DNA of 54,959 bases, from NCBI GenBank assembly GCA_017859395.1, contig JAFMNE010000011.1, positions 1 through 54,959 of the forward strand. The letters are read 5' to 3'. This document shows, one piece after another, positions 1-54,959 of this stretch. The position numbers and the translations under genes are program-made. Each line of letters opens with the position of its first letter. Position 1 is the first letter of the stretch. This stretch comes from Ilumatobacteraceae bacterium. Its GTDB lineage: Bacteria; Actinomycetota; Acidimicrobiia; Acidimicrobiales; Ilumatobacteraceae. The notes below the pieces were generated by a model that was given only the letters and a program-made list of their open reading frames with translations, was not told the DNA's origin and ran no database searches.

Positions 1-1396
1 TCGAGGTGCGCAACAACTCCACCCCGACCTCGGTGTGTTCACCCGGGTAGCCCTTGCCGATGTCGTGAAATAGTGCGCCCAACACCAGCAGGTCCGGACG
101 CCGCACCCGATCAGCAAGATCTGCGGCATTGGCCGTGGCCTCCCACAGGTGCCGGTCGACAGTGAAACGGTGGTACGCGTTGCGCTGTGGACGCGACCTC
201 ACCGGCGCCCATTCGGGCAACATCCGCTGCAACAAACCCCGCTGGTCGAGGGCCTCCAACACGCCGATGGCGCGATGCCCCTCCAGCAGCAGGGCAACCA
301 GATCATCAACGGCACCCGCAGGCCATCGCTGTGGCCAATCTGGCATCTCATCGGTCAGACGATCCAGACACCGTCGACCAATGCGGGCCTCGTGCCGTGC
401 AGCGGCTTGAGCAACCCGCAACACCAACCGCGGATCGGTGGCCGGCGAGGCGTCGTCGTCGAGTTCAATCTCGCCGTCGACCAAGATCACGCCGGGTGCG
501 ATGAGTTCGAACCGGCCGGTGACGCGGCGCCCAAGACGCCCCCAAGTTTCATCGGCGATCCACGCCACCGTGCGCGCCGCAGCGGCAATATCAGCCATCA
601 GCGCATCGGCGTCATCGTGACCTGAACGAGCAGCGGTGGCATCTTGGTCTTCGAGTCGCAGCACATCGCCGCGGCGTCCGGTCGCGCGATGCAATGCCAC
701 TCGGGCACCCAACAATACGTCGTAGCAGTCGTTGAGAACCTGCGAATCGTCGGGATGAAGGGCAAGACCAGCGACCGATGCCCACCACAGCGACTGTGCA
801 TCACGGATACCGCCGTGGCCATCTTTCACGTCCGGTTCGAGGATGTAGGCAACATCGCCCGCATCGGACTGGCGACGACGGACCCGACCACGAAGTTCGT
901 CCAACCACCGGTCGCGGTGCCGCCGCCAATTGTCCTCACCCGCTGCGGCCACCCGCGATGCAAGGGCAACATCACCCGCAAGGTGGCGGGCTGTGAGCAG
1001 CGAGGTCGCCGTATCAAGATCCTCAACCGCCAGTTCGAGTTGATCGTCGAGAGTGCGCACCGCATGGCCAAGCGAAATGCCGGCGTCCCAGATCGGGTAC
1101 CAGATCGCGGCGGCGATCTCTTCGACCGCACCCGGATCCGATTCATGTACCAACAGCACATCGAGGTCGCTGAATGGTGCCAGTTCACCCCGGCCATACC
1201 CACCGATAGCCACCAGCGCACAGGCGGGAGCGCCCGGGTGCGCAGCGACCGCATCGCGGTGCAACGCCGCCAACCAGTCATCGGTGGCAGCCGCCAAGCG
1301 ATGGCAGAACGTTCGGCCCTGCTCATCAGCGCCGCCGATCACCTGTTGGCGCACGTTGAGCAGGTCGGCTGTGGAGGTCACCACCGCATCGGACAC
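1..1396 (-). CDS. glnD: [Protein-PII] uridylyltransferase, cut by the left edge
   Basis: This is the N-terminal 465 codons of GlnD, the enzyme that adds and removes UMP on PII proteins in response to glutamine. The nucleotidyltransferase signature GGYGRGEL is at residues 65-72, followed by the catalytic SDLD (Asp77 and Asp79). The HD-domain start FHDIGKG lies close to the left edge, so the rest of the HD domain and the ACT domains are outside the window. The GTG start at 1394-1396 was chosen because a TAGCAT hexamer lies 6 bases upstream. No PII gene (glnB/glnK) is visible here. Identity is confident. Confidence 0.93.
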   Translation of the reverse strand, partial: MSDAVVTSTADLLNVRQQVIGGADEQGRTFCHRLAAATDDWLAALHRDAVAAHPGAPACALVAIGGYGRGELAPFSDLDVLLVHESDPGAVEEIAAAIWYPIWDAGISLGHAVRTLDDQLELAVEDLDTATSLLTARHLAGDVALASRVAAAGEDNWRRHRDRWLDELRGRVRRRQSDAGDVAYILEPDVKDGHGGIRDAQSLWWASVAGLALHPDDSQVLNDCYDVLLGARVALHRATGRRGDVLRLEDQDATAARSGHDDADALMADIAAAARTVAWIADETWGRLGRRVTGRFELIAPGVILVDGEIELDDDASPATDPRLVLRVAQAAARHEARIGRRCLDRLTDEMPDWPQRWPAGAVDDLVALLLEGHRAIGVLEALDQRGLLQRMLPEWAPVRSRPQRNAYHRFTVDRHLWEATANAADLADRVRRPDLLVLGALFHDIGKGYPGEHTEVGVELLRTS

Positions 1397-1402
1397 ACCG
1401 CG

Positions 1403-1408
1403 ATGCTA
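1403..1408 (-). promoter_or_regulatory. -10 element (TAGCAT) of glnD
   Basis: TAGCAT lies 6 bases before the GTG start, so the transcript should be leaderless or nearly so. Confidence 0.55.
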
Positions 1409-1436
1409 CGCAGCACAGCGCCCAGGCGCGAACGCG

Positions 1437-1919
1437 TCACCGTTGACCTTCGGCGCGGCGACGATGCAACACCACCGCAGCCTTCCACGCTCCCCACATC
1501 AGCCCGGGTTCACGTAGATCGGCATCGATGTCGTCCCAACCCGCAGGGGCGAGGCCGTACCGGTCGTCGGGAGCGTGCCGAATAGCGAACTCATCACGCG
1601 CCACGGCACGGGCACCGAGATCGTCGAGTACCTGCGTTGGCCAGATGACGGCGGACCGCAGAATTGCCAATGGGTTCGTCGACTGGGCATCTACATCGGT
1701 ATCGAGCAGGTCGACGAGTTCGGCGAGCACCACCGGAGCCGCTGCGTGCACCATGTCGGTGACAAGTCGATCGGCTCTATCGAGGTCGATGCCTTGCCCG
1801 CTCGCTGTTGATGTCACACACCGCGCCAGCCACTGCGGCACACACTTGGTGAGGGCTGCCACCAGATCGGCGACCTGTTCTGGTCGCCCAGAAGTGGCGT
1901 CATGGGTCTGGTTCGGCAC
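1437..1919 (-). CDS. Conserved hypothetical protein, 160 aa
   Basis: I do not recognise a family. The protein is mostly helical and acidic in its first half, with no signal peptide or membrane segment. The C-terminal part has several Trp residues (WDDIDADLREPGLMWGAWK) and ends in a basic tail. It starts with GTG, lies 40 bases upstream of glnD on the same strand and may be co-transcribed with it. Its start is divergent from the binding-protein gene at 1942, with only 22 bases between them, so the two promoters must overlap. A possible -10 (TAGAAC) lies 6 bases upstream. Confidence 0.7.
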   Translation of the reverse strand: MPNQTHDATSGRPEQVADLVAALTKCVPQWLARCVTSTASGQGIDLDRADRLVTDMVHAAAPVVLAELVDLLDTDVDAQSTNPLAILRSAVIWPTQVLDDLGARAVARDEFAIRHAPDDRYGLAPAGWDDIDADLREPGLMWGAWKAAVVLHRRRAEGQR

Positions 1920-1929
1920 ATTGGCGTTC

Positions 1930-1935
1930 TATCGT
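1930..1935 (+). promoter_or_regulatory. -10 element (TATCGT) of binding-protein gene
   Basis: TATCGT is 6 bases before the ATG at 1942. Confidence 0.5.
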
Positions 1936-1941
1936 GGCGTG

Positions 1942-3198
1942 ATGCCCGCGTCGCATCGAGCCGTGACCCGGCGTCGTCTGGCGCTGTGCGCACTCGGCGC
2001 TCTTGCCATCTCGGCGTGCTCAGATGCGTCGCAGACCGGGCCCGACGTCACCCTCGCCGTTGCCACATCGACAACTGCGGCTCCCCGCACGGCGGATGGG
2101 ACCCTGCGGATTGCCACGGTGATGCCGATGACCGGTAGCGGCGCCCGACTCGGTGTTCCCCTCGCCGCGGCGGTGGAGTCGGCCATCGAGGAGATCAACC
2201 TGGGCGGTGGCGTTCTTGGACGCACCGTTGATCTGGTGCAGTTCGACGAGGTGACCACCACCGACCTCACGCAGGTGCGCGATGCCGACGTGGATGCGGT
2301 CATCGGGCCCGCATCATCACTCATCGCCTTATCGACGCTCAGCGAATTGGTGTCGACGCCGATATTGGCGTGCTCGCCAACAGCAACGGCCATTACGCTC
2401 GACGACGCACCCGACCAGAACCTGATGTTCCGTACGGTGGGCTCCGACAGCACACAGATGTCGGCACTGGCGCGCACCGCATCGCGCACCGGCAATGTGC
2501 AGGCCGTGGTTACCCACCTCGACGACCCGTATGGCCGCGATCTCGCTGACGAGTTCTCGGTTCAATTGGTGCGTCGTGGCACGGTGACCGTGGTCGACAG
2601 AGTCGATTTCGCCGCCGATGACCCGGACCTGTCCGATGAGGCCGCGCGAATTCTCGCCGAGAATCCCGGAGTGGTGGCGGTGCTCGCCGATGGTGACGAC
2701 GGCGGTCGCATGATCGCTGCGCTCGATGCCGCGATCGGATCGGCCGAAGAGGTGCCGACGATTGTGGTGAACGATGGGTTGCGCACCGCCACCGAGGTGA
2801 TGGCCCAACTGCAACCCACCACACGAGACGCCATCATCGGTGTCGCGGCGCGGTCGATCGTTCCGGGCATTGATCAGCCCGAAGGTCATTTCGCCACCAA
2901 CGCTCACGACTGCGCGATGCTGATCGCGCTGTCGGCCGTGCAGGCCGGTACCGACGACCCCCGCGCGATCGCGGCCCGCCTCCCGTCGGTGTCAACCGGT
3001 GGACGTGTGTGCACCCAATTCACCGAGTGCCGCGATGCCATCGCAGCCGGACTGCAAATCGACTACAACGGCCTGTCGGGAAATGTGGAACTGTCGGCAA
3101 CCACTGGCGATCTCCAACGTGCGTGGTTCGTCGAATTCACGTTCGGCGACGACGGGCGAGAAGTCGTCGTTGCGCCGACGGGGGTGGAGATCAGTTAA
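1942..3198 (+). CDS. Periplasmic-binding-protein-like lipoprotein (branched-chain amino acid type)
   Basis: A 418-residue exported lipoprotein. The N-terminus has a basic stretch (RRR), a hydrophobic core and a lipobox ending in AISAC, followed by a Thr/Ala-rich linker. The body resembles type-1 periplasmic binding proteins of the LivK/urea group (Peripla_BP_6): it opens with IATVMPMTGSGARLG and continues with alternating strand-helix segments such as AVIGPASSLIAL and VVTHLDDPYGRDLADEF. The reading frame is open further upstream, but the lipoprotein signal and the -10 at 1930 fix the start at 1942. No permease or ATPase genes lie nearby, so it may work with a distant transporter or act as a sensor. 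The ligand is unknown. Its end overlaps the end of hemQ by 8 bases. Confidence 0.85.
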   Translation: MPASHRAVTRRRLALCALGALAISACSDASQTGPDVTLAVATSTTAAPRTADGTLRIATVMPMTGSGARLGVPLAAAVESAIEEINLGGGVLGRTVDLVQFDEVTTTDLTQVRDADVDAVIGPASSLIALSTLSELVSTPILACSPTATAITLDDAPDQNLMFRTVGSDSTQMSALARTASRTGNVQAVVTHLDDPYGRDLADEFSVQLVRRGTVTVVDRVDFAADDPDLSDEAARILAENPGVVAVLADGDDGGRMIAALDAAIGSAEEVPTIVVNDGLRTATEVMAQLQPTTRDAIIGVAARSIVPGIDQPEGHFATNAHDCAMLIALSAVQAGTDDPRAIAARLPSVSTGGRVCTQFTECRDAIAAGLQIDYNGLSGNVELSATTGDLQRAWFVEFTFGDDGREVVVAPTGVEIS

Positions 3199-3859
3199 GG
3201 GCGTCAGCCAGCGCGTCGCCGATAGGTGCGAGGTAGCCGATGTAGAAGTCGCCGAACTCGCCGTAGAGCGCCGAACCACGATCGAAGCGCATCGTGTACA
3301 CCACGTCCTTGATCGTCTCGAGGTTCACAGCGAACAAGGTCACACCCCATTCGTGTGAATCGAGACCGGTGGAGGCGGTGACGAGCTGCACGATCCGACC
3401 CGCGAAGTTTCGGCCACTGCGACCATGCTCCATCATCATCTCGGTGCGTTCGTCGAATGGGGTCGCGTACCAGTTGGCGTGAGCCTCGCGTGCCTTCGAC
3501 ATCGGGTAGAAGCAAAATGCAGGCTTTCCTGCAGGAGGCAGTTGCGGATAGAGCCGATCTGCGAGGGCCTCAGCCGGTAGACCCTTGGCGTACTCGCTCA
3601 CCTCGGTGATGCTGAGATAACTGGTGGTGGGGCACACCCCTGCCGCACGCAGTGCCGACTGCAGACGACGCAACACCGTGAGATCGGCACAGATGGCCAT
3701 CACGCCGAGGTCGCACCGATGACCGAGCATCGACGCCGTCACCACCTGACACCCGTCTGCTGTGGCACGTTCCACAGCGGTGGAGGCCGCTGCGACGTCC
3801 ACATCGGGCCCAACGTGGCAGAACAGGTGAAGGACGCAGACTCCGGTCTCCATGCGCAT
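3191..3859 (-). CDS. chdC: Coproheme decarboxylase (HemQ/ChdC)
   Basis: This 222-residue protein belongs to the chlorite-dismutase-like family. Its sequence matches the actinobacterial HemQ form: FYPMSK, which carries the catalytic Tyr, then WYATPFDERTEMMMEHGRSG, then TGLDSHEWGVTLFA. The enzyme oxidatively decarboxylates coproheme III to haem b, the last step of the coproporphyrin-dependent route. The early haem genes are about 16 kb away in the same window. The start at 3859 is favoured over the internal ATG at 3853 because TAGCGT lies 6 bases before it. The gene converges on the lipoprotein gene and overlaps its end. Confidence 0.9.
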   Translation of the reverse strand: MRMETGVCVLHLFCHVGPDVDVAAASTAVERATADGCQVVTASMLGHRCDLGVMAICADLTVLRRLQSALRAAGVCPTTSYLSITEVSEYAKGLPAEALADRLYPQLPPAGKPAFCFYPMSKAREAHANWYATPFDERTEMMMEHGRSGRNFAGRIVQLVTASTGLDSHEWGVTLFAVNLETIKDVVYTMRFDRGSALYGEFGDFYIGYLAPIGDALADALN

Positions 3860-3865
3860 ACCTCC

Positions 3866-3871
3866 ACGCTA
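3866..3871 (-). promoter_or_regulatory. -10 element (TAGCGT) of hemQ
   Basis: TAGCGT is 6 bases before the ATG at 3859. Confidence 0.55.
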
Positions 3872-3923
3872 GCGATGGCATACGCCGAGCACTCCGTGGC
3901 TGGTGACGGTTCACCGTGGGCGG

Positions 3924-4769
3924 CTACGCACCGATCTGTTCAGCGACCGCATGGGCGAAACGTTGTGCCGACCTCGGATCGATGTGGCAGAACAACGACG
4001 GCTCCACCGCTTCGACCTCTGAGACGAGTGGGCCATGGGGCCCGGGTAATAGATCCACGCGCAGGTACAGCGCGCTCGGGTACCTCGCCGCAACGTTCTC
4101 TGCAAGAGCGAGTTCCTCTTCGCGAGCGGCCCGCGATGTGATCTCCTCGGCCGCATACAAATCGTCAGCCCACTCGGTGTGCCCACCGAGCAGTGCCGCT
4201 TTGTTGAACGCGTGGCTGAACTGCCCACCGATGAAGACCAACCCCACTTCGCCGGCGGTATCGACCGCGGAGAGATACGGCTGCACGACCACAGCGCTGG
4301 TCGCGACCAGTGACCGGGCATGTGCGCGTGCGGTCGTCACATCGTCGACGATCCTGCGCGCGCCGTTCGCACCCGCACCCACTGCTGGCTTCACGACGAT
4401 GTCGCCACCAAGATCAGCAGCATCGATTGCGGCCACCGTGTCGAGCACCACGGTGGGTACGACATCCACACCATCGGCTGCAAGGCCAACCAAGTACCGC
4501 TTGTCGACATTGGCGCGGATCATGGCCGGCGGGTTCGCGAGCACCGTGGCGGATGCCACCATGTCGACCCAGGCCAAGAACTCGTCGAGCCGACGGTGGT
4601 AGTCCCATGTGGAGCGAACCACGGCGAGGTCATAACCCGCCCAATCCACATCGGGGTCGTCCCATGCCACCACCTGATGGGTCACACCAGCATCATCGAG
4701 AGCTGCGGTGAGCAGCGGAAGGTCGGTGTCGAGGTGTGCAGCGGCGGTGGCAGTGACGAGAGCGATCAC
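3924..4769 (-). CDS. ATP-grasp ligase, DcsG/glutathione-synthetase-like
   Basis: A 281-residue cytoplasmic ATP-grasp protein. The N-terminal part has YDLAVVRSTWDYHRRLDEF, typical of the ligase group that includes DcsG of D-cycloserine synthesis. The ATP-grasp core follows: IVVKPAVGAGANGARR supplies the phosphate-binding Lys and glycine loop, VVVQPYL the hinge, and the C-terminal RVDLLPG...VSEVEAVEPSLF the metal ligands. Such enzymes join a carboxylate to an amine or thiol through an acyl phosphate. The substrate cannot be read from the sequence. It starts with GTG, supported by TAGCCT 7 bases upstream. It lies between hemQ and groEL and is not clearly in an operon with either. Confidence 0.8.
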   Translation of the reverse strand: MIALVTATAAAHLDTDLPLLTAALDDAGVTHQVVAWDDPDVDWAGYDLAVVRSTWDYHRRLDEFLAWVDMVASATVLANPPAMIRANVDKRYLVGLAADGVDVVPTVVLDTVAAIDAADLGGDIVVKPAVGAGANGARRIVDDVTTARAHARSLVATSAVVVQPYLSAVDTAGEVGLVFIGGQFSHAFNKAALLGGHTEWADDLYAAEEITSRAAREEELALAENVAARYPSALYLRVDLLPGPHGPLVSEVEAVEPSLFCHIDPRSAQRFAHAVAEQIGA

Positions 4770-4776
4770 CGCGGAA

Positions 4777-4782
4777 AGGCTA
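4777..4782 (-). promoter_or_regulatory. -10 element (TAGCCT) of the ATP-grasp gene
   Basis: TAGCCT is 7 bases before the GTG start at 4769. Confidence 0.5.
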
Positions 4783-4800
4783 TGGCGCTCATCACGACGA

Positions 4801-4831
4801 CGGGCCCGCCCACACGTGGTGGACGGGCCCG
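4801..4831 (-). terminator. Hairpin terminator after groEL
   Basis: GGGCCCGCCCA and TGGACGGGCCC form an 11-base inverted repeat with one G-T pair and a short loop. It lies about 40 bases past the groEL stop. There is no clear T-run. Confidence 0.55.
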
Positions 4832-4870
4832 CAAGTCATGTGCTGCGCGTGACCGCGCGGCGTCGATGGA

Positions 4871-6551
<1,681 letters not shown>

Positions 6552-6603
6552 CACTCTACACCGGAGACTGCCAGACGCCACGTCGAGCCCCGACGGGCTC
6601 GGA

Positions 6604-6879
6604 TCACCCGCCGGCGACCGCAGGAATGATGCTGACGGTGATGCCGTCGGCCACATCGGTGGCCAACCCGTCGAGGTACCGCACGTCATCGTCGTCAACG
6701 AAGATGTTCACGAACTTGCGCAGGTCACCTGATTCGTCCAGAAGGCGATCGGCAAAACCGGCGTGCGCCGACTCCAGTTGTGCGATCACGTCCGACAACG
6801 ACCCGGGAGCCACCTCAACTGTCTTGGCTCCGCCTGACATTGGACGCAAGGTGGTGGGGATTCGCACGGTCACAGCCAT
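6604..6879 (-). CDS. MoaD/ThiS-family sulfur carrier, CysO-like
   Basis: A 91-residue ubiquitin-fold protein ending in AVAGG. The Gly-Gly terminus is the site that is adenylated and then thiocarboxylated. Its sequence (VTVRIPTTLRPMSGGAKTVEV at the front, then KFVNIFVDDDDVRYLDGL and SIIPAVAGG) is closest to the actinobacterial CysO group, which supplies sulfur for cysteine synthesis with CysM, rather than to molybdopterin MoaD. Partners such as CysM, Mec or MoeZ are not in the window. TAGATT 7 bases upstream supports the ATG at 6879. A second sulfur carrier lies at 30413. Confidence 0.83.
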   Translation of the reverse strand: MAVTVRIPTTLRPMSGGAKTVEVAPGSLSDVIAQLESAHAGFADRLLDESGDLRKFVNIFVDDDDVRYLDGLATDVADGITVSIIPAVAGG

Positions 6880-6886
6880 AGGTCGA

Positions 6887-6892
6887 AATCTA
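6887..6892 (-). promoter_or_regulatory. -10 element (TAGATT) of the CysO-like gene
   Basis: TAGATT is 7 bases before the ATG at 6879. Confidence 0.55.
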
Positions 6893-6970
6893 ACCGGACA
6901 GGTCGGCTTTTACCCACCCTGCGCCACAGGCACTCCCACGACGACCGTCGCGCCCATGCAACGCCAGTAC

Positions 6971-6976
6971 TAGGTT
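6971..6976 (+). promoter_or_regulatory. -10 element (TAGGTT) of glycerate kinase
   Basis: TAGGTT is 6 bases before the GTG at 6983. Confidence 0.5.
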
Positions 6977-6982
6977 CGACCC

Positions 6983-7978
6983 GTGCGCATCGTGGCCGCC
7001 GTCGACAAGTTCCGAGGGACTGCGGATGCTGCTGCCGTCGCCGCCGCCATCGGCCACGCCGCATGGGAACGCGACCTCGATTGTGATGAGGTCGTGCTGT
7101 CAGACGGCGGCGAAGGAATGCTCAATGTGTTCGGCGGCGCCAACCGCACCAGCATCGTCACCGGCCCCGACGGGCGACGCATCGAGGCTGGATGGCGTCT
7201 CGACCGACGCACGGCCGTCATCGAAATGGCCCGAGCGGCCGGCCTCACCCTCGCGGGAGGAATTGACCACAACGACCCGATGGTGGCCACCACGGCCGGG
7301 GTCGGGGAACTGGTCGCTGCCGCCGTCGGCGCTGGAGCCCGACGGGTCATCATCGGGCTCGGCGGCTCCGCAACCACCGACGGCGGACATGGCGCCATCG
7401 AGGCTCTGGGCGGCACCGCGCGCCTGCACGGTGTCGAATTGCTGATCGCCTGCGATGTCACCACGCCGTTCCGTGATGCGGCCGCCGTCTTCGGCCCCCA
7501 GAAAGGCGCGAGCCCGGCGCAGGTACGCATGCTCACCGCCCGGCTCGATGCTCTCGCAGCGGACTATCGCGATCGCTTCGGGGTGGACGTCACCGCTCTG
7601 CCCGGTGCCGGTGCAGCCGGTGGGCTTGCCGGTGGGCTCGCCGCCATCGGTGGGCGCATCGTGCCTGGATTCGACCTGGTCGCCGACGAGGTCAACCTTG
7701 CCGGTCGGATCGATGACAGCATCGCCGTGATCACCGGCGAGGGACACCTCGATGCGCCATCGTTCAACGGAAAGGTCGTGGGCGGGGTCGCGGCATTGGC
7801 TGCAGACGCCGGCATCCCGGTCGGTGTTGTCTGCGGAGTAGCCGACGACGATGTCGCCGAGCGACTACCGATGCGCTCACTCGTCGCAGATCACGGCCAC
7901 GACGCCGCAGTGGAACGCACCCTGTGGTGCATTGAACGCTCCGCCGGGAGCCTGATCGACGAGTTGCTCGCCAGGTAG
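6983..7978 (+). CDS. Glycerate kinase (GlxK/GarK family)
   Basis: A 331-residue type-I glycerate kinase, which phosphorylates D-glycerate with ATP. It begins IVAAVDKFRGTADA, the actinobacterial version of the family's DSFKGS opening. It continues with VVLSDGGEGML, IIGLGGSATTDGG, the acidic-site CDVTTPF, FGPQKGA, the glycine-rich GAGAAGGLAGGLAA and ITGEGHLDAPSFNGK. The length is somewhat short for the family (usually about 370-380), with the C-terminal domain trimmed. The GTG start is set by the -10 at 6971. Its stop is 8 bases from the end of the convergent LytR_C gene. Whether product is 2- or 3-phosphoglycerate cannot be told. Confidence 0.88.
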   Translation: MRIVAAVDKFRGTADAAAVAAAIGHAAWERDLDCDEVVLSDGGEGMLNVFGGANRTSIVTGPDGRRIEAGWRLDRRTAVIEMARAAGLTLAGGIDHNDPMVATTAGVGELVAAAVGAGARRVIIGLGGSATTDGGHGAIEALGGTARLHGVELLIACDVTTPFRDAAAVFGPQKGASPAQVRMLTARLDALAADYRDRFGVDVTALPGAGAAGGLAGGLAAIGGRIVPGFDLVADEVNLAGRIDDSIAVITGEGHLDAPSFNGKVVGGVAALAADAGIPVGVVCGVADDDVAERLPMRSLVADHGHDAAVERTLWCIERSAGSLIDELLAR

Positions 7979-7986
7979 GGCCGTCG

Positions 7987-8649
7987 TCAGCCAGCAACCG
8001 TGGTCGCGGTGGCACCAGCTGGCACCGTGGCCACCGTGGTGGGCACGAGTTCAGCGAGGGAGCGGCCGGCTTTGTCGAGCCCGAGGAGAACCAACACGCC
8101 GGCACCATCCATGGAACCGGTTTGTGTCGGTGCGGGCGTAGCCACCGGAGCGATGGATGTGACACCACCCAAACTCGCCGCGACCGACTCCGCAACCGCC
8201 TGGGCACTCGGAATGCCCGGGTCGTAGTACACCACAGTCTCATCGAGACGACCGATCGACGCCGACGCGTTCGTGGCGGCGCCCATGTTGTACCCAGCGG
8301 ACGCCAACTGATCGGTCATCGATCCCGCCGACCCGTTGACCGAGTTGGCATTCGCAACGATCACTGAGGCACCCTCGGTCACAAGGGCTGGCTCGGTTGT
8401 GGTGGGAGCAGCCGCGACCGTCGTGGTGACCTCGCCAACCGGTTCCTCCGCCACCGTGGTCGTCGCTGCCACATCGACCGACTCGGTGGGCGATCCCACC
8501 ACATCGTCACCCGAACCAGAAATCGACCGGAGCACGACGAAGCCGATCACCACAGCCACCACGGACAGCACGATGGCGAGTCCACCAGCGATCTGTCCCG
8601 GCTCATTACGCGGAACTCGCCGCGGCACACCACCACTTGGGTCACTCAT
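7987..8649 (-). CDS. Membrane-anchored LytR_C domain protein
   Basis: A 220-residue protein with a short basic cytoplasmic tail, one membrane segment at about residues 20-41 (IAGGLAIVLSVVAVVIGFVVL) and a Thr/Val/Ala-rich linker. A LytR_C domain follows (SVIVANANSVNGSAGSMTDQLASAGY...VVYYDPG). It ends in another low-complexity Thr/Ala tail. LytR_C domains occur in cell-envelope proteins. The preceding gene, DUF3263, overlaps it by 4 bases. The same order is found at M. tuberculosis Rv0430-Rv0431 (VirR), so an envelope or vesicle role is plausible. Confidence 0.8.
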   Translation of the reverse strand: MSDPSGGVPRRVPRNEPGQIAGGLAIVLSVVAVVIGFVVLRSISGSGDDVVGSPTESVDVAATTTVAEEPVGEVTTTVAAAPTTTEPALVTEGASVIVANANSVNGSAGSMTDQLASAGYNMGAATNASASIGRLDETVVYYDPGIPSAQAVAESVAASLGGVTSIAPVATPAPTQTGSMDGAGVLVLLGLDKAGRSLAELVPTTVATVPAGATATTVAG

Positions 8650-8894
8650 GATCCTGCTCCTGCATCGGTATCGGTACGTTCACGACGACGACGACTCCGC
8701 TGCCGCTGCAAACGACGTACGAGTAACGGATCGATATCGGCCGTGCCTTGGGCATCGAGCAATTCGTGGAGTTCGGTGCGGTACTCGTCCACCGAGCACT
8801 GGAATCGTGCTCGAATGGCGAGATCCCGCGGCTCGTCAAGCGTCCACCAAGAACGCTCAAAGTCGAGGATCGCACGTTGGCGGTCGGTGATCAC
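8646..8894 (-). CDS. DUF3263 protein
   Basis: An 82-residue protein of the actinobacterial DUF3263 family. It shows ITDRQRAILDFERSWWTLDEPRDLAIRARF, then the helix region VDEYRTELHELLDAQ, and finally PLLVRRLQRQRSRRRRE. It looks like a small helix-turn-helix protein with a basic tail, so nucleic acid binding is likely, but its function is unknown. The start is uncertain: the GTG at 8894 has AAAGG at good spacing, while GTG 8900 and TTG 8930 are also in frame. Its last codons overlap the start of the LytR_C gene (ATGA), so the two are translationally coupled. Confidence 0.8.
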   Translation of the reverse strand: MITDRQRAILDFERSWWTLDEPRDLAIRARFQCSVDEYRTELHELLDAQGTADIDPLLVRRLQRQRSRRRRERTDTDAGAGS

Positions 8895-8964
8895 CCGCAC
8901 ACCTTTACCGGTTTCCGGTAGCCGATACAAGCACCACCGCTGTCATGGCGGGTCACAGCTCGCC

Positions 8965-8970
8965 TAAAAT
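8965..8970 (+). promoter_or_regulatory. -10 element (TAAAAT) of udk
   Basis: TAAAAT, a near-consensus hexamer, is 7 bases before the ATG at 8978. Confidence 0.65.
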
Positions 8971-8977
8971 CCTCCCG

Positions 8978-9655
8978 ATGCACGACCGGCCCTTCATCAT
9001 CGGCGTCGCCGGGGGCACGTGTTCGGGCAAGACGACGATCGCTCAACGACTGGCCGACATCGTTGGAGCGGACCATCTCGGCCTGATCCGACTCGATGCC
9101 TATTACCTGCGTCGCACCGGCCAACCCATGGAGGAACGGGCCGCGGTCAACTATGACCACCCCGATGCATTCGACTGGGATCTCCTCGGCACCCACCTCG
9201 ACGAATTGCTCGCCGGACGCCCCGCGCCCGTGCCGGTGTACAACTACGCCATCCACGACCGCACCGACGACATCGACTGGGTGCGGCCCTGTCCGGTCAT
9301 CGTCATCGAAGGCATCCTGGTGCTGTGGGCGAGCGAACTGCGCGAACGATTCGACCTTCAGATCTTTGTTGACACTCCCGCCGATCTGCGCCTCATCCGC
9401 CGACTGCGGCGCGACGTCGTCGAACGTGGCCGCACGCCCGACAGCGTGATGAACCAGTACATGGCGACCGTTCGGCCCTCGCATGAAGACTTCATCGAAC
9501 CCAGCCGAGTTCATGCCGATGTGATCATTCCCGAAGGTGGCCTGAATCGCCCTGCCATCGACGTGCTGCTCGCTCGGGTGCGCGAACTGGCCGGTGTGGC
9601 AGCACCGACCAACCACGACCAGTCTCAGCCGCCAACCGAGACGGTTGGATCCTGA
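8978..9655 (+). CDS. udk: Uridine kinase
   Basis: A 225-residue uridine/cytidine kinase of the pyrimidine salvage route. It has the P-loop GGTCSGKTT at residues 12-20, then LIRLDAYYLR, NYDHPDAFDWDLL (substrate Asp and His), VIVIEGILVLW and the lid RRLRRDVVERGRTPDSV. The reading frame is open for 11 more codons upstream, but the -10 at 8965 lies inside that stretch and fixes the start at 8978. The end overlaps the convergent LytR_C lipoprotein gene by 31 bases. Confidence 0.93.
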   Translation: MHDRPFIIGVAGGTCSGKTTIAQRLADIVGADHLGLIRLDAYYLRRTGQPMEERAAVNYDHPDAFDWDLLGTHLDELLAGRPAPVPVYNYAIHDRTDDIDWVRPCPVIVIEGILVLWASELRERFDLQIFVDTPADLRLIRRLRRDVVERGRTPDSVMNQYMATVRPSHEDFIEPSRVHADVIIPEGGLNRPAIDVLLARVRELAGVAAPTNHDQSQPPTETVGS

Positions 9656-10161
9656 TCAGCGAAATCGTCGCCGAGCGTCAACAGCACCGTCGCCGGACCA
9701 AGATCTGACGACGCCACCGGCGGCACCGTCGGCAGTTCGAGCAACTCGACCGCTCCGCCGAGGAGACGCACCAGCGACTCGGCGACCGCAAGCGCGGCCT
9801 CGTCACCCGCGGCGAAATACACCTTCGTCGCCCCGAGCTTCCCTTCGGTGGAATTCGTCGGCGTCCCCATCTCGAAACCAGCGCCTGCCAAAATCTCCGA
9901 CATCCGTCCTGCCGAGCCGTTCACACTGCTGGCGTTGGCGACGACCACCGTGGCTCCATCGGTGACCGTGGTCGGCACCGTGGTGGTTGTGGTGGGTGCT
10001 GCGGTCGTGGCAGGCGCCGCTGTCGTTGCCGGTACCGGCACCGTCGTGGTCGGCGCAACCGTGGTGGTCGCGGCTGCCTCGTCGTCGCCACCACCGCAGG
10101 CAGCGAGGACGAACGGCACCACAGCAAGAACGGACAGAAATGGACGCCGTGTGATCGCCAT
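9625..10161 (-). CDS. LytR_C domain lipoprotein
   Basis: A 178-residue lipoprotein. The signal ends in a lipobox (VLAAC at about residues 18-22). A Thr/Ala/Val/Pro-rich linker covers about residues 27-66, then comes a LytR_C domain with VVVANASSVNGSAGRMSEILAGAGFEMG and KVYFAAGDEAALAVAESL. It is clearly a paralogue of the protein at 7987: ANANSVNGSAG there and ANASSVNGSAG here. Each has its own anchor, a membrane helix in one and a lipid in the other, and they flank udk. Function is probably at the cell envelope but is unproven. Confidence 0.83.
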   Translation of the reverse strand: MAITRRPFLSVLAVVPFVLAACGGGDDEAAATTTVAPTTTVPVPATTAAPATTAAPTTTTTVPTTVTDGATVVVANASSVNGSAGRMSEILAGAGFEMGTPTNSTEGKLGATKVYFAAGDEAALAVAESLVRLLGGAVELLELPTVPPVASSDLGPATVLLTLGDDFADQDPTVSVGG

Positions 10162-10167
10162 GGGCGC

Positions 10168-10173
10168 ATCGTA
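10168..10173 (-). promoter_or_regulatory. -10 element (TACGAT) of the LytR_C lipoprotein
   Basis: TACGAT is 6 bases before the ATG at 10161. Confidence 0.5.
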
Positions 10174-10253
10174 GTACGTGTTAACCGTGCATGTTTCTCG
10201 CGCGAAACCCCTGCACCACCATCATCGCGGGTAAGAACATCCGCGCCGATCAG

Positions 10254-10326
10254 AGCCGGGTGCGGGAATCGAACCCGCGACCACATGATTACAAGTCAAG
10301 TGCTCTACCAACTGAGCTAACCCGGC
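10254..10326 (-). tRNA. tRNA-Thr (anticodon TGT)
   Basis: The acceptor stem GCCGGGT pairs with ACCCGGC. The D-arm is GCTC...GAGC, the anticodon loop CTTGTAA gives TGT, and the T-arm is GCGGG-TTCGATT-CCCGC. The anticodon stem has one T-T mismatch. The CCA end is not encoded. Confidence 0.95.
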
Positions 10327-10406
10327 GCATTGAGCAGGCTACCGACCCCGCTGCGTAGCCCCCACGACGACCCGTCGACGACAACCGGCACCGCTCGAGC
10401 GACAAC

Positions 10407-10412
10407 TAGTGT
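10407..10412 (+). promoter_or_regulatory. -10 element (TAGTGT) of the CMD-like operon
   Basis: TAGTGT is 6 bases before the GTG at 10419. Confidence 0.5.
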
Positions 10413-10418
10413 GTTGCT

Positions 10419-10796
10419 GTGGACGTCGACCAACTGCTTCGCCGACACCTCGCAACCGTGCCCGACGTGCTCACCCAGGTGGATGCCGCCCACCGAGGCG
10501 CACGCGACACCGTTGATGCCGACCTCCTCACCCAGTGTGAACGACGCATCTGCGAACTGCTCGGTGTGGCCTCAGCGCCTGCCGATGCCGGAGATTCCGC
10601 AGCCATTACGGCATGCCTCGCGTTCGTCGACGGCTACATGCTCGATGTTGCAGGACTCGACGATGACACCGTCACCGCGGTGCAAGATCACCTCGGGGAT
10701 CAGGGCCTGGCGGACTTCGTCGCTGCATTGCTCGTCGTCGAGCAGCGCTATCGCATGGCGTTGGCCATCCAGCAGGTCCTCGAGGTCGCATCGTGA
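10419..10796 (+). CDS. Helical partner of the CMD-like selenoprotein candidate
   Basis: A 125-residue all-helical protein. No family is certain, but the C-terminal half (LADFVAALLVVEQRYRMALAIQQVL) resembles the last helices of carboxymuconolactone-decarboxylase/AhpD-like proteins. It has two Cys near the middle (CERRICELL) and a third in ITACLAF; there is no CxxC. It starts with GTG and ends in a GTGA overlap with the next gene, so the two are translationally coupled and may form one complex. The exact role is unknown. Confidence 0.65.
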   Translation: MDVDQLLRRHLATVPDVLTQVDAAHRGARDTVDADLLTQCERRICELLGVASAPADAGDSAAITACLAFVDGYMLDVAGLDDDTVTAVQDHLGDQGLADFVAALLVVEQRYRMALAIQQVLEVAS

Positions 10797-11299
10797 CGGA
10801 CAAGTCACGCCGCATCGCATCGGGGGTGCACCCCCACCCCGACATTCTCGGACCTCTGAGCGAATGGCAGGCCGCCGTGGTGCGTCTGCAACATCTCGAT
10901 CCGGTCACGACGGAACTGGTGCGGATGCGATGCGCCGTCTACCACGACTGCCACACTTGACTGAGTGTTCGCTTGGCGGTCGCTGAGCAGCAGGGTCTCG
11001 ATGAACCAACCATCGACAAGGTGCGTCGGTACGAATCAAGTGATCTCGCCGAGCACCACCGCGTCGCGCTGCGATTCGCCGATGCGATCATGACCCAACC
11101 TCGACTCATCGACGACGGGCTACGGGCTGATCTGCACCGCTATTTCACCGTGGAGCAGATCGTCGAACTCACCGTTGACGTGATGAAGTGGAACTACCAG
11201 AAGATCCCGGTCGCGCTCGGCACTGATGTGGAGGTGCGACCCGGCGAACTCACTCCCCTGGTGTTCGACGATGACGGGCACTGGGTCCGTCCCGGGTGA
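10793..11299 (+). CDS. CMD/AhpD-like protein, candidate selenoprotein (in-frame UGA = Sec56)
   Basis: Read as one 169-codon frame, this gives a 168-residue carboxymuconolactone-decarboxylase/AhpD-like protein. Codon 56 is TGA (10958-10960). The surrounding residues are VYHDCHT-[TGA]-LSVRLAVAEQQGL. Family members have a CxxC redox motif exactly here, so TGA occupies the second Cys position and the motif would be C-x-x-Sec. The frame is identical on both sides and sequence conservation continues without a break (IDKVRRYESSDLAEHHRVALRFADAI). A SECIS-like hairpin follows at 10971-10988. Such proteins are thiol-dependent peroxidases or disulfide reductases. The alternative is a nonsense mutation (TGC to TGA). 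The genes selA, selB, selC and selD are not in the window. Confidence 0.75.
10971..10988 (+). promoter_or_regulatory. SECIS-like hairpin
   Basis: GCTTGGC and GCTGAGC form a 7-base-pair stem (five Watson-Crick and two G-U pairs) closed by the loop GGTC. The loop begins with GG and lies 17 bases after the UGA, which fits the 16-37 base spacing and the early-loop G expected of bacterial SECIS elements. Confidence 0.65.
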
Positions 11300-11343
11300 A
11301 TCGCTGATACTTCCGTGCCTGCAGCCTCGGCCGCGTGCTGACC

Positions 11344-11349
11344 TAATCT
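11344..11349 (+). promoter_or_regulatory. -10 element (TAATCT) of the PhyH-like gene
   Basis: TAATCT is 6 bases before the ATG at 11356. Confidence 0.55.
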
Positions 11350-11355
11350 GCGTCC

Positions 11356-12222
11356 ATGGGGGCACCAACGACTGTCGAACAAGCACGGAACATGATCACC
11401 CCAGACGTACGCGAGACGTATGCACGAGATGGAGTGGTCATCCTCCGCGAGGCTCTTCACCCGGAATGGCTCCTCCTTCTTCAGTTGGGACTCGACCGCG
11501 TCATGGGCGATGCCGGCCAGCGGAAGCATCTGTTCTACGACGGCACCGACCGCGAGTTCATTGAATTGGTTCGCAACACTGACATCTGCCCCGAGTTGCA
11601 ACGCTTCATGTTCGACTCCCCGATCGCCGACATGATGGCCGTGCTACTCAATTCTCCTGACATCTGGCTGTACTCGGACGAGTGGTTTGTGAAGGGTCCG
11701 AACGGAGGGCGCACTCCGTGGCATCAGGACATGCCGTACTGGCCGATGGAAGGGTCCATGGTGGCGTCAGCCTGGATCAGTCTGGATCCCCTCCCAGCTG
11801 AGGAATGTCTGGAGTACGTCCGGGGAACGCATCGCGGAGCCCGCTACGACGGATTCGATCCTCGTCGGGTGAATGAGGACCCGACGCTGCCGTACTTCGG
11901 GTCGGAATATCCCCCGCTTCCCGACATCGAGGCTGACCGGTCCGCGTGGGACATCGTCTCGTGGGACATCGCACCAGGCGACGTGATCTTCGCCCACCCA
12001 GCGACACTTCACGGCGGTGGGCCCACAGGGCCTCAGAGCACCCGACGCGCTATCACCGTTCGGATGTACGGCGACGACATCGTGTACGCACCACGACCGC
12101 CTGGTAAACCAACGGTGCCGCTCACACCCGGCCTCTCGCTGAATCTCCAACACGGTGACCCACTGAGGAGCCCGTGGTACCCGCGGTTGAGACCTGTCCC
12201 CCCATGGCAGCAGGCACACTAA
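11356..12222 (+). CDS. Phytanoyl-CoA dioxygenase (PhyH) family protein
   Basis: A 288-residue Fe(II)/2-oxoglutarate-dependent oxygenase. The iron ligands are readable as His123-x-Asp125 (TPWHQDMPYWP) and the distal His219 (HPATLHGGGPTG), followed by the 2-oxoglutarate-binding Arg region (STRRAITVR). The N-terminus has the typical YARDGVVILREAL. These enzymes hydroxylate acyl-CoAs or small secondary metabolites; the substrate is not evident. It stands alone between the CMD-like operon and the convergent sortase gene. No biosynthetic partners are visible. Confidence 0.85.
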   Translation: MGAPTTVEQARNMITPDVRETYARDGVVILREALHPEWLLLLQLGLDRVMGDAGQRKHLFYDGTDREFIELVRNTDICPELQRFMFDSPIADMMAVLLNSPDIWLYSDEWFVKGPNGGRTPWHQDMPYWPMEGSMVASAWISLDPLPAEECLEYVRGTHRGARYDGFDPRRVNEDPTLPYFGSEYPPLPDIEADRSAWDIVSWDIAPGDVIFAHPATLHGGGPTGPQSTRRAITVRMYGDDIVYAPRPPGKPTVPLTPGLSLNLQHGDPLRSPWYPRLRPVPPWQQAH

Positions 12223-12241
12223 GACCGTGGAGTAGCAGCCC

Positions 12242-14062
12242 CTAGAACTCAGACCATTCGACGAGACGTGCATTCACCACGATGCGCCAGTCCAAGCTCG
12301 TCGGGCTGAAGTCACGTTTCGAACAGGCGATCAGCGACACCGTCGCCGATCCGTCGCGACGCACCGCATCCAAGATGTCGTTGCGTTCATCACTGGTGAG
12401 ATGCCGCTGCACCACCTCGTAGACGAACAGACGTCGGTCGTCGGTCACAATCTCCACCGTGTCACCAGCGACCAAACGGTCGATGTAACGGAACACTCCG
12501 CCGGCGTCGGTGCGGTGGGCGAACAAGGCCACGTTCGCCGTCTGGCCCATGTCGCCCGTTCCAGTCCAATGCCACGTATCGCCGGCATCGGTGACCGCGA
12601 CCGAGTCACCGTCGTACACCTGTGACACAACGCCGAGGCGCGGGATCCGCAGCGTCCACGGTGGACCTGCTGTTTGCGGTGCCGGATTCGACGGCGCCGA
12701 GGTCGCCGCCACACCAGGAGTGCCAGTGAAATATCCGGCGTAGTCGACTAACACATGTGCACCTTCAGAGGCATACACCGCAACACCGTGGTCGGCGGTG
12801 ATCCGGCTGATGACCTGGTTCGCGACGGTTTCACCGGACGAGGTGTGGTTCACCGACGATGACGCCGGTACCGCGCCTCGTGACCAACGAAACGTTCGCG
12901 CGGGCAACACCGACAAGAAACCCCACCCAAGAGCATCCACCGCGGTCACGTTCATCACCGCGGCAGCCCCATTGGAAGTGGGCACTGCGGTCTCGAGCAT
13001 GTGGTGGCGCCACAGGCGACCAACCGGGGTGCGGGTATCCACAATGCGCACGGGGTCAGCGGGCACGAACAAACCGTCGGTGGACTCCGGCGATGACGGT
13101 CCGGTGAGGTACCCGATGACGTCGACGATCACGTGGCCACCCCCGTAGGAGAACACGTCGAAGGCAGCCACCCCGTCCACATTCGCAATCTCTGCAACCG
13201 CCAGCGCTGCGCGGGTCTGGCCATCAGCATCCACGTTGAGGTTGGACGTGTCAGGACGCACAGAGTCTGCAGGGTGACAGGTCAGGAACCCCCACCCAAG
13301 AGTTCCGGTGGTGGTGAGGTTCACCACCACCGCGGCGGCATCAGCAGGAACGCTGGTGCCTAACGACACCCGCGTGGTGCCCCCTGGAGCAACCACTGCG
13401 GTACCGCGGGTGTCATGCACCCGTCGCGGCACATCAAGCGACACCATTCGACCGGCCGCCACCGCGGCATCGGTGGGCACGAACGACCCGGCGACATCGA
13501 TCATCAGATCAGCATCGTCATGGGTCACCACATCGACCGCACCGTCGTCCCCGAGACGAACGAAGGCCAGATTCGCCATGATCTGGCCGGGGTGGTCCAA
13601 ATTGACATTCGACACCTGTGGGGTATCGAGGCCACTGGGGAAGACCGACACGAAGTTGCCGCCTGCGCGCGCCGCTGCCGTCACCACAAGGGCAGCCGCA
13701 GTGGCGTCAGCGGGCACTCTCCCGCGGCCTGCCACCTGCACCCGGATGGCCCGCGGGCGTCGCGGGGAGGACGGTGCCGTGTCGAGATCGCTGTACAGGT
13801 TCGTGCCCCCCGTTGGTCGGCGGGTGTCGGCGAGGCGTACCTGCGACCCCAACGCAACAAAGCGAGTGGCCCCGGCCGGAACCGATCCCGCAGCCGCCAG
13901 TTGAGATGACCCCCACGGGGCCGCCGCAACCGCCGGAATCATCACTGCGGCGGTGGCTGCGGCAGCTCCCAGAAGGAATCGGCGACGATCAACACCGAGG
14001 TCGACAACTTGGTCTGACGGGCCTAGGTCAGCATCGTGATCATCACGGGGGGTGAGTAACAC
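12242..14062 (-). CDS. Tat-exported protein: three DTR modules fused to a C-terminal sortase
   Basis: A 606-residue exported protein. The N-terminus has a twin-arginine signal (DRRRFLLGAAAATAA). Three related modules of about 130 residues follow, each opening with a DTR motif (RLADTR, RVHDTR, RIVDTR) and carrying a VNLTTTGTLGWGFLT or MNVTAVDALGWGFLS core and a VDVIGY or VDYAGY end. After a Ser/Pro/Ala linker, residues about 466-600 form a sortase domain: His516 (FAHRT), Cys580 (LIACS) and Arg593 (DWRIVV). Sortases join surface proteins to the envelope. A sortase fused to substrate-like modules and exported by Tat is unusual. There is no sorting signal on this protein, nor a substrate gene nearby. 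Confidence 0.85.
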   Translation of the reverse strand: MLLTPRDDHDADLGPSDQVVDLGVDRRRFLLGAAAATAAVMIPAVAAAPWGSSQLAAAGSVPAGATRFVALGSQVRLADTRRPTGGTNLYSDLDTAPSSPRRPRAIRVQVAGRGRVPADATAAALVVTAAARAGGNFVSVFPSGLDTPQVSNVNLDHPGQIMANLAFVRLGDDGAVDVVTHDDADLMIDVAGSFVPTDAAVAAGRMVSLDVPRRVHDTRGTAVVAPGGTTRVSLGTSVPADAAAVVVNLTTTGTLGWGFLTCHPADSVRPDTSNLNVDADGQTRAALAVAEIANVDGVAAFDVFSYGGGHVIVDVIGYLTGPSSPESTDGLFVPADPVRIVDTRTPVGRLWRHHMLETAVPTSNGAAAVMNVTAVDALGWGFLSVLPARTFRWSRGAVPASSSVNHTSSGETVANQVISRITADHGVAVYASEGAHVLVDYAGYFTGTPGVAATSAPSNPAPQTAGPPWTLRIPRLGVVSQVYDGDSVAVTDAGDTWHWTGTGDMGQTANVALFAHRTDAGGVFRYIDRLVAGDTVEIVTDDRRLFVYEVVQRHLTSDERNDILDAVRRDGSATVSLIACSKRDFSPTSLDWRIVVNARLVEWSEF

Positions 14063-14068
14063 GGCGCG

Positions 14069-14074
14069 ATCCTA
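14069..14074 (-). promoter_or_regulatory. -10 element (TAGGAT) of the sortase fusion
   Basis: TAGGAT is 6 bases before the GTG at 14062. Confidence 0.55.
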
Positions 14075-14114
14075 GGAGATCACCCTGCGTACACCCCACT
14101 ACCCAACCGGGCGT

Positions 14115-15017
14115 TCACCCATTGTTCAGGCGATGGCGATGCACTTCGTAGGTGGCCAATGCAGCGGCTGCTGACACGTTCAGCGACGACACCCGACCAC
14201 GCATCGGAATCGATACCACCATGTCGCAGCGCTCGGCCACCAAACGTGACAGCCCGGCACCCTCGGCACCCAACACCAGACACACCGCATCGTCGGCGAG
14301 GCGGTCAAGGTCGAACAGGGTGTGATCGGATGCGTCATCGAGGCCCACCACCCAGATGCCTTGTTCGCGCATCCGTGACAACGCGGCCGGCAAACCCGGC
14401 ACCACGGCGATGGGCAGATACTCCACCGCACCAGCGGCTGCTTTGGCCACCGTGGGGGTGACGTGCACGGCGCGATGCCGGGGCACGATCACGCCGTCAA
14501 CGCCGGCGCCCTCGCAACTGCGCAGGATCGCACCGAAGTTGCCGGGATCGGTGACCTGGTCGACCGCAACGAGGAACGGCACATGTCCCGGCCGGCGTCG
14601 AAGCAGATGACCGAGTTCCGCCTCGGGTAGCTCGCCGGCTCGTGCGAGCACCCCCTGAGGCGCTTCAGAACGGGCCGCCGTGTCGAGACGTTTCCGCGCC
14701 ACATACTCAATCGGCACGCGGTTCGCGCGGGCGAGGGCCACGATGTCGGCAACGGCATCATCACCTTCGAGATCCGTGACGATCCAGATCTCATGCACTT
14801 TGCGTCGCTGCGCGAGCAGCAGTTCCCGCACCGCTTGGCGGCCCTCAACCTGTGTGCCGCCTAGGGAGCGCCGCCGCTGCGGGCGGTCCTCTCCGTCGCG
14901 GCGCACACCTCCGGTGCGACCTGCGCCACGGCTCCGTGGCGGACCGGGTCGCGATCGGCCCTGGCCGTTGCGACCGCCACCACGGCGAGGTCCAGATGGG
15001 CCACGTCGAGCGTTCAT
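14115..15017 (-). CDS. rlmB: SpoU-family RNA 2'-O-methyltransferase, RlmB-like
   Basis: A 300-residue SPOUT methyltransferase, probably acting on 23S rRNA. An N-terminal Arg/Gly/Pro-rich tail of about 50 residues precedes the substrate-binding domain (VEGRQAVRELLLAQRRKVHEIWI). The SPOUT motifs follow: motif 1 DPGNFGAILRSCEGAG, motif 2 LVLGAEGAGLS and motif 3 IPMRGRVSSLNVSAAAALATYE. Together they build the knotted S-adenosylmethionine site. The ATG at 15017 overlaps the ispF stop (ATGA), which fixes the start. It is the last gene of an ispD-ispF-rlmB operon, an arrangement common in actinobacteria. Confidence 0.9.
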   Translation of the reverse strand: MNARRGPSGPRRGGGRNGQGRSRPGPPRSRGAGRTGGVRRDGEDRPQRRRSLGGTQVEGRQAVRELLLAQRRKVHEIWIVTDLEGDDAVADIVALARANRVPIEYVARKRLDTAARSEAPQGVLARAGELPEAELGHLLRRRPGHVPFLVAVDQVTDPGNFGAILRSCEGAGVDGVIVPRHRAVHVTPTVAKAAAGAVEYLPIAVVPGLPAALSRMREQGIWVVGLDDASDHTLFDLDRLADDAVCLVLGAEGAGLSRLVAERCDMVVSIPMRGRVSSLNVSAAAALATYEVHRHRLNNG

Positions 15018-15499
15018 CGCACGATCACCGCCGATGCGATACACGCAATGCCCTCCACCCGGCCGATGGCACCCAATCCCTCCGCGCGCCGCCCGGTCAC
15101 CGTGACCGGACCACCAGCTGCCGCGGACAGGTTCACCGCCATCGTCGCTCGATGCGGGGCAAGACGCGGGCGTTCGCAGATCACTGCTGCGCTCACATTC
15201 GATACCCGCCAACCAGCTGCACGCACGCGCGACGACACCTCAGTCAGCAAGCCAATGGAGTCGGCGTCGGCCCACTGTGGATCATCATCGGGGAACAGGG
15301 CGCCGAGGTCACCAAGGTCGGCTGCGGCGAGCAGCGCATCGGCCACCGCATGGGCCGGCACATCAGCATCGGAATGCCCGGCCAGAGGTCGTTCACCGTC
15401 GAAGACCACTCCGCCCAGCACCAGTCGACGACTCTCGTCGTCGCAGAACCGATGGACATCGAAACCCTGTCCCACACGCACATCCGTGATCGCTGTCAC
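15014..15499 (-). CDS. ispF: 2-C-methyl-D-erythritol 2,4-cyclodiphosphate synthase
   Basis: A 161-residue IspF of the MEP isoprenoid pathway. It converts CDP-methylerythritol 2-phosphate to the cyclodiphosphate. Zinc ligands are readable in GQGFDVHRF and LAGHSDADVPAHAVADALL. GDLGALFPDDDPQWADADS is the substrate loop. The GTG start at 15499 overlaps the ispD stop (GTGA). The N-terminal extension visible further upstream is inside ispD and was rejected. Confidence 0.95.
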   Translation of the reverse strand: MTAITDVRVGQGFDVHRFCDDESRRLVLGGVVFDGERPLAGHSDADVPAHAVADALLAAADLGDLGALFPDDDPQWADADSIGLLTEVSSRVRAAGWRVSNVSAAVICERPRLAPHRATMAVNLSAAAGGPVTVTGRRAEGLGAIGRVEGIACIASAVIVR

Positions 15500-16158
15500 C
15501 GCATACCTCCGTCGGTAACGATGCCACGGGCCCACGCCAGATCCTCCGGGGTGGTGATCTTGCGGTACAACGGGTCGCCCGCGACGACCACGACCCGACC
15601 ACCAGTCGCTTCGACCATCGATGCATCATCGGTGGCCTCACCGTGGGCATCGGTGTCGTGCACACGACGCAGAACCGCGGCGTCGAATGCCTGGGGTGTC
15701 TGCACCGCCACCAATGACGAGCGTGCCGGGGTCGACACCACATCACGCACGCCATCGATCACGTCGGCCACCACCTTCACCGTGTCGGTCACGGCGACCC
15801 CCGGTACCGCACCGTCGGCTCCACCACGCACCGCTGCAATAACCGCTGCGAACACCGCTGTGTCAGCAAAGGGCCGGGCGGCATCGTGCACACACACCAC
15901 GGCGGCGTCATCGGGCACGGCCGCGAGTCCCGCTCGCACGCTGGCCGCACGAGTTGCACCACCGGGGATGGCCTGCTCGCAGTCGGCATCCTCGGGCCGC
16001 ACTACGACCACCACACCATCGCTCGCCGCAGTTGCCGCGGCTACCGCATGGTCGATGACACGCATCTCGCCCAGCGATTCGTACTGTTTCGGGCCGCCGA
16101 ACCGGGTTCCGGCGCCCGCACCGACCACGATCGTCCAGACCGCGCCGCTACCTGCCAC
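15496..16158 (-). CDS. ispD: 2-C-methyl-D-erythritol 4-phosphate cytidylyltransferase
   Basis: A 220-residue IspD, which forms CDP-methylerythritol from MEP and CTP. The nucleotide loop is GAGAGTRFGGPKQY. VHDAARPF, VAVTDTVKVV, QTPQAF and ATDDASMVEATGG follow in the expected order. The GTG start at 16158 is set by the start of homology and by TACCCT 8 bases upstream. The start is 31 bases from that of the divergent Crp-family gene. Together with ispF it shows the organism uses the MEP pathway. Confidence 0.94.
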   Translation of the reverse strand: MAGSGAVWTIVVGAGAGTRFGGPKQYESLGEMRVIDHAVAAATAASDGVVVVVRPEDADCEQAIPGGATRAASVRAGLAAVPDDAAVVCVHDAARPFADTAVFAAVIAAVRGGADGAVPGVAVTDTVKVVADVIDGVRDVVSTPARSSLVAVQTPQAFDAAVLRRVHDTDAHGEATDDASMVEATGGRVVVVAGDPLYRKITTPEDLAWARGIVTDGGMR

Positions 16159-16166
16159 GGCGCCCG

Positions 16167-16172
16167 AGGGTA
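16167..16172 (-). promoter_or_regulatory. -10 element (TACCCT) of ispD-ispF-rlmB
   Basis: TACCCT is 8 bases before the GTG at 16158, in the 31-base divergent gap. Confidence 0.5.
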
Positions 16173-16189
16173 GTACCGTCGGGCATGAA

Positions 16190-16876
16190 ATGAGTTCCAA
16201 CGCGCCATCCACCTCTGATATCACCGACGTCTTGGCGGAGATTGATTTCTTCGCCGATGCCACCACCGCCGATCTGCGGGCTCTCGCGGCCGCCGCGACG
16301 CGCCACGACATGGTGCGCAACGACGTCCTCTTCGATGAGGGCGACGAGCCCGATGCTCTCTACGTGGTGCTGAGCGGCCGCATCGCCATCGTGAAGCACT
16401 CCGAGAGCGACGACCGCGAGAGCGTCATTGCGCTCATGGAACCTGGTGACCTCTTTGGGGAGCTGGGCATGCTGGATGACCAGCCCCGATCGGCCACCGG
16501 CCGCGCCCTCGAGGCGTCGACGGTGATGACGATTCCGTTCACGCCGGTGCGCGAGTTGTTCGCGGCCCGCCCCGAACTGGTGTGGAACGCTGCGCGCCTA
16601 CTTGCACGTCGCCTCCGCACGATGGACGGTGTGCTGGCCGACTCGGTGTTCCTGGACGTCACCGGTCGCACCGCCAAGCGGCTCATCGAGATGTCCGAAG
16701 GAGCCGATGAGTTCGCCCTGCCGGTCACCCAAGAGGAACTCGCTGGCATGGTCGGCGCCTCGCGCGAACGGGTCAACAAAGCGATTTCCAGTTTCGTGCG
16801 CCTCGGGTGGTTGGAACAGCACGACCGCCGTTATCGCATCGTGCAGCGCGACCGCCTCGAACAGCGCGCCCGCTGA
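16190..16876 (+). CDS. Crp/Fnr-family transcription regulator
   Basis: A 228-residue regulator. An N-terminal cyclic-nucleotide-binding-type beta barrel (about residues 15-130) shows LFDEGDEPDALYVVLSGRIAIVK and the phosphate-cassette region LMEPGDLFGELGMLDDQPRSAT. This is followed by the long helix and a winged helix-turn-helix (LPVTQEELAGMVGASRERVNKAISSFVRLGWLE). The cassette RSAT keeps the Arg and Ser/Thr of cAMP-binding members, so cAMP is a plausible ligand. It is divergent from ispD and may act on that shared 31-base region. Targets are unknown. Confidence 0.9.
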   Translation: MSSNAPSTSDITDVLAEIDFFADATTADLRALAAAATRHDMVRNDVLFDEGDEPDALYVVLSGRIAIVKHSESDDRESVIALMEPGDLFGELGMLDDQPRSATGRALEASTVMTIPFTPVRELFAARPELVWNAARLLARRLRTMDGVLADSVFLDVTGRTAKRLIEMSEGADEFALPVTQEELAGMVGASRERVNKAISSFVRLGWLEQHDRRYRIVQRDRLEQRAR

Positions 16877-16879
16877 GGC

Positions 16880-17527
16880 TCAGCCCAACAAGTGTCGCCG
16901 GGCACGTTCGAAGGCGTCGGCGGCGTCATTGGCGCGGTGCGCCGGACGGCTTGCGTCATGGGCAAACCCGTGTTCGGCCTCCGGGTAGATCACCACTTCG
17001 GCACCGGTCGCTGACAGCTCTGCGACCGCATCGGGCGGGGTGTAGGTGTCGCGTTCACCGATGATCGCGAGCAGGGAGGACGGTGCGGTCCCCACATGCG
17101 ACAGCGGATCGCTCTGGCCTGGGCCATGCCAGGCATCGGGCAGGTGAATCATGCCGTAGAAACTGGCAATGCGATCGAAACGCCCACTGCTCACCGCTTT
17201 GAAGCAGTGCATTCCACCGAGGCAGAACCCCATGAGGCCGACATTAGGGACTCCGGCGAGATCTGCCGCGGCCACCAAGTCACCGATCACGCGCGCATCG
17301 TCGAGGCGAGCCACCTCAGCGAAGCGAGGCTCGATATCGGGTCCAAGATCAACCCCTGGGAAGGGCTCCACAGCCACCACGGTGACTCCCCATCGTTCGG
17401 CCAGATCAGCCACCATGTCGTCGTACAGGGGTCGCAAACTGAAGATGTCGGGAGCGATCACGATTGCCTGATCGCCATCGGCCCGAACGATCTCGATCGG
17501 GGTGCCATTGTCAAGGGTTGCACGCAT
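16880..17527 (-). CDS. Dienelactone hydrolase family protein
   Basis: A 215-residue alpha/beta hydrolase of the dienelactone hydrolase family. The triad is readable as Cys102 (MGFCLGG), Asp160 (GERDTYTPP) and His186 (AEHGF). A Cys nucleophile is typical of this family, which opens lactone rings in chloroaromatic breakdown, though many members have other ester substrates. The reading frame extends 69 codons upstream into the ABC permease gene; the ATG at 17527 is supported by TAGTGT 7 bases before it. It converges on the Crp-family gene with 3 bases between the ends. Confidence 0.87.
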   Translation of the reverse strand: MRATLDNGTPIEIVRADGDQAIVIAPDIFSLRPLYDDMVADLAERWGVTVVAVEPFPGVDLGPDIEPRFAEVARLDDARVIGDLVAAADLAGVPNVGLMGFCLGGMHCFKAVSSGRFDRIASFYGMIHLPDAWHGPGQSDPLSHVGTAPSSLLAIIGERDTYTPPDAVAELSATGAEVVIYPEAEHGFAHDASRPAHRANDAADAFERARRHLLG

Positions 17528-17534
17528 ACCGTCG

Positions 17535-17540
17535 ACACTA
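17535..17540 (-). promoter_or_regulatory. -10 element (TAGTGT) of the dienelactone hydrolase gene
   Basis: TAGTGT is 7 bases before the ATG at 17527. Confidence 0.5.
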
Positions 17541-17567
17541 GACTCGCGCGATGGGCAGGCCCGCGCC

Positions 17568-18326
17568 TCAGGCGTCGCGGCGGTTCTCGAGCACCATCCC
17601 CACGCCAACCAGCACGGCTGCCACCGCCGCGAAGTACAGCGGGCCCCATGGGCGACCAAGACTGTCGCCTCCGCCGTCGTCAACGACAGCGGTGATTGCC
17701 GCCTGATATGGCATCCAGCGCTGTGCCTCGTCAACGCCTGCCAGGGTGAATGCCAACGACACGAGGTTCTCGATCAGTAGCGGCCACAACAATGTCACCA
17801 CCACGGTGGCTGGCGAGTTGCGAATGATGAGACCGAGACCCAGCGCGAACCACGACACCACCACCGACAACGCGATGAGCGCAGCGAATGTGGCCCAGAT
17901 GTCGCGCACCTGATCCAGCGACGCTGACGATCCACGCGACGACAACACCGCAGTTGAGACCCACCATGCAACCCAGAAGGTGACAGCGACCACAGCAGCC
18001 GTCACCAGTGACCCAATCGCAGCCTTTGCGGCCACCACGCGCCAACGCGATGGCACCGCGGCATAGGTCACCCGAATGGTGCCGTGGGCGTATTCAGCGG
18101 TCAGGTTGATGGCCCACAGACATGCCAACAGCAGCAGCGACACCACCGATGTACCCGAGATGAGGTCGATGACCTCGTTACCGAAGACAACTCGCGGCTC
18201 GGGAGTGAATACCGCCACGAGCACCGCGACCAGCACTGGAAACGCGAACGCCACACCGACGAGAACGCGATGTACGCGAATGGTGTGGACCTTGATCCAC
18301 TCTGCTGCCAGCACAGCGCCCGTCAC
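17568..18326 (-). CDS. ABC-2 type transporter permease
   Basis: A 252-residue membrane protein with about six hydrophobic segments: VLVGVAFAFPVLVAVLVAVF, VVSLLLLACLWAINL, LVTAAVVAVTFWVAWWVS, FAALIALSVVVSWFALGLGLII, VVVTLLWPLLIENLVSLAF and YFAAVAAVLVGVGMVL. The N-terminal LAAEWIKVHTIR is typical of ABC-2 permeases that pair with a separate ATPase. Its start overlaps the ATPase gene's end (ATGA), so the two form one exporter. The substrate is unknown. Confidence 0.87.
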   Translation of the reverse strand: MTGAVLAAEWIKVHTIRVHRVLVGVAFAFPVLVAVLVAVFTPEPRVVFGNEVIDLISGTSVVSLLLLACLWAINLTAEYAHGTIRVTYAAVPSRWRVVAAKAAIGSLVTAAVVAVTFWVAWWVSTAVLSSRGSSASLDQVRDIWATFAALIALSVVVSWFALGLGLIIRNSPATVVVTLLWPLLIENLVSLAFTLAGVDEAQRWMPYQAAITAVVDDGGGDSLGRPWGPLYFAAVAAVLVGVGMVLENRRDA

Positions 18327-19240
18327 GATCCGCTCCGGAATTCAGCGGCCTCACCGGTGACGGACAAGAACGCGTCCTCAAGGCTGTCAGTCACCTCGGT
18401 GAGCTCATGAAGCACGGCTCCGAATTCGGCAGCGATTTCACCCACATCAACAATCGCCAGCCCGGTAATCACCGCCGCATCGCTGAACGCGAGATCACCA
18501 ACGATGTCGGCATCTGCGCCCCGAGCACGCACCTGGCGAACGATCTCGCCGATATGAGGGCTGCGCACCCGCACCCGTGTGGTGGTGTGCCGCCGAATGA
18601 ACTCACCGACCGGACACTCATCAATGAGTCGGCCACGACCGATCACGACCAGATCATCAGCCATCAGCGAGATCTCACCGAGTTGATGAGAGCTGACCAG
18701 AACGGTCCGGCCGTGTGATGCCAGATGACGCAACATGTCGCGAATCCACCTGATGCCTTCTGGGTCGAGACCGTTCGCCGGTTCATCGAGGATGACCACC
18801 GCAGGGTCGCCAAGCAGGGCCGCGGCAAGGCCGAGTCGTTGACGCATGCCGAGCGAGTAGCGGCGCACGCGCGACCGCCCCACCGACACGAGACCGACCA
18901 TCTCGAGCACGTCGTCGACCCGACTGCGCGCCACTCCTCCGGCCACCGCCACCGTGCGTAGATGGTCTACTGCGCGGCGCGCCGGATGCACGTATCCCGC
19001 ATCGAGTAAGACCCCGACATGGGTTATTGGTTGCGACAGATCGTGATAGGGCGACCCGTCGAAGGTGACCTGGCCTGCGTCGGCGCGATCAAGGCCGATC
19101 ATGCACCGCATGGTGGTCGACTTCCCCGACCCGTTCGGCCCGAGAAATCCGGTGACGCGCCCGGGAGCAGCACTGAACGACAGATTGTCCACCGCGACTG
19201 AGCGGCCAAACCTCTTCGTCAGGCCATCAACACGGATCAC
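18323..19240 (-). CDS. ABC transporter ATP-binding protein (ABC-2 partner)
   Basis: A 305-residue ATPase. It shows Walker A GPNGSGKST, signature YSLGMRQRLG, Walker B VVILDEPANGLDPEG and the switch His in VLVSSHQ. The C-terminal 80 residues form the extra domain common in drug or antibiotic exporters of the DrrA/CcmA type. The GTG start at 19240 is 9 bases after the hemL stop, and a TAACGT hexamer overlaps that stop codon, so the pair can be transcribed independently of the haem genes. Confidence 0.9.
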   Translation of the reverse strand: MIRVDGLTKRFGRSVAVDNLSFSAAPGRVTGFLGPNGSGKSTTMRCMIGLDRADAGQVTFDGSPYHDLSQPITHVGVLLDAGYVHPARRAVDHLRTVAVAGGVARSRVDDVLEMVGLVSVGRSRVRRYSLGMRQRLGLAAALLGDPAVVILDEPANGLDPEGIRWIRDMLRHLASHGRTVLVSSHQLGEISLMADDLVVIGRGRLIDECPVGEFIRRHTTTRVRVRSPHIGEIVRQVRARGADADIVGDLAFSDAAVITGLAIVDVGEIAAEFGAVLHELTEVTDSLEDAFLSVTGEAAEFRSGS

Positions 19241-19246
19241 GTCGCG

Positions 19247-19252
19247 ACGTTA
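19247..19252 (-). promoter_or_regulatory. -10 element (TAACGT) of the ABC-2 exporter
   Basis: TAACGT is 6 bases before the GTG at 19240 and overlaps the TAA stop of hemL. Confidence 0.45.
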
Positions 19253-20590
19253 GCCCGCTGCCGCAACAGCAGCAGCGGCACGTGCGGCACGTTCGGCCAC
19301 GTCGTCAAGCACCGCATCATCATGACCAAGCCCGACGAATAAGGCCTCGTAGGCACCAGGGGCCATCGCCACACCCTCGGCGAGCATCGCATGGAAGAAC
19401 TTTGCATACATTGCCTCGTCGGTGGTGCGCGCCGAGTCGAAATCAATCGGTGAGGGGCCAGAGCCGCAGAACACCCCGACCAGTGTCCCGACACGAGGGA
19501 ATGACATGTTGAGCCCGGCGGTGGCGCACGCATCCGCAAGAAGGTCGGCCAACCGAGCCGCACGCCGTTCGAGTTCGCTGTACACCACGTCATCGAGAAG
19601 ATTCAGCACTGCAAGACCTGCCGCGGTCGCCAACGGGTTGCCGGCCAGTGTGCCGGCATGGAACACCGGCCCCAGAGGCGACAACGACGACATGACCTCT
19701 GCGCGCCCACCAACAGCTCCCACCGGAAGACCACCGCCGATCACCTTGCCGAAGGCGGTGAGATCAGGTGCGACACCGAAGCGCTGCTGCGCGCCGCCGG
19801 TGCCAAGACGGAAACCGGTGATCACTTCGTCGAACACCAACAGCGCGCCAACGCGATCACATTCCACACGCAGGCCTTCGAGGAATCCGGGGCTCGGCGC
19901 CACCACCCCCATGTTGGCCGCGACCGGCTCCACCACCACCGCCGCCACGCCCTCATCGAGCGTTGGCACCTGGTTGTAGGGCACAACGAGTGTCTCGGCG
20001 ACCGCACCGGCGGGTACGCCTACGGTGCCGGGCAGGCCAAGCGTGGCCACACCGCTGCCACCAGCGGCGAGAAGCGCATCGGTAGCACCGTGGAAATTGC
20101 CGTGGAAGATCACCACCCGGTCACGACCGGTGTATCCACGCGCCAGTCGCACCGCGGTCGATGTGGCCTCGGTACCCGAGTTCATGAACCGCACCCGCTC
20201 GCACGACGGCACCCGCGCCGCAACCGCTTCGGCCAGTTTCATCTCGCGCGGTGTGGGGGCCCCATAGGAGGTACCTGCCGTCGCTGCCTCTGATACCGCC
20301 GCGGTCACCGCCGGATGCGCATGGCCAAGGATGACCGCGCCGTAGCTCTGCACCAGGTCGATGTACTCGCGACCTTCCACATCGATGACGTGTGCTCCCT
20401 CGGCCCGTGCCACCACATAGGGCCGACCACCCACGGAGCGGAATGCACGAATCGACGAGTTGACCCCACCGGGGATCACCGCTTCGGCACGGTCGAACAT
20501 TTCTGCATTCGACGCGATGCCCGCGCCAACACATGTGGCGGCCCCACAGCCCGCAGCCTCACATCGCAGCGGATCGCACAGGGGAATCAT
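19250..20590 (-). CDS. hemL: Glutamate-1-semialdehyde 2,1-aminomutase
   Basis: A 446-residue PLP enzyme that makes 5-aminolevulinate from glutamate-1-semialdehyde. It has VIPGGVNSSIRAF, the PLP-binding FMNSGTEATSTAVRLAR, LLVFDEVITGFR and the Schiff-base lysine in LTAFGKVIGGGLPVGA. The ATG at 20590 overlaps the hemB stop (ATGA). It gives an N-terminal extension of about 25 residues not usual in HemL, with Cys at 5, 10, 15 and 20. The only other in-frame start is ATG codon 30, which would remove the extension and just trim the usual N-terminus. It is the last gene of the haem cluster. Confidence 0.94.
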   Translation of the reverse strand: MIPLCDPLRCEAAGCGAATCVGAGIASNAEMFDRAEAVIPGGVNSSIRAFRSVGGRPYVVARAEGAHVIDVEGREYIDLVQSYGAVILGHAHPAVTAAVSEAATAGTSYGAPTPREMKLAEAVAARVPSCERVRFMNSGTEATSTAVRLARGYTGRDRVVIFHGNFHGATDALLAAGGSGVATLGLPGTVGVPAGAVAETLVVPYNQVPTLDEGVAAVVVEPVAANMGVVAPSPGFLEGLRVECDRVGALLVFDEVITGFRLGTGGAQQRFGVAPDLTAFGKVIGGGLPVGAVGGRAEVMSSLSPLGPVFHAGTLAGNPLATAAGLAVLNLLDDVVYSELERRAARLADLLADACATAGLNMSFPRVGTLVGVFCGSGPSPIDFDSARTTDEAMYAKFFHAMLAEGVAMAPGAYEALFVGLGHDDAVLDDVAERAARAAAAVAAAG

Positions 20591-21585
20591 CGCTGGCCTC
20601 CCGCACCTTCGGCGAACCACCGCGCGAAGTAGGTCATGATGATGCCCGCACCGGCCCGACGGATCGCCGTGAGATGCTCGAGTGCAACCACATCGCCATC
20701 GATCCACCCATTCGCTGCGGCAGCGGAGATCATCGCGTACTCGCCACTGACCTGATAGGCCGCCACCGGAATGTCGACCATGTCGCGCACCTGTGAGATG
20801 ACATCGAGATAGGCCACTGCGGGTTTCACCATCACGATGTCTGCACCCTGGGCAACGTCGGCTGCAACTTCAACCAGGGCCTCACGACCGTTGCGCCAAT
20901 CCTGCTGGTACCCCTTGCGATCGCCACCATCGGCGATGGTCACGTCGACGGCATCGCGGAATGGCCCGTAGTGGCCGCTCGCATACTTGGCGGCATAGGC
21001 CATGACCGGAATGTTGTGATGACCGTCGGCATCGAGTGCGGCACGGATCGCCGCAACTTGGCCATCCATCATCCCGCTCGGGGCCACCATGTGTGCACCG
21101 GCGCGGACCTGGGCAACCGCTGCGGCCGTGTACAACGCGAGAGTTGCATCGTTATCGACCCGACCCTGGTCATCGACGATGCCGCAATGCCCATGATCGG
21201 TGTACTCATCAACACAGGTGTCGGCGATGATCACCACATCATCACCAACATCAGCCCGCAGGGCGGCAATCGCACGTTGAGCGATGCCGTCAGCCGCGCA
21301 CGACTGTGACCCAGTCGCATCTTTGACCGCGGGCACGCCGAACACCATCACACCACGAATCCCCAGTTCAGCGAGTTCGCCAACTTCTCGCCGCAGTGAC
21401 TCCACCGTGTGTTGTGACACCCCGGGCAGCGACGTGATCGGGGCAGGGGCATCAATGCCGTCGCGCACAAACAGCGGAGCCACCAGATCGGTGACCGACA
21501 CCTCGGTCTCGGCGACGAGGTCGCGCAGAGCCGGTGTGGCGCGCAGCCGGCGAGGGCGATGCGACGGGAACGGAGCAGGTGCCAT
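20587..21585 (-). CDS. hemB: Porphobilinogen synthase (5-aminolevulinate dehydratase)
   Basis: A 332-residue HemB that joins two 5-aminolevulinate molecules into porphobilinogen. The two catalytic lysines are readable in VMAYAAKYASGHYGPFRDA and DIVMVKPAVAYLD. The metal loop reads DTCVDEYTDHGHCG: of the three Cys of zinc-type enzymes the first and last are kept, and the middle one is Asp. The ATG at 21585 is favoured because TACCAT lies 7 bases upstream; ATG 21594 is also possible. It follows hemD by 57 bases, so it may be read both from the operon and from its own promoter. Confidence 0.94.
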   Translation of the reverse strand: MAPAPFPSHRPRRLRATPALRDLVAETEVSVTDLVAPLFVRDGIDAPAPITSLPGVSQHTVESLRREVGELAELGIRGVMVFGVPAVKDATGSQSCAADGIAQRAIAALRADVGDDVVIIADTCVDEYTDHGHCGIVDDQGRVDNDATLALYTAAAVAQVRAGAHMVAPSGMMDGQVAAIRAALDADGHHNIPVMAYAAKYASGHYGPFRDAVDVTIADGGDRKGYQQDWRNGREALVEVAADVAQGADIVMVKPAVAYLDVISQVRDMVDIPVAAYQVSGEYAMISAAAANGWIDGDVVALEHLTAIRRAGAGIIMTYFARWFAEGAGGQR

Positions 21586-21592
21586 TACCGGC

Positions 21593-21598
21593 ATGGTA
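21593..21598 (-). promoter_or_regulatory. Possible internal -10 element (TACCAT) of hemB
   Basis: TACCAT is 7 bases before the ATG at 21585, in the hemD-hemB gap. Confidence 0.4.
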
Positions 21599-21642
21599 CG
21601 AGCAGGTGCAGCGCTCGGCACAACGCCGCACGCCACAACCCT

Positions 21643-22368
21643 TCAGCGAGCGTCGGGCGCGGAACCAAACAACGCACAGGTCGCCGCCACCAACCCGTCG
21701 ACGCTGTGGGGGTCAGCCACTGCGTCCACGTCGAGCCCGACACCCGCAGCCACGGCGGCGGTGGACGGGCCAATGGCCACCAGGCGTGGGGCCACGCGGT
21801 CGGAGGCGACGGCGGCAAGCGCCCGCGCCGCCGATCCGCTGGCAAGGGTGATCGCATCGCATGCCAACAACGCGCCGAGGTCCCCCATCGACGGCACCAC
21901 CGCTCGGGTGCCGTACACCACGCGGACGTCCGCCTCATAACCCCTCATCCGCAGCCGGTCGCGTACTTCCATCGAGGCAAGATCGCCCTGAACCACCAAT
22001 GCCGAATCTGCGCCGGGTGCGGGCTCGGGTAGCGCGGCAACGAGCTCCGCGGCGGTCTGCACCTCTGGCACCACATCGACGACCACACCGATGGTGTCCG
22101 ACAACACCGCGGCGGTTTCTGTGCCTACTGCTGCCGTGCGCACACTGGGTTGCCACCACGCACCGGCACGCTCGGCGCCATGGCGCGATGTCACGATCAA
22201 CCACTGATACGGCCGATCCGGGGCATCGGCGGGAATGTCGACGGTGGAGATCAACGGCACATGAACGACGCGAGCCCCATGGGCTGCCAATGCATCATCG
22301 AGAGTTCCCGGCGTCTCCCGGGTGGTGGCGATCACTCGACCGTCGAGCACGCCGACCATCGGCGTCAC
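21643..22368 (-). CDS. hemD: Uroporphyrinogen-III synthase
   Basis: A 241-residue HemD that closes hydroxymethylbilane into uroporphyrinogen III. The family is poorly conserved, but the start (LDGRVIATTRETPGTLDDALAAHGARVVHVPLI), the LIVTSRHGAERAG loop, AAVGTETAAVL and DAITLASGSAARALAA fit, as does its place between hemC and hemB. No uroporphyrinogen methyltransferase domain is fused, unlike in many actinobacterial HemD proteins. The GTG at 22368 overlaps the hemC stop (GTGA); ATG 22359 is the alternative. Confidence 0.88.
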   Translation of the reverse strand: MTPMVGVLDGRVIATTRETPGTLDDALAAHGARVVHVPLISTVDIPADAPDRPYQWLIVTSRHGAERAGAWWQPSVRTAAVGTETAAVLSDTIGVVVDVVPEVQTAAELVAALPEPAPGADSALVVQGDLASMEVRDRLRMRGYEADVRVVYGTRAVVPSMGDLGALLACDAITLASGSAARALAAVASDRVAPRLVAIGPSTAAVAAGVGLDVDAVADPHSVDGLVAATCALFGSAPDAR

Positions 22369-23252
22369 CGCACCATCGCTGCATCGCGCATTGCGCTGGC
22401 AAGCGTCGTCGCTGCGGCACGGTCCACCCTGGGGTCTCCCACGAGGTCGATCTGGCGGCGTTGCACGCCCGTGTCGCCCGCAAGAAATGCCCACAGGGTT
22501 CCATCCACGACATGGGCACCCACCGGAGAGGAACAGCCGCTGCCGAGCTCTCCCAACCATGCACGTTCCACGCTCACCGCGTCATAGGTGGCAGGGTCAT
22601 TCACCGTGGCGAGTGCGTCACGTGTGGCGTGGTCGTCAACGCGACATTCCACCGCCACCGCTCCTTGGCCAACCGCCGGAACGAAATATTCGGGGTCAAG
22701 AACCTCGTCGATGCGGTCGGACAGTTCAAGGATCTGCAATGCCGCGACCGCCATCACGATCGCGCCACCGGCGGGGATGCGATCCAACCGCGTGCCGATG
22801 TTCCCCCGCAGCTCAACGAAGTGCAGGTCGGGCCGCACCTCGTGCAGTTGGGCTTGCCGTCGCACAGAACCGGTGGCCACCGTGGCACCGTCGGCGAGGG
22901 TGTTGCGGCGCGCGCCGATGAGCGCATCACGAGCATCACGTCGCGCACCGATAGCGGCGATGCACAACGCCGGATGGGTGTCCGTCGGAAGGTCTTTGGC
23001 CGAATGCACTGCGGCATCGGCGCGACCGTCGAGAACCGCGGTCTGGATCTCTCGGGTGAACACGCCGAGCCCGCCGATGCTGTGCAGGGGAACCTGCGCG
23101 GCTTGGGTGCGATCACCCTCGGTGTCGACAAAAACGAGTTCGGCAGCGATTCCGGCTTCGACCAATTGAGCACGAATCGCATTGGCCTGAGCGGTGGCCT
23201 GCGGGCTCGAACGGGTGGCCAATCGCAGCGGCGCGCCGTCACGGCTGCTCAT
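22365..23252 (-). CDS. hemC: Hydroxymethylbilane synthase (porphobilinogen deaminase)
   Basis: A 295-residue HemC. It polymerises four porphobilinogen molecules on a dipyrromethane cofactor. The cofactor Cys is in LGSGCSSPVGA. LRLATRSSPQATAQA, FTREIQTAVLDGRADAAVHSAKDLPT, GSVRRQAQL and RGNIGTRLDR are the expected substrate-binding stretches. It lies 9 bases downstream of hemA and overlaps hemD. Confidence 0.96.
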   Translation of the reverse strand: MSSRDGAPLRLATRSSPQATAQANAIRAQLVEAGIAAELVFVDTEGDRTQAAQVPLHSIGGLGVFTREIQTAVLDGRADAAVHSAKDLPTDTHPALCIAAIGARRDARDALIGARRNTLADGATVATGSVRRQAQLHEVRPDLHFVELRGNIGTRLDRIPAGGAIVMAVAALQILELSDRIDEVLDPEYFVPAVGQGAVAVECRVDDHATRDALATVNDPATYDAVSVERAWLGELGSGCSSPVGAHVVDGTLWAFLAGDTGVQRRQIDLVGDPRVDRAAATTLASAMRDAAMVR

Positions 23253-23261
23253 TGTGACACC

Positions 23262-24512
23262 TCACTCGAGATCGAAGAGGTCGGCCACGGCGGCGGCGTT
23301 GCGTTCACCGCGCGGCGTGCCGGCATCGGCACGAAGTCGCACCGATGGCTCATGCAGCACCTTGTTGACCACACCGTTCACCAGCGAACGCACCGCGTCG
23401 AGTTGCGCCTCATCGAAGTCAGCGAGGCGTGCGGCGTGACGCTCCCACTCGGCGTCGCGCACATCTTCCACCCGGCGTCGCAGGCTGGTGATGAGCGGTG
23501 TGGCCTGCATAGCGATGCGTTCACGCGAGAACCGGTCGGCTTCTTCGGCAACGATCGCGCGCACGGCGTCCACTTCGCCCAGTCGGCGGTCGCGACCCAC
23601 CGCAGCCCAGCGGTCGAGGTCACCGAGGTCGATCACCGTGCTGGCGTCATCGTCGGCCACATCGTTCGCGATGTCGCGTGGGACACTCACGTCGATGAAC
23701 AGTCGCTGGCGCTGCCCGGCTGCGCTCACCATTGCCCGGTCGATCAAGGTGGACGGGGCCCCGGTGCATGTGAGCACCACATCGGCGTCCGCGAGTGCGT
23801 CGATGAGCCCATCGAGACCACTGGCCGAGCCACCAATACGTGCGGCCAGGCTGTCGGCGCGATGCCGACTGCGGTTCACCACGGTGATCGAGTCGACGTC
23901 GGCATCGGCGAGCGCCACTGCGATCTGCTCACCCATCGTGCCAGCACCCACAACGGCTACCCGGCAGCCGCTGAGGCCACCGAGATGATCGGCCGCGAGC
24001 TCGACGGCTGCGTGGCTGATCGACGCGGTTCCTCGCGCAATGCCGGTCTCGGTGCGTGCCCGCTTGCCCGCCGCGATCGCACGACGGAACAGCAGTTCGA
24101 GGGTGGAGCGCACGGCACTTTCAGCGCGCGCGACGTCGACCGCGTGGCGGACCTGACCGAGAATTTCGCTCTCGCCGACCACCAGCGATTCAAGACCGGC
24201 CGCAACTGCACAGGCGTGCTCAACGGCAGCATCGTCATGGAACGAATAAAGATGGCCATCGAGTTCTGCACGGTCGAGTCCCGAGATGTCGCACAAGGTG
24301 TCGTGAAGGGCGCCGTGTGCGCCATGGAACCGTTCGGCAACTGCGTACACCTCGGTGCGGTTGCAGGTGCTGAGCACCACCGCCTCACGGACGACATCGC
24401 TTGTGATCAGGCCGTGAACCAACTTGGCCGCAGATGCATCGTCGAGGGCCAAGCGCTCCAGCACCTCAATGGGTGCACTGCGGTGATTTACACCGAGGAC
24501 GAGCACGCTCAT
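23262..24512 (-). CDS. hemA: Glutamyl-tRNA reductase
   Basis: A 416-residue HemA, the first committed enzyme of C5-pathway haem synthesis. The catalytic Cys is at residue 50 (STCNRTEVYA). It has LGVNHRSAPIEVLERLAL at the N-terminus, ESLVVGESEILGQVRHA, the NADPH-binding VVGAGTMGEQIAVAL and the C-terminal dimerisation helix. It lies 12 bases after rex, so it is expected to be under the same redox control. HemA usually works with HemL by direct channelling of the semialdehyde. Confidence 0.96.
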   Translation of the reverse strand: MSVLVLGVNHRSAPIEVLERLALDDASAAKLVHGLITSDVVREAVVLSTCNRTEVYAVAERFHGAHGALHDTLCDISGLDRAELDGHLYSFHDDAAVEHACAVAAGLESLVVGESEILGQVRHAVDVARAESAVRSTLELLFRRAIAAGKRARTETGIARGTASISHAAVELAADHLGGLSGCRVAVVGAGTMGEQIAVALADADVDSITVVNRSRHRADSLAARIGGSASGLDGLIDALADADVVLTCTGAPSTLIDRAMVSAAGQRQRLFIDVSVPRDIANDVADDDASTVIDLGDLDRWAAVGRDRRLGEVDAVRAIVAEEADRFSRERIAMQATPLITSLRRRVEDVRDAEWERHAARLADFDEAQLDAVRSLVNGVVNKVLHEPSVRLRADAGTPRGERNAAAVADLFDLE

Positions 24513-24524
24513 GACGGCTAAACC

Positions 24525-25223
24525 CTACGCCGACCGACCGCTCGGAGCCTCGTCCGCCACAGGGCGCAGCCCTGTGGCAGCTGCCACACGCCGCTGCTCG
24601 TGGTACGACAGGATCTGCAGCTCGACGCCGAGGTCAACGGTCCGCACGGTCACACCAAGGGGCACCGACAACACCACCGACGCGAAGTTCAAAATGCTGG
24701 TGACACCGGCGCGGACGAGTCGATCGGCAGCATCTTGGGCGGCCTCGGCTGGGGTGGCGACCACACCGATCGACACCTGCTGCTGGGCCACAACTTTTGG
24801 CAGGTCATCGAGGTGCTTCACCCGCACGCCACCGACCACAGTGTCGACTTTGGTTTCGTCAATATCGAACATGCCTGCGACCGGATATCCGCGCACGTTG
24901 AATCCGCCATAGCCACCAAGAGCCTGGCCCAAGTTGCCAGCGCCCACGATGACGACAGACCACTCGTGGTCGAGGCCGAGTTCACGCGAGATTTGATACA
25001 CCAGATATTCGACGTCGTAGCCAACGCCTCGGGTGCCGTACGTGCCGATATACGAGAGATCTTTGCGGACCTTCGCCGCGTTCACTGCGGCGAGGGCAGC
25101 AATGTCTTCCGACGACAGGTTCGTCACCCCGGCGGCCATCCGTTCGTTGAGCAACTGCAGGTACACCGGCAGACGCGCCACGGTGGCATCGGGAATTCGA
25201 CGGCGGCGATGTTGGGGGGACAT
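24525..25223 (-). CDS. rex: Redox-sensing transcriptional repressor Rex
   Basis: A 232-residue Rex. The N-terminal winged helix (IPDATVARLPVYLQLLNERMAAGVTNLSSEDIAALAAVNAAKVRKDLSY region) is followed by GTYGTRGVGYDVEYL and the NADH-binding Rossmann motif VGAGNLGQALGGYGGF. Rex leaves DNA when NADH rises. As in Streptomyces, it heads a rex-hemA-hemC-hemD order. ATG 25223 is preferred over the TTG just before it, because TAGTCT lies 8 bases upstream. A Rex-type operator overlaps the expected -35 region. Confidence 0.95.
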   Translation of the reverse strand: MSPQHRRRRIPDATVARLPVYLQLLNERMAAGVTNLSSEDIAALAAVNAAKVRKDLSYIGTYGTRGVGYDVEYLVYQISRELGLDHEWSVVIVGAGNLGQALGGYGGFNVRGYPVAGMFDIDETKVDTVVGGVRVKHLDDLPKVVAQQQVSIGVVATPAEAAQDAADRLVRAGVTSILNFASVVLSVPLGVTVRTVDLGVELQILSYHEQRRVAAATGLRPVADEAPSGRSA

Positions 25224-25231
25224 CAAGCGTC

Positions 25232-25237
25232 AGACTA
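25232..25237 (-). promoter_or_regulatory. -10 element (TAGTCT) of rex-hem operon
   Basis: TAGTCT is 8 bases before the rex ATG at 25223. Confidence 0.55.
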
Positions 25238-25243
25238 CGACGC

Positions 25244-25261
25244 TCGTGCGCACATTCACAA
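25244..25261. promoter_or_regulatory. rex: Candidate Rex operator (ROP)
   Basis: Read on the minus strand this is TTGTGAA, TGTG, CGCACGA. The first half matches the Rex consensus (TTGTGAA-N4-TTCACAA) perfectly and the second half at 4 of 7 positions. It lies 7 bases upstream of the -10, where a repressor would block the promoter. Confidence 0.6.
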
Positions 25262-25318
25262 AGTCGTGCGACGAAGAAAGTCCGGCGTGCGACCGGGCGC
25301 CGACACGCCAGCGACCGA

Positions 25319-25402
25319 CTACAGACTGAGCAGAGAGATCGTGCCAGCGACGAGGATCGCCAGCAGCAATAGACCGAGGGCAAGTGTGGTGGCGGGGCGC
25401 AC
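25319..25402 (-). CDS. Possible 27-residue membrane peptide
   Basis: A short frame starting with GTG 9 bases after the SAM-hydrolase stop. The peptide is RPATT followed by a single hydrophobic stretch (LALGLLLLAILVAGTISLL). It would be co-transcribed with the SAM-hydrolase gene. The sequence looks like a membrane microprotein, but its size makes this tentative. No function is known to me. Confidence 0.35.
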   Translation of the reverse strand: MRPATTLALGLLLLAILVAGTISLLSL

Positions 25403-25411
25403 GAGCCGAAC

Positions 25412-26296
25412 CTACCGTGTGAACGACACCGGTGTCGCCGCCGGCTGAGGCGCATCGCCCGGGCAGATCGTGACCTGATCCCCCACCCCGATCGACAGTT
25501 CAACAGCGGCGGATCGTCGATCGCAGCACAGCGCAAACATGCCGTAGGCATCGAGCACGAGGCCCACGCCTGCGCCGACCGCTGCGAAGTGATCCACCGT
25601 GGTCACCGCACGCACCACCGTCGCCGACACCTGATCGGGGTCAGGCAGCATGGCGCGCAGATGAGCATCCCAGGTGGGTGGGAGATCGTCGGGGCCAACA
25701 TTCAGTTGGCAGTTGCCGAACCGGTCGACCCACAGCACCTCGGCCACCACACCCGCCACCGGGTCGTTGTCGTCCATCGGACGCGGCAGCGGAATGGTGG
25801 CGGGGGTGAGCAACGCGGGGTCGACCTCGGGCCCGAACTCGGCAATGTCCACGCCGTTGCAGAGATGAGCGGCCACCGGGGCGAATACATCGCGACCATC
25901 GAAGGTCGCCGCTGGCGCATCGAGGTGGTACGCCGTATTCGACAGTTCAACAGCTCGATCGGCACCTCCGGCCATGGCCACGGCCGGTGCGAGTAGGCCG
26001 TTGTCGGGGCCGATCAACACACCGGCACCACCCGCAACTTCCACAGCGATGCCACGCCGCGTCGAACCCACACCCGGGTCGACCACCGCGAGCACCACGC
26101 CCTCGGGCACCCACGCGATGGATCGGGCCAGAGCCAGCGAACCAGCTCGCACATCACACGGTGCGATGCCGTGGGTCAGATCGATGACGGCGGCCTGCGG
26201 TGCGAGATCACGAATGACCGCGTGCACCACACCGACGAATTCATCGTCGAGGCCATAGTCGGACAGGAACGAGACGGTGTTGTGGCGGCGCGTCAC
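25412..26296 (-). CDS. SAM hydrolase (DUF62 / chlorinase-fluorinase fold)
   Basis: A 294-residue member of the SAM hydroxide adenosyltransferase family, which splits S-adenosylmethionine into adenosine and methionine with water as nucleophile. The signature FLSDYGLDDEFVGVV at the N-terminus, THGIAPCDV, VVDPGVGSTRRGIAVEV and LIGPDNGLL mark this group. Fluorinases have a characteristic insertion that is not evident here, so hydrolysis is the likely reaction. The GTG start overlaps the stop of the racemase gene, which lies downstream of it in the map but upstream in transcription. Confidence 0.88.
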   Translation of the reverse strand: MTRRHNTVSFLSDYGLDDEFVGVVHAVIRDLAPQAAVIDLTHGIAPCDVRAGSLALARSIAWVPEGVVLAVVDPGVGSTRRGIAVEVAGGAGVLIGPDNGLLAPAVAMAGGADRAVELSNTAYHLDAPAATFDGRDVFAPVAAHLCNGVDIAEFGPEVDPALLTPATIPLPRPMDDNDPVAGVVAEVLWVDRFGNCQLNVGPDDLPPTWDAHLRAMLPDPDQVSATVVRAVTTVDHFAAVGAGVGLVLDAYGMFALCCDRRSAAVELSIGVGDQVTICPGDAPQPAATPVSFTR

Positions 26297-26994
26297 CCCT
26301 CAGACGCTAACGCCGCGTCGACGGCAGCACGGGCGTGCAGCTCTGCAGTTGGGAAGTAGACCCCGTCCACATCATGCGGACGCACCAGCAACTCGATCTC
26401 GGTGCAGCCGGCGATTACCCCAGTGGCACCGCGTTGACGGAGGCCGTCGATCACGGTCAGCATCTGCGCTCGCGATGCATCGTTCACCACGCCACGCACC
26501 AACTCGTCGTAGATAATGCGATGCACCACATCGCGTTGGTCGGCCGGCGGCACCACCACGTCGAGTCCGTGGCGATCGCGCAGGCGACCGGCATAGAAGT
26601 CGGCCTCCATCGTGTAGCGCGTGCCCAGCAGCCCGACCGTGGTGATACCGGCAGCGCGCACAGCGTCCGCTGTGGCATCAGCGATGTGAATGAATGACAC
26701 CCCGATGGCCGCCTCGATCGCATCGGCGACGCGGTGCATGGTGTTCGTGCACAACACGATGATCTCGCAGCCCGCTCGCTCCAACAGCGCGGCCTCGGCT
26801 GCGAGCAGCTCGCCGGCGTCCGTCCATCGATCGGTGGCCTGCAACTTCTCCACCACCGAGAAGTCGAGCGATCTCACCACCAGGTCTGCCGATGCAACAC
26901 CTCCACATCGACGCTGCACCTCCCGATTGATCACCCGCTCGTACTCGACGGACGATTCCCACGACATGCCGCCGAGCAACCCGATGCGCTTCAC
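26293..26994 (-). CDS. Aspartate/glutamate racemase family protein
   Basis: A 233-residue racemase of the YgeA/aspartate racemase group. It has RIGLLGGMSWESSVEYERVINREV, the first catalytic Cys in IIVLCTNTMH and the second in GVIAGCTEIELL. Two-Cys enzymes racemise amino acids without a cofactor. The GTG at 26994 is preceded by GGGGGAGAACC, a good ribosome binding site; codons further upstream cross a terminator and were rejected. It overlaps the SAM hydrolase gene by 4 bases (GTGA). Confidence 0.88.
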   Translation of the reverse strand: MKRIGLLGGMSWESSVEYERVINREVQRRCGGVASADLVVRSLDFSVVEKLQATDRWTDAGELLAAEAALLERAGCEIIVLCTNTMHRVADAIEAAIGVSFIHIADATADAVRAAGITTVGLLGTRYTMEADFYAGRLRDRHGLDVVVPPADQRDVVHRIIYDELVRGVVNDASRAQMLTVIDGLRQRGATGVIAGCTEIELLVRPHDVDGVYFPTAELHARAAVDAALASEG

Positions 26995-27033
26995 CGGTTC
27001 TCCCCCACCACCGGCAACAAATGTGCCGTGAAA

Positions 27034-27074
27034 AACGACGAGGGCTGGTGCCAACCCCCCGATGGCACCAGCCC
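27034..27074 (-). terminator. Rho-independent terminator after proC
   Basis: A perfect 12-base-pair inverted repeat (GGGCTGGTGCCA and TGGCACCAGCCC, loop of 9) is followed on the minus strand by TCGTCGTTTTT. It lies about 100 bases past the proC stop and upstream of the racemase gene. Confidence 0.8.
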
Positions 27075-27175
27075 TGTCGGCGCGTCCCGGTTGCCCGGTG
27101 CGTCTTGGACACATGTTAGGCACGCCGACGGCGCTGTGACAAGGGGCACACTCGGGATTCTTTTCACAAGCACGC

Positions 27176-27997
27176 TCACCCCTGCGCGGCCCGACCCAAT
27201 TCGGCGCCGCGCGCCGCCGCAGCAGCGACCGCCGCTGTGAAGATGCCATCGATATCGGCCCCGTCGAGCACCTCGAGTCCGGCCGCTGTGGTACCGCCCG
27301 GTGAGGTCACCGCAGCCCGCAAACCCGCCGGGTCGCCGCGTTCGGCGAGCAAGGCCGCCGACCCCACCAGCAAGTCGGTCACCATGGATTCCAACAACTC
27401 GACTGGCAGCCCCGCAGCGGCGCCTGCGCCAATCAACGCCTCTGCAACCCGAAACACATAGGCAGGTCCCGACCCGGTCAGCGCGGTGACCGCATCGAAC
27501 ACCGACTCATCGAGAGGCACCACCGACCCCACCCCACCCAGCATCGTTTGTGCCCATTCCAGCGCCGTTGCCGATGATGCGTCGTCGGCACACACTGCGC
27601 TCACACCGTGTCGCACCAACGCCGGGGTGTTGGGCATCGCCCTCACCACATCGACCCCTGCTCCCCCATCGGGCAATGCCGCGCGAATCGTGGCGGTCGT
27701 TACTCCTGCGGCAATCGACAGCAGGCGCGTCGCTCCGGCGGCCACCGCATCGGCGGCAACGGCGGGAATCGCCGGCGGTTTCACGGCGAGAAGCGCCGCT
27801 GCACAGCGAACGTCGGCAACTGCGGGTACCACCGTGACCCCAGGAAATTCGTGGGTGAGGCTGCGGCGACGATCGACGTCGGTTTCGGCTACCGCCACCG
27901 TGTCGGGGCGAACCACCTCCGAGTCGATCATGCCGCGCAACAGCGCCGCACCCATGTTGCCCCCACCGATCACTACCACCACAGCGTCATCTGACAT
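27176..27997 (-). CDS. proC: Pyrroline-5-carboxylate reductase
   Basis: A 273-residue ProC, the last enzyme of proline synthesis. It has the NAD(P)H loop VIGGGNMGAALLRGM, VKPPAIPAV, the VRAMPNTPALV motif, and the C-terminal VTALTGSGPAYVF plus TSPGGTTAAGLEVL. The ATG at 27997 is set by the nucleotide loop position and TAGCGT 7 bases upstream; the frame is open 33 codons further. A strong terminator follows the gene. Confidence 0.94.
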   Translation of the reverse strand: MSDDAVVVVIGGGNMGAALLRGMIDSEVVRPDTVAVAETDVDRRRSLTHEFPGVTVVPAVADVRCAAALLAVKPPAIPAVAADAVAAGATRLLSIAAGVTTATIRAALPDGGAGVDVVRAMPNTPALVRHGVSAVCADDASSATALEWAQTMLGGVGSVVPLDESVFDAVTALTGSGPAYVFRVAEALIGAGAAAGLPVELLESMVTDLLVGSAALLAERGDPAGLRAAVTSPGGTTAAGLEVLDGADIDGIFTAAVAAAAARGAELGRAAQG

Positions 27998-28004
27998 GTC
28001 GCGC

Positions 28005-28010
28005 ACGCTA
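28005..28010 (-). promoter_or_regulatory. -10 element (TAGCGT) of proC
   Basis: TAGCGT is 7 bases before the ATG at 27997. Confidence 0.5.
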
Positions 28011-28147
28011 GTGCCGCGTGGTGGTGCGCCGCCCGGGCTCGGGACACCCGACCTCCCGACATGGCCCGGACGACGCGCCGGGCAGATGTGGAGCACCGGT
28101 GCCGACGACGGGAAACGACGGCTGCGCGCATATGCACGCGCATCGGG

Positions 28148-28627
28148 TCAGTCGTCGGTGAATCGGCTCGCGAAGCCCACCCGCAGCAACGGCTGGAACA
28201 CCTGCTCAACCGTTGCGTACAAGGTGCCCAGCACTCGGTCGAGTTCGTCGCCGTTCAGTGCATGGTCGGCAAGTTCGCCTCGCAGATACACCGCATCTTC
28301 AAGCCCGATGGAGAAGTGAGCACCGACAAGGCGATCGTTGCGCCGCAGCAACTGCTCGTACAGTTCGGCCGCGTTCTCCTCCGGGGCCGGCATCACATAG
28401 GTCTCGTACCGCAGGGTGCGCTGGCCAAGCGTCAACCAGACGGTGATCACGTCTTTCGAATCGCCGCGCATACGGACGTACCACCGGGGCTCACCAAAAC
28501 GTGTGTCGTCGCTGGTGCCACGATCGATTGCCGACACCACCTGCGACGACGCCGCAAAGTCTGCGAGCCACCCATCGATCAGATCGGCGAGGCTGGCGAC
28601 GCCCTCAGGACCCTGGAGTTCGCTCAC
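28148..28627 (-). CDS. YbjN-domain protein (type III chaperone-like fold)
   Basis: A 159-residue soluble protein of the YbjN group. It has WYVRMRGDSKDVITVWLTLGQRTLRYETYVMPAPEENAAELYEQLLRRND and then HFSIGLEDAVYLRGELA, which is typical of the actinobacterial version that often lies beside mshA. The start overlaps the mshA stop (ATGA). It is thought to be a chaperone-like or regulatory protein, but no defined role is known. Confidence 0.8.
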   Translation of the reverse strand: MSELQGPEGVASLADLIDGWLADFAASSQVVSAIDRGTSDDTRFGEPRWYVRMRGDSKDVITVWLTLGQRTLRYETYVMPAPEENAAELYEQLLRRNDRLVGAHFSIGLEDAVYLRGELADHALNGDELDRVLGTLYATVEQVFQPLLRVGFASRFTDD

Positions 28628-29838
28628 GAACAGCTCACCGGTGCCTGGCGCATCAGATCGGTGTACACATCGCGCAGATGCCGTCCAGTCGATGCCCAGG
28701 TGTACGAGCGGGCACCGATGGCGGCTTCCATCGACATCGATGTGGCCACCGCCGGATCAGCGAGCACCGTGTCGATCGCTGCCGCAAACGCAGCCGGTGT
28801 CCGCTCGGGCACCAAGAACCCGTTACGGCCATCATCGACGAGCGACAGAAGCCCACCGACGGCCGACGCCACCACCGGCGTGCCACAGGCTGCCGCTTCC
28901 AGCGCGACCAGCCCGAAACTTTCACTGCGCGACGGCACCATCACCACGTCCGCGGCCCGGTACCAGGTGCCGAGCACATGGTGCGGCACCGGTTCGACGA
29001 ACCGCACCCGGCCAGCCACGCCACAGTCGTCGACCAGGCCATGCATACGGGCGGCCTCGGCTGCGCCCTCGACACCGCTCGCACCGCCGATCATCACCAG
29101 TTGTGCATCGGTGTGCTCCATCTGGGCCAAGGCGCGAATGGCTACATCGGGGCCTTTCAGCGGTTGGATACGGCCCGCGAACAACACCACGGGAACGTCG
29201 TCTGGAAGCCCCACTGCACGACGCGCACCGCCGCGGTCGCCGGGCGCGAAGAACGCGTGCTGCACCCCCGGCGTGACCCTGATGATTGCACCGGGTGGCT
29301 GGCCATGATGACGCACCAAGTCGTCGGCTTCGGCAGCACACGACACACACACCGCATCCGCGCATCCGATCTGGGCGGCTTCGGCGCGCTCGCGATAGTC
29401 GGGCTCGGCATCGCCGGCGGCCCCTTTCACCCGCGCCAACGTGTGGAAGGTGACCACAAAGGGAACACCGAGCGCATGTTTAATGCGATGCCCGATCTCG
29501 CCACTCAACCAATAGTGGGCGTGCACCACATCGACTCCGCCACGCTGTTCGATGTCGGCGAGGATCGCAGCGGTCGCCTCATCGAGCACGTCGACGAGGG
29601 CTTCTTTCGGCAAGTGATACTCGCCAGCCTCAATATGAACAACGGTGTGGTGCGGTTCAACGCGTACCTCACGCGGCAGGCCTGGGCGATCGGCACGCAC
29701 ATAGGTGATGCATTCCACGCCTGACTGGGCCAGTGCAGCGGCCAGTTCGCGCACGTACACATTCATCCCGCCACTGTCGCCCGCGCCGGGCTGCGCCAAC
29801 GGCGAGGTGTGCAAAGAGATGAAGGCCACCCGTTCCAC
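28624..29838 (-). CDS. mshA: D-inositol-3-phosphate glycosyltransferase (mycothiol)
   Basis: A 404-residue GT4-type glycosyltransferase. It transfers N-acetylglucosamine to inositol 3-phosphate, the first step of mycothiol synthesis. ISLHTSPLAQPGAGDSGGMNVYVRELA is the MshA N-terminus. VVHAHYWLSGEIG, LFAGRIQPLKGPDVAI and SRSESFGLVALEAAACGTPVVAS, with the E-x7-E donor motif, follow. GTG 29838 is chosen by homology. TAGGGT lies 10 bases upstream, slightly farther than in other genes here, so the start is less sure. Other mycothiol genes are not in the window. Confidence 0.93.
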   Translation of the reverse strand: MERVAFISLHTSPLAQPGAGDSGGMNVYVRELAAALAQSGVECITYVRADRPGLPREVRVEPHHTVVHIEAGEYHLPKEALVDVLDEATAAILADIEQRGGVDVVHAHYWLSGEIGHRIKHALGVPFVVTFHTLARVKGAAGDAEPDYRERAEAAQIGCADAVCVSCAAEADDLVRHHGQPPGAIIRVTPGVQHAFFAPGDRGGARRAVGLPDDVPVVLFAGRIQPLKGPDVAIRALAQMEHTDAQLVMIGGASGVEGAAEAARMHGLVDDCGVAGRVRFVEPVPHHVLGTWYRAADVVMVPSRSESFGLVALEAAACGTPVVASAVGGLLSLVDDGRNGFLVPERTPAAFAAAIDTVLADPAVATSMSMEAAIGARSYTWASTGRHLRDVYTDLMRQAPVSCS

Positions 29839-29895
29839 GAGGAGTCGAACCCTAGCGGTGGGCTCCAATATTCCCCGGGCCGTCGCCGGCGGTGA

Positions 29896-30408
29896 TCAGC
29901 CGCGAACGTCGTCGGCGCTCAACCCGTCGACACTCACCGACCCATCGCGGTAGCGCCGCACCAGTTCGGCAGACAGCGCATCGATGCGCTCAAACCGTTC
30001 CCGTCGATCAGCAGACACCTCGGATTCCAACCTCGACAGATCGGCTTCCAGGGCGGCAACAGCGGCATCATCGAGTTCGGCAAGTTGCGAAAAACCCCCA
30101 GCCGCGCACACCTCATCGAGTCGACGGATGTCGGCCGACTCGCCAATGGCACCGTCATCATCGCGGGGCGGACGAGCTGCCCCGCCGGTGAGCTGGCGCG
30201 ACAGAACCCGCCGCAGCCCACCGGTCACATCGGCATCGTCGTCGTCGATACCTGTGCCCTCCGCGCGTCGTTCCTGTTCGGCACGAACCAGATCGAGGCG
30301 GCTCTGCACTGCACGGCGTGCGTATGACACCCGATCGTCATCCGCTTGCAACCGGGCACGTTCGGCGCGCAAATCGTCGAGGCTCATCACGTTGAGATCA
30401 TCGCTCAT
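29896..30408 (-). CDS. RsiG-like coiled-coil protein with c-di-GMP-binding signatures
   Basis: A 170-residue protein predicted to form two long antiparallel helices (about 8-48 and 110-155) joined by an acidic loop. The first helix has LRAERARLQADDDRVSYARR..., as in RsiG, the anti-sigma factor that holds sigma WhiG when armed with cyclic di-GMP. The RsiG ligand motif E(x3)S(x2)R(x3)Q(x3)D appears as Asp24-Ser28-Arg31-Gln35-Asp39 in helix 1. In helix 2 it is Glu128-Ser132-Arg135-Phe139-Asp143. It lies 4 bases after the sulfur-carrier gene and is probably co-transcribed with it. No sigma gene is in the window. Confidence 0.75.
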   Translation of the reverse strand: MSDDLNVMSLDDLRAERARLQADDDRVSYARRAVQSRLDLVRAEQERRAEGTGIDDDDADVTGGLRRVLSRQLTGGAARPPRDDDGAIGESADIRRLDEVCAAGGFSQLAELDDAAVAALEADLSRLESEVSADRRERFERIDALSAELVRRYRDGSVSVDGLSADDVRG

Positions 30409-30412
30409 CGCG

Positions 30413-30649
30413 TCACCCGCCCGACACCGGTGGCAGCACCGCCACCTCATCGTTGGCAGCCACCGCGGACGTCATCTCGGCCGGCTCGCCATTCACCCAC
30501 ACCTTGCACGTTGTGAGCACCTGCGCGAACCCGTCGCCGTAGCGGGCAACTGCTGCGTCGAGAACCTCGGCCACCGTCACCGCATCTATCTCGTCGGTAC
30601 CGGTTCCCGCCGCCTGACGGGCCGCAGCGAACAAGCGCAGGGTGGCCAT
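30413..30649 (-). CDS. MoaD/ThiS-family sulfur carrier protein
   Basis: A 78-residue ubiquitin-fold protein starting ATLRLFAAARQAAGTGTDEI and ending in EVAVLPPVSGG. The short length and PPVSGG end are typical of MoaD, the small subunit of molybdopterin synthase, whose C-terminal thiocarboxylate supplies sulfur. MoaE and other molybdenum-cofactor genes are not in the window. ATG 30649 is supported by TACCAT 6 bases upstream. It differs clearly from the CysO-like carrier at 6604. Confidence 0.83.
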   Translation of the reverse strand: MATLRLFAAARQAAGTGTDEIDAVTVAEVLDAAVARYGDGFAQVLTTCKVWVNGEPAEMTSAVAANDEVAVLPPVSGG

Positions 30650-30655
30650 GGGCCA

Positions 30656-30661
30656 ATGGTA
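30656..30661 (-). promoter_or_regulatory. -10 element (TACCAT) of the moaD-like/rsiG-like pair
   Basis: TACCAT is 6 bases before the ATG at 30649. Confidence 0.55.
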
Positions 30662-30695
30662 GACCTCATCTGGGTCACCACCGGAGGCACGCCGG

Positions 30696-30701
30696 TACCC
30701 T
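30696..30701 (+). promoter_or_regulatory. -10 element (TACCCT) of the histidine phosphatase gene
   Basis: TACCCT is 7 bases before the ATG at 30709. Confidence 0.55.
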
Positions 30702-30708
30702 CGTCACC

Positions 30709-31359
30709 ATGTCCGACGCCACCACCATCACCTCATCGGTGCTGCTGGTCCGTCACGGACAAAGCCTGTGGAACGCCCGCGCGCGATGGCAAGGCACCGC
30801 TGATATTGCCCTCAGCACTCGCGGACGCCGTCAAGCCCAAGTCGCGGCCGAGGTGCTGGCTGACGGCGACGTGATATTCGCAGCGGTGTACACCTCCGAC
30901 TTGAAACGAGCCGCCGAAACCGGGCGCATCATCGCCAGCCATCTCGGGCTGACTCCGGCCCATATTGATCATCGTTGGCGTGAAGCGCATGCCGGCGAAT
31001 GGGAGGGAATGACCCCCGACGAGATCAAGCGCGAATGGCCCGGCTACCTCGAACAGAACCGCCGGCCGCCGGGGTTTGAACCCGCCGACACCGTGGCCGA
31101 ACGCACCATGGCGGCAGCAGCTGATGTGCTGCGACGACACGCCGGTGGTGCACCGGCTCTGGTCGCCACTCATTCCGGGGTGATCCGAGTGATCCGACGG
31201 CATCTCGGTGGCCACGGCGACCGAACCCCGAACCTTGGTGGGCTCTGGCTGCACGACACCCCCGCCGGCATCGTGCTCGGCGACACCTTCGATCCCGGTG
31301 CTGCGCCTGCGTCGAGCGGGTTTGCGGAGGATCCCGGTCCCGAGACCACCACGCGCTGA
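30709..31359 (+). CDS. Histidine phosphatase family (phosphoglycerate-mutase-like) protein
   Basis: A 216-residue histidine phosphatase. The catalytic motif LVRHGQSLWNARARWQG lies near the N-terminus, followed by SDLKRAAETGRII, WREAHAGEWEGMTPDE with the acid residue, and the second His in ALVATHSGVIRVIRRHLGG. The short length fits broad-specificity phosphatases more than glycolytic mutases. The substrate is unknown. It is divergent from the moaD-like gene. Confidence 0.88.
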   Translation: MSDATTITSSVLLVRHGQSLWNARARWQGTADIALSTRGRRQAQVAAEVLADGDVIFAAVYTSDLKRAAETGRIIASHLGLTPAHIDHRWREAHAGEWEGMTPDEIKREWPGYLEQNRRPPGFEPADTVAERTMAAAADVLRRHAGGAPALVATHSGVIRVIRRHLGGHGDRTPNLGGLWLHDTPAGIVLGDTFDPGAAPASSGFAEDPGPETTTR

Positions 31360-31376
31360 GCACGACTGCACACGGA

Positions 31377-31382
31377 TAGTCT
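31377..31382 (+). promoter_or_regulatory. -10 element (TAGTCT) of the cyclophilin gene
   Basis: TAGTCT is 8 bases before the GTG at 31391. Confidence 0.55.
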
Positions 31383-31390
31383 TCGGCCTC

Positions 31391-32185
31391 GTGGGAACCG
31401 CGAAACGCGAACGCAAAAAGGCCAACCGAACCGCCCGCCAACAGCGCGAGCAACGCCAGGCCAAAGTTGCGTCGGTGCGACGCCGCGGTGGGCGTATCGG
31501 TGCCCTCGTCGGTGTCGGTCTCATCGTCGTGTTGATCATCGCGGCCATCGGCGGTGCGTTCTCCGGTGACGATGACACCGCCGCTCCGAGCGACCCCGCC
31601 ACGCCAACCACCACGGTGACCACAACCGCTGAGTGCCCGCCCGAAGAGGGCACCGAATTCCCCGAACGCGACTTTGATGCTGCGCCACCGCTGTGCATCA
31701 ACCCCACAGCCACTTACACCGCCGAAATCGTCACCTCGCTTGGTGCGTTCACCGTGGAACTGGACGCGGCTGCGGCGCCTCAAACGGTGAACAACTTCGT
31801 GACCTTGGCGCGCTACCGCTACTTCGACGACACCGAATGCCACCGGATCGTGACCGGCTTCGTGGTGCAGTGTGGTGACCCCACGGCGAGTGGCGTCGGT
31901 GGCCCGGGGTATCAGTTCGTCGATGAACTTCCCGAGCCCGGTTCGTACAGCATCGGGTCAGTGGCGATGGCGAACTCAGGCCCAGACACAAACGGCAGCC
32001 AGTTCTTCGTGGTGACCGGCGATCGTGGTGCCGCCCTCCCGCCGAACTACAGCCTGTTCGGCCAGGTCATCGACGGCCTCGATACCACCGTGTTGGCCAT
32101 GGACGCTGCGGGCGACCGTTCGACGGGTGCCGCCGAGGGCCAAGATCCGCTCATCATCGAGTCGGTCACCATCATCGAAGCCTGA
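31391..32185 (+). CDS. Membrane-anchored cyclophilin-type peptidyl-prolyl isomerase
   Basis: A 264-residue protein. A very basic cytoplasmic N-terminus (KRERKKANRTARQQREQRQAK) precedes a membrane segment (IGALVGVGLIVVLIIAAIGGAF) and a Thr-rich linker. The cyclophilin domain (about residues 112-262) is extracellular: FTVELDAAAAPQTVNNFVTLARYRYFDDTECHRIV, FVVQCGDP and GSQFFVV. Some active-site residues are kept (HR, GSQFF) and it probably helps fold exported proteins. The GTG at 31391 is set by the -10 at 31377; the open frame further upstream belongs to the phosphatase region. Confidence 0.9.
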   Translation: MGTAKRERKKANRTARQQREQRQAKVASVRRRGGRIGALVGVGLIVVLIIAAIGGAFSGDDDTAAPSDPATPTTTVTTTAECPPEEGTEFPERDFDAAPPLCINPTATYTAEIVTSLGAFTVELDAAAAPQTVNNFVTLARYRYFDDTECHRIVTGFVVQCGDPTASGVGGPGYQFVDELPEPGSYSIGSVAMANSGPDTNGSQFFVVTGDRGAALPPNYSLFGQVIDGLDTTVLAMDAAGDRSTGAAEGQDPLIIESVTIIEA

Positions 32186-32217
32186 CCAGCCGGTCAGCCC
32201 CGGATCTGCTGCTGGGG

Positions 32218-32649
32218 CTAGCGGCCGGAATGCCCGAAACCACCACCGCGGTCGTCGCCGTCGAGTTGATGGACTTCGCGCCACAGCACTCGGCCCACCT
32301 GTTGGATCACCAACTGGGCGATGCGGTCGCCGCGCGACACCGAATAGACGTCGGTGGAGTCACTGTTGCACAGCACCACTTTCAATTCACCGCGGTAGCC
32401 CGCATCGATCAGACCGGGGCTGTTCACGATCGAGATGCCGTGACGCAACGCCAAACCTGAGCGTGGCAGAACGAAACCTGCCCAGCCCACGGGAATGGCG
32501 ACGGCCACACCGGTTGGGATGAGGGCGCGCCCACCACCCGGGGCGAGGTCGACGTCGATGGTGGCGTGCAGGTCGATGCCTGCATCGCCCGTATGGGCAT
32601 AGGAGGGCAGTGGCACACCGTCGTCGAGACGGACGACATCGATGGTGAC
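32218..32649 (-). CDS. dut: dUTP diphosphatase
   Basis: A 143-residue trimeric dUTPase, which removes dUTP and makes dUMP for thymidylate synthesis. The motifs are in order: 1 [11 protein letters not shown], 2 [11 protein letters not shown], 3 [16 protein letters not shown], 4 [10 protein letters not shown] and 5 GGGFGHSGR. The GTG at 32649 has GGGAG at ideal spacing. A GTG at 32715 would add 22 residues and overlap the nfeD stop. It lies downstream of nfeD on the same strand and is likely co-transcribed with it. Confidence 0.94.
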
Positions 32650-32698
32650 CTCGTCGCTCCCACGGCCGGCAGTGCGCGCGTCCGCGTCGCCGTGTGGA

Positions 32699-34021
32699 TC
32701 AGCGTCGGTAGTCACGTGCTGCGCCCTCGAGTGGTTCCACCTCGAGCGTGATGCCATCAATCGACGCCACCCGGACGGTGTCGCCAGCGTGCAGGGGTGT
32801 TGCCCGGTTGGCGCGCGCACGCCACTCGCCATCGCCCACGCGCACTACCCCGTCGGGGGCTACATCGCTGATCACCTCGCCGGTGGCTCCCACCATCCAC
32901 TCCCGACCGATAGTCGGCGTCGCGAAACGGGTGCGCGTCATCGATGGCATGCCAACGATGAACGACAACATCACGCCGCCGATGCCCGCCACGAGAGTGA
33001 TCCACGACAGACGCAGCGACGCCCCGGGCAACGGTTCAAACATCCACAAACTGCCGACGATCGTGCCGACGATGCCCAACCCAGTCCAGGTGCGTGGCAG
33101 GCCGACCTGGACATCGATGGCAAAGGCGACAAAGGACACGACGATGAGCGCGACGGCCCACCATCGCGCCGGTAGGGCCGCAAGGCCATGACCCGCCAAT
33201 AACGCGCACACGGCACCGACCACGCCGGCGACGCCCACACCGGCGGTGAAGAACTCGAAGATCAGCAGCCCAATACCGATCAGCAACATGAGATAGGCAA
33301 CGGGCGGCGATGCCACCGTGTGGAACAGCTGGTCGACCAGGCCGAGTTTTGTGAAGCGCGGCACCGCGATGGTGTTGCGCTGCACGGTGCCTTCCTCAGT
33401 GATGACTTCGGTGGTCGTATTCAGTTCAACCACGGTGTCACCGATTTGTTCGGTGTAGCCGTCGAGGGCGTCGAGCATGTTGGCGATGGTGGCGATGCCC
33501 TCATCAGTGACCCGCTGATCGAACACGCCGAGTGACCTGGCCTCCGTCAGACCGACCGTCTCACCAACCAAAGGTGCGATGCGAGCGGCTCCGTCGGCAT
33601 CGGGTGCCACGATCGACGTGTCGAGGTAACCCACTTTGGAACCAGGCGCCATACCGCTGACGTCGGCGACCGCAAGCAGATGCACAGCGGCACCCAACAG
33701 ACGGGACCCGCTCGGGCCGACCCATACCGCCACCGGCACGGGTGCCTCGTGCAGGGCGCTCAACACCTCACCCAGTGACGCGTTGTCGACAACGGCGCCA
33801 TCCACATCGACTTGCAGGACAAGTGCTTGCGACCCATTCGTGCGGGTGCGCTCCACCGCGTTGATGATCTCGTCAGCCACCACCCCATCGATCAGCCCGC
33901 TCACCTGCAACACGTCAACCGGTGCTGCGGCCTCGGCTGCCGCATCGTCTTGTGCTGCTGCTGGCGCAGCGAACCCGAGCAGGGCGATGCCGGCGAGCAT
34001 TGAGATCACTAGTGTCCGCAC
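32699..34021 (-). CDS. NfeD-like membrane protein with degenerate ClpP-type domain
   Basis: A 440-residue protein of the long NfeD class: signal peptide (about 1-24), ClpP/SppA-like domain (about 35-200), four or so membrane segments (about 240-350) and a C-terminal OB-fold ([33 protein letters not shown]...). Long NfeD proteins are membrane serine proteases linked to stomatin. Here the segment that normally holds the catalytic Ser (SGARAASAGT type) reads [10 protein letters not shown], with Gly110 at the Ser position. No clear catalytic Lys follows, so the protease may be inactive. The GTG at 34021 has a perfect GGAGG site. No stomatin gene is adjacent. Confidence 0.85.
34010..34015 (+). promoter_or_regulatory. 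-10 element (TAGTGT) of the ArsA-like pair
   Basis: TAGTGT is 8 bases before the GTG at 34024 and lies inside the first codons of nfeD on the other strand. Confidence 0.45.
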
Positions 34022-34023
34022 AG

Positions 34024-34962
34024 GTGCCTCCGATTGATGGATCCGTCGAGGAGTCCGCCACCGATAACACGTCGGCGGGGCTTCCCTGGTTACTGCCAGA
34101 CGGCACCCTACCCACGGGTCGTGCCCGCGCTCTCGTGCTGCTCGTTGTCGGCAAAGGTGGCGTTGGTCGCACCAGTGTGAGCGCCGCCATTGCGACCGCG
34201 GCCTCTCGCGACGGTCTGCGATGCCTAATCGTCGGGCTCGATGGTCGACCGACGCTACGCCAGTTGTGCCCGGTGGGCGACGGCCCCGAGGTGAAGATGG
34301 TGTCGGCGGGAACAGCACTGGAGGATTACCTGCTCGATGTGGGCTTCGGTGGGTTCGCACGTCGGTTGGCTACCAGCGGTGTGATCGAGGTGGTGGGTGC
34401 CGCAGCACCGGGGATTCACGATCTTGTGGTTCTGGGGCGGGTGAAGCAGCTCGCAAATGACGGCGCGTGGGATGTGATTGTGGTGGATACACCCGCCGCG
34501 GGTCACGCTGCATCGATGCTCACCTCGGTGGATGGCCTGCTCGACATTGTGGACGGCGGGCCGATTCGAGAACAGGCGCTCGCTGTGCGCGACATGTTGA
34601 GTGACCCCACCCGATCGGCGGTGGTGGCGGTGACCCTCGCCGAGACCACGCCAGTGAACGAAACCACTGAACTGCTGCAGACCTGCACCGAGGTGGGTGT
34701 GCGCATCGCGGGCATTGTGGTGAACGCGGTGGAGAGCGCACCCGCGTCACCAATTCCATCTGGGGTGCGCGGTGCTGCACTCTGGCGCGAGTTGCATGAT
34801 GAGGCACAGTCGCGGGCGAAGGCTGCGATGGCCGAGATCGATCGCGTACACGCCATCGCGGGTGATGTCGCCGTGGCGGTTCTTGCGCGGCGTCCGGTAG
34901 CCGGCATGGATGCAGCCACGGTGGGTGCGCTCGCCCGTGATCTTGCGGGGGGCAGCGCGTGA
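34024..34962 (+). CDS. ArsA-like (GET3/anion-transporting) ATPase, subunit 1
   Basis: A 312-residue ATPase of the actinobacterial ArsA-like pair (compare M. tuberculosis Rv3679). The P-loop reads VVGKGGVGRTSVSAA: the deviant signature Lys is present but the second Lys of GKT is Arg. DVIVVDTPAAGHAASML is the switch-II-like motif and VNAVES the A-loop region. Such pairs are soluble and are linked in mycobacteria to redox and metabolic control, not arsenite export. The GTG start is 2 bases from the start of divergent nfeD; a later in-frame GTG just before the P-loop is a possible alternative. The end overlaps the next gene (GTGA). Confidence 0.83.
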   Translation: MPPIDGSVEESATDNTSAGLPWLLPDGTLPTGRARALVLLVVGKGGVGRTSVSAAIATAASRDGLRCLIVGLDGRPTLRQLCPVGDGPEVKMVSAGTALEDYLLDVGFGGFARRLATSGVIEVVGAAAPGIHDLVVLGRVKQLANDGAWDVIVVDTPAAGHAASMLTSVDGLLDIVDGGPIREQALAVRDMLSDPTRSAVVAVTLAETTPVNETTELLQTCTEVGVRIAGIVVNAVESAPASPIPSGVRGAALWRELHDEAQSRAKAAMAEIDRVHAIAGDVAVAVLARRPVAGMDAATVGALARDLAGGSA

Positions 34963-36035
34963 CGGCGGCACCGTTCACCGCAGTGATCGACACCGCGCAG
35001 GTCATCGTGTGTTGTGGTGCCGGCGGAGTGGGCAAGACCACGATGTCGGCTGCCGTGGCCACAGCGGCCGCACAGCGTGGACGACGGGTTGTGGTCGTCA
35101 CCGTGGATCCCGCACGCCGTTTGGCCGATGCCTTAGGCCTGGTGGACGGGTTGGGTGCCGACCCTGAGGCCATTGATCTCGCCGACCGCATCGAAGGTGA
35201 CGGCGAACTGTGGGCAATGATGCTCGACGCCGACGTGGAACTCGAACGGGTGATCCGCACTCATGCAACAACTGAGGAACAGGCGCGCCGGGCACTGGCG
35301 AACCGGTTCACCCGCACCATCGGTGATTCTCTTGGTGGCACCCAGGAGTACATGGCCACTGAGGTGGTGCACCGATTGGTGAACGATGACCGCTTCGATC
35401 TGGTGGTGGTGGACACACCGCCGAGTGCGCAAGCACTCGACGTTCTGGATGCACCAGATGTGCTGGTGCGTTTTCTTGAACATCCGGTATTCGGGTTGTT
35501 GATGGGCTCGGGTGGCCGACGGATGCGCCTGCTGTCGGCCGCGACCCAACCGATCGTGCGCGCCATCGGTCGCGTGATCGGCTCCGATGTCCTGGCCGAT
35601 GTGGTGGAGTTCCTCCGCGAGTTCTCGGGGATGGAGGCTTCATTTGCGGCGCGAGCGCGGGAGGTACGCGCCATGTGGCGTGATGACAGCACCGCGTTTG
35701 TGCTGGTGACCGCGCCCCGAGTCGACACGGTGGATGAGACCCTGTGGTTTGATGAACGACTGGCCGAACACGGGGTGTCAACTGCCGGCATCATCGTGAA
35801 CCGCATGACGCCGTCGCCGCCTATCAGCGTGCCCTCAGGGTTCGATGATGACCTCGTCGAGTGGTCGGAATGGATGACCCAGTTGGCCACGGCCGAGGCC
35901 GACGCGGTGGGGCCCCTCGCCGAACGTGCCGACGCTCTGGGCGCGCCGTTGATGCTGGTGCGTCGTCTCGGTGCCGACGTACACGACGCCACTGGATTGT
36001 CGGTGTTGGCCGGGTATCTCGTCACGACCAGTTGA
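34959..36035 (+). CDS. ArsA-like (GET3/anion-transporting) ATPase, subunit 2
   Basis: A 358-residue ATPase resembling M. tuberculosis Rv3680. The P-loop is CCGAGGVGKTTMSAAVA, so the GKT lysine is kept, while the signature Lys of deviant Walker A motifs is Ala. VTVDPARRLADALGL is the switch-I region, DLVVVDTPPSAQALD is switch II, and FVLVTAPRVDTVDETLWF follows. The sequence YMATEVVHRL is typical of the family. With the upstream gene it is expected to form a heteromeric ATPase. The GTG start overlaps the previous stop. Confidence 0.88.
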   Translation: MTAAPFTAVIDTAQVIVCCGAGGVGKTTMSAAVATAAAQRGRRVVVVTVDPARRLADALGLVDGLGADPEAIDLADRIEGDGELWAMMLDADVELERVIRTHATTEEQARRALANRFTRTIGDSLGGTQEYMATEVVHRLVNDDRFDLVVVDTPPSAQALDVLDAPDVLVRFLEHPVFGLLMGSGGRRMRLLSAATQPIVRAIGRVIGSDVLADVVEFLREFSGMEASFAARAREVRAMWRDDSTAFVLVTAPRVDTVDETLWFDERLAEHGVSTAGIIVNRMTPSPPISVPSGFDDDLVEWSEWMTQLATAEADAVGPLAERADALGAPLMLVRRLGADVHDATGLSVLAGYLVTTS

Positions 36036-36088
36036 CCAACGACGCCGGGCTCACGCTGCTGAGGACGGCGCCCGCCGACATCGGGCGG

Positions 36089-36094
36089 TATCGT
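36089..36094 (+). promoter_or_regulatory. -10 element (TATCGT) of the receiver gene
   Basis: TATCGT is 7 bases before the GTG at 36102. Confidence 0.5.
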
Positions 36095-36101
36095 GCCCAT
36101 C

Positions 36102-36599
36102 GTGCACGTGCTGCTTGCCACCGACGCCGACTGGATTGTCGATGAGGTCACTGCCGCGCTCGGCGGGCCCGACACCTCGTTCACCGTGTGCCGTGAGGGC
36201 CGACTGGTGTCGTCGCTTGTCGCCGACCGAGATCCAGACCTGGTGATTGCCGACTTGCAGATCGGCTCCATGGGCGGCATGGCGGTCTGCATGGCTCTGC
36301 GGCTTGACGAGTCGGCTGGTGCTCTTGATCATGTGCCGGTGATCATGCTGCTCGACCGGGTGGCCGATGTGTATCTGGCGAAGCGCAGTGAGGCTGAAGG
36401 GTGGCTCGTGAAGCCACTTGACGCGCTGCGTCTGCGCCGCGCCGTCGACACTGTTCTCGACGGTGGAACATGGACAGAAGGCGTGTCTGCCGATGATGCG
36501 CCCAGTGCGGTGACCGACGACGGCTCCGCAGCCGAGAACGCCACCGATGACGGCTCTGTTGTGGCCGTCACCGATGGCGAAACCGTCGACGCCGGATAG
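36102..36599 (+). CDS. Stand-alone response-regulator receiver protein
   Basis: A 165-residue protein. Residues 1-120 form a receiver domain: VHVLLATDADWIVDEV at the N-terminus, the phospho-acceptor region LVIADLQIGSMGG, VPVIMLLDR, and the lysine of GWLVKPLDALRLRRAV. The switch Thr/Ser that usually follows IML is Leu here. The last 40 residues are acidic and rich in Thr, Ala and Asp, with no output domain. The start at 36102 is taken over GTG 36093 because the -10 overlaps the latter. No kinase is adjacent. It follows the ArsA-like pair on the same strand. Confidence 0.78.
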   Translation: MHVLLATDADWIVDEVTAALGGPDTSFTVCREGRLVSSLVADRDPDLVIADLQIGSMGGMAVCMALRLDESAGALDHVPVIMLLDRVADVYLAKRSEAEGWLVKPLDALRLRRAVDTVLDGGTWTEGVSADDAPSAVTDDGSAAENATDDGSVVAVTDGETVDAG

Positions 36600-36614
36600 G
36601 CTCGGCGTCCGCTA

Positions 36615-36692
36615 CGGGGTGTAGCGCAGCTTGGTTAGCGCGCCACGTTCGGGACGTGGAGGCCGGAGGTTCAAATCCTCTCACCCCGACCA
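36615..36692 (+). tRNA. tRNA-Pro (anticodon CGG)
   Basis: Acceptor CGGGGTG pairs with CACCCCG, with the C1-G72 pair typical of bacterial tRNA-Pro. The anticodon stem-loop is CCACG-TTCGGGA-CGTGG, giving CGG. The T-arm is GGAGG-TTCAAAT-CCTCT with near-full pairing. CCA is encoded at 36690-36692. Confidence 0.95.
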
Positions 36693-36694
36693 AC

Positions 36695-36840
36695 CACCCG
36701 GTGCTCGGCACCAGCGGTGAGCCGCAGCCCATGAAGTCGCTGTCGAGCGACACGTCGATGCGTATCAGTTTCGCAGGCTTCGCGCCGTTGCTCTTCATCA
36801 TCACGATCCAGAAATAGCGCTTCGGTGTGCCATCAACTAA
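36695..36840 (-). other. Possible gene remnant next to tRNA-Pro
   Basis: In this 263-base gap the minus strand has a frame with strong G/C third positions that reads GTPKRYFWIVMMKSNGAKPA and then LIRIDVSLDSDFMGCGS. It looks like part of a real protein, but has no acceptable start codon near its 5' end and runs without a stop into the antisense of the tRNA. I do not recognise a family. Confidence 0.3.
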
Positions 36841-36955
36841 CCGTTGGCAATTCCCACTCCACCGGTCGCGCGCATCACCCGCCACACATCGGGGTCTCGC
36901 TGCACCGCGAAGCGTCAACTCGGACGCACCGCCGGCACGATGACAGGATGGGTCG

Positions 36956-37771
36956 ATGACCACCGACTCGCTCCATATCTCCTCGCTGTTCTCCGTTGCT
37001 GGCAAGGTGGCTGTTGTCACCGGAGGTTCACGCGGCATCGGCGAAATGATCGCGGCCGGGCTACTCGCCAACGGCGCCAAGGTGTACATCTCGTCACGCA
37101 AGGCTGACCAGTGCGATGCCACCGCTGCACGCCTGAGCACGACCTACAACGCCGAGTGCGTGTCGATTCCCGCCGACCTCTCCGGACTCGACGGCGTCAG
37201 CGCATTAGCGGCCGCTGTTGCCGAACGGGAGAGCGCCGTGCACATCTTGGTGAACAATGCCGGCGTGTCCTGGGGTGCGCCCATCGCTGAGTTCCCGGAA
37301 AAGGGATGGGACAAGGTGTTCGACACCAACGTGAAGGGCGTGTTCTTCCTGACGCAACAACTGCTACCGCTCTTGGAAGCAGGAGGGACCGCCGACGATC
37401 CGGCGCGCATCGTGAATATTGGTTCCATCGATGGGCTGCGCACACCGATCTTCGACACTCACTCCTATGGCCCGTCCAAAGCTGCCCTGCATGCAATGAC
37501 GCGTGAGATGGCGGCCCGACTGGCCCGTCGCAACATCATCGCCAACGCCATTGCGCCGGGGCCATACCCGACATGGATGTTGTCGACCGGTGTTGGTGGT
37601 GGCGGCGACGTCGACAACACCGACTGGTCGGCGGTCGCCACCAGCAACCCGCGCGGACGTGTAGGTACACCAGAAGACATCGCGGGGCTCACCATCTTTT
37701 TGTGTTCACGCGCCGGCGCGTACACCGTCGGTGAGGTGATCACCAGCGATGGCGGCACCGTCGCCTCGTAA
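36956..37771 (+). CDS. Short-chain dehydrogenase/reductase (SDR)
   Basis: A 271-residue classical SDR. The cofactor loop is VTGGSRGIGEMIAAGL, NNAG is present (ILVNNAGVSWG) and the catalytic Ser, Tyr and Lys are in NIGSIDG and SYGPSKAALHAMTREMA. Arg after the second strand (YISSRKADQ) suggests NADP(H) use. The C-terminus GEVITSDGGTVAS is typical. The sequence is close to RhlG-like 3-oxoacyl reductases; the substrate is unknown. It stands alone. Confidence 0.9.
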   Translation: MTTDSLHISSLFSVAGKVAVVTGGSRGIGEMIAAGLLANGAKVYISSRKADQCDATAARLSTTYNAECVSIPADLSGLDGVSALAAAVAERESAVHILVNNAGVSWGAPIAEFPEKGWDKVFDTNVKGVFFLTQQLLPLLEAGGTADDPARIVNIGSIDGLRTPIFDTHSYGPSKAALHAMTREMAARLARRNIIANAIAPGPYPTWMLSTGVGGGGDVDNTDWSAVATSNPRGRVGTPEDIAGLTIFLCSRAGAYTVGEVITSDGGTVAS

Positions 37772-37794
37772 CCCTGCGCTGCCGGCCCTCGAGG

Positions 37795-38667
37795 TCAGCC
37801 CGGGGTGAGACGCGCGACCCGATCCACAAGACGCTCAGCACCGAGGTCGGTGCACATGGCAGCGAATTCGATGGTGGGGCCGCGCCACTGCCAGTCGTCC
37901 ACCGTGCCGACCGGCACGTCGCGCACCACCGTGGCCAACGTGCGATACAGCACGGCCGCCTCGCGATGTGCCGCAAGGTTCGCCCCAAGGCGTGCAGCGC
38001 CGCGCAACCCGGGCACATCCCACAACGCGGGTTCTGCCGGGATGTCGTCGAGGTGGCCGTAACGGGCGAGGACCGCAGCCGTCGACTTCGCTCCCCAGCC
38101 CGGCACCCCAGGGATGCCATCGGCGGTGTCGCCCACCAGCGCCAGGTAGTCCGCAATGGCGTCAGGCCCGATACCGAAGCGCTCGCGAACCGCGTCTTCA
38201 TCGACGATCTCGCGTTTACGTCGGTCGAACTGCACCACCCGCCGACCCTGCACACATTGACCGAGGTCTTTGTCTGGCGTGACGATCAGCACCTGCTCCA
38301 CACGATCATCGGCAGCGGCCACCACCGAGGCGGACGCAAGCGCGTCGTCGGCTTCGTAACGCTCCATCGGCCACACCGTTACTCCCAGCGATGACAGCGC
38401 GGCTTCCATCACCGGTATCTGCACCAGCAACTCGTCGGGCATCTCCGCATCGTCTTTGTACCCATCGAAGAGTTCGTTGCGAAAACTGGTGATGGTGTGG
38501 TCGCTGGCCACCCCCACATGGGTTGCACCATCGGCCAACAGTTGAATCGTGGACGACAGCACGCCGACCGTTGCGTCGAATTCACCCGGGGTGCGGCTAC
38601 CACCCGCGCTTGCTCCGAAATGCTGCCGGAACAGTTCATAGGTGCCGTCAACGAGGTGGACCTTCAT
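37795..38667 (-). CDS. 5'-3' exonuclease (DNA polymerase I N-domain-like, FEN family)
   Basis: A 290-residue stand-alone 5'-3' exonuclease. The PIN-like active site is seen in MKVHLVDGTYELFR, YEADDALASAS and VTPDKDLGQCV. ALVGDTADGIPGVPGWGAKSTAAVLARYG is the helix-hairpin-helix and metal region. Polymerase I normally carries this domain fused at its N-terminus; here it is alone, as in other actinobacteria, and may process flaps or RNA primers. The start MKVHL was chosen over ATG 38694 by homology. Confidence 0.9.
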   Translation of the reverse strand: MKVHLVDGTYELFRQHFGASAGGSRTPGEFDATVGVLSSTIQLLADGATHVGVASDHTITSFRNELFDGYKDDAEMPDELLVQIPVMEAALSSLGVTVWPMERYEADDALASASVVAAADDRVEQVLIVTPDKDLGQCVQGRRVVQFDRRKREIVDEDAVRERFGIGPDAIADYLALVGDTADGIPGVPGWGAKSTAAVLARYGHLDDIPAEPALWDVPGLRGAARLGANLAAHREAAVLYRTLATVVRDVPVGTVDDWQWRGPTIEFAAMCTDLGAERLVDRVARLTPG

Positions 38668-38771
38668 GGGGGCAGTCTTGCCGCTCGTCGCCACCGCGAC
38701 GCACGCGGGGAATGTCGATCACCGGCCCGAGGTTGACTCTCTGCGCCCCCTCACACGAAAAGGTCTCCCCC

Positions 38772-39728
38772 ATGCCTGCTGTTACTGCCGACACCCTCAC
38801 CCTTGCTCGCATCAGTCAGCCGGCCACGCCCGATGCCCGGCCGCGACCATTGAAGGCGATCTACTCCGCCCCAAGTGGCCACGAAGGCGAGGGGTTTCCG
38901 GTGCGTCGCGCCTTCTGGGGTGTGCCCACCGAGGACCTCGACCCGTTCATTCATATGGATCAGATGGGCGAGGTGAACTACGCCCCCTACGAACCTCGTG
39001 GCACCGACTGGCATCCACACCGCGGCTTCGAAACCGTCACCTACATCATCGACGGTGCGTTCTTGCACCAGGACTCTCACGGTGGTGGCGGGTCGATCAC
39101 CAACGGCGCAACCCAGTGGATGACAGCGGGAAGCGGCATCTTGCATATCGAGACACCCCCCGAGGCTCTGGTGGTGCGCGGTGGCCTCTTCCACGGGTTG
39201 CAGTTGTGGGTGAACCTTCCCGCAGCATCGAAGATGACCCCGCCGCGCTACCAGAACCTGGGGCCGGAACTGGTCACACTGGTCACCACTCACGACGCCG
39301 GCAGTCTCATTCGGGTGATCGCTGGCGATGTCGATGGCCATCAGGGCCCGGGCGGAACACACACGCCCATCACCATCGCCCATGCCACCGTCACCGCTGG
39401 CCACCGCATGACGCTGCCGTGGAACCCGGCCTACAACGCGCTCGGCTATGTGCTGGCCGGTGCGGGCACCGCCGGTGTGGAGGACGTCCCTGTCGGCGTT
39501 GGCAATCTTGCTGTGTTCGACACAGGCGACACCATCACCTTCACCGCAGCCGATGACCAGGACCTCGACCTGTATCTGCTGGGTGGGCAGCCCATTCGTG
39601 AACCGGTCGCCAAATATGGGCCGTTCGTGATGAACACCCGCGCCGAATTGCAGCAGGCCTATGAGGACTTCCAAGCCGGTCGTTTGGGCACCGTGCCCAC
39701 TGACGGCCTGCGCCCCTTCCGCGGCTGA
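38772..39728 (+). CDS. Pirin family protein
   Basis: A 318-residue double-cupin protein. The N-terminal cupin has the metal ligands in DWHPHRGFETVTYIIDG and the later HxE (ILHIETP). FHGLQLWVNLP and the C-terminal cupin region (PVAKYGPFVMNTRAELQQAYEDFQAGRLG) are typical of pirins. Bacterial pirins can have quercetinase activity or act as redox-linked regulators; the role here is unknown. It is flanked by the exonuclease and the SRP RNA gene, without an operon. Confidence 0.92.
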   Translation: MPAVTADTLTLARISQPATPDARPRPLKAIYSAPSGHEGEGFPVRRAFWGVPTEDLDPFIHMDQMGEVNYAPYEPRGTDWHPHRGFETVTYIIDGAFLHQDSHGGGGSITNGATQWMTAGSGILHIETPPEALVVRGGLFHGLQLWVNLPAASKMTPPRYQNLGPELVTLVTTHDAGSLIRVIAGDVDGHQGPGGTHTPITIAHATVTAGHRMTLPWNPAYNALGYVLAGAGTAGVEDVPVGVGNLAVFDTGDTITFTAADDQDLDLYLLGGQPIREPVAKYGPFVMNTRAELQQAYEDFQAGRLGTVPTDGLRPFRG

Positions 39729-39766
39729 GGTGGCATTGTCGTCCCGACACGACAACGCCGTGACGA

Positions 39767-39882
39767 GTGAGGTGACGGCCAGGCGATCTGCGGCGCACGA
39801 ACGATGCCGCTGAAGGCTGCTCCCTTCCGGGCCTGACCTGGTTCACGGGCGCCCGTCGCACAGGACCCGACCGCCACCTCAC
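39767..39882 (-). ncRNA. ffs: Signal recognition particle RNA (4.5S-type)
   Basis: The minus strand has the conserved SRP domain IV: AGGTCAGG-CCCGGAAGGGAGCAGCC, with the GGAA tetraloop. The outer ends GTGAGGTGGCGG and CCGTCACCTCAC pair as the closing stem. Ends are estimated from that stem, giving about 116 nt. Confidence 0.93.
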
Positions 39883-39949
39883 CCGCCGGGGACCGGCCGA
39901 TGACTCGACGGCTCCGAGGCTACCCGCCGATAGCGTGGGCGGTTCATCG

Positions 39950-40037
39950 GGAGAGGTGCGAGAGCGGCCGAATCGGCACGCTTGGAAAGCGTGTGAAGGG
40001 CAACCTTCCGTGGGTTCGAATCCCACCCTCTCCGCCA
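39950..40037 (+). tRNA. tRNA-Ser (anticodon GGA)
   Basis: Acceptor GGAGAGG pairs with CCTCTCC. The anticodon stem-loop is CACGC-TTGGAAA-GCGTG, giving GGA. A long variable arm (GAAGGGCAACCTTC) confirms a class II tRNA. CCA is encoded at 40035-40037. Confidence 0.96.
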
Positions 40038-40062
40038 CGGGGATGCCCGTCTGCTCCGCGCG

Positions 40063-40068
40063 TAACAT
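40063..40068 (+). promoter_or_regulatory. -10 element (TAACAT) of the TetR gene
   Basis: TAACAT is 6 bases before the ATG at 40075. Confidence 0.6.
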
Positions 40069-40074
40069 CACGTC

Positions 40075-40722
40075 ATGGCTGCGGCAGGCACACCCGGGCG
40101 TTCAGGAGACAAATCGTTGTCCGTACGCGTCCGCCTCCTTGAGGCCGCTATCGCTGCCATCGGGGAATCCGGCGAAGCAGGTATGCGCATCGACCGCATC
40201 TGCGACGACGCCAATGTTGCCAAGGCCTCGCTGTACCACTCCTTCGGCGACCGCGACGGCCTCGTGACCGCCGCTCAGGCCGAGCGCTACCGGCGAGCCA
40301 TGCGCGGCCAGATCGATGAGTACATGCTGTCGATCCGCCAATGCCATACCCGCGACGAGTTCGCCCAACTGCTTCGCGACTGGGTCGACGGTCTCACCGA
40401 TGAGCGCGGGGTGGCCCGACGACGAATCCGAGTGGACGTGCTGGGCAGTTCGGTGTCACGCCCATCGTTGCGCGACCAACTCGCCGAAGTCGACCAACAA
40501 GTCGCCCGCGAAGTGGCTGCTCTGTTGCTGATCGCCCACGACCGGGGATGGATCAACATGCCCTTCGATCTCGAGACCGCCGCGATGTGGTGGTACGGCA
40601 TGTTGAACGGTCGCTACACGCTCGAACACAACGCCGACGCAGCACGACTCGCCGAGTGGGATCGCATCGCCACCACCGCCATGCTGGCCGTGGTCTTCAG
40701 CGAGTCGCCTCAACCGGATTGA
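40075..40722 (+). CDS. TetR-family transcription regulator
   Basis: A 215-residue regulator. The helix-turn-helix is at about residues 22-68 (LLEAAIAAIGESGEAGMRIDRICDDANVAKASLYHSFGDRDGLV). The C-terminal ligand domain has no recognisable specificity; MWWYGMLNGRYTLEH resembles members that regulate fatty-acid or CoA-ester genes. It lies between tRNA-Ser and tadA, both on the same strand, with no divergent partner, so its target is not obvious. Confidence 0.88.
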   Translation: MAAAGTPGRSGDKSLSVRVRLLEAAIAAIGESGEAGMRIDRICDDANVAKASLYHSFGDRDGLVTAAQAERYRRAMRGQIDEYMLSIRQCHTRDEFAQLLRDWVDGLTDERGVARRRIRVDVLGSSVSRPSLRDQLAEVDQQVAREVAALLLIAHDRGWINMPFDLETAAMWWYGMLNGRYTLEHNADAARLAEWDRIATTAMLAVVFSESPQPD

Positions 40723-40760
40723 CCTCAGTCACCGTGCCCGACGAGCACGGGCCACACGCC

Positions 40761-40766
40761 TAGCAT
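40761..40766 (+). promoter_or_regulatory. -10 element (TAGCAT) of tadA
   Basis: TAGCAT is 7 bases before the GTG at 40774. Confidence 0.55.
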
Positions 40767-40773
40767 CGCCCCC

Positions 40774-41244
40774 GTGACTGACGACCCATCCCACGACGAT
40801 CATCTCGTGTGGATGGCACAGGCACTCGACGAGGCCCGCGCTGCACTCGCCCATGATGACGTGCCGGTGGGTGCTGTGGTGGTGCGCAACGGCGAGGTGA
40901 TCGCCGCTCGTCATAATGAACGCGAACTCACCGGTGACCCCACCGCACATGCCGAAGTGCTGGCGCTACGCGATGCAGCACAGGTGGTGGGCCATTGGCG
41001 TCTCGATGACTGCACGCTGGTCGTCACCTTGGAACCATGCGCCATGTGTGCCGGTGCACTGGTGAACGCACGTGTCGGTCACCTCGTCTACGGCGCAACC
41101 GACCCAAAAGCGGGTGCGGCCGGTAGCTGTTTCGACCTTGTCGATTCTCCGGTGTTAAACCATCGCGTCGGCCGCACGGTTGGCGTGGCCGACGACGAAT
41201 GCGGTCGCCTGCTGCGCGAGTTCTTTGCCGCTCGTCGACGGTGA
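40774..41244 (+). CDS. tadA: tRNA-specific adenosine deaminase
   Basis: A 156-residue TadA that converts adenosine 34 of tRNA-Arg(ACG) to inosine. The zinc and proton-shuttle residues are His59-x-Glu61 (AHAEVLAL) and Cys89/Cys92 (LEPCAMCAGAL). VGHLVYGATDPKAGAAGS and the C-terminal LLREFFAARRR are typical. The GTG start is set by the -10. tRNA-Ser(CGA) follows 74 bases later, a common neighbour of tadA. Confidence 0.95.
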   Translation: MTDDPSHDDHLVWMAQALDEARAALAHDDVPVGAVVVRNGEVIAARHNERELTGDPTAHAEVLALRDAAQVVGHWRLDDCTLVVTLEPCAMCAGALVNARVGHLVYGATDPKAGAAGSCFDLVDSPVLNHRVGRTVGVADDECGRLLREFFAARRR

Positions 41245-41318
41245 CACTCTCGTTCACCATTGCGAGCAGCACCATGGTCGGGTCGCCATCGCGATGCGCG
41301 CCGATAGCCTCCGCGGAC

Positions 41319-41408
41319 GGAAGGATGCCAGAGCGGACGAATGGGACGGCCTCGAAAGCCGTTGAGGCCTTCGGGTCTCCGTGGGTTCGAATCCCACTCC
41401 TTCCGCCA
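41319..41408 (+). tRNA. tRNA-Ser (anticodon CGA)
   Basis: Acceptor GGAAGGA pairs with TCCTTCC. The anticodon stem-loop is ACGGC-CTCGAAA-GCCGT, giving CGA. A long variable arm is present. CCA is encoded at 41406-41408. Confidence 0.96.
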
Positions 41409-41422
41409 CACCGGCGGGTCAC

Positions 41423-43021
41423 TCACCCGCAATCGGTGTTGTCGTCGGGAGGCGACAGGTCGACCAGATAGTCGTTGACCACGTCAATCACGCATGAGTT
41501 GAGCCCGTACCCGGTGTGCTCCTCCGCGTCGACCACCACCAATCGCCCGTCATCGAGCGCTGCAGCCATCGCCCGGGTCGATGCCAACGGCGTGGCCGGG
41601 TCGCCGGTGGTGCCGATCACCACGATGGGCCCGGCACCCACACCGCTCACCTCGGCACGATCATCAGCTGGTGCGGGAAGAAACCCACAGAACGGCACCC
41701 CCACCGACCCGTCGGGCACCAACCGAGGAGCTACCTCGCGGTAGCGCTGCACCAATGCATCCTCGTCATCTGGGCTGAGTCGTTCGGTGGTGTCGGCACA
41801 CGAAATCACCTGAAACGCTTCGAGTTCGTTACCCCATGTGCCATCGGCCGCGCGTTGGAAATACGAATCGTGCAGCGCGAGCAGACCCAACCCATCACCG
41901 CGTGCTGCATCAGCCAGGGCGCGTTCGAGCCGTGGCCAGAAGCTCTCTGAGTACATCGCTTGGATCACTGCGTTGATTCCCACCGCGAGATTCGCTGGCG
42001 GTCGCGACGGATCGGTGGGCACCGGATCGGCATCGAGTTGTGCCATCAACGCATCAAATGCACCTTCAGCGTCACCGTCGTTGTGGAACGCACACGCCGA
42101 GCGAGCGCTGCATGAGGCCAGAAACCGGCCGAGCGACGCCTCGAAACCGGTGAGTTGCTGCAATGTGGACTCCACCGGGTCGGCATCGGGATCGGCGGCG
42201 CCGTCGAGCACCGCGGCCCGCACCGAATCGGGGAACAACGTGGCCCAGGTGGCACCCAGTTCGCTGCCGTAGGAGAACCCGAAATAGGTCACCTGCTCTT
42301 CGCCCAGACCACGCCGCAGCCAATCGATGTCGGCTGCGGTGTGATTGGTGCCGAGAAAGGCGATGAGGTCGCCAACCTCGGTGGTGCAGCGATCGGCGAA
42401 CTCTTGAGACCGTGCCAACAACGTGGCACGTTCGTCGTCGGTTTCCGGTGTGATATCGATCTCGGCGAAATACGGGTCGTAGTCATCGATGCAATCGACC
42501 ACCGGGCGGCTCTCACCGGTGCCGCGCGGATCCCACCCGATGACGTCGAAACGCTCAATGATCGCGTCGTCCCACACCTGATCGGCGTACTGGGCGTAGA
42601 TCGACCCGCCGAACCCCGGCCCACCCGGGTTCACGAACATCACACCGATGCGATCATCAGGTGATGTGGCCCGGTGACGAGCCACGAACAACTCCAGCGT
42701 GCCGGCGCTGTGATCGGTGTGGTCGATCGGCGCCTCCACCACCGCGGTGTCCACTCCCCCACCAACCTCCACCCAGTCGATCTGCGGCGACAGCGCATCA
42801 TCGAACATGTCACGAACCGACGTGGCCGCGGGCACCGTGGTCGACGACGTATCCACTGTTGATGGTGCTGGGGCGGTGGTGGTGACCACCGCCGTTGCTG
42901 CAGCGGAGGTGTTGTCGGTGTCGGTCACATCGGCGTCAATCACCGTTGGGGCATCACCCCCGCCACAGGCCGCCATGACGGCCAGCGCCACACACATCGA
43001 CACAACCGGGCGCCACCGCAT
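41423..43021 (-). CDS. Exported alpha/beta hydrolase, tripeptidyl-peptidase (S33) family
   Basis: A 532-residue lipoprotein with lipobox VMAAC at about residues 15-19 and a Thr/Ala-rich linker. The alpha/beta hydrolase domain is typical of actinobacterial secreted peptidases (SlpD/Tap type): MFVNPGGPGFGG (oxyanion loop), FDVIGWDPRGTGES, the nucleophile GFSYGSELG, and the C-terminal TAP domain with VVIGTTGDPATPL and the catalytic His in EEHTGYGL. It removes N-terminal peptides from extracellular substrates. ATG 43021 is fixed by the lipoprotein signal and TACGAT 6 bases upstream. Confidence 0.92.
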   Translation of the reverse strand: MRWRPVVSMCVALAVMAACGGGDAPTVIDADVTDTDNTSAAATAVVTTTAPAPSTVDTSSTTVPAATSVRDMFDDALSPQIDWVEVGGGVDTAVVEAPIDHTDHSAGTLELFVARHRATSPDDRIGVMFVNPGGPGFGGSIYAQYADQVWDDAIIERFDVIGWDPRGTGESRPVVDCIDDYDPYFAEIDITPETDDERATLLARSQEFADRCTTEVGDLIAFLGTNHTAADIDWLRRGLGEEQVTYFGFSYGSELGATWATLFPDSVRAAVLDGAADPDADPVESTLQQLTGFEASLGRFLASCSARSACAFHNDGDAEGAFDALMAQLDADPVPTDPSRPPANLAVGINAVIQAMYSESFWPRLERALADAARGDGLGLLALHDSYFQRAADGTWGNELEAFQVISCADTTERLSPDDEDALVQRYREVAPRLVPDGSVGVPFCGFLPAPADDRAEVSGVGAGPIVVIGTTGDPATPLASTRAMAAALDDGRLVVVDAEEHTGYGLNSCVIDVVNDYLVDLSPPDDNTDCG

Positions 43022-43027
43022 CGGGTC

Positions 43028-43033
43028 ATCGTA
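43028..43033 (-). promoter_or_regulatory. -10 element (TACGAT) of the peptidase gene
   Basis: TACGAT is 6 bases before the ATG at 43021. Confidence 0.5.
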
Positions 43034-43042
43034 GGTGGGTCG

Positions 43043-43048
43043 TAGCCT
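43043..43048 (+). promoter_or_regulatory. -10 element (TAGCCT) of the ABC exporter
   Basis: TAGCCT is 7 bases before the ATG at 43056. Confidence 0.5.
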
Positions 43049-43055
43049 TGGGGTC

Positions 43056-44915
43056 ATGCGGATGGGCCCCCACCACCTGATGCCTCGCGACACCGACGCC
43101 GTGCGCGACGCACATCTCGCCGACGGCACAGCGCGTCGCGTGTGGGGATTTGCACGCCCCTACCGCGGCACCATCACAGTGTTTCTGGCGTCAATCCTGA
43201 TCGCTGCGCTCGCCGCTCTGGTGCCGCCGCTGGTGGTGCGGGCCATCTTGGACGATGCGATCCCCGATGGCGACCGCGGCCTCATCGTGATCCTCGCTGC
43301 CGTCGCCGTGCTGGCCGCACTCGGCGATGCCGCGCTGCAGATCCTGCAACGCTGGTGTTCGGCCCGCATCGGCGAAGGGCTCATCGCCGACCTGCGCACC
43401 ACCTTGTACGACAAGGTGCAACGCCTGCCGATCGCATTCTTCACCCGCACGCCAACCGGGTCGATCACTGCGCGACTGAACAACGACGTTGTCGGCGCTC
43501 AAAGCGCCCTCACCTCCACCCTCGGGTCGGTGGTGTCGAACGTGGTGGTGCTGCTCACCACCTTGGTCACTATGGCCGCGCTCGAATGGCGCCTCACCGC
43601 CATGGCTCTGGTGGTGCTGCCGCTGTTCATCGTGCCGGCCAAACGTGTGGGTCGACGACTGCAGGACATCTCACGCGAACAGATGACCCACAACGCGTCG
43701 ATGAACACCCAGATGACTGAACGATTCAACGTATCGGGGGCCCTGCTGGTGAAACTGTTCGGTGATCGCCAACGCGAACTCAACACCTTCACCGCCCGCG
43801 CCCACGCCGTGCGTGACGCCGGTGTGCGCTCGGCCATGTTGGGCCGCGTGTTCTTCGTGGCCCTCGGTCTGGTGGGTGCGGTGGGTACCGCAGCGATCTA
43901 CGGCGTCGGTGCGCTGATGGTGGTGGACGGCAGTATCTCCACCGGCACTCTCGTTGCACTCGCCGCGTTGGTGACGCGCATCTATCAACCCCTCACCGGG
44001 TTGACGAACGCCCGGGTGGACCTGATGACCTCTCTGGTGAGTTTCGAGCGGGTCTTCGAGGTGCTCGACGCACCCGAGCCGATCACCGATGCACCATCGG
44101 CGATCGACCTGGTGAACCCAACCGGAGCGATCACCTTGCGTGATGTGGTGTTCCGCTACCCAGCGGCCGACGAGGTTGCAGTGCCCACCATGGAACAACA
44201 GGCCGTGCCCGGCGCCGACCCAGACCGCGACGTGCTGTGCGGGGTGTCGCTCGACATCACCCCGGGTGAGACCGTGGCCATCGTCGGTGCGTCCGGGGCA
44301 GGAAAATCCACTCTGGTGTCGCTGATTCCTCGCCTCTACGACACCACCGACGGTGCCGTGAGCATCGACGGCACCGACGTGCGCCGCCTCACCCTTGACT
44401 CGTTGCGCCACGCGATCGGCGTCGTCGCCCAAGACCCACACCTGTTTCATGTGTCAATCGCCGACAACCTGCGGTTCGCGCGACCCGATGCCAACGATGA
44501 CGACCTCGTGGCGGCCTGCACCGCAGCGCGCATCCACGACACCATCGCCGCCCTCCCCGACGGCTACGACACCGTGGTGGGCGAACGCGGCTATCGCCTG
44601 AGCGGCGGCGAGAAACAGCGCCTCGCCATCGCCCGACTGCTGTTGAAGGACCCCGCGATCATGATTCTCGACGAGGCCACCAGCCATCTCGACAACGACA
44701 ACGAAGCCCGGGTGCAGGCTGCGCTCGACACCGCGTTGGATGGTCGCACCGCCATCGTGATCGCCCACCGACTGTCGACGGTGCGCGCCGCCGACCGCAT
44801 CGTGGTGCTCGATGACGGCCGGATCGCTGAAGAAGGAACCCACGACGCTCTTGTGGCCGCCGGCGGGCTATACGCCCAGCAGTTGGCGGCCGGCGAATTG
44901 TTGTCGTCGACCTGA
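43056..44915 (+). CDS. ABC exporter, fused membrane and ATPase domains
   Basis: A 619-residue half-transporter of the ABCB/MsbA type. Residues about 40-330 carry six membrane helices (TVFLASILIAALAALVPPLVV and others) with the coupling helix region. The ATPase domain follows: Walker A VGASGAGKST, Q-loop VVAQDPHLFHVS, signature YRLSGGEKQRLAIARLL, Walker B IMILDEATSHLD and the switch His in IAHRLSTV. It would work as a homodimer. The substrate is unknown. The start at 43056 is preferred over 43035 because of the -10. Confidence 0.93.
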   Translation: MRMGPHHLMPRDTDAVRDAHLADGTARRVWGFARPYRGTITVFLASILIAALAALVPPLVVRAILDDAIPDGDRGLIVILAAVAVLAALGDAALQILQRWCSARIGEGLIADLRTTLYDKVQRLPIAFFTRTPTGSITARLNNDVVGAQSALTSTLGSVVSNVVVLLTTLVTMAALEWRLTAMALVVLPLFIVPAKRVGRRLQDISREQMTHNASMNTQMTERFNVSGALLVKLFGDRQRELNTFTARAHAVRDAGVRSAMLGRVFFVALGLVGAVGTAAIYGVGALMVVDGSISTGTLVALAALVTRIYQPLTGLTNARVDLMTSLVSFERVFEVLDAPEPITDAPSAIDLVNPTGAITLRDVVFRYPAADEVAVPTMEQQAVPGADPDRDVLCGVSLDITPGETVAIVGASGAGKSTLVSLIPRLYDTTDGAVSIDGTDVRRLTLDSLRHAIGVVAQDPHLFHVSIADNLRFARPDANDDDLVAACTAARIHDTIAALPDGYDTVVGERGYRLSGGEKQRLAIARLLLKDPAIMILDEATSHLDNDNEARVQAALDTALDGRTAIVIAHRLSTVRAADRIVVLDDGRIAEEGTHDALVAAGGLYAQQLAAGELLSST

Positions 44916-44931
44916 TCGGGCCGTCCGTCAC

Positions 44932-44950
44932 ACACCGCCATCGGTGGTGT
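44932..44950. terminator. Hairpin between convergent ABC exporter and msrA
   Basis: ACACCGCC and GGTGGTGT pair over 8 bases around a 3-base loop, in the 40-base gap between two convergent genes. No T-run. Confidence 0.4.
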
Positions 44951-44955
44951 TGGGC

Positions 44956-45609
44956 TCAGGTGGCTGCTGGAAATGCCACCTGGCAGAAACCGTGGTTGCA
45001 GTACCCGCGCGGGTTCTTATGCAGATAGCCCTGGTGGTAGTCCTCGGCGTAATAGAACACCCCGTCACCCGCTGCTGATGCGTCGCAGATCTGCGTGGTG
45101 ATCGTGCCGTGACCGGCCGCGCTGAGCGACCGTTGGTACAGATCGGCCGATGCCTGCACGGCGGCGAGTTGCTCATCAGTGGTGGCGAACACCGCCGAGC
45201 GATACTGGGTGCCGATGTCATTGCCCTGCCGATTCGGCGTGGTCGGGTCGTGGTTCTCCCAGAACGCCGCCATCAAGGTGGGCACATCCACAACCGCGGG
45301 GTCGTAGACCACCAGCACCGATTCGGTGTGGCCGGTGCGGGCGGTGCAGGTTTCTTCATAAGTGGGGTTCTCCGTCCACCCGCCCATGTAGCCGACCGCG
45401 GTGGTGTGTACACCGGGGATCTGCCAGAAGATGCGTTCCGCGCCCCAGAAGCACCCCATCGCCACATACAGCGCCTGATGCCCCTCGGGCCACGGGCCAA
45501 CGGTGGGAGTACCCAGCACCACATGGGTGCCGTCCACGGGCATGGCTGTGGCGCGACCCGGCAGAGCCTGATCGGCGGTGATCATCTCGGTCTTCGACCC
45601 GAACAACAT
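44956..45609 (-). CDS. msrA: Peptide-methionine (S)-S-oxide reductase
   Basis: A 217-residue MsrA, which repairs methionine sulfoxide. The catalytic Cys53 is in [54 protein letters not shown] and [22 protein letters not shown] follow, with resolving Cys near the C-terminus. It is of the longer form with about 45 extra N-terminal residues, as in E. coli. ATG 45609 is supported by TAGTGT 7 bases upstream. Confidence 0.96.
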
Positions 45610-45616
45610 GACGGCG

Positions 45617-45622
45617 ACACTA
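45617..45622 (-). promoter_or_regulatory. -10 element (TAGTGT) of msrA
   Basis: TAGTGT is 7 bases before the ATG at 45609. Confidence 0.55.
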
Positions 45623-45674
45623 CGACCACGAACGGCGCGGTGCCATGCGGTGCGCGCGACGGCAGAATCTGCCC

Positions 45675-46175
45675 ATGGCCACAGTCACCATCCGCGAGAT
45701 GACTCCGAACGATGTCGGATGGGCGCATGACCTGAACCAGGCGAACGTGCCTGAGGTCGGCTCGGAAAGGCCCGCCGCATTTGCCCATCTGCTCGATGTT
45801 GCCGCTGTGGCGCTGGTGGCCGAACTCGACGGCGCACCAGCGGCGATGGCGATCGCGATGTTGGCCGGGGTCGACTACACCAGCACCAACTACGCCTGGT
45901 TCTGCGAGCGATACACCCACCCGCTGTATCTCGACCGGGTGGCGGTAGCAGCCACCGCACGACGACATGGCCTCGGCCGAGCGTTATATGCCGAAGTGGA
46001 ACAGCGCGGCCGACAGGTGGCACCCGACGTGGAAGCGTTCTGCCTAGAGGTCAACACCGACCCGCCGAATCACACCTCCATGGCATTTCACCATGCGCTC
46101 GGATTTGTCGACCTCGCAGAACGCGACACCCCCAAAGGTGTACGGGTGATGATGATGTCGCGACCGTTGACCTGA
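45675..46175 (+). CDS. GNAT-family N-acetyltransferase
   Basis: A 166-residue GNAT protein. The acetyl-CoA-binding segment is [29 protein letters not shown], and [25 protein letters not shown] is the typical C-terminal part. It resembles the group often annotated as predicted acetyltransferases for small molecules; the substrate is unknown. It lies between divergent msrA and the convergent aminotransferase. Confidence 0.88.
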
Positions 46176-46180
46176 ACACT

Positions 46181-47350
46181 TCAGGCAGCGAGCACCGCCA
46201 GGCGTTCCATCGCTTCGGTAATCACCTCGGGGCGTTTGCAGCAAGCGAAACGCACCAGGTGCCGGCCACGCGCCGGGTCGACGTAGAACACCAGATTGGG
46301 CACCGCGACCACACCGCAGCGATGCGGCAGTTCCTCACAGAACGCCATGCCGTCACCGTCGGCGCGTAGCGGGGTGATGTCGACCGTGGTGAAGTAGGTG
46401 GCTTCTGACGGGTACACCACGAACCCGGCGGCGCGTAGCCCGTCGGCAAGCAGGTCACGGGTGTGCTGCAGACCTGAGGCCACGCCGGTGAAGTACTCAT
46501 CGGCGAGACGCAGACCAACTGCCATTGCCGGTTGGAACGGCGCACCATTTACATAGGTGAGGAACTGTTTGGCGCTCATCGCCGCTCGCACGATGGGAGC
46601 CGGCCCGCACATCCACCCCACCTTCCACCCGGTCGTGTGGAAGGTTTTGCCACCAGACGAGATGGTGAGGGTGCGGTCAGCCATATCGGGCAGTGATGCC
46701 ATCGGAATATGCCGGCGGCCGTCGAAGAGCAGATGCTCGTACACCTCGTCGGTGATCACCATCAGGTCGTGGGTGCGCGCCACGTCGGCGATGTCGGCCA
46801 TTTCCTCTGCGGTGAACACTTTGCCGGTCGGATTATGCGGGGTGTTCAACAAGATGGAGCGGGTGCGCGGCCCCACGGCGGCACGTAGTTGTGCAGGGTC
46901 GTAGCGATACCCATCGGGTGTGGGCTCCAAGGTGATCGGCACCACCGTCGCGCCGGCCAGTGCGATGCAGGCGGAGTAGGAGTCGAACATCGGCTCGAAC
47001 ACGATCACCTCGTCGCCGGTCTCCAGCGTGCCAAGCAGCGCACCGGCGAGAGCCTCGGTGGCACCGGCGGTAATCAACACCTCGGTGTCAGGATCGAATT
47101 GAAGGCCGTGAAACCTCAGTTGATGCTCGGCCACAGCGTGGCGCAGATCGGCGATGCCAAGACCTGGCGGGTACTGGTTCTGGCCCGACCGGATGGCATT
47201 CACTGCAGCGTCGAGCACCTCCGATGGTCCATCGGTGTCGGGAAAGCCTTGGCCGAGGTTGATGGCTCCGGTTTCCGCAGCAAGGGCGGACATCTGCGCG
47301 AAGATCGTGGTGCCGAACCCGGCGAGGCGTGAGGTGAGCGGGTCGCGCAC
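46181..47350 (-). CDS. Class I/II aminotransferase, DapC/kynurenine-aminotransferase-like
   Basis: A 389-residue PLP-dependent aminotransferase of fold type I. It has INLGQGFPDTDGP, YPPGLGIADLRHAVAEH, ITAGATEALAGALL, LLNTPHNPTGKVF, ITDEVYEHLLFDG, the PLP lysine in TISSGGKTFHTTGWKVGW, and the phosphate-binding Arg near RFACCKRPE. This group includes N-succinyldiaminopimelate aminotransferase (DapC) of actinobacteria and methionine aminotransferases. The neighbours do not settle which. It starts with GTG, supported by TAGGCT 6 bases upstream. Confidence 0.9.
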   Translation of the reverse strand: MRDPLTSRLAGFGTTIFAQMSALAAETGAINLGQGFPDTDGPSEVLDAAVNAIRSGQNQYPPGLGIADLRHAVAEHQLRFHGLQFDPDTEVLITAGATEALAGALLGTLETGDEVIVFEPMFDSYSACIALAGATVVPITLEPTPDGYRYDPAQLRAAVGPRTRSILLNTPHNPTGKVFTAEEMADIADVARTHDLMVITDEVYEHLLFDGRRHIPMASLPDMADRTLTISSGGKTFHTTGWKVGWMCGPAPIVRAAMSAKQFLTYVNGAPFQPAMAVGLRLADEYFTGVASGLQHTRDLLADGLRAAGFVVYPSEATYFTTVDITPLRADGDGMAFCEELPHRCGVVAVPNLVFYVDPARGRHLVRFACCKRPEVITEAMERLAVLAA

Positions 47351-47356
47351 ACCGCG

Positions 47357-47362
47357 AGCCTA
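47357..47362 (-). promoter_or_regulatory. -10 element (TAGGCT) of the aminotransferase gene
   Basis: TAGGCT is 6 bases before the GTG at 47350. Confidence 0.5.
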
Positions 47363-47521
47363 GGTGGCGACCGTCGGCAAGCCGCGCAACCCGGTGCCGC
47401 CCGATGTTGCGGCAGATCACGCGAAAAAGTGCGAGGTCTACCGCGCTGGGTGATCTAGATGATGGCGACGGGGGGTCCGTCGTGCCACCACACGGGGGCG
47501 AACGATGAACGGGGGTACACG

Positions 47522-49534
47522 ATGAAGGTCTTCACCAAGGATCGCGGTGCGCGTGGCGCATCGATCCGCACACGTTGGGCAGCGCTGGGTGCTGCCGTGG
47601 CGGTGAGTATCGGCGCGGGCGGCATCTGGCACGCCGAGGCCGCGAGCGGCGATGGTGTGGACGGTGCGGTGCTCACCGCGATCACACCGCAACGACTGCT
47701 CGACACCCGCGGCGCATCACCAGTGGGTGCACTCGACGGCAGTGGCGCACCGCTGCGCCTACAGGTCACCGGCGATGCGGTGCCGTCGGGCGCCTCGGCG
47801 GTGGTGATGAACGTGACCGCCGTGCAGGCCCGTGCCAGCGCGGTGGGAGGTTTCGTCACCGTGTATCCCTGCGATGTGCCGCGCCCGAACACCTCGAATC
47901 TGAACTTCGTCGACGGCCAGACCGTGCCAAATCAGGTGACCGTGGCCCTTGCCGCCGATGGCACCGTGTGCTTTCACGTGTATGGACGCGCGCATCTACT
48001 GGCCGATGTGACCGGCTATGTCGACGATGGTCGACTGCGGGCCATCGAGTCGGAACTGAGTGCATTGCGCACCCTCGAGGCCACCCTTCCCGACACCAGC
48101 GCAGAGGTGGATCTGTCGGCCTACTACACCGCCGAGAACACCGATGCGGCCATCGCCCGTGCGGTGGCCGATCTGGCAATGACCGACATCGATGTCGACA
48201 CCCTGGTGGACGATGATGAACTTGCCGCGGCCATCGCCGCAGTGAGTGCCTCACTCGACAGCGCTCTCGCCACCGAGGTGAACGAGGCCGTCGATCAGGC
48301 AGTGGACGCGGCCGTTGCACCAGCGGTGAGCGATGCCGTGGACGGCGCCGTGAACACCGCAGTAAGCGAGGTCGTGCTGCCGGCCGTCGAGACCGCAGTG
48401 GTGTCGGCAGTTGATGGTGCGGTGGATGCCGCGCTGTCGGGTCGCGCCTCGTCGCCGATGGGTGTGCCGGCCTATGGCCGTGCCATCGCCACCCTCGGCG
48501 TTGCCGACCAACCATCGTTCCGCACACATTCTGGTTTTGATCTGAAGGTTGTAGAGGGCGCTGACGGTCGCGTGATGATCGCCCATCGGGGCAACCTCGG
48601 CAGCGTGTGGGTCACTGCGTGCGCCGATCTGCTGTGCACCACAGCAACCTCGCAACTAGTGGCCGCATCGGGTGGTGCCCACGGCCTCGACATCGTGCTC
48701 GGCCCCGACGGTATGCCCCGCGTCGCCGTCGACGATGCCGCGGCCAGCCCCGCACTCATGGTGGTGACCTGCACCTCCCCCACCTGTGCCTCGGTCACTT
48801 CGGCCACGGTGCCCACCACTGGTGATGGCGGACGCGATGCAGCGCTCGCCGTCGACATCCACGGGGCGCTGTTGGCGGCGCATCGCGGCAGCGAGGGTCT
48901 GTTGCTCACCCGCTGTGCCGACACCACCTGTGACGCGCCGACCACGATCACGCTCGCCGGTGACCACCGCACACCCGACATCACGATCGGTACCGATGGC
49001 CGCCCGATCATCGTCACCGCCGGCGATGCGGGCATCACCGCGGTGCGCTGTACCGACACCACCTGCACGGCATTCGACACCGCCCACACCATTGCGGGCG
49101 CCGGTGCATCACCGCAGGTGGCCATCGGCGTCGACGGCCGCCCCCTGGTGGCCTACGTGCACGATGCAACGGTGAGGATCAGCCACTGTGACGACAGTGC
49201 GTGCGCCACGGTGGCCGCTCATCATGTGGTCGATGCCGACCCGGCCGGGGTGGGCGATGACCTGTCATTGGCCCTCGCCGCCGATGGGTACCCGGTGCTG
49301 ACCCATGTGATCGCAGCCGGCACTGCCGACGCGCGGCTCCGCATCACCGAATGCGACGACACCACCTGTGCCACCGCCACGTCTACCACTACCAATGTTC
49401 CCGCATTGGCGGCCGCCTCGGTGGTGGCACGTGATGCAGCTCTGTTGAGTGCCGTGCGGGTGGTCGATGGCGACGGCAGCGGTGTGCATCTGCACCGCCA
49501 GATCTACACCGCGCTCACACCGAACGGGTGGTGA
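47522..49534 (+). CDS. Large exported repeat protein: DTR module, coiled coil and Cys-paired propeller repeats
   Basis: A 670-residue exported protein of unknown function. Signal-like N-terminus (about residues 17-42), then one DTR module (about 50-165: LLDTRGASP...VMNVTAV...LLADVTGYVDD) related to those of the sortase fusion. Residues about 170-310 are helical, ending in a low-complexity run of AVD/AVS/AVE repeats (VDQAVDAAVAPAVSDAVDG...). From about 325 there are six repeats of about 45-55 residues, each with C-x4-C (CADLLC, CTSPTC, CADTTC, CTDTTC, CDDSAC, CDDTTC), and a seventh partial one. These look like blades of a beta-propeller closed by small disulfide loops. A GGGGG-type ribosome binding site precedes ATG 47522. 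Confidence 0.8.
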   Translation: MKVFTKDRGARGASIRTRWAALGAAVAVSIGAGGIWHAEAASGDGVDGAVLTAITPQRLLDTRGASPVGALDGSGAPLRLQVTGDAVPSGASAVVMNVTAVQARASAVGGFVTVYPCDVPRPNTSNLNFVDGQTVPNQVTVALAADGTVCFHVYGRAHLLADVTGYVDDGRLRAIESELSALRTLEATLPDTSAEVDLSAYYTAENTDAAIARAVADLAMTDIDVDTLVDDDELAAAIAAVSASLDSALATEVNEAVDQAVDAAVAPAVSDAVDGAVNTAVSEVVLPAVETAVVSAVDGAVDAALSGRASSPMGVPAYGRAIATLGVADQPSFRTHSGFDLKVVEGADGRVMIAHRGNLGSVWVTACADLLCTTATSQLVAASGGAHGLDIVLGPDGMPRVAVDDAAASPALMVVTCTSPTCASVTSATVPTTGDGGRDAALAVDIHGALLAAHRGSEGLLLTRCADTTCDAPTTITLAGDHRTPDITIGTDGRPIIVTAGDAGITAVRCTDTTCTAFDTAHTIAGAGASPQVAIGVDGRPLVAYVHDATVRISHCDDSACATVAAHHVVDADPAGVGDDLSLALAADGYPVLTHVIAAGTADARLRITECDDTTCATATSTTTNVPALAAASVVARDAALLSAVRVVDGDGSGVHLHRQIYTALTPNGW

Positions 49535-50228
49535 GCGCCACCGAGTGAATTGCGGCGGCGACCTCATCGGGATGCGAGAACACCAGCAGGTGCGGGCCGT
49601 CGACCTCAATGATGCGCCAGTCGGGGCGTGCACGTACAGCAGCGGCATAGATCTCGAACGGTGCAGCATCGGGTCCGGTGGCGCGCACGTACACGGTGGG
49701 CACATCGGCCGGCAGGTCCACATGCCACGGCGCGGTGGTCGTGGCCAGCGAGTGCTCCACCAACCCGGCGCGAATCCGGGCGAGTTCTTCCTCACCACCC
49801 ACCATGTCGGCATCCAGTCGAAAACCGTCGAAGGCCACCATGCCGTGAGCGGGCGTGCCCACGGTGGTGCCGCCGCCGTCGAGCACCGGGGCGTGGGCAT
49901 CCACGTAGACCATCGCGGCAATGCGATCGGGCACCTCGGCCCATACCCGGGTGATCACGCGGCCGCCATAGGAATGCCCGACCAGCACAACATCGTGCAG
50001 GTCGTTGGCATAGATCGCATCGACCACGTCGCGCACATGGTCATCGAGCGTGATGTGCGGGCCCGACTCTGCGGCGCGCGTCCCGTGGCCCGTGAGGTCG
50101 GGGGCGACCACGCGGTGACCGCGTGCACAGAGCCGCTCGGCCACACCGGCCCAGCTGTCGGCTCCGAACCAGGCGCCGTGCACCAGCACGATGTCGCGTG
50201 GCAACACAGGATGTGGGCGCTCAGTCAT
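49515..50228 (-). CDS. Alpha/beta hydrolase
   Basis: A 237-residue alpha/beta hydrolase. It has VLVHGAWFGADSWAGVAERL (oxyanion region), LTGHGTRAAESGPHITLDDHV, the nucleophile elbow VGHSYGGRV, and the catalytic His in DGPHLLVFSHPDEVA. Its sequence is close to the salicylate-esterase/hydroxynitrile-lyase-like group, so small ester substrates are plausible. ATG 50228 is preferred over ATG 50273. The end overlaps the end of the convergent repeat-protein gene by 20 bases. Confidence 0.88.
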   Translation of the reverse strand: MTERPHPVLPRDIVLVHGAWFGADSWAGVAERLCARGHRVVAPDLTGHGTRAAESGPHITLDDHVRDVVDAIYANDLHDVVLVGHSYGGRVITRVWAEVPDRIAAMVYVDAHAPVLDGGGTTVGTPAHGMVAFDGFRLDADMVGGEEELARIRAGLVEHSLATTTAPWHVDLPADVPTVYVRATGPDAAPFEIYAAAVRARPDWRIIEVDGPHLLVFSHPDEVAAAIHSVALTTRSV

Positions 50229-50399
50229 TGCACAACATGAAGGTGACGGGCATCGCAGCGCAGGGTACGGCACAAGATTGCATCTACGCGGCCAGTGTGC
50301 TCATGTTGAGCGACTGCGGCGCGTACCGGTAGCGTACGCATAGCGGCAGTTTGTCCGTCAGTCGGGCGCCAGCCCGTTTACGTCACTCAGGAGCACACC

Positions 50400-50936
50400 A
50401 TGACCGACACCAGCGCACTCCCGCAGCGGCTGCACCACACCGCCTACTGCACCAAGGATCAAGAGGCCACCCGCGCTTTCTACGAGGGCATCATCGGGCT
50501 GCCGCTGCTCGCGACCTGGTCGGAACAGGACGAACTGTTCGGGGCCGTGCGCACCTACTGCCACACGTTCTTCGGCCTCGGCGACGGCAGCGCACTCGCC
50601 TTCTTCCAATTCGCCGACCCCGAAGATCAGGCCCTGTTCGACCCCGAACTGCTGCCCTCACCCTTCCGCCACATCGCACTGAAGGTCAGCGCCGAAGTGC
50701 AGGCCGACATCGAGTCACGCCTCACCGAGGCCGGCTGGCTGCCCGAGCAGACCTTCGTGCTTGAGCATGGCTACTGCCGCTCGCTCTACACCACCGACCC
50801 CAACGGCATGGTGCTCGAATTCACCGTTGACCACCCCTCTGCCGACGAGATCAACGAAGACCGCTTGGCCGACGCCCACCAGGTGCTCGAGCGCTGGCTG
50901 GGCGGCGATCACACGTCGAACAACAACTACCGCTGA
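50400..50936 (+). CDS. VOC-superfamily (glyoxalase/dioxygenase-fold) protein
   Basis: A 178-residue protein with vicinal-oxygen-chelate repeats. LHHTAYCTKDQEATRAFYEGIIGLPLL gives the first metal His, FRHIALKV the second region, and SLYTTDPNGMVLEFTVDHP the terminal Glu. The arrangement fits glyoxalase, fosfomycin-resistance or extradiol-dioxygenase types; it cannot be assigned further. AGGAG lies 6 bases before ATG. The end overlaps the IclR gene's end by 10 bases. It may belong to the neighbouring catabolic group. Confidence 0.85.
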   Translation: MTDTSALPQRLHHTAYCTKDQEATRAFYEGIIGLPLLATWSEQDELFGAVRTYCHTFFGLGDGSALAFFQFADPEDQALFDPELLPSPFRHIALKVSAEVQADIESRLTEAGWLPEQTFVLEHGYCRSLYTTDPNGMVLEFTVDHPSADEINEDRLADAHQVLERWLGGDHTSNNNYR

Positions 50937-51760
50937 GTCGACGTGTTCGGACGCTGCGCGGCTCCCGGTCGCACGACCGGGAGCTGTTGCACGTACGACC
51001 ATTCCTCGGTGATGGCCTCCGACGCAGCCAGCAACCGCGGCAGATACTGCCCGAGCAGCGTGTCCATCGACGTCTCCGCCGCGTGCACCGTGACATTCAA
51101 CGCTGCAACCACCACACCCGATGCATCACGCACCGGGGCCGCCACCGAGCGGATACCCACCGACAACTGCTCGTCGGACACCGCGAAACCCTGTTGGCGC
51201 ACCTCGGTCAACATCCGGTCGAGATCAGCCCGAGCCGGATCCACTCGTGGCACCACACCCGACTCCGATCCGAGCGCCAGCACTCGATCCAGTTCGTCTG
51301 GGTCGAGATCCGCGAGCAGCACCCGCCCCATTGACGTGGCGACCGCCGGGAAACGAGTCCCGATCGTCACCGCCAGAGCAATGATCTTGGGCACCGCCAC
51401 CCGCGCCACATACACGATGTCGCTGCCATCGAGCTGGGCCATCGACGACGACTCGCGGGTGACCGCAACAAGTTCTTCCATGTGCGGACGTGCCGCATCC
51501 CACATGCCGAGCGCCGAGATATACGACGCACCTAACTCGAGTGTCCGCGCTGTGAGCGAGTACACACCGTTGGTGCTGCGGGCATATCCCAACTCTTCCA
51601 GAGTGATCAACAGTCGGCGCGCTGTCGGCCGCGCCAAACCGGTGCGGGCCGCCACCTCGCTCACGGTCATCGCCATGGAGGTCGGCCCGAATGCGCGCAG
51701 CACATCGATCCCGCGCGACAGCGCTTCGACGAAGTCCCTGCTGCGTTCCACTTCGCCCAT
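50927..51760 (-). CDS. IclR-family transcription regulator
   Basis: A 277-residue regulator. The winged helix-turn-helix (FVEALSRGIDVLRAFGPTSMAMTVSEVAARTGLARPTARRLLITLEELGY) is followed by the effector domain (LVAVTRESSSMAQLDGSDIVYVARV...TIGTRFPAVATSMGRVLLA...VSDEQLSVGIRSVAAPVRDASGVVVAALNVT). It is closest to the PcaR/PobR subgroup, which controls aromatic or dicarboxylate breakdown. It is divergent from the CoA-transferase gene, 76 bases apart, and probably regulates it. Confidence 0.92.
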   Translation of the reverse strand: MGEVERSRDFVEALSRGIDVLRAFGPTSMAMTVSEVAARTGLARPTARRLLITLEELGYARSTNGVYSLTARTLELGASYISALGMWDAARPHMEELVAVTRESSSMAQLDGSDIVYVARVAVPKIIALAVTIGTRFPAVATSMGRVLLADLDPDELDRVLALGSESGVVPRVDPARADLDRMLTEVRQQGFAVSDEQLSVGIRSVAAPVRDASGVVVAALNVTVHAAETSMDTLLGQYLPRLLAASEAITEEWSYVQQLPVVRPGAAQRPNTSTQR

Positions 51761-51836
51761 CGCGCCTCGCCTCCGTCGTTCAACCGGCGACCACTGTAGG
51801 CGCCCCGCCACCCCCTGGTGACCCGAGGAGACCAAT

Positions 51837-52991
51837 ATGACCACCCCCCAACCACACCGACCACTCGAGGGCCTTGTTGTGGCCGACCTGTCCCGTGTGC
51901 TTGCCGGCCCCTACTGCTCGATGCTGCTGGCCGACCTCGGTGCCGATGTGATCAAAGTGGAAAGCCCCGCCGGCGACGACACCCGCACGTGGACGCCTCC
52001 CGCCACCGACGACGGCACCTCCACCTACTACTTGTCGATCAATCGCAATAAGCGCTCAATCGTGCTTGACTTCAAGGACCCCGACGACCTCGAGGTGGCC
52101 CGTACCCTGCTGCGCCGTGCCGATATCGCTCTCGAGAACTTCAAGCCGGGCGGTATCGACAAATTTGGCCTCGGCTACGACGCGGTGCGCGACGACAACC
52201 CCGGGCTGATCTACCTGTCGATCAGCGGGTTCGGCACGGGCGCCGGTGCGTCACTGCCGGGTTATGACCTCGTGGCCCAAGCCGTGTCCGGACTGATGAG
52301 CCTGACCGGCGAACCAGATGGTCCCGCTCTACGGGCTGGCATCTCGGTATTCGACGTGATGACCGGCCTGCACGGCCTCATCGGCATCCTCGCTGCCCTC
52401 GAACAACGCCACCGCACCGGCGAAGGGCAACACATCGAGGTGAATCTGCTGGCCTCGGCCATGTCGGGCCTGGTGAACCAGACCGCGGCCTTCACCGCCG
52501 GTGGCGTCGTGCCCCAGCGCATGGGGAACGCCCACCCGAGCGTGTACCCGTACCAGACAATGCCCACCGCCGACCGCGACGTGATCATCACCGCGGCAAA
52601 CGATCGCCAGTTCCGCGCCCTCTGCGGGGTGCTCGGCCTCGACGGCATCGCCGACGATCCACGGTTCGCGCTGAATGCCGACCGCACCGCCAACCGCGAT
52701 GAACTCCATCCGATTCTCGTCGATGCCCTGTCGCGCTGGAGCGCCGACGACCTGTTCACCGAATTGAACGCCGCCGGTGTGCCATGTGGCCCCATCAACT
52801 CGATCGCCGAGGGTGTCGACCTCGCCGAACGTCTGGACCTGGCCCCACGGGTGCGGGTGGGTGACAACGATCGTGGCGTGGACCTGGTACGCAACCCGAT
52901 CGGGTTCTCCAACTCGGAGATCCGCTACGACCTACCGCCCCCACGACTTGGCGAACATTCCGACGAGATCCGCGCCTGGCTGGCCAACTGA
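51837..52991 (+). CDS. Family III (CaiB/BaiF) CoA-transferase
   Basis: A 384-residue family III CoA-transferase. It has LSRVLAGPYCSMLLADLGADVIKVE, INRNKRSIVLDFKDP, FKPGGIDKFGLGYDAV, the catalytic Asp173 (ISVFDVMTG) and EVNLLASAMSGL. The enzyme moves CoA between carboxylates through an aspartyl anhydride. GAGGAGA precedes the ATG. The next gene, 21 bases on, encodes a citryl-CoA-lyase-like protein, so the likely job is to activate an organic acid that is then cleaved. The acid is unknown. Confidence 0.92.
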   Translation: MTTPQPHRPLEGLVVADLSRVLAGPYCSMLLADLGADVIKVESPAGDDTRTWTPPATDDGTSTYYLSINRNKRSIVLDFKDPDDLEVARTLLRRADIALENFKPGGIDKFGLGYDAVRDDNPGLIYLSISGFGTGAGASLPGYDLVAQAVSGLMSLTGEPDGPALRAGISVFDVMTGLHGLIGILAALEQRHRTGEGQHIEVNLLASAMSGLVNQTAAFTAGGVVPQRMGNAHPSVYPYQTMPTADRDVIITAANDRQFRALCGVLGLDGIADDPRFALNADRTANRDELHPILVDALSRWSADDLFTELNAAGVPCGPINSIAEGVDLAERLDLAPRVRVGDNDRGVDLVRNPIGFSNSEIRYDLPPPRLGEHSDEIRAWLAN

Positions 52992-53012
52992 CCTATCCCC
53001 CAAGGAGATCTG

Positions 53013-53801
53013 ATGAACACCACCCCCACCTTCCGCACCGGCCTCGGCACCTCCGATGCCGACTCCATCACCCTGCTCGGGCGCAGCCTGGCCGACGAGA
53101 TGCTGGGCGAAGTCACCTTCGGTGAACTGGCCTTCTGGCTGGTGGCCAAGCGCCCCCCGACCAACGACGAACGCGTGATGTTCGAAGCAGTGCTGGTGGC
53201 CTTGGCCGATCACGGCTTCACCCCGACCGCCATCGCGGCCCGCCTCACCTACCTGAGCGCACCCGATTCGATCCAGGGCGCAGTGGCCGCGGGCATCCTC
53301 GGCGGCGGGTCACGTTTCCTCGGCGTCACCGAAGATTCCGCCGGTTTCCTCGCCACCACCATCGCCGGAATCGACACCCTGCCAACCGATGATGCCGGCT
53401 GGGACGATGTGGCTCGCGCGGTCGTGGCCGACACCCGCGCCGCAGGCCGTTTCGTGCCCGGCCTCGGGCACCCGGTGCACAAAGTGACCGACCCGCGCAC
53501 ACCCAAATTCATGCAACTCGCCCGCGACCACAACAGCTTCGGGCCACACCTGTCGCTGTTCGCGGCCATCGGCCGTGTGCATCCCGAATCGCTCGGACGC
53601 ACCCTGCCGCTCAACGGCGCCGGCGTCTGCGGTGCGGTGCTGGCCGACCTGGGTTTCTCACCGGCGATCGTGCGCGGGTTTGCGCTGCTTGCCCGGTGCG
53701 CTGGCGTGCTCGGACACATCGCCGAAGAACAGCTCGACCCAATCGCAAACGACATCTACCTCAGCGTCGACCGCAACATCGACTACGCGCCGCCGGCGTG
53801 A
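53013..53801 (+). CDS. Citryl-CoA-lyase-like protein (short citrate-synthase fold)
   Basis: A 262-residue protein of the citrate-synthase superfamily, well below the usual length of about 370-430. It keeps the core: ADHGFTPTAIAARLTYLSAP (His67 region), GLGHPVHK with His153 and Lys, and the C-terminal LARCAGVLGHIAEEQ. Short members include citryl-CoA lyase, which splits citryl-CoA into acetyl-CoA and oxaloacetate. A strong AAGGAGA site precedes the ATG. It is in one operon with the CoA-transferase, giving a ligase-free activate-and-cleave pair. Confidence 0.85.
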   Translation: MNTTPTFRTGLGTSDADSITLLGRSLADEMLGEVTFGELAFWLVAKRPPTNDERVMFEAVLVALADHGFTPTAIAARLTYLSAPDSIQGAVAAGILGGGSRFLGVTEDSAGFLATTIAGIDTLPTDDAGWDDVARAVVADTRAAGRFVPGLGHPVHKVTDPRTPKFMQLARDHNSFGPHLSLFAAIGRVHPESLGRTLPLNGAGVCGAVLADLGFSPAIVRGFALLARCAGVLGHIAEEQLDPIANDIYLSVDRNIDYAPPA

Positions 53802-53849
53802 TGTGACCCCCGCCACCAGAATCCACCCCCGAGTGACCGCATGTCGGTA

Positions 53850-53872
53850 CTGTGTCCGCTGGCCGGACACAG
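53850..53872. promoter_or_regulatory. Perfect hairpin or operator before the membrane-protein gene
   Basis: CTGTGTCCG, loop CTGGC, then CGGACACAG: 9 base pairs without mismatch. It lies 48 bases after the lyase stop and 29 before the next ATG. It could be a terminator without a T-run, an operator or a leader hairpin. Confidence 0.5.
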
Positions 53873-53901
53873 GAGTTCGGTCAAGGAGGTCCCTACCAAA
53901 T

Positions 53902-54501
53902 ATGTCATCAACTCCAGGACAGACAAGTAACCGATGGCGCGCCTGGTGCAATGAGCACCCAGTCGGCTCCATCGCCCTCGTCGGTGTGATCGCCACCCAA
54001 CTCGGCACCTACTTCGGGTACGTGTTCCCGGCGGTCGGCCTTCCGACCCTGCCATGGCCGCTCTACAACGGCCTGCTCGGGCTCGGACTCTCCGAAGGTG
54101 CCTACTTCGGTGACGACGGCAGCATCGTTGGACAGGCCGGCGTATTCGGCCAGTACGAGATGTTCCTCAACAACCCGACCGGCGTGTTCTTCGTCGGCCA
54201 AGCCCTGCACTTCGTGAACGGCATCGTGTTCGCGATCCTGTTCGGCTTGATCGCACGGCACTCACTGCCCGGCAACTCCAAGACCAACGGTGGCAACATT
54301 CAAAAAGGCTTGCTGTACGGCGTGATCATGACGATCATCTCCGCCGGCATCCTCGTGCCCTACGCCTACGTGCAGGGCAACGGTTACGGGTTCTTCCTCT
54401 TCGACGGACCCGACGGATGGAAGCTGCCCGCCGGCATCTTGGTGTGGCACCTCATCTACGGCTACTTCCTGGGCGCGCTCTACCAGCCCGACGACGACTG
54501 A
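53902..54501 (+). CDS. Integral membrane protein of unknown function, 199 aa
   Basis: I do not recognise a family. Four membrane segments are visible at about residues 22-46, 93-117, 135-157 and 175-194, rich in Gly and aromatic residues (VWHLIYGYFLGALYQ at the end, FVGQALHFVNGIVFAILFGLIARH in the middle). His103 and His183 lie within segments. A very strong AAGGAGG ribosome binding site (53883-53889) suggests high translation. The frame is open far upstream, but that part overlaps the lyase gene in another frame and was rejected. The hairpin at 53850 may separate it from the catabolic operon. Confidence 0.75.
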   Translation: MSSTPGQTSNRWRAWCNEHPVGSIALVGVIATQLGTYFGYVFPAVGLPTLPWPLYNGLLGLGLSEGAYFGDDGSIVGQAGVFGQYEMFLNNPTGVFFVGQALHFVNGIVFAILFGLIARHSLPGNSKTNGGNIQKGLLYGVIMTIISAGILVPYAYVQGNGYGFFLFDGPDGWKLPAGILVWHLIYGYFLGALYQPDDD

Positions 54502-54551
54502 CATCAGGATCTGGCATCAGCGGCGCACGCCGGCGATGCCATCGCACGCCG

Positions 54552-54583
54552 CGAGGCCCGGACGCATATGCGTCCGGGCCTCG
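54552..54583. terminator. Perfect 32-base palindrome between convergent genes
   Basis: CGAGGCCCGGACGCAT is followed directly by its reverse complement, giving a 16-base-pair cruciform or hairpin. It separates the membrane-protein gene from the convergent EamA gene and could stop transcription from both sides. No T-run. Confidence 0.7.
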
Positions 54584-54606
54584 TCGCGTCATGGGCGCCA
54601 TTTCGG

Positions 54607-54959
54607 TTACTCGGTGCGCGGCGGAATACGAATCACCATTGCCACACACAACAACACGACCACGCCACCGATGACCTGCACCACCGTGACCGGCTCACCA
54701 TGGATCGGCCACGACAGGCCCACCGCCACCACGTGCATGCCCAGCATGTACAACGACGACCGAGCCGCTTCCACATAGGCATGCACCCAACTCATCATCA
54801 CGTGCCCGAGCGCTCCCGTGAACAGCGCGATCATCACGATCCACAACCAGTCGAGGCCTCCGAAACGCGACCAGTCGTCACCGTTCGTGAACAACATCAC
54901 CGGTGGCACCGCGGACACCACCGCCCAGATGTTCACACCGGTCATCCACCCGATCGGGT
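54607..54959 (-). CDS. EamA-family (drug/metabolite) transporter, cut by the right edge
   Basis: The C-terminal 117 residues of a DMT-type permease. Four hydrophobic segments are visible, including ANVSAV-type NIWAVVSAVPPVMLF, WLWIVMIALFTGALGHVMMSW, SLYMLGMHVVAVGLSWPIHGE and VIGGVVVLLCVAMVIRIPP. The order GxxxH, then a proline-containing PIHGEPVTVVQVIGG, is typical of the second EamA repeat. The frame is open to the window edge, so the ATG at 54945 is internal. The substrate is unknown. Confidence 0.82.
   Translation of the reverse strand, partial: PIGWMTGVNIWAVVSAVPPVMLFTNGDDWSRFGGLDWLWIVMIALFTGALGHVMMSWVHAYVEAARSSLYMLGMHVVAVGLSWPIHGEPVTVVQVIGGVVVLLCVAMVIRIPPRTE

Follow-up and report, generated by a model that had tools for sequence, protein, structure and literature searches.

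The window analysed here, a stretch of 54,959 nucleotides from the genome of an Ilumatobacteraceae bacterium, carries on its forward strand a two-gene module consisting of a CMD-type gene with one in-frame TGA and an overlapping upstream gene. The features of this module and its immediate surroundings, with positions counted from the first base of the window, are as follows.

10253..10326, minus strand: tRNA-Thr gene (anticodon TGT) bordering the module; context
10419..10796, plus strand: upstream partner gene, encoding a degenerate CMD half of 125 residues without CxxC
10793..10796, plus strand: GTGA overlap, where the Sec-gene start codon lies within the end of the partner gene
10793..11299, plus strand: Sec-CMD gene, with a GTG start and an ordinary TGA stop (11297-11299), predicted to encode 168 residues including one selenocysteine
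10949..10951, plus strand: TGC codon 53, the partner Cys of the CxxU pair, invariant in a 38-row alignment (A4)
10958..10960, plus strand: TGA codon 56, predicted to be read as selenocysteine; second position of CxxU, kept in relatives
10971..10988, plus strand: predicted bacterial SECIS hairpin with 7 pairs and a GGUC loop (10978-10981), 17 nt after the UGA
11356..12222, plus strand: PhyH-family dioxygenase gene (Pfam PhyH, E 1.3e-20); context, not part of the enzyme

The frame at 10793-11299 contains a single internal stop, the TGA of residue 56 at 10958-10960, which lies in YHDC-H-T-U at the second Cys position of the CxxC motif, as stated in the original prediction. When read through, the protein scores 27.9 bits against Pfam PF02627 (CMD), above the gathering score of 23, and the claim of one frame with family-typical sequence on both sides of the TGA was borne out. 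The AlphaFold2 model of this protein (pLDDT 91.1, pTM 0.86) comprises a single CMD, and its nearest solved chains by fold are 2GMY, 2O4D, 7XW1 and 6OHJ. Under translation table 11 the frame is broken, and a 108-aa downstream piece is the sole ORF listed in frame.

A search of 221 genomes of the family (the window's own included), 82 of which yielded some match at E 0.001, placed a TGA at this codon in all 24 of the best matches that cover it (L001 and L021-L043; E 5.5e-31 or better, 42-97% identical; L040 partial) and also in the partial match L045 (62% identity, E 6.3e-24), answering the question of whether close relatives carry TGC or TGA at this site. The first Cys relative in the ranking is L044 (E 3.9e-25, 41% identity). 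In the following, family orthologues are the 24 matches that rank above L044 and cover the codon, plus the partial L045, from 25 genomes in total; 16 of these 25 entered alignment A2, from which L044, L046, L047 and L049 were left out and in which L037 was shortened. Weaker family matches that were read (L044 and L046-L049) all encode CxxC, and 20 TGA-bearing ones were also looked at, with G129:C526 falling outside these. In a class-wide sample of 395 genomes, in which classification was limited to the seven best matches (E 2.2e-67 or better) and many weaker matches also carry TGA, each of the seven contains one TGA; six are from Ilumatobacteraceae, and one, with the motif HHDCRTU (L171), is from another family (G332).

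A scan of named genomes, in which the best 80 of 160 relatives were kept, found codon 56 to be TGA in 38, TGC in 36 and TGT in 6, i.e. the UGA site corresponds to Cys in all 42 non-TGA relatives of this set. According to the record labels, the Sec forms among these 80 are from Ilumatobacteraceae, other Acidimicrobiia-type MAGs, marine Acidimicrobiaceae and Chloroflexota; most Cys forms come from mycobacteria or further Actinomycetota, and one is a Woeseiaceae record. Five records titled Bifidobacterium breve (L056, L057, L088, L089 and L094) group with Ilumatobacteraceae or other actinobacterial MAGs, and their titles look mislabelled. No relatives were found in two scans of viral contigs. The tree as drawn, which has poorly supported deep forks and long branches that join, implies at least three Sec/Cys changes, one alone being forced by well-supported branches. 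L098 (Pseudofrankia) and L102 (Frankia), two Cys relatives that are fused and have the Sec-type motif YHDCRTCLS, are placed weakly, on a long branch, within the Sec part of the tree; a replacement of Sec by Cys is possible in these two.

The hairpin downstream of the TGA is formed by pairing of 10971-10977 with 10982-10988, two of the seven pairs being G-U, and the coordinates agree with the earlier description of a GGTC loop on a 7-bp stem 17 bases past the TGA. Published rules for bSECIS elements, as given in the accessible part of the source (PMC13188914), specify a loop of 3-9 nt, a stem of 4-16 bp, a G in the first two loop positions, a distance of 16-37 nt from the UGA and an energy of <= -7.5 kcal/mol, and the element predicted as SECIS-like lies within these rules (4-nt GGUC, 7 bp, 17 nt, -7.9 kcal/mol). 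The z-score of the 18-nt hairpin alone is -2.19 at that energy. Single-sequence folding was unremarkable over 61 nt (z +0.50) and 39 nt (z -0.03) and was rejected as proof of a SECIS; the hairpin is considered to be beyond chance because the TGA is kept in relatives and the stem covaries, and not because of the folding of its own sequence.

For the analysis of covariation, 62 TGA sequences were reduced to 43 non-redundant ones (L045 was left out), of which 34 actinobacterial sequences were used and 9 from Chloroflexota, whose loop register is shifted, were counted apart. The loop-end bases G and C of the window covary with A and U in relatives. Codons +6 and +7 after the TGA are GCA-GTT in 24, GCG-GTC in 10 and, in the Chloroflexota, GGC-GTT in 9 of the 43 sequences; the synonymous third bases of the Ala-Val codons are combined as A with T or G with C in 34 of 34 actinobacterial sequences, compared with a mean of 6.5 and a maximum of 15 in 1000 synonymous codon shuffles. 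Over eight pairs, 252 of 272 cells were paired versus 173.9 +/- 5.5 (maximum 192) in 1000 codon shuffles, a control under which three of the eight pairs are invariable. A second, independent counter applied to the same 34 sequences (31 distinct rows, 248 cells) gave 92.3% of cells paired versus 79.2% in shuffles, 39 two-sided changed cells versus 11.6, and a covariation score of 0.497 versus 0.225, each value being reached in 0 of 500 shuffles; slid-side controls were 22-58% paired. Measures less swayed by relatedness were weaker, with 5 pairs showing two-sided change versus 4.0 (reached in 134 of 500 shuffles) and 13 further pair types versus 10.5 (8 of 500). These values are counts and not probabilities, because the rows share ancestry and the structure itself was derived from them.

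Six of the eight pairs were also found by RNAalifold in an unconstrained run, and in the nine Chloroflexota Sec sequences, with their shifted register, a stem of 7 pairs is capped by a GUU loop. Among the best 80 of 160 named relatives, the inner five pairs occur in 26 of 29 actinobacterial Sec loci versus 0 of 42 Cys relatives, and GU is present in the loop in 29 of 29 versus 1 of 42. The conservation in relatives that the original prediction had named as a test was found for the hairpin too, with compensatory changes across the 34 actinobacterial sequences, and on this comparative evidence the hairpin behaves as a SECIS. The Thr codon preceding the TGA (10955-10957 in the window) is ACT in 25 of 34 sequences (alignment A5) compared with 40 of the 349 other Thr codons of these genes, which is possibly a 5' context effect. 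That the TGA is a nonsense mutation in a decaying pseudogene, as the frame cut by table 11 and the lone 108-aa downstream piece might indicate, is extremely improbable and was rejected, because the TGA is common to the 24 family matches that rank best, the lowest of them at 42% identity, and to Chloroflexota relatives, the protein sequence past it is conserved, and the hairpin is constrained at synonymous sites.

The genome that contains the window (2.25 Mb in 95 contigs, 95% complete) encodes all of the machinery proposed as a check, namely selA (C95, E 1.2e-96), selB (C95, 259.5 bits versus a cut-off of 242.25), selD (C17, 316.5 bits versus a cut-off of 125) and tRNA-Sec, or selC (C95, 62.6 bits versus a gathering score of 47, anticodon TCA (UCA)). 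On C95, selA, selB and the tRNA-Sec gene are all <=3 kb apart. A selA match was found in 25 of 25 orthologue-bearing family genomes (weak or partial in G083 and G104) versus 138 of 196 others (Fisher p 4.5e-4, with kinship ignored and many of the genomes incomplete). At the genus level, the Sec gene is present in 2 and selA in 15 of 16 genomes. Two incomplete genomes, G050 and G056, have a weaker TGA-bearing CMD match and no selA match, probably owing to missing sequence.

General reassignment or read-through of TGA, for example as Trp, finds no support beyond the fact that the frame is open under any code in which TGA specifies an amino acid; it is very improbable and was rejected, because TGA serves as the ordinary stop of both the Sec gene (11297-11299) and the partner gene, the site is TGC or TGT in the 42 non-TGA relatives among the best 80 of 160, and the Sec machinery is present. 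Two separate proteins, one restarting at 10973 (TTG) and the other a short peptide left by the upstream fragment, would be in keeping with the 108-aa ORF, which does have a TTG start. Such a split would, however, cut the CMD domain beside its Cys pair, conservation is continuous through the TGA, and the Cys relatives are unbroken at the site; this explanation, which is just as hard to credit as reassignment, was rejected on these grounds. The decoding of UGA 56 as selenocysteine is, by comparison of sequences, strongly supported.

Two other groups of TGA-bearing CMD-like genes were seen among the 20 weaker family stretches. The TGA of a second subfamily, comprising 8 of the 20 (L130-L134, L136, L146 and L147), lies in QLN[QE]C[HV]VU[LM]NTRAASAM and is followed in the predicted fold by an 8-pair hairpin; one member, L130, is located in the window's own genome (G000:C87:17363-17632, minus strand). 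A third subfamily with DCGYURNVRF accounts for 9 of the 20 (L135, L137-L142, L144 and L145), to which L143 is related, and has GGTC at the loop place in 9 of 9 and a 7-pair hairpin in the predicted fold in 8 of 9. Ilumatobacteraceae thus seem to hold several CMD-type selenoproteins.

The GTGA overlap between the partner gene and the Sec gene suggests that the two are translationally coupled, and the same 4-base overlap occurs in 10 (L050-L059) of the 38 named Sec loci (best 80 of 160 relatives). In this set, a partner adjoining or fused to the Sec gene was detected by profile in 38 of 38 and by BLAST in 37 of 38 loci, on the same strand and either overlapping, within ~80 bases upstream, or fused; the profile was built from 37 Sec loci and the window, and L085, which lay outside it, scored E 1.3e-51. 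The partner cluster is represented in 16 of 16 lineage groups and no other neighbour cluster in more than 6 of 16, when fragments of the CMD gene and shadow ORFs on the opposite strand are disregarded, so that a conserved operon beyond the partner was rejected. Profile-profile comparison of the partner with the CMD half gave 95.8% probability (E 7.4e-9, 8% identity), and the partner consensus VDPxLLELCRLRIAxLLG aligns where the active half has VDPVTTELVRLRCAxYHDC. The partner encoded in the window is shorter than most. Among the best 80 of 160 relatives, the halves are in one open frame in 31 and separate in 11 of 42 Cys loci, whereas they are separate in 36 of 38 Sec loci and fused yet Sec in two (L062 and L063). 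This overlapping half-gene, which was absent from the original prediction, recasts the Sec protein, most likely as the catalytic half of a two-half enzyme.

How two such halves may be arranged was examined in L062, a Sec relative in which they are naturally fused. Its model has a pLDDT of 79.8 and a pTM of 0.83, with a linker of low confidence, and a Foldseek search with it returned no match below E 0.001, Sestrin2 ranking first at 0.018. Upon realignment to Sestrin2, residues 16-301 of the model matched residues 75-474 of the chain with a Z of 17.7 over 232 residues and an rmsd of 3.1; single CMDs reached Z values of up to 12.1 against the same model, and unrelated helical models can score as high as about 13-14. 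Because the two chains align in the same N-to-C order, the dead half should, to judge from these ranges, overlie the catalytic half of Sestrin2, and the reverse. Assignment to the sestrins by sequence was rejected, no sestrin being present among the 11 matches of profile A3 up to E 10. In Pfam searches, all 13 fused members examined matched CMD (13/13), with one other match at chance level. An organization as two pseudo-twofold CMD halves is supported for L062 and, by homology, would extend to the pair in the window.

In the alignment of 38 rows (A4), E41, C53, position 56 and R60 are invariant and H51 is nearly so, and T55 is invariant in the 16 rows of A2; a distant Sec relative, L104, has Tyr at position 55. 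The active site of 2PRR from Ralstonia is described in the accessible part of the source as consisting of Glu74, Cys86, Tyr88, Cys89 and His93 (PMC4674687), and the Glu-Cys spacing in the window protein equals that of E74 and C86. Mycobacterium tuberculosis AhpD and 2PRR are, as far as that part of the source goes (PMC4674687), like the window protein in the Cys pair and in a Glu located 12 residues before the first Cys, whereas the relay Tyr and His of AhpD are replaced by Thr55 and Arg60. Since the relay residues are absent, the AhpD mechanism would not be transferable unchanged. The fold matches between the window protein and M. tuberculosis AhpD chains are at E 0.7 or worse. The designation 'CMD/AhpD-like' therefore holds for the fold and fails for AhpD proper, of which the catalytic Cys pair and Glu are found here and the relay Tyr and His are not. 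Retention of the Glu and the Cys-pair spacing together with loss of the relay points to a dithiol-type pair as in CMD/AhpD redox enzymes, in a protein that is not AhpD by residue.

Taken together, the locus very probably encodes a genuine SelB/SECIS-decoded selenoprotein that forms the catalytic half of a two-half CMD enzyme with an upstream dead half. Computation supports the signals for Sec decoding, their conservation, and the homology and linkage of the partner. In the mechanism proposed, SelB would read UGA 56 as selenocysteine under the guidance of the GGUC-loop SECIS 17 bases downstream, and the overlapping upstream gene would supply the other half, of the same fold ancestry and without CxxC. 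The halves would pair as a pseudo-symmetric heterodimer like the halves of Sestrin2; by analogy with the naturally fused relatives, such pairing of the two chains is rather likely. Sec56 and Cys53 would constitute the redox pair, the selenol attacking a peroxide or a disulfide-like substrate and the selenenylsulfide then formed with Cys53 being reduced by a thiol donor. Attack by the selenol of Sec56, with Cys53 as the resolving residue, is the likeliest chemistry, and the prospect of peroxidase or reductase activity is evenly balanced.

The two-gene module is absent from all nine congeneric stretches compared (L177-L185), of which eight contain the tRNA-Thr gene without the module and the ninth is too short to reach the tRNA. 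In seven of the nine, in which both sides of the tRNA are shown, a uridine kinase gene is followed by tRNA-Thr and then by sortase or SpoU genes; of the other two, one stops short of the tRNA and the other has the tRNA but not the sortase/SpoU genes. The partner, Sec and PhyH genes (10419-12222) fill a stretch beside tRNA-Thr that is missing from seven congeners, reflecting either acquisition or loss in the other congeners, and this block is possibly a small genomic island. An orthologue of the PhyH gene, ~84% identical, follows the Sec gene at a distance of 3.5-4.5 kb in L055, L057 and L058, and in L058 genes for an EthD/DUF4286 protein and a short-chain dehydrogenase intervene. The PhyH neighbourhood hints at a catabolic role, one that is not general across loci.

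This bears on the alternative that the protein is a real selenoenzyme that does not reduce peroxides and instead has a catabolic or reductive dehalogenating function comparable to that of the CMD-fold debrominase Bmp8. Bmp8 is among the nearest solved structures both by sequence (E 9.3e-7) and by fold (E 2.7e-4), the AhpD relay Tyr and His are absent from the window protein, and several loci have catabolic-looking neighbours, namely the PhyH dioxygenase, the EthD/DUF4286 protein, short-chain dehydrogenases, a thiolase-like protein and MFS transporters. Against this, the matches to other CMD proteins, whose role is unknown or supposed to be antioxidant, are just as good, and none of these neighbours reaches the recurrence of the partner, the only one found in more than 6 of 16 lineage groups when shadow ORFs are set aside. 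Bmp8 (6OHI, 6OHJ) shares the CMD fold and differs in sequence, with 19-20% identity to the window protein in the structural match. Bmp8 has reportedly been likened to the selenoenzyme deiodinase. No published link to debrominases was found among the papers listed, which concern unrelated subjects. Overall, a Bmp8-like function appears unlikely, though well short of negligible.

CMD-like CxxU selenoproteins have been catalogued since 2005, as recorded in the accessible parts of three sources (PMC1088965, PMC9312934, PMC13188914), and a 2026 catalogue contains the entry 'CMD-like protein, PF02627, CxxU' (PMC13188914). The window protein has the same Pfam family and the same Sec position as those of the Sargasso Sea set (PMC1088965) and the 2026 catalogue (PMC13188914), and the listings give domain and motif, with a partner gene unmentioned in the accessible parts of these two sources. 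To judge from the descriptions rather than from accessions, the marine Acidimicrobiaceae sequences L070-L074 may be the same protein as the Sargasso Sea sequences. The window protein stays below the cut-off of every model in NCBIfam release 20. The closest curated model by E-value, NF053654 ('YciW-related (seleno)protein'), matches 16 of 16 members of A2 at E 0.001 or better and gives 46.1 bits for the window protein, below its cut-off of 310, and NF041047 (GSU3128 family (seleno)protein) gives 23.1 bits, below its cut-off of 110. In the literature searched, which covered few subscription papers, we found neither a description of a CMD selenoprotein partnered by a dead half nor a paper on selenoproteins of Ilumatobacter; the papers found for selenoproteins or selenocysteine in Acidimicrobiia concern, by title, other subjects. 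Both CMD-type CxxU selenoproteins and AhpD fusions in which one half is dead are already published, as the accessible parts of the sources establish, and the arrangement of a Sec half and a dead half in split genes is apparently undescribed in the literature searched.

With the present analysis, Actinomycetota and Chloroflexota, which are known mostly from metagenomes, gain a selenoprotein family that is well supported and whose gene appears broken when read under table 11. The covariation of its synonymous bases provides a clear natural example of a SECIS. The coupled dead half lends itself to testing and offers a natural system for studying the role of the non-catalytic half of sestrin-like proteins. 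The dead CMD half and the Sec CMD half could form an obligate two-gene 'split sestrin', translationally coupled and pseudo-symmetric, in which the dead half binds a substrate or regulator, a proposal to which we attach about equal weight for and against. If it is true, the split sestrin would correspond, with Sec and with its halves in separate genes, to the architecture regarded as ancestral to sestrins.

Human Sestrin2 (5DJ4) resembles the proposed enzyme in having two pseudo-symmetric CMD halves, one catalytic and one not, according to the accessible part of its description (PMC4674687). The same part of that source places the catalytic half of Sestrin2 at the N-terminus with a single Cys, whereas here the catalytic half is C-terminal and has CxxU. 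Fused AhpD-like proteins of Corynebacterium ureicelerivorans and Comamonas aquatica are alike in their N-terminal half without cysteines, in their two-cysteine C-terminal half and in their sestrin-like architecture, as presented in the accessible part of PMC11429811. Those proteins, as characterized there, use cysteines in one chain, whereas the family described here uses Sec and is encoded by two genes in 36 of the 38 named Sec loci among the best 80 of 160 relatives.
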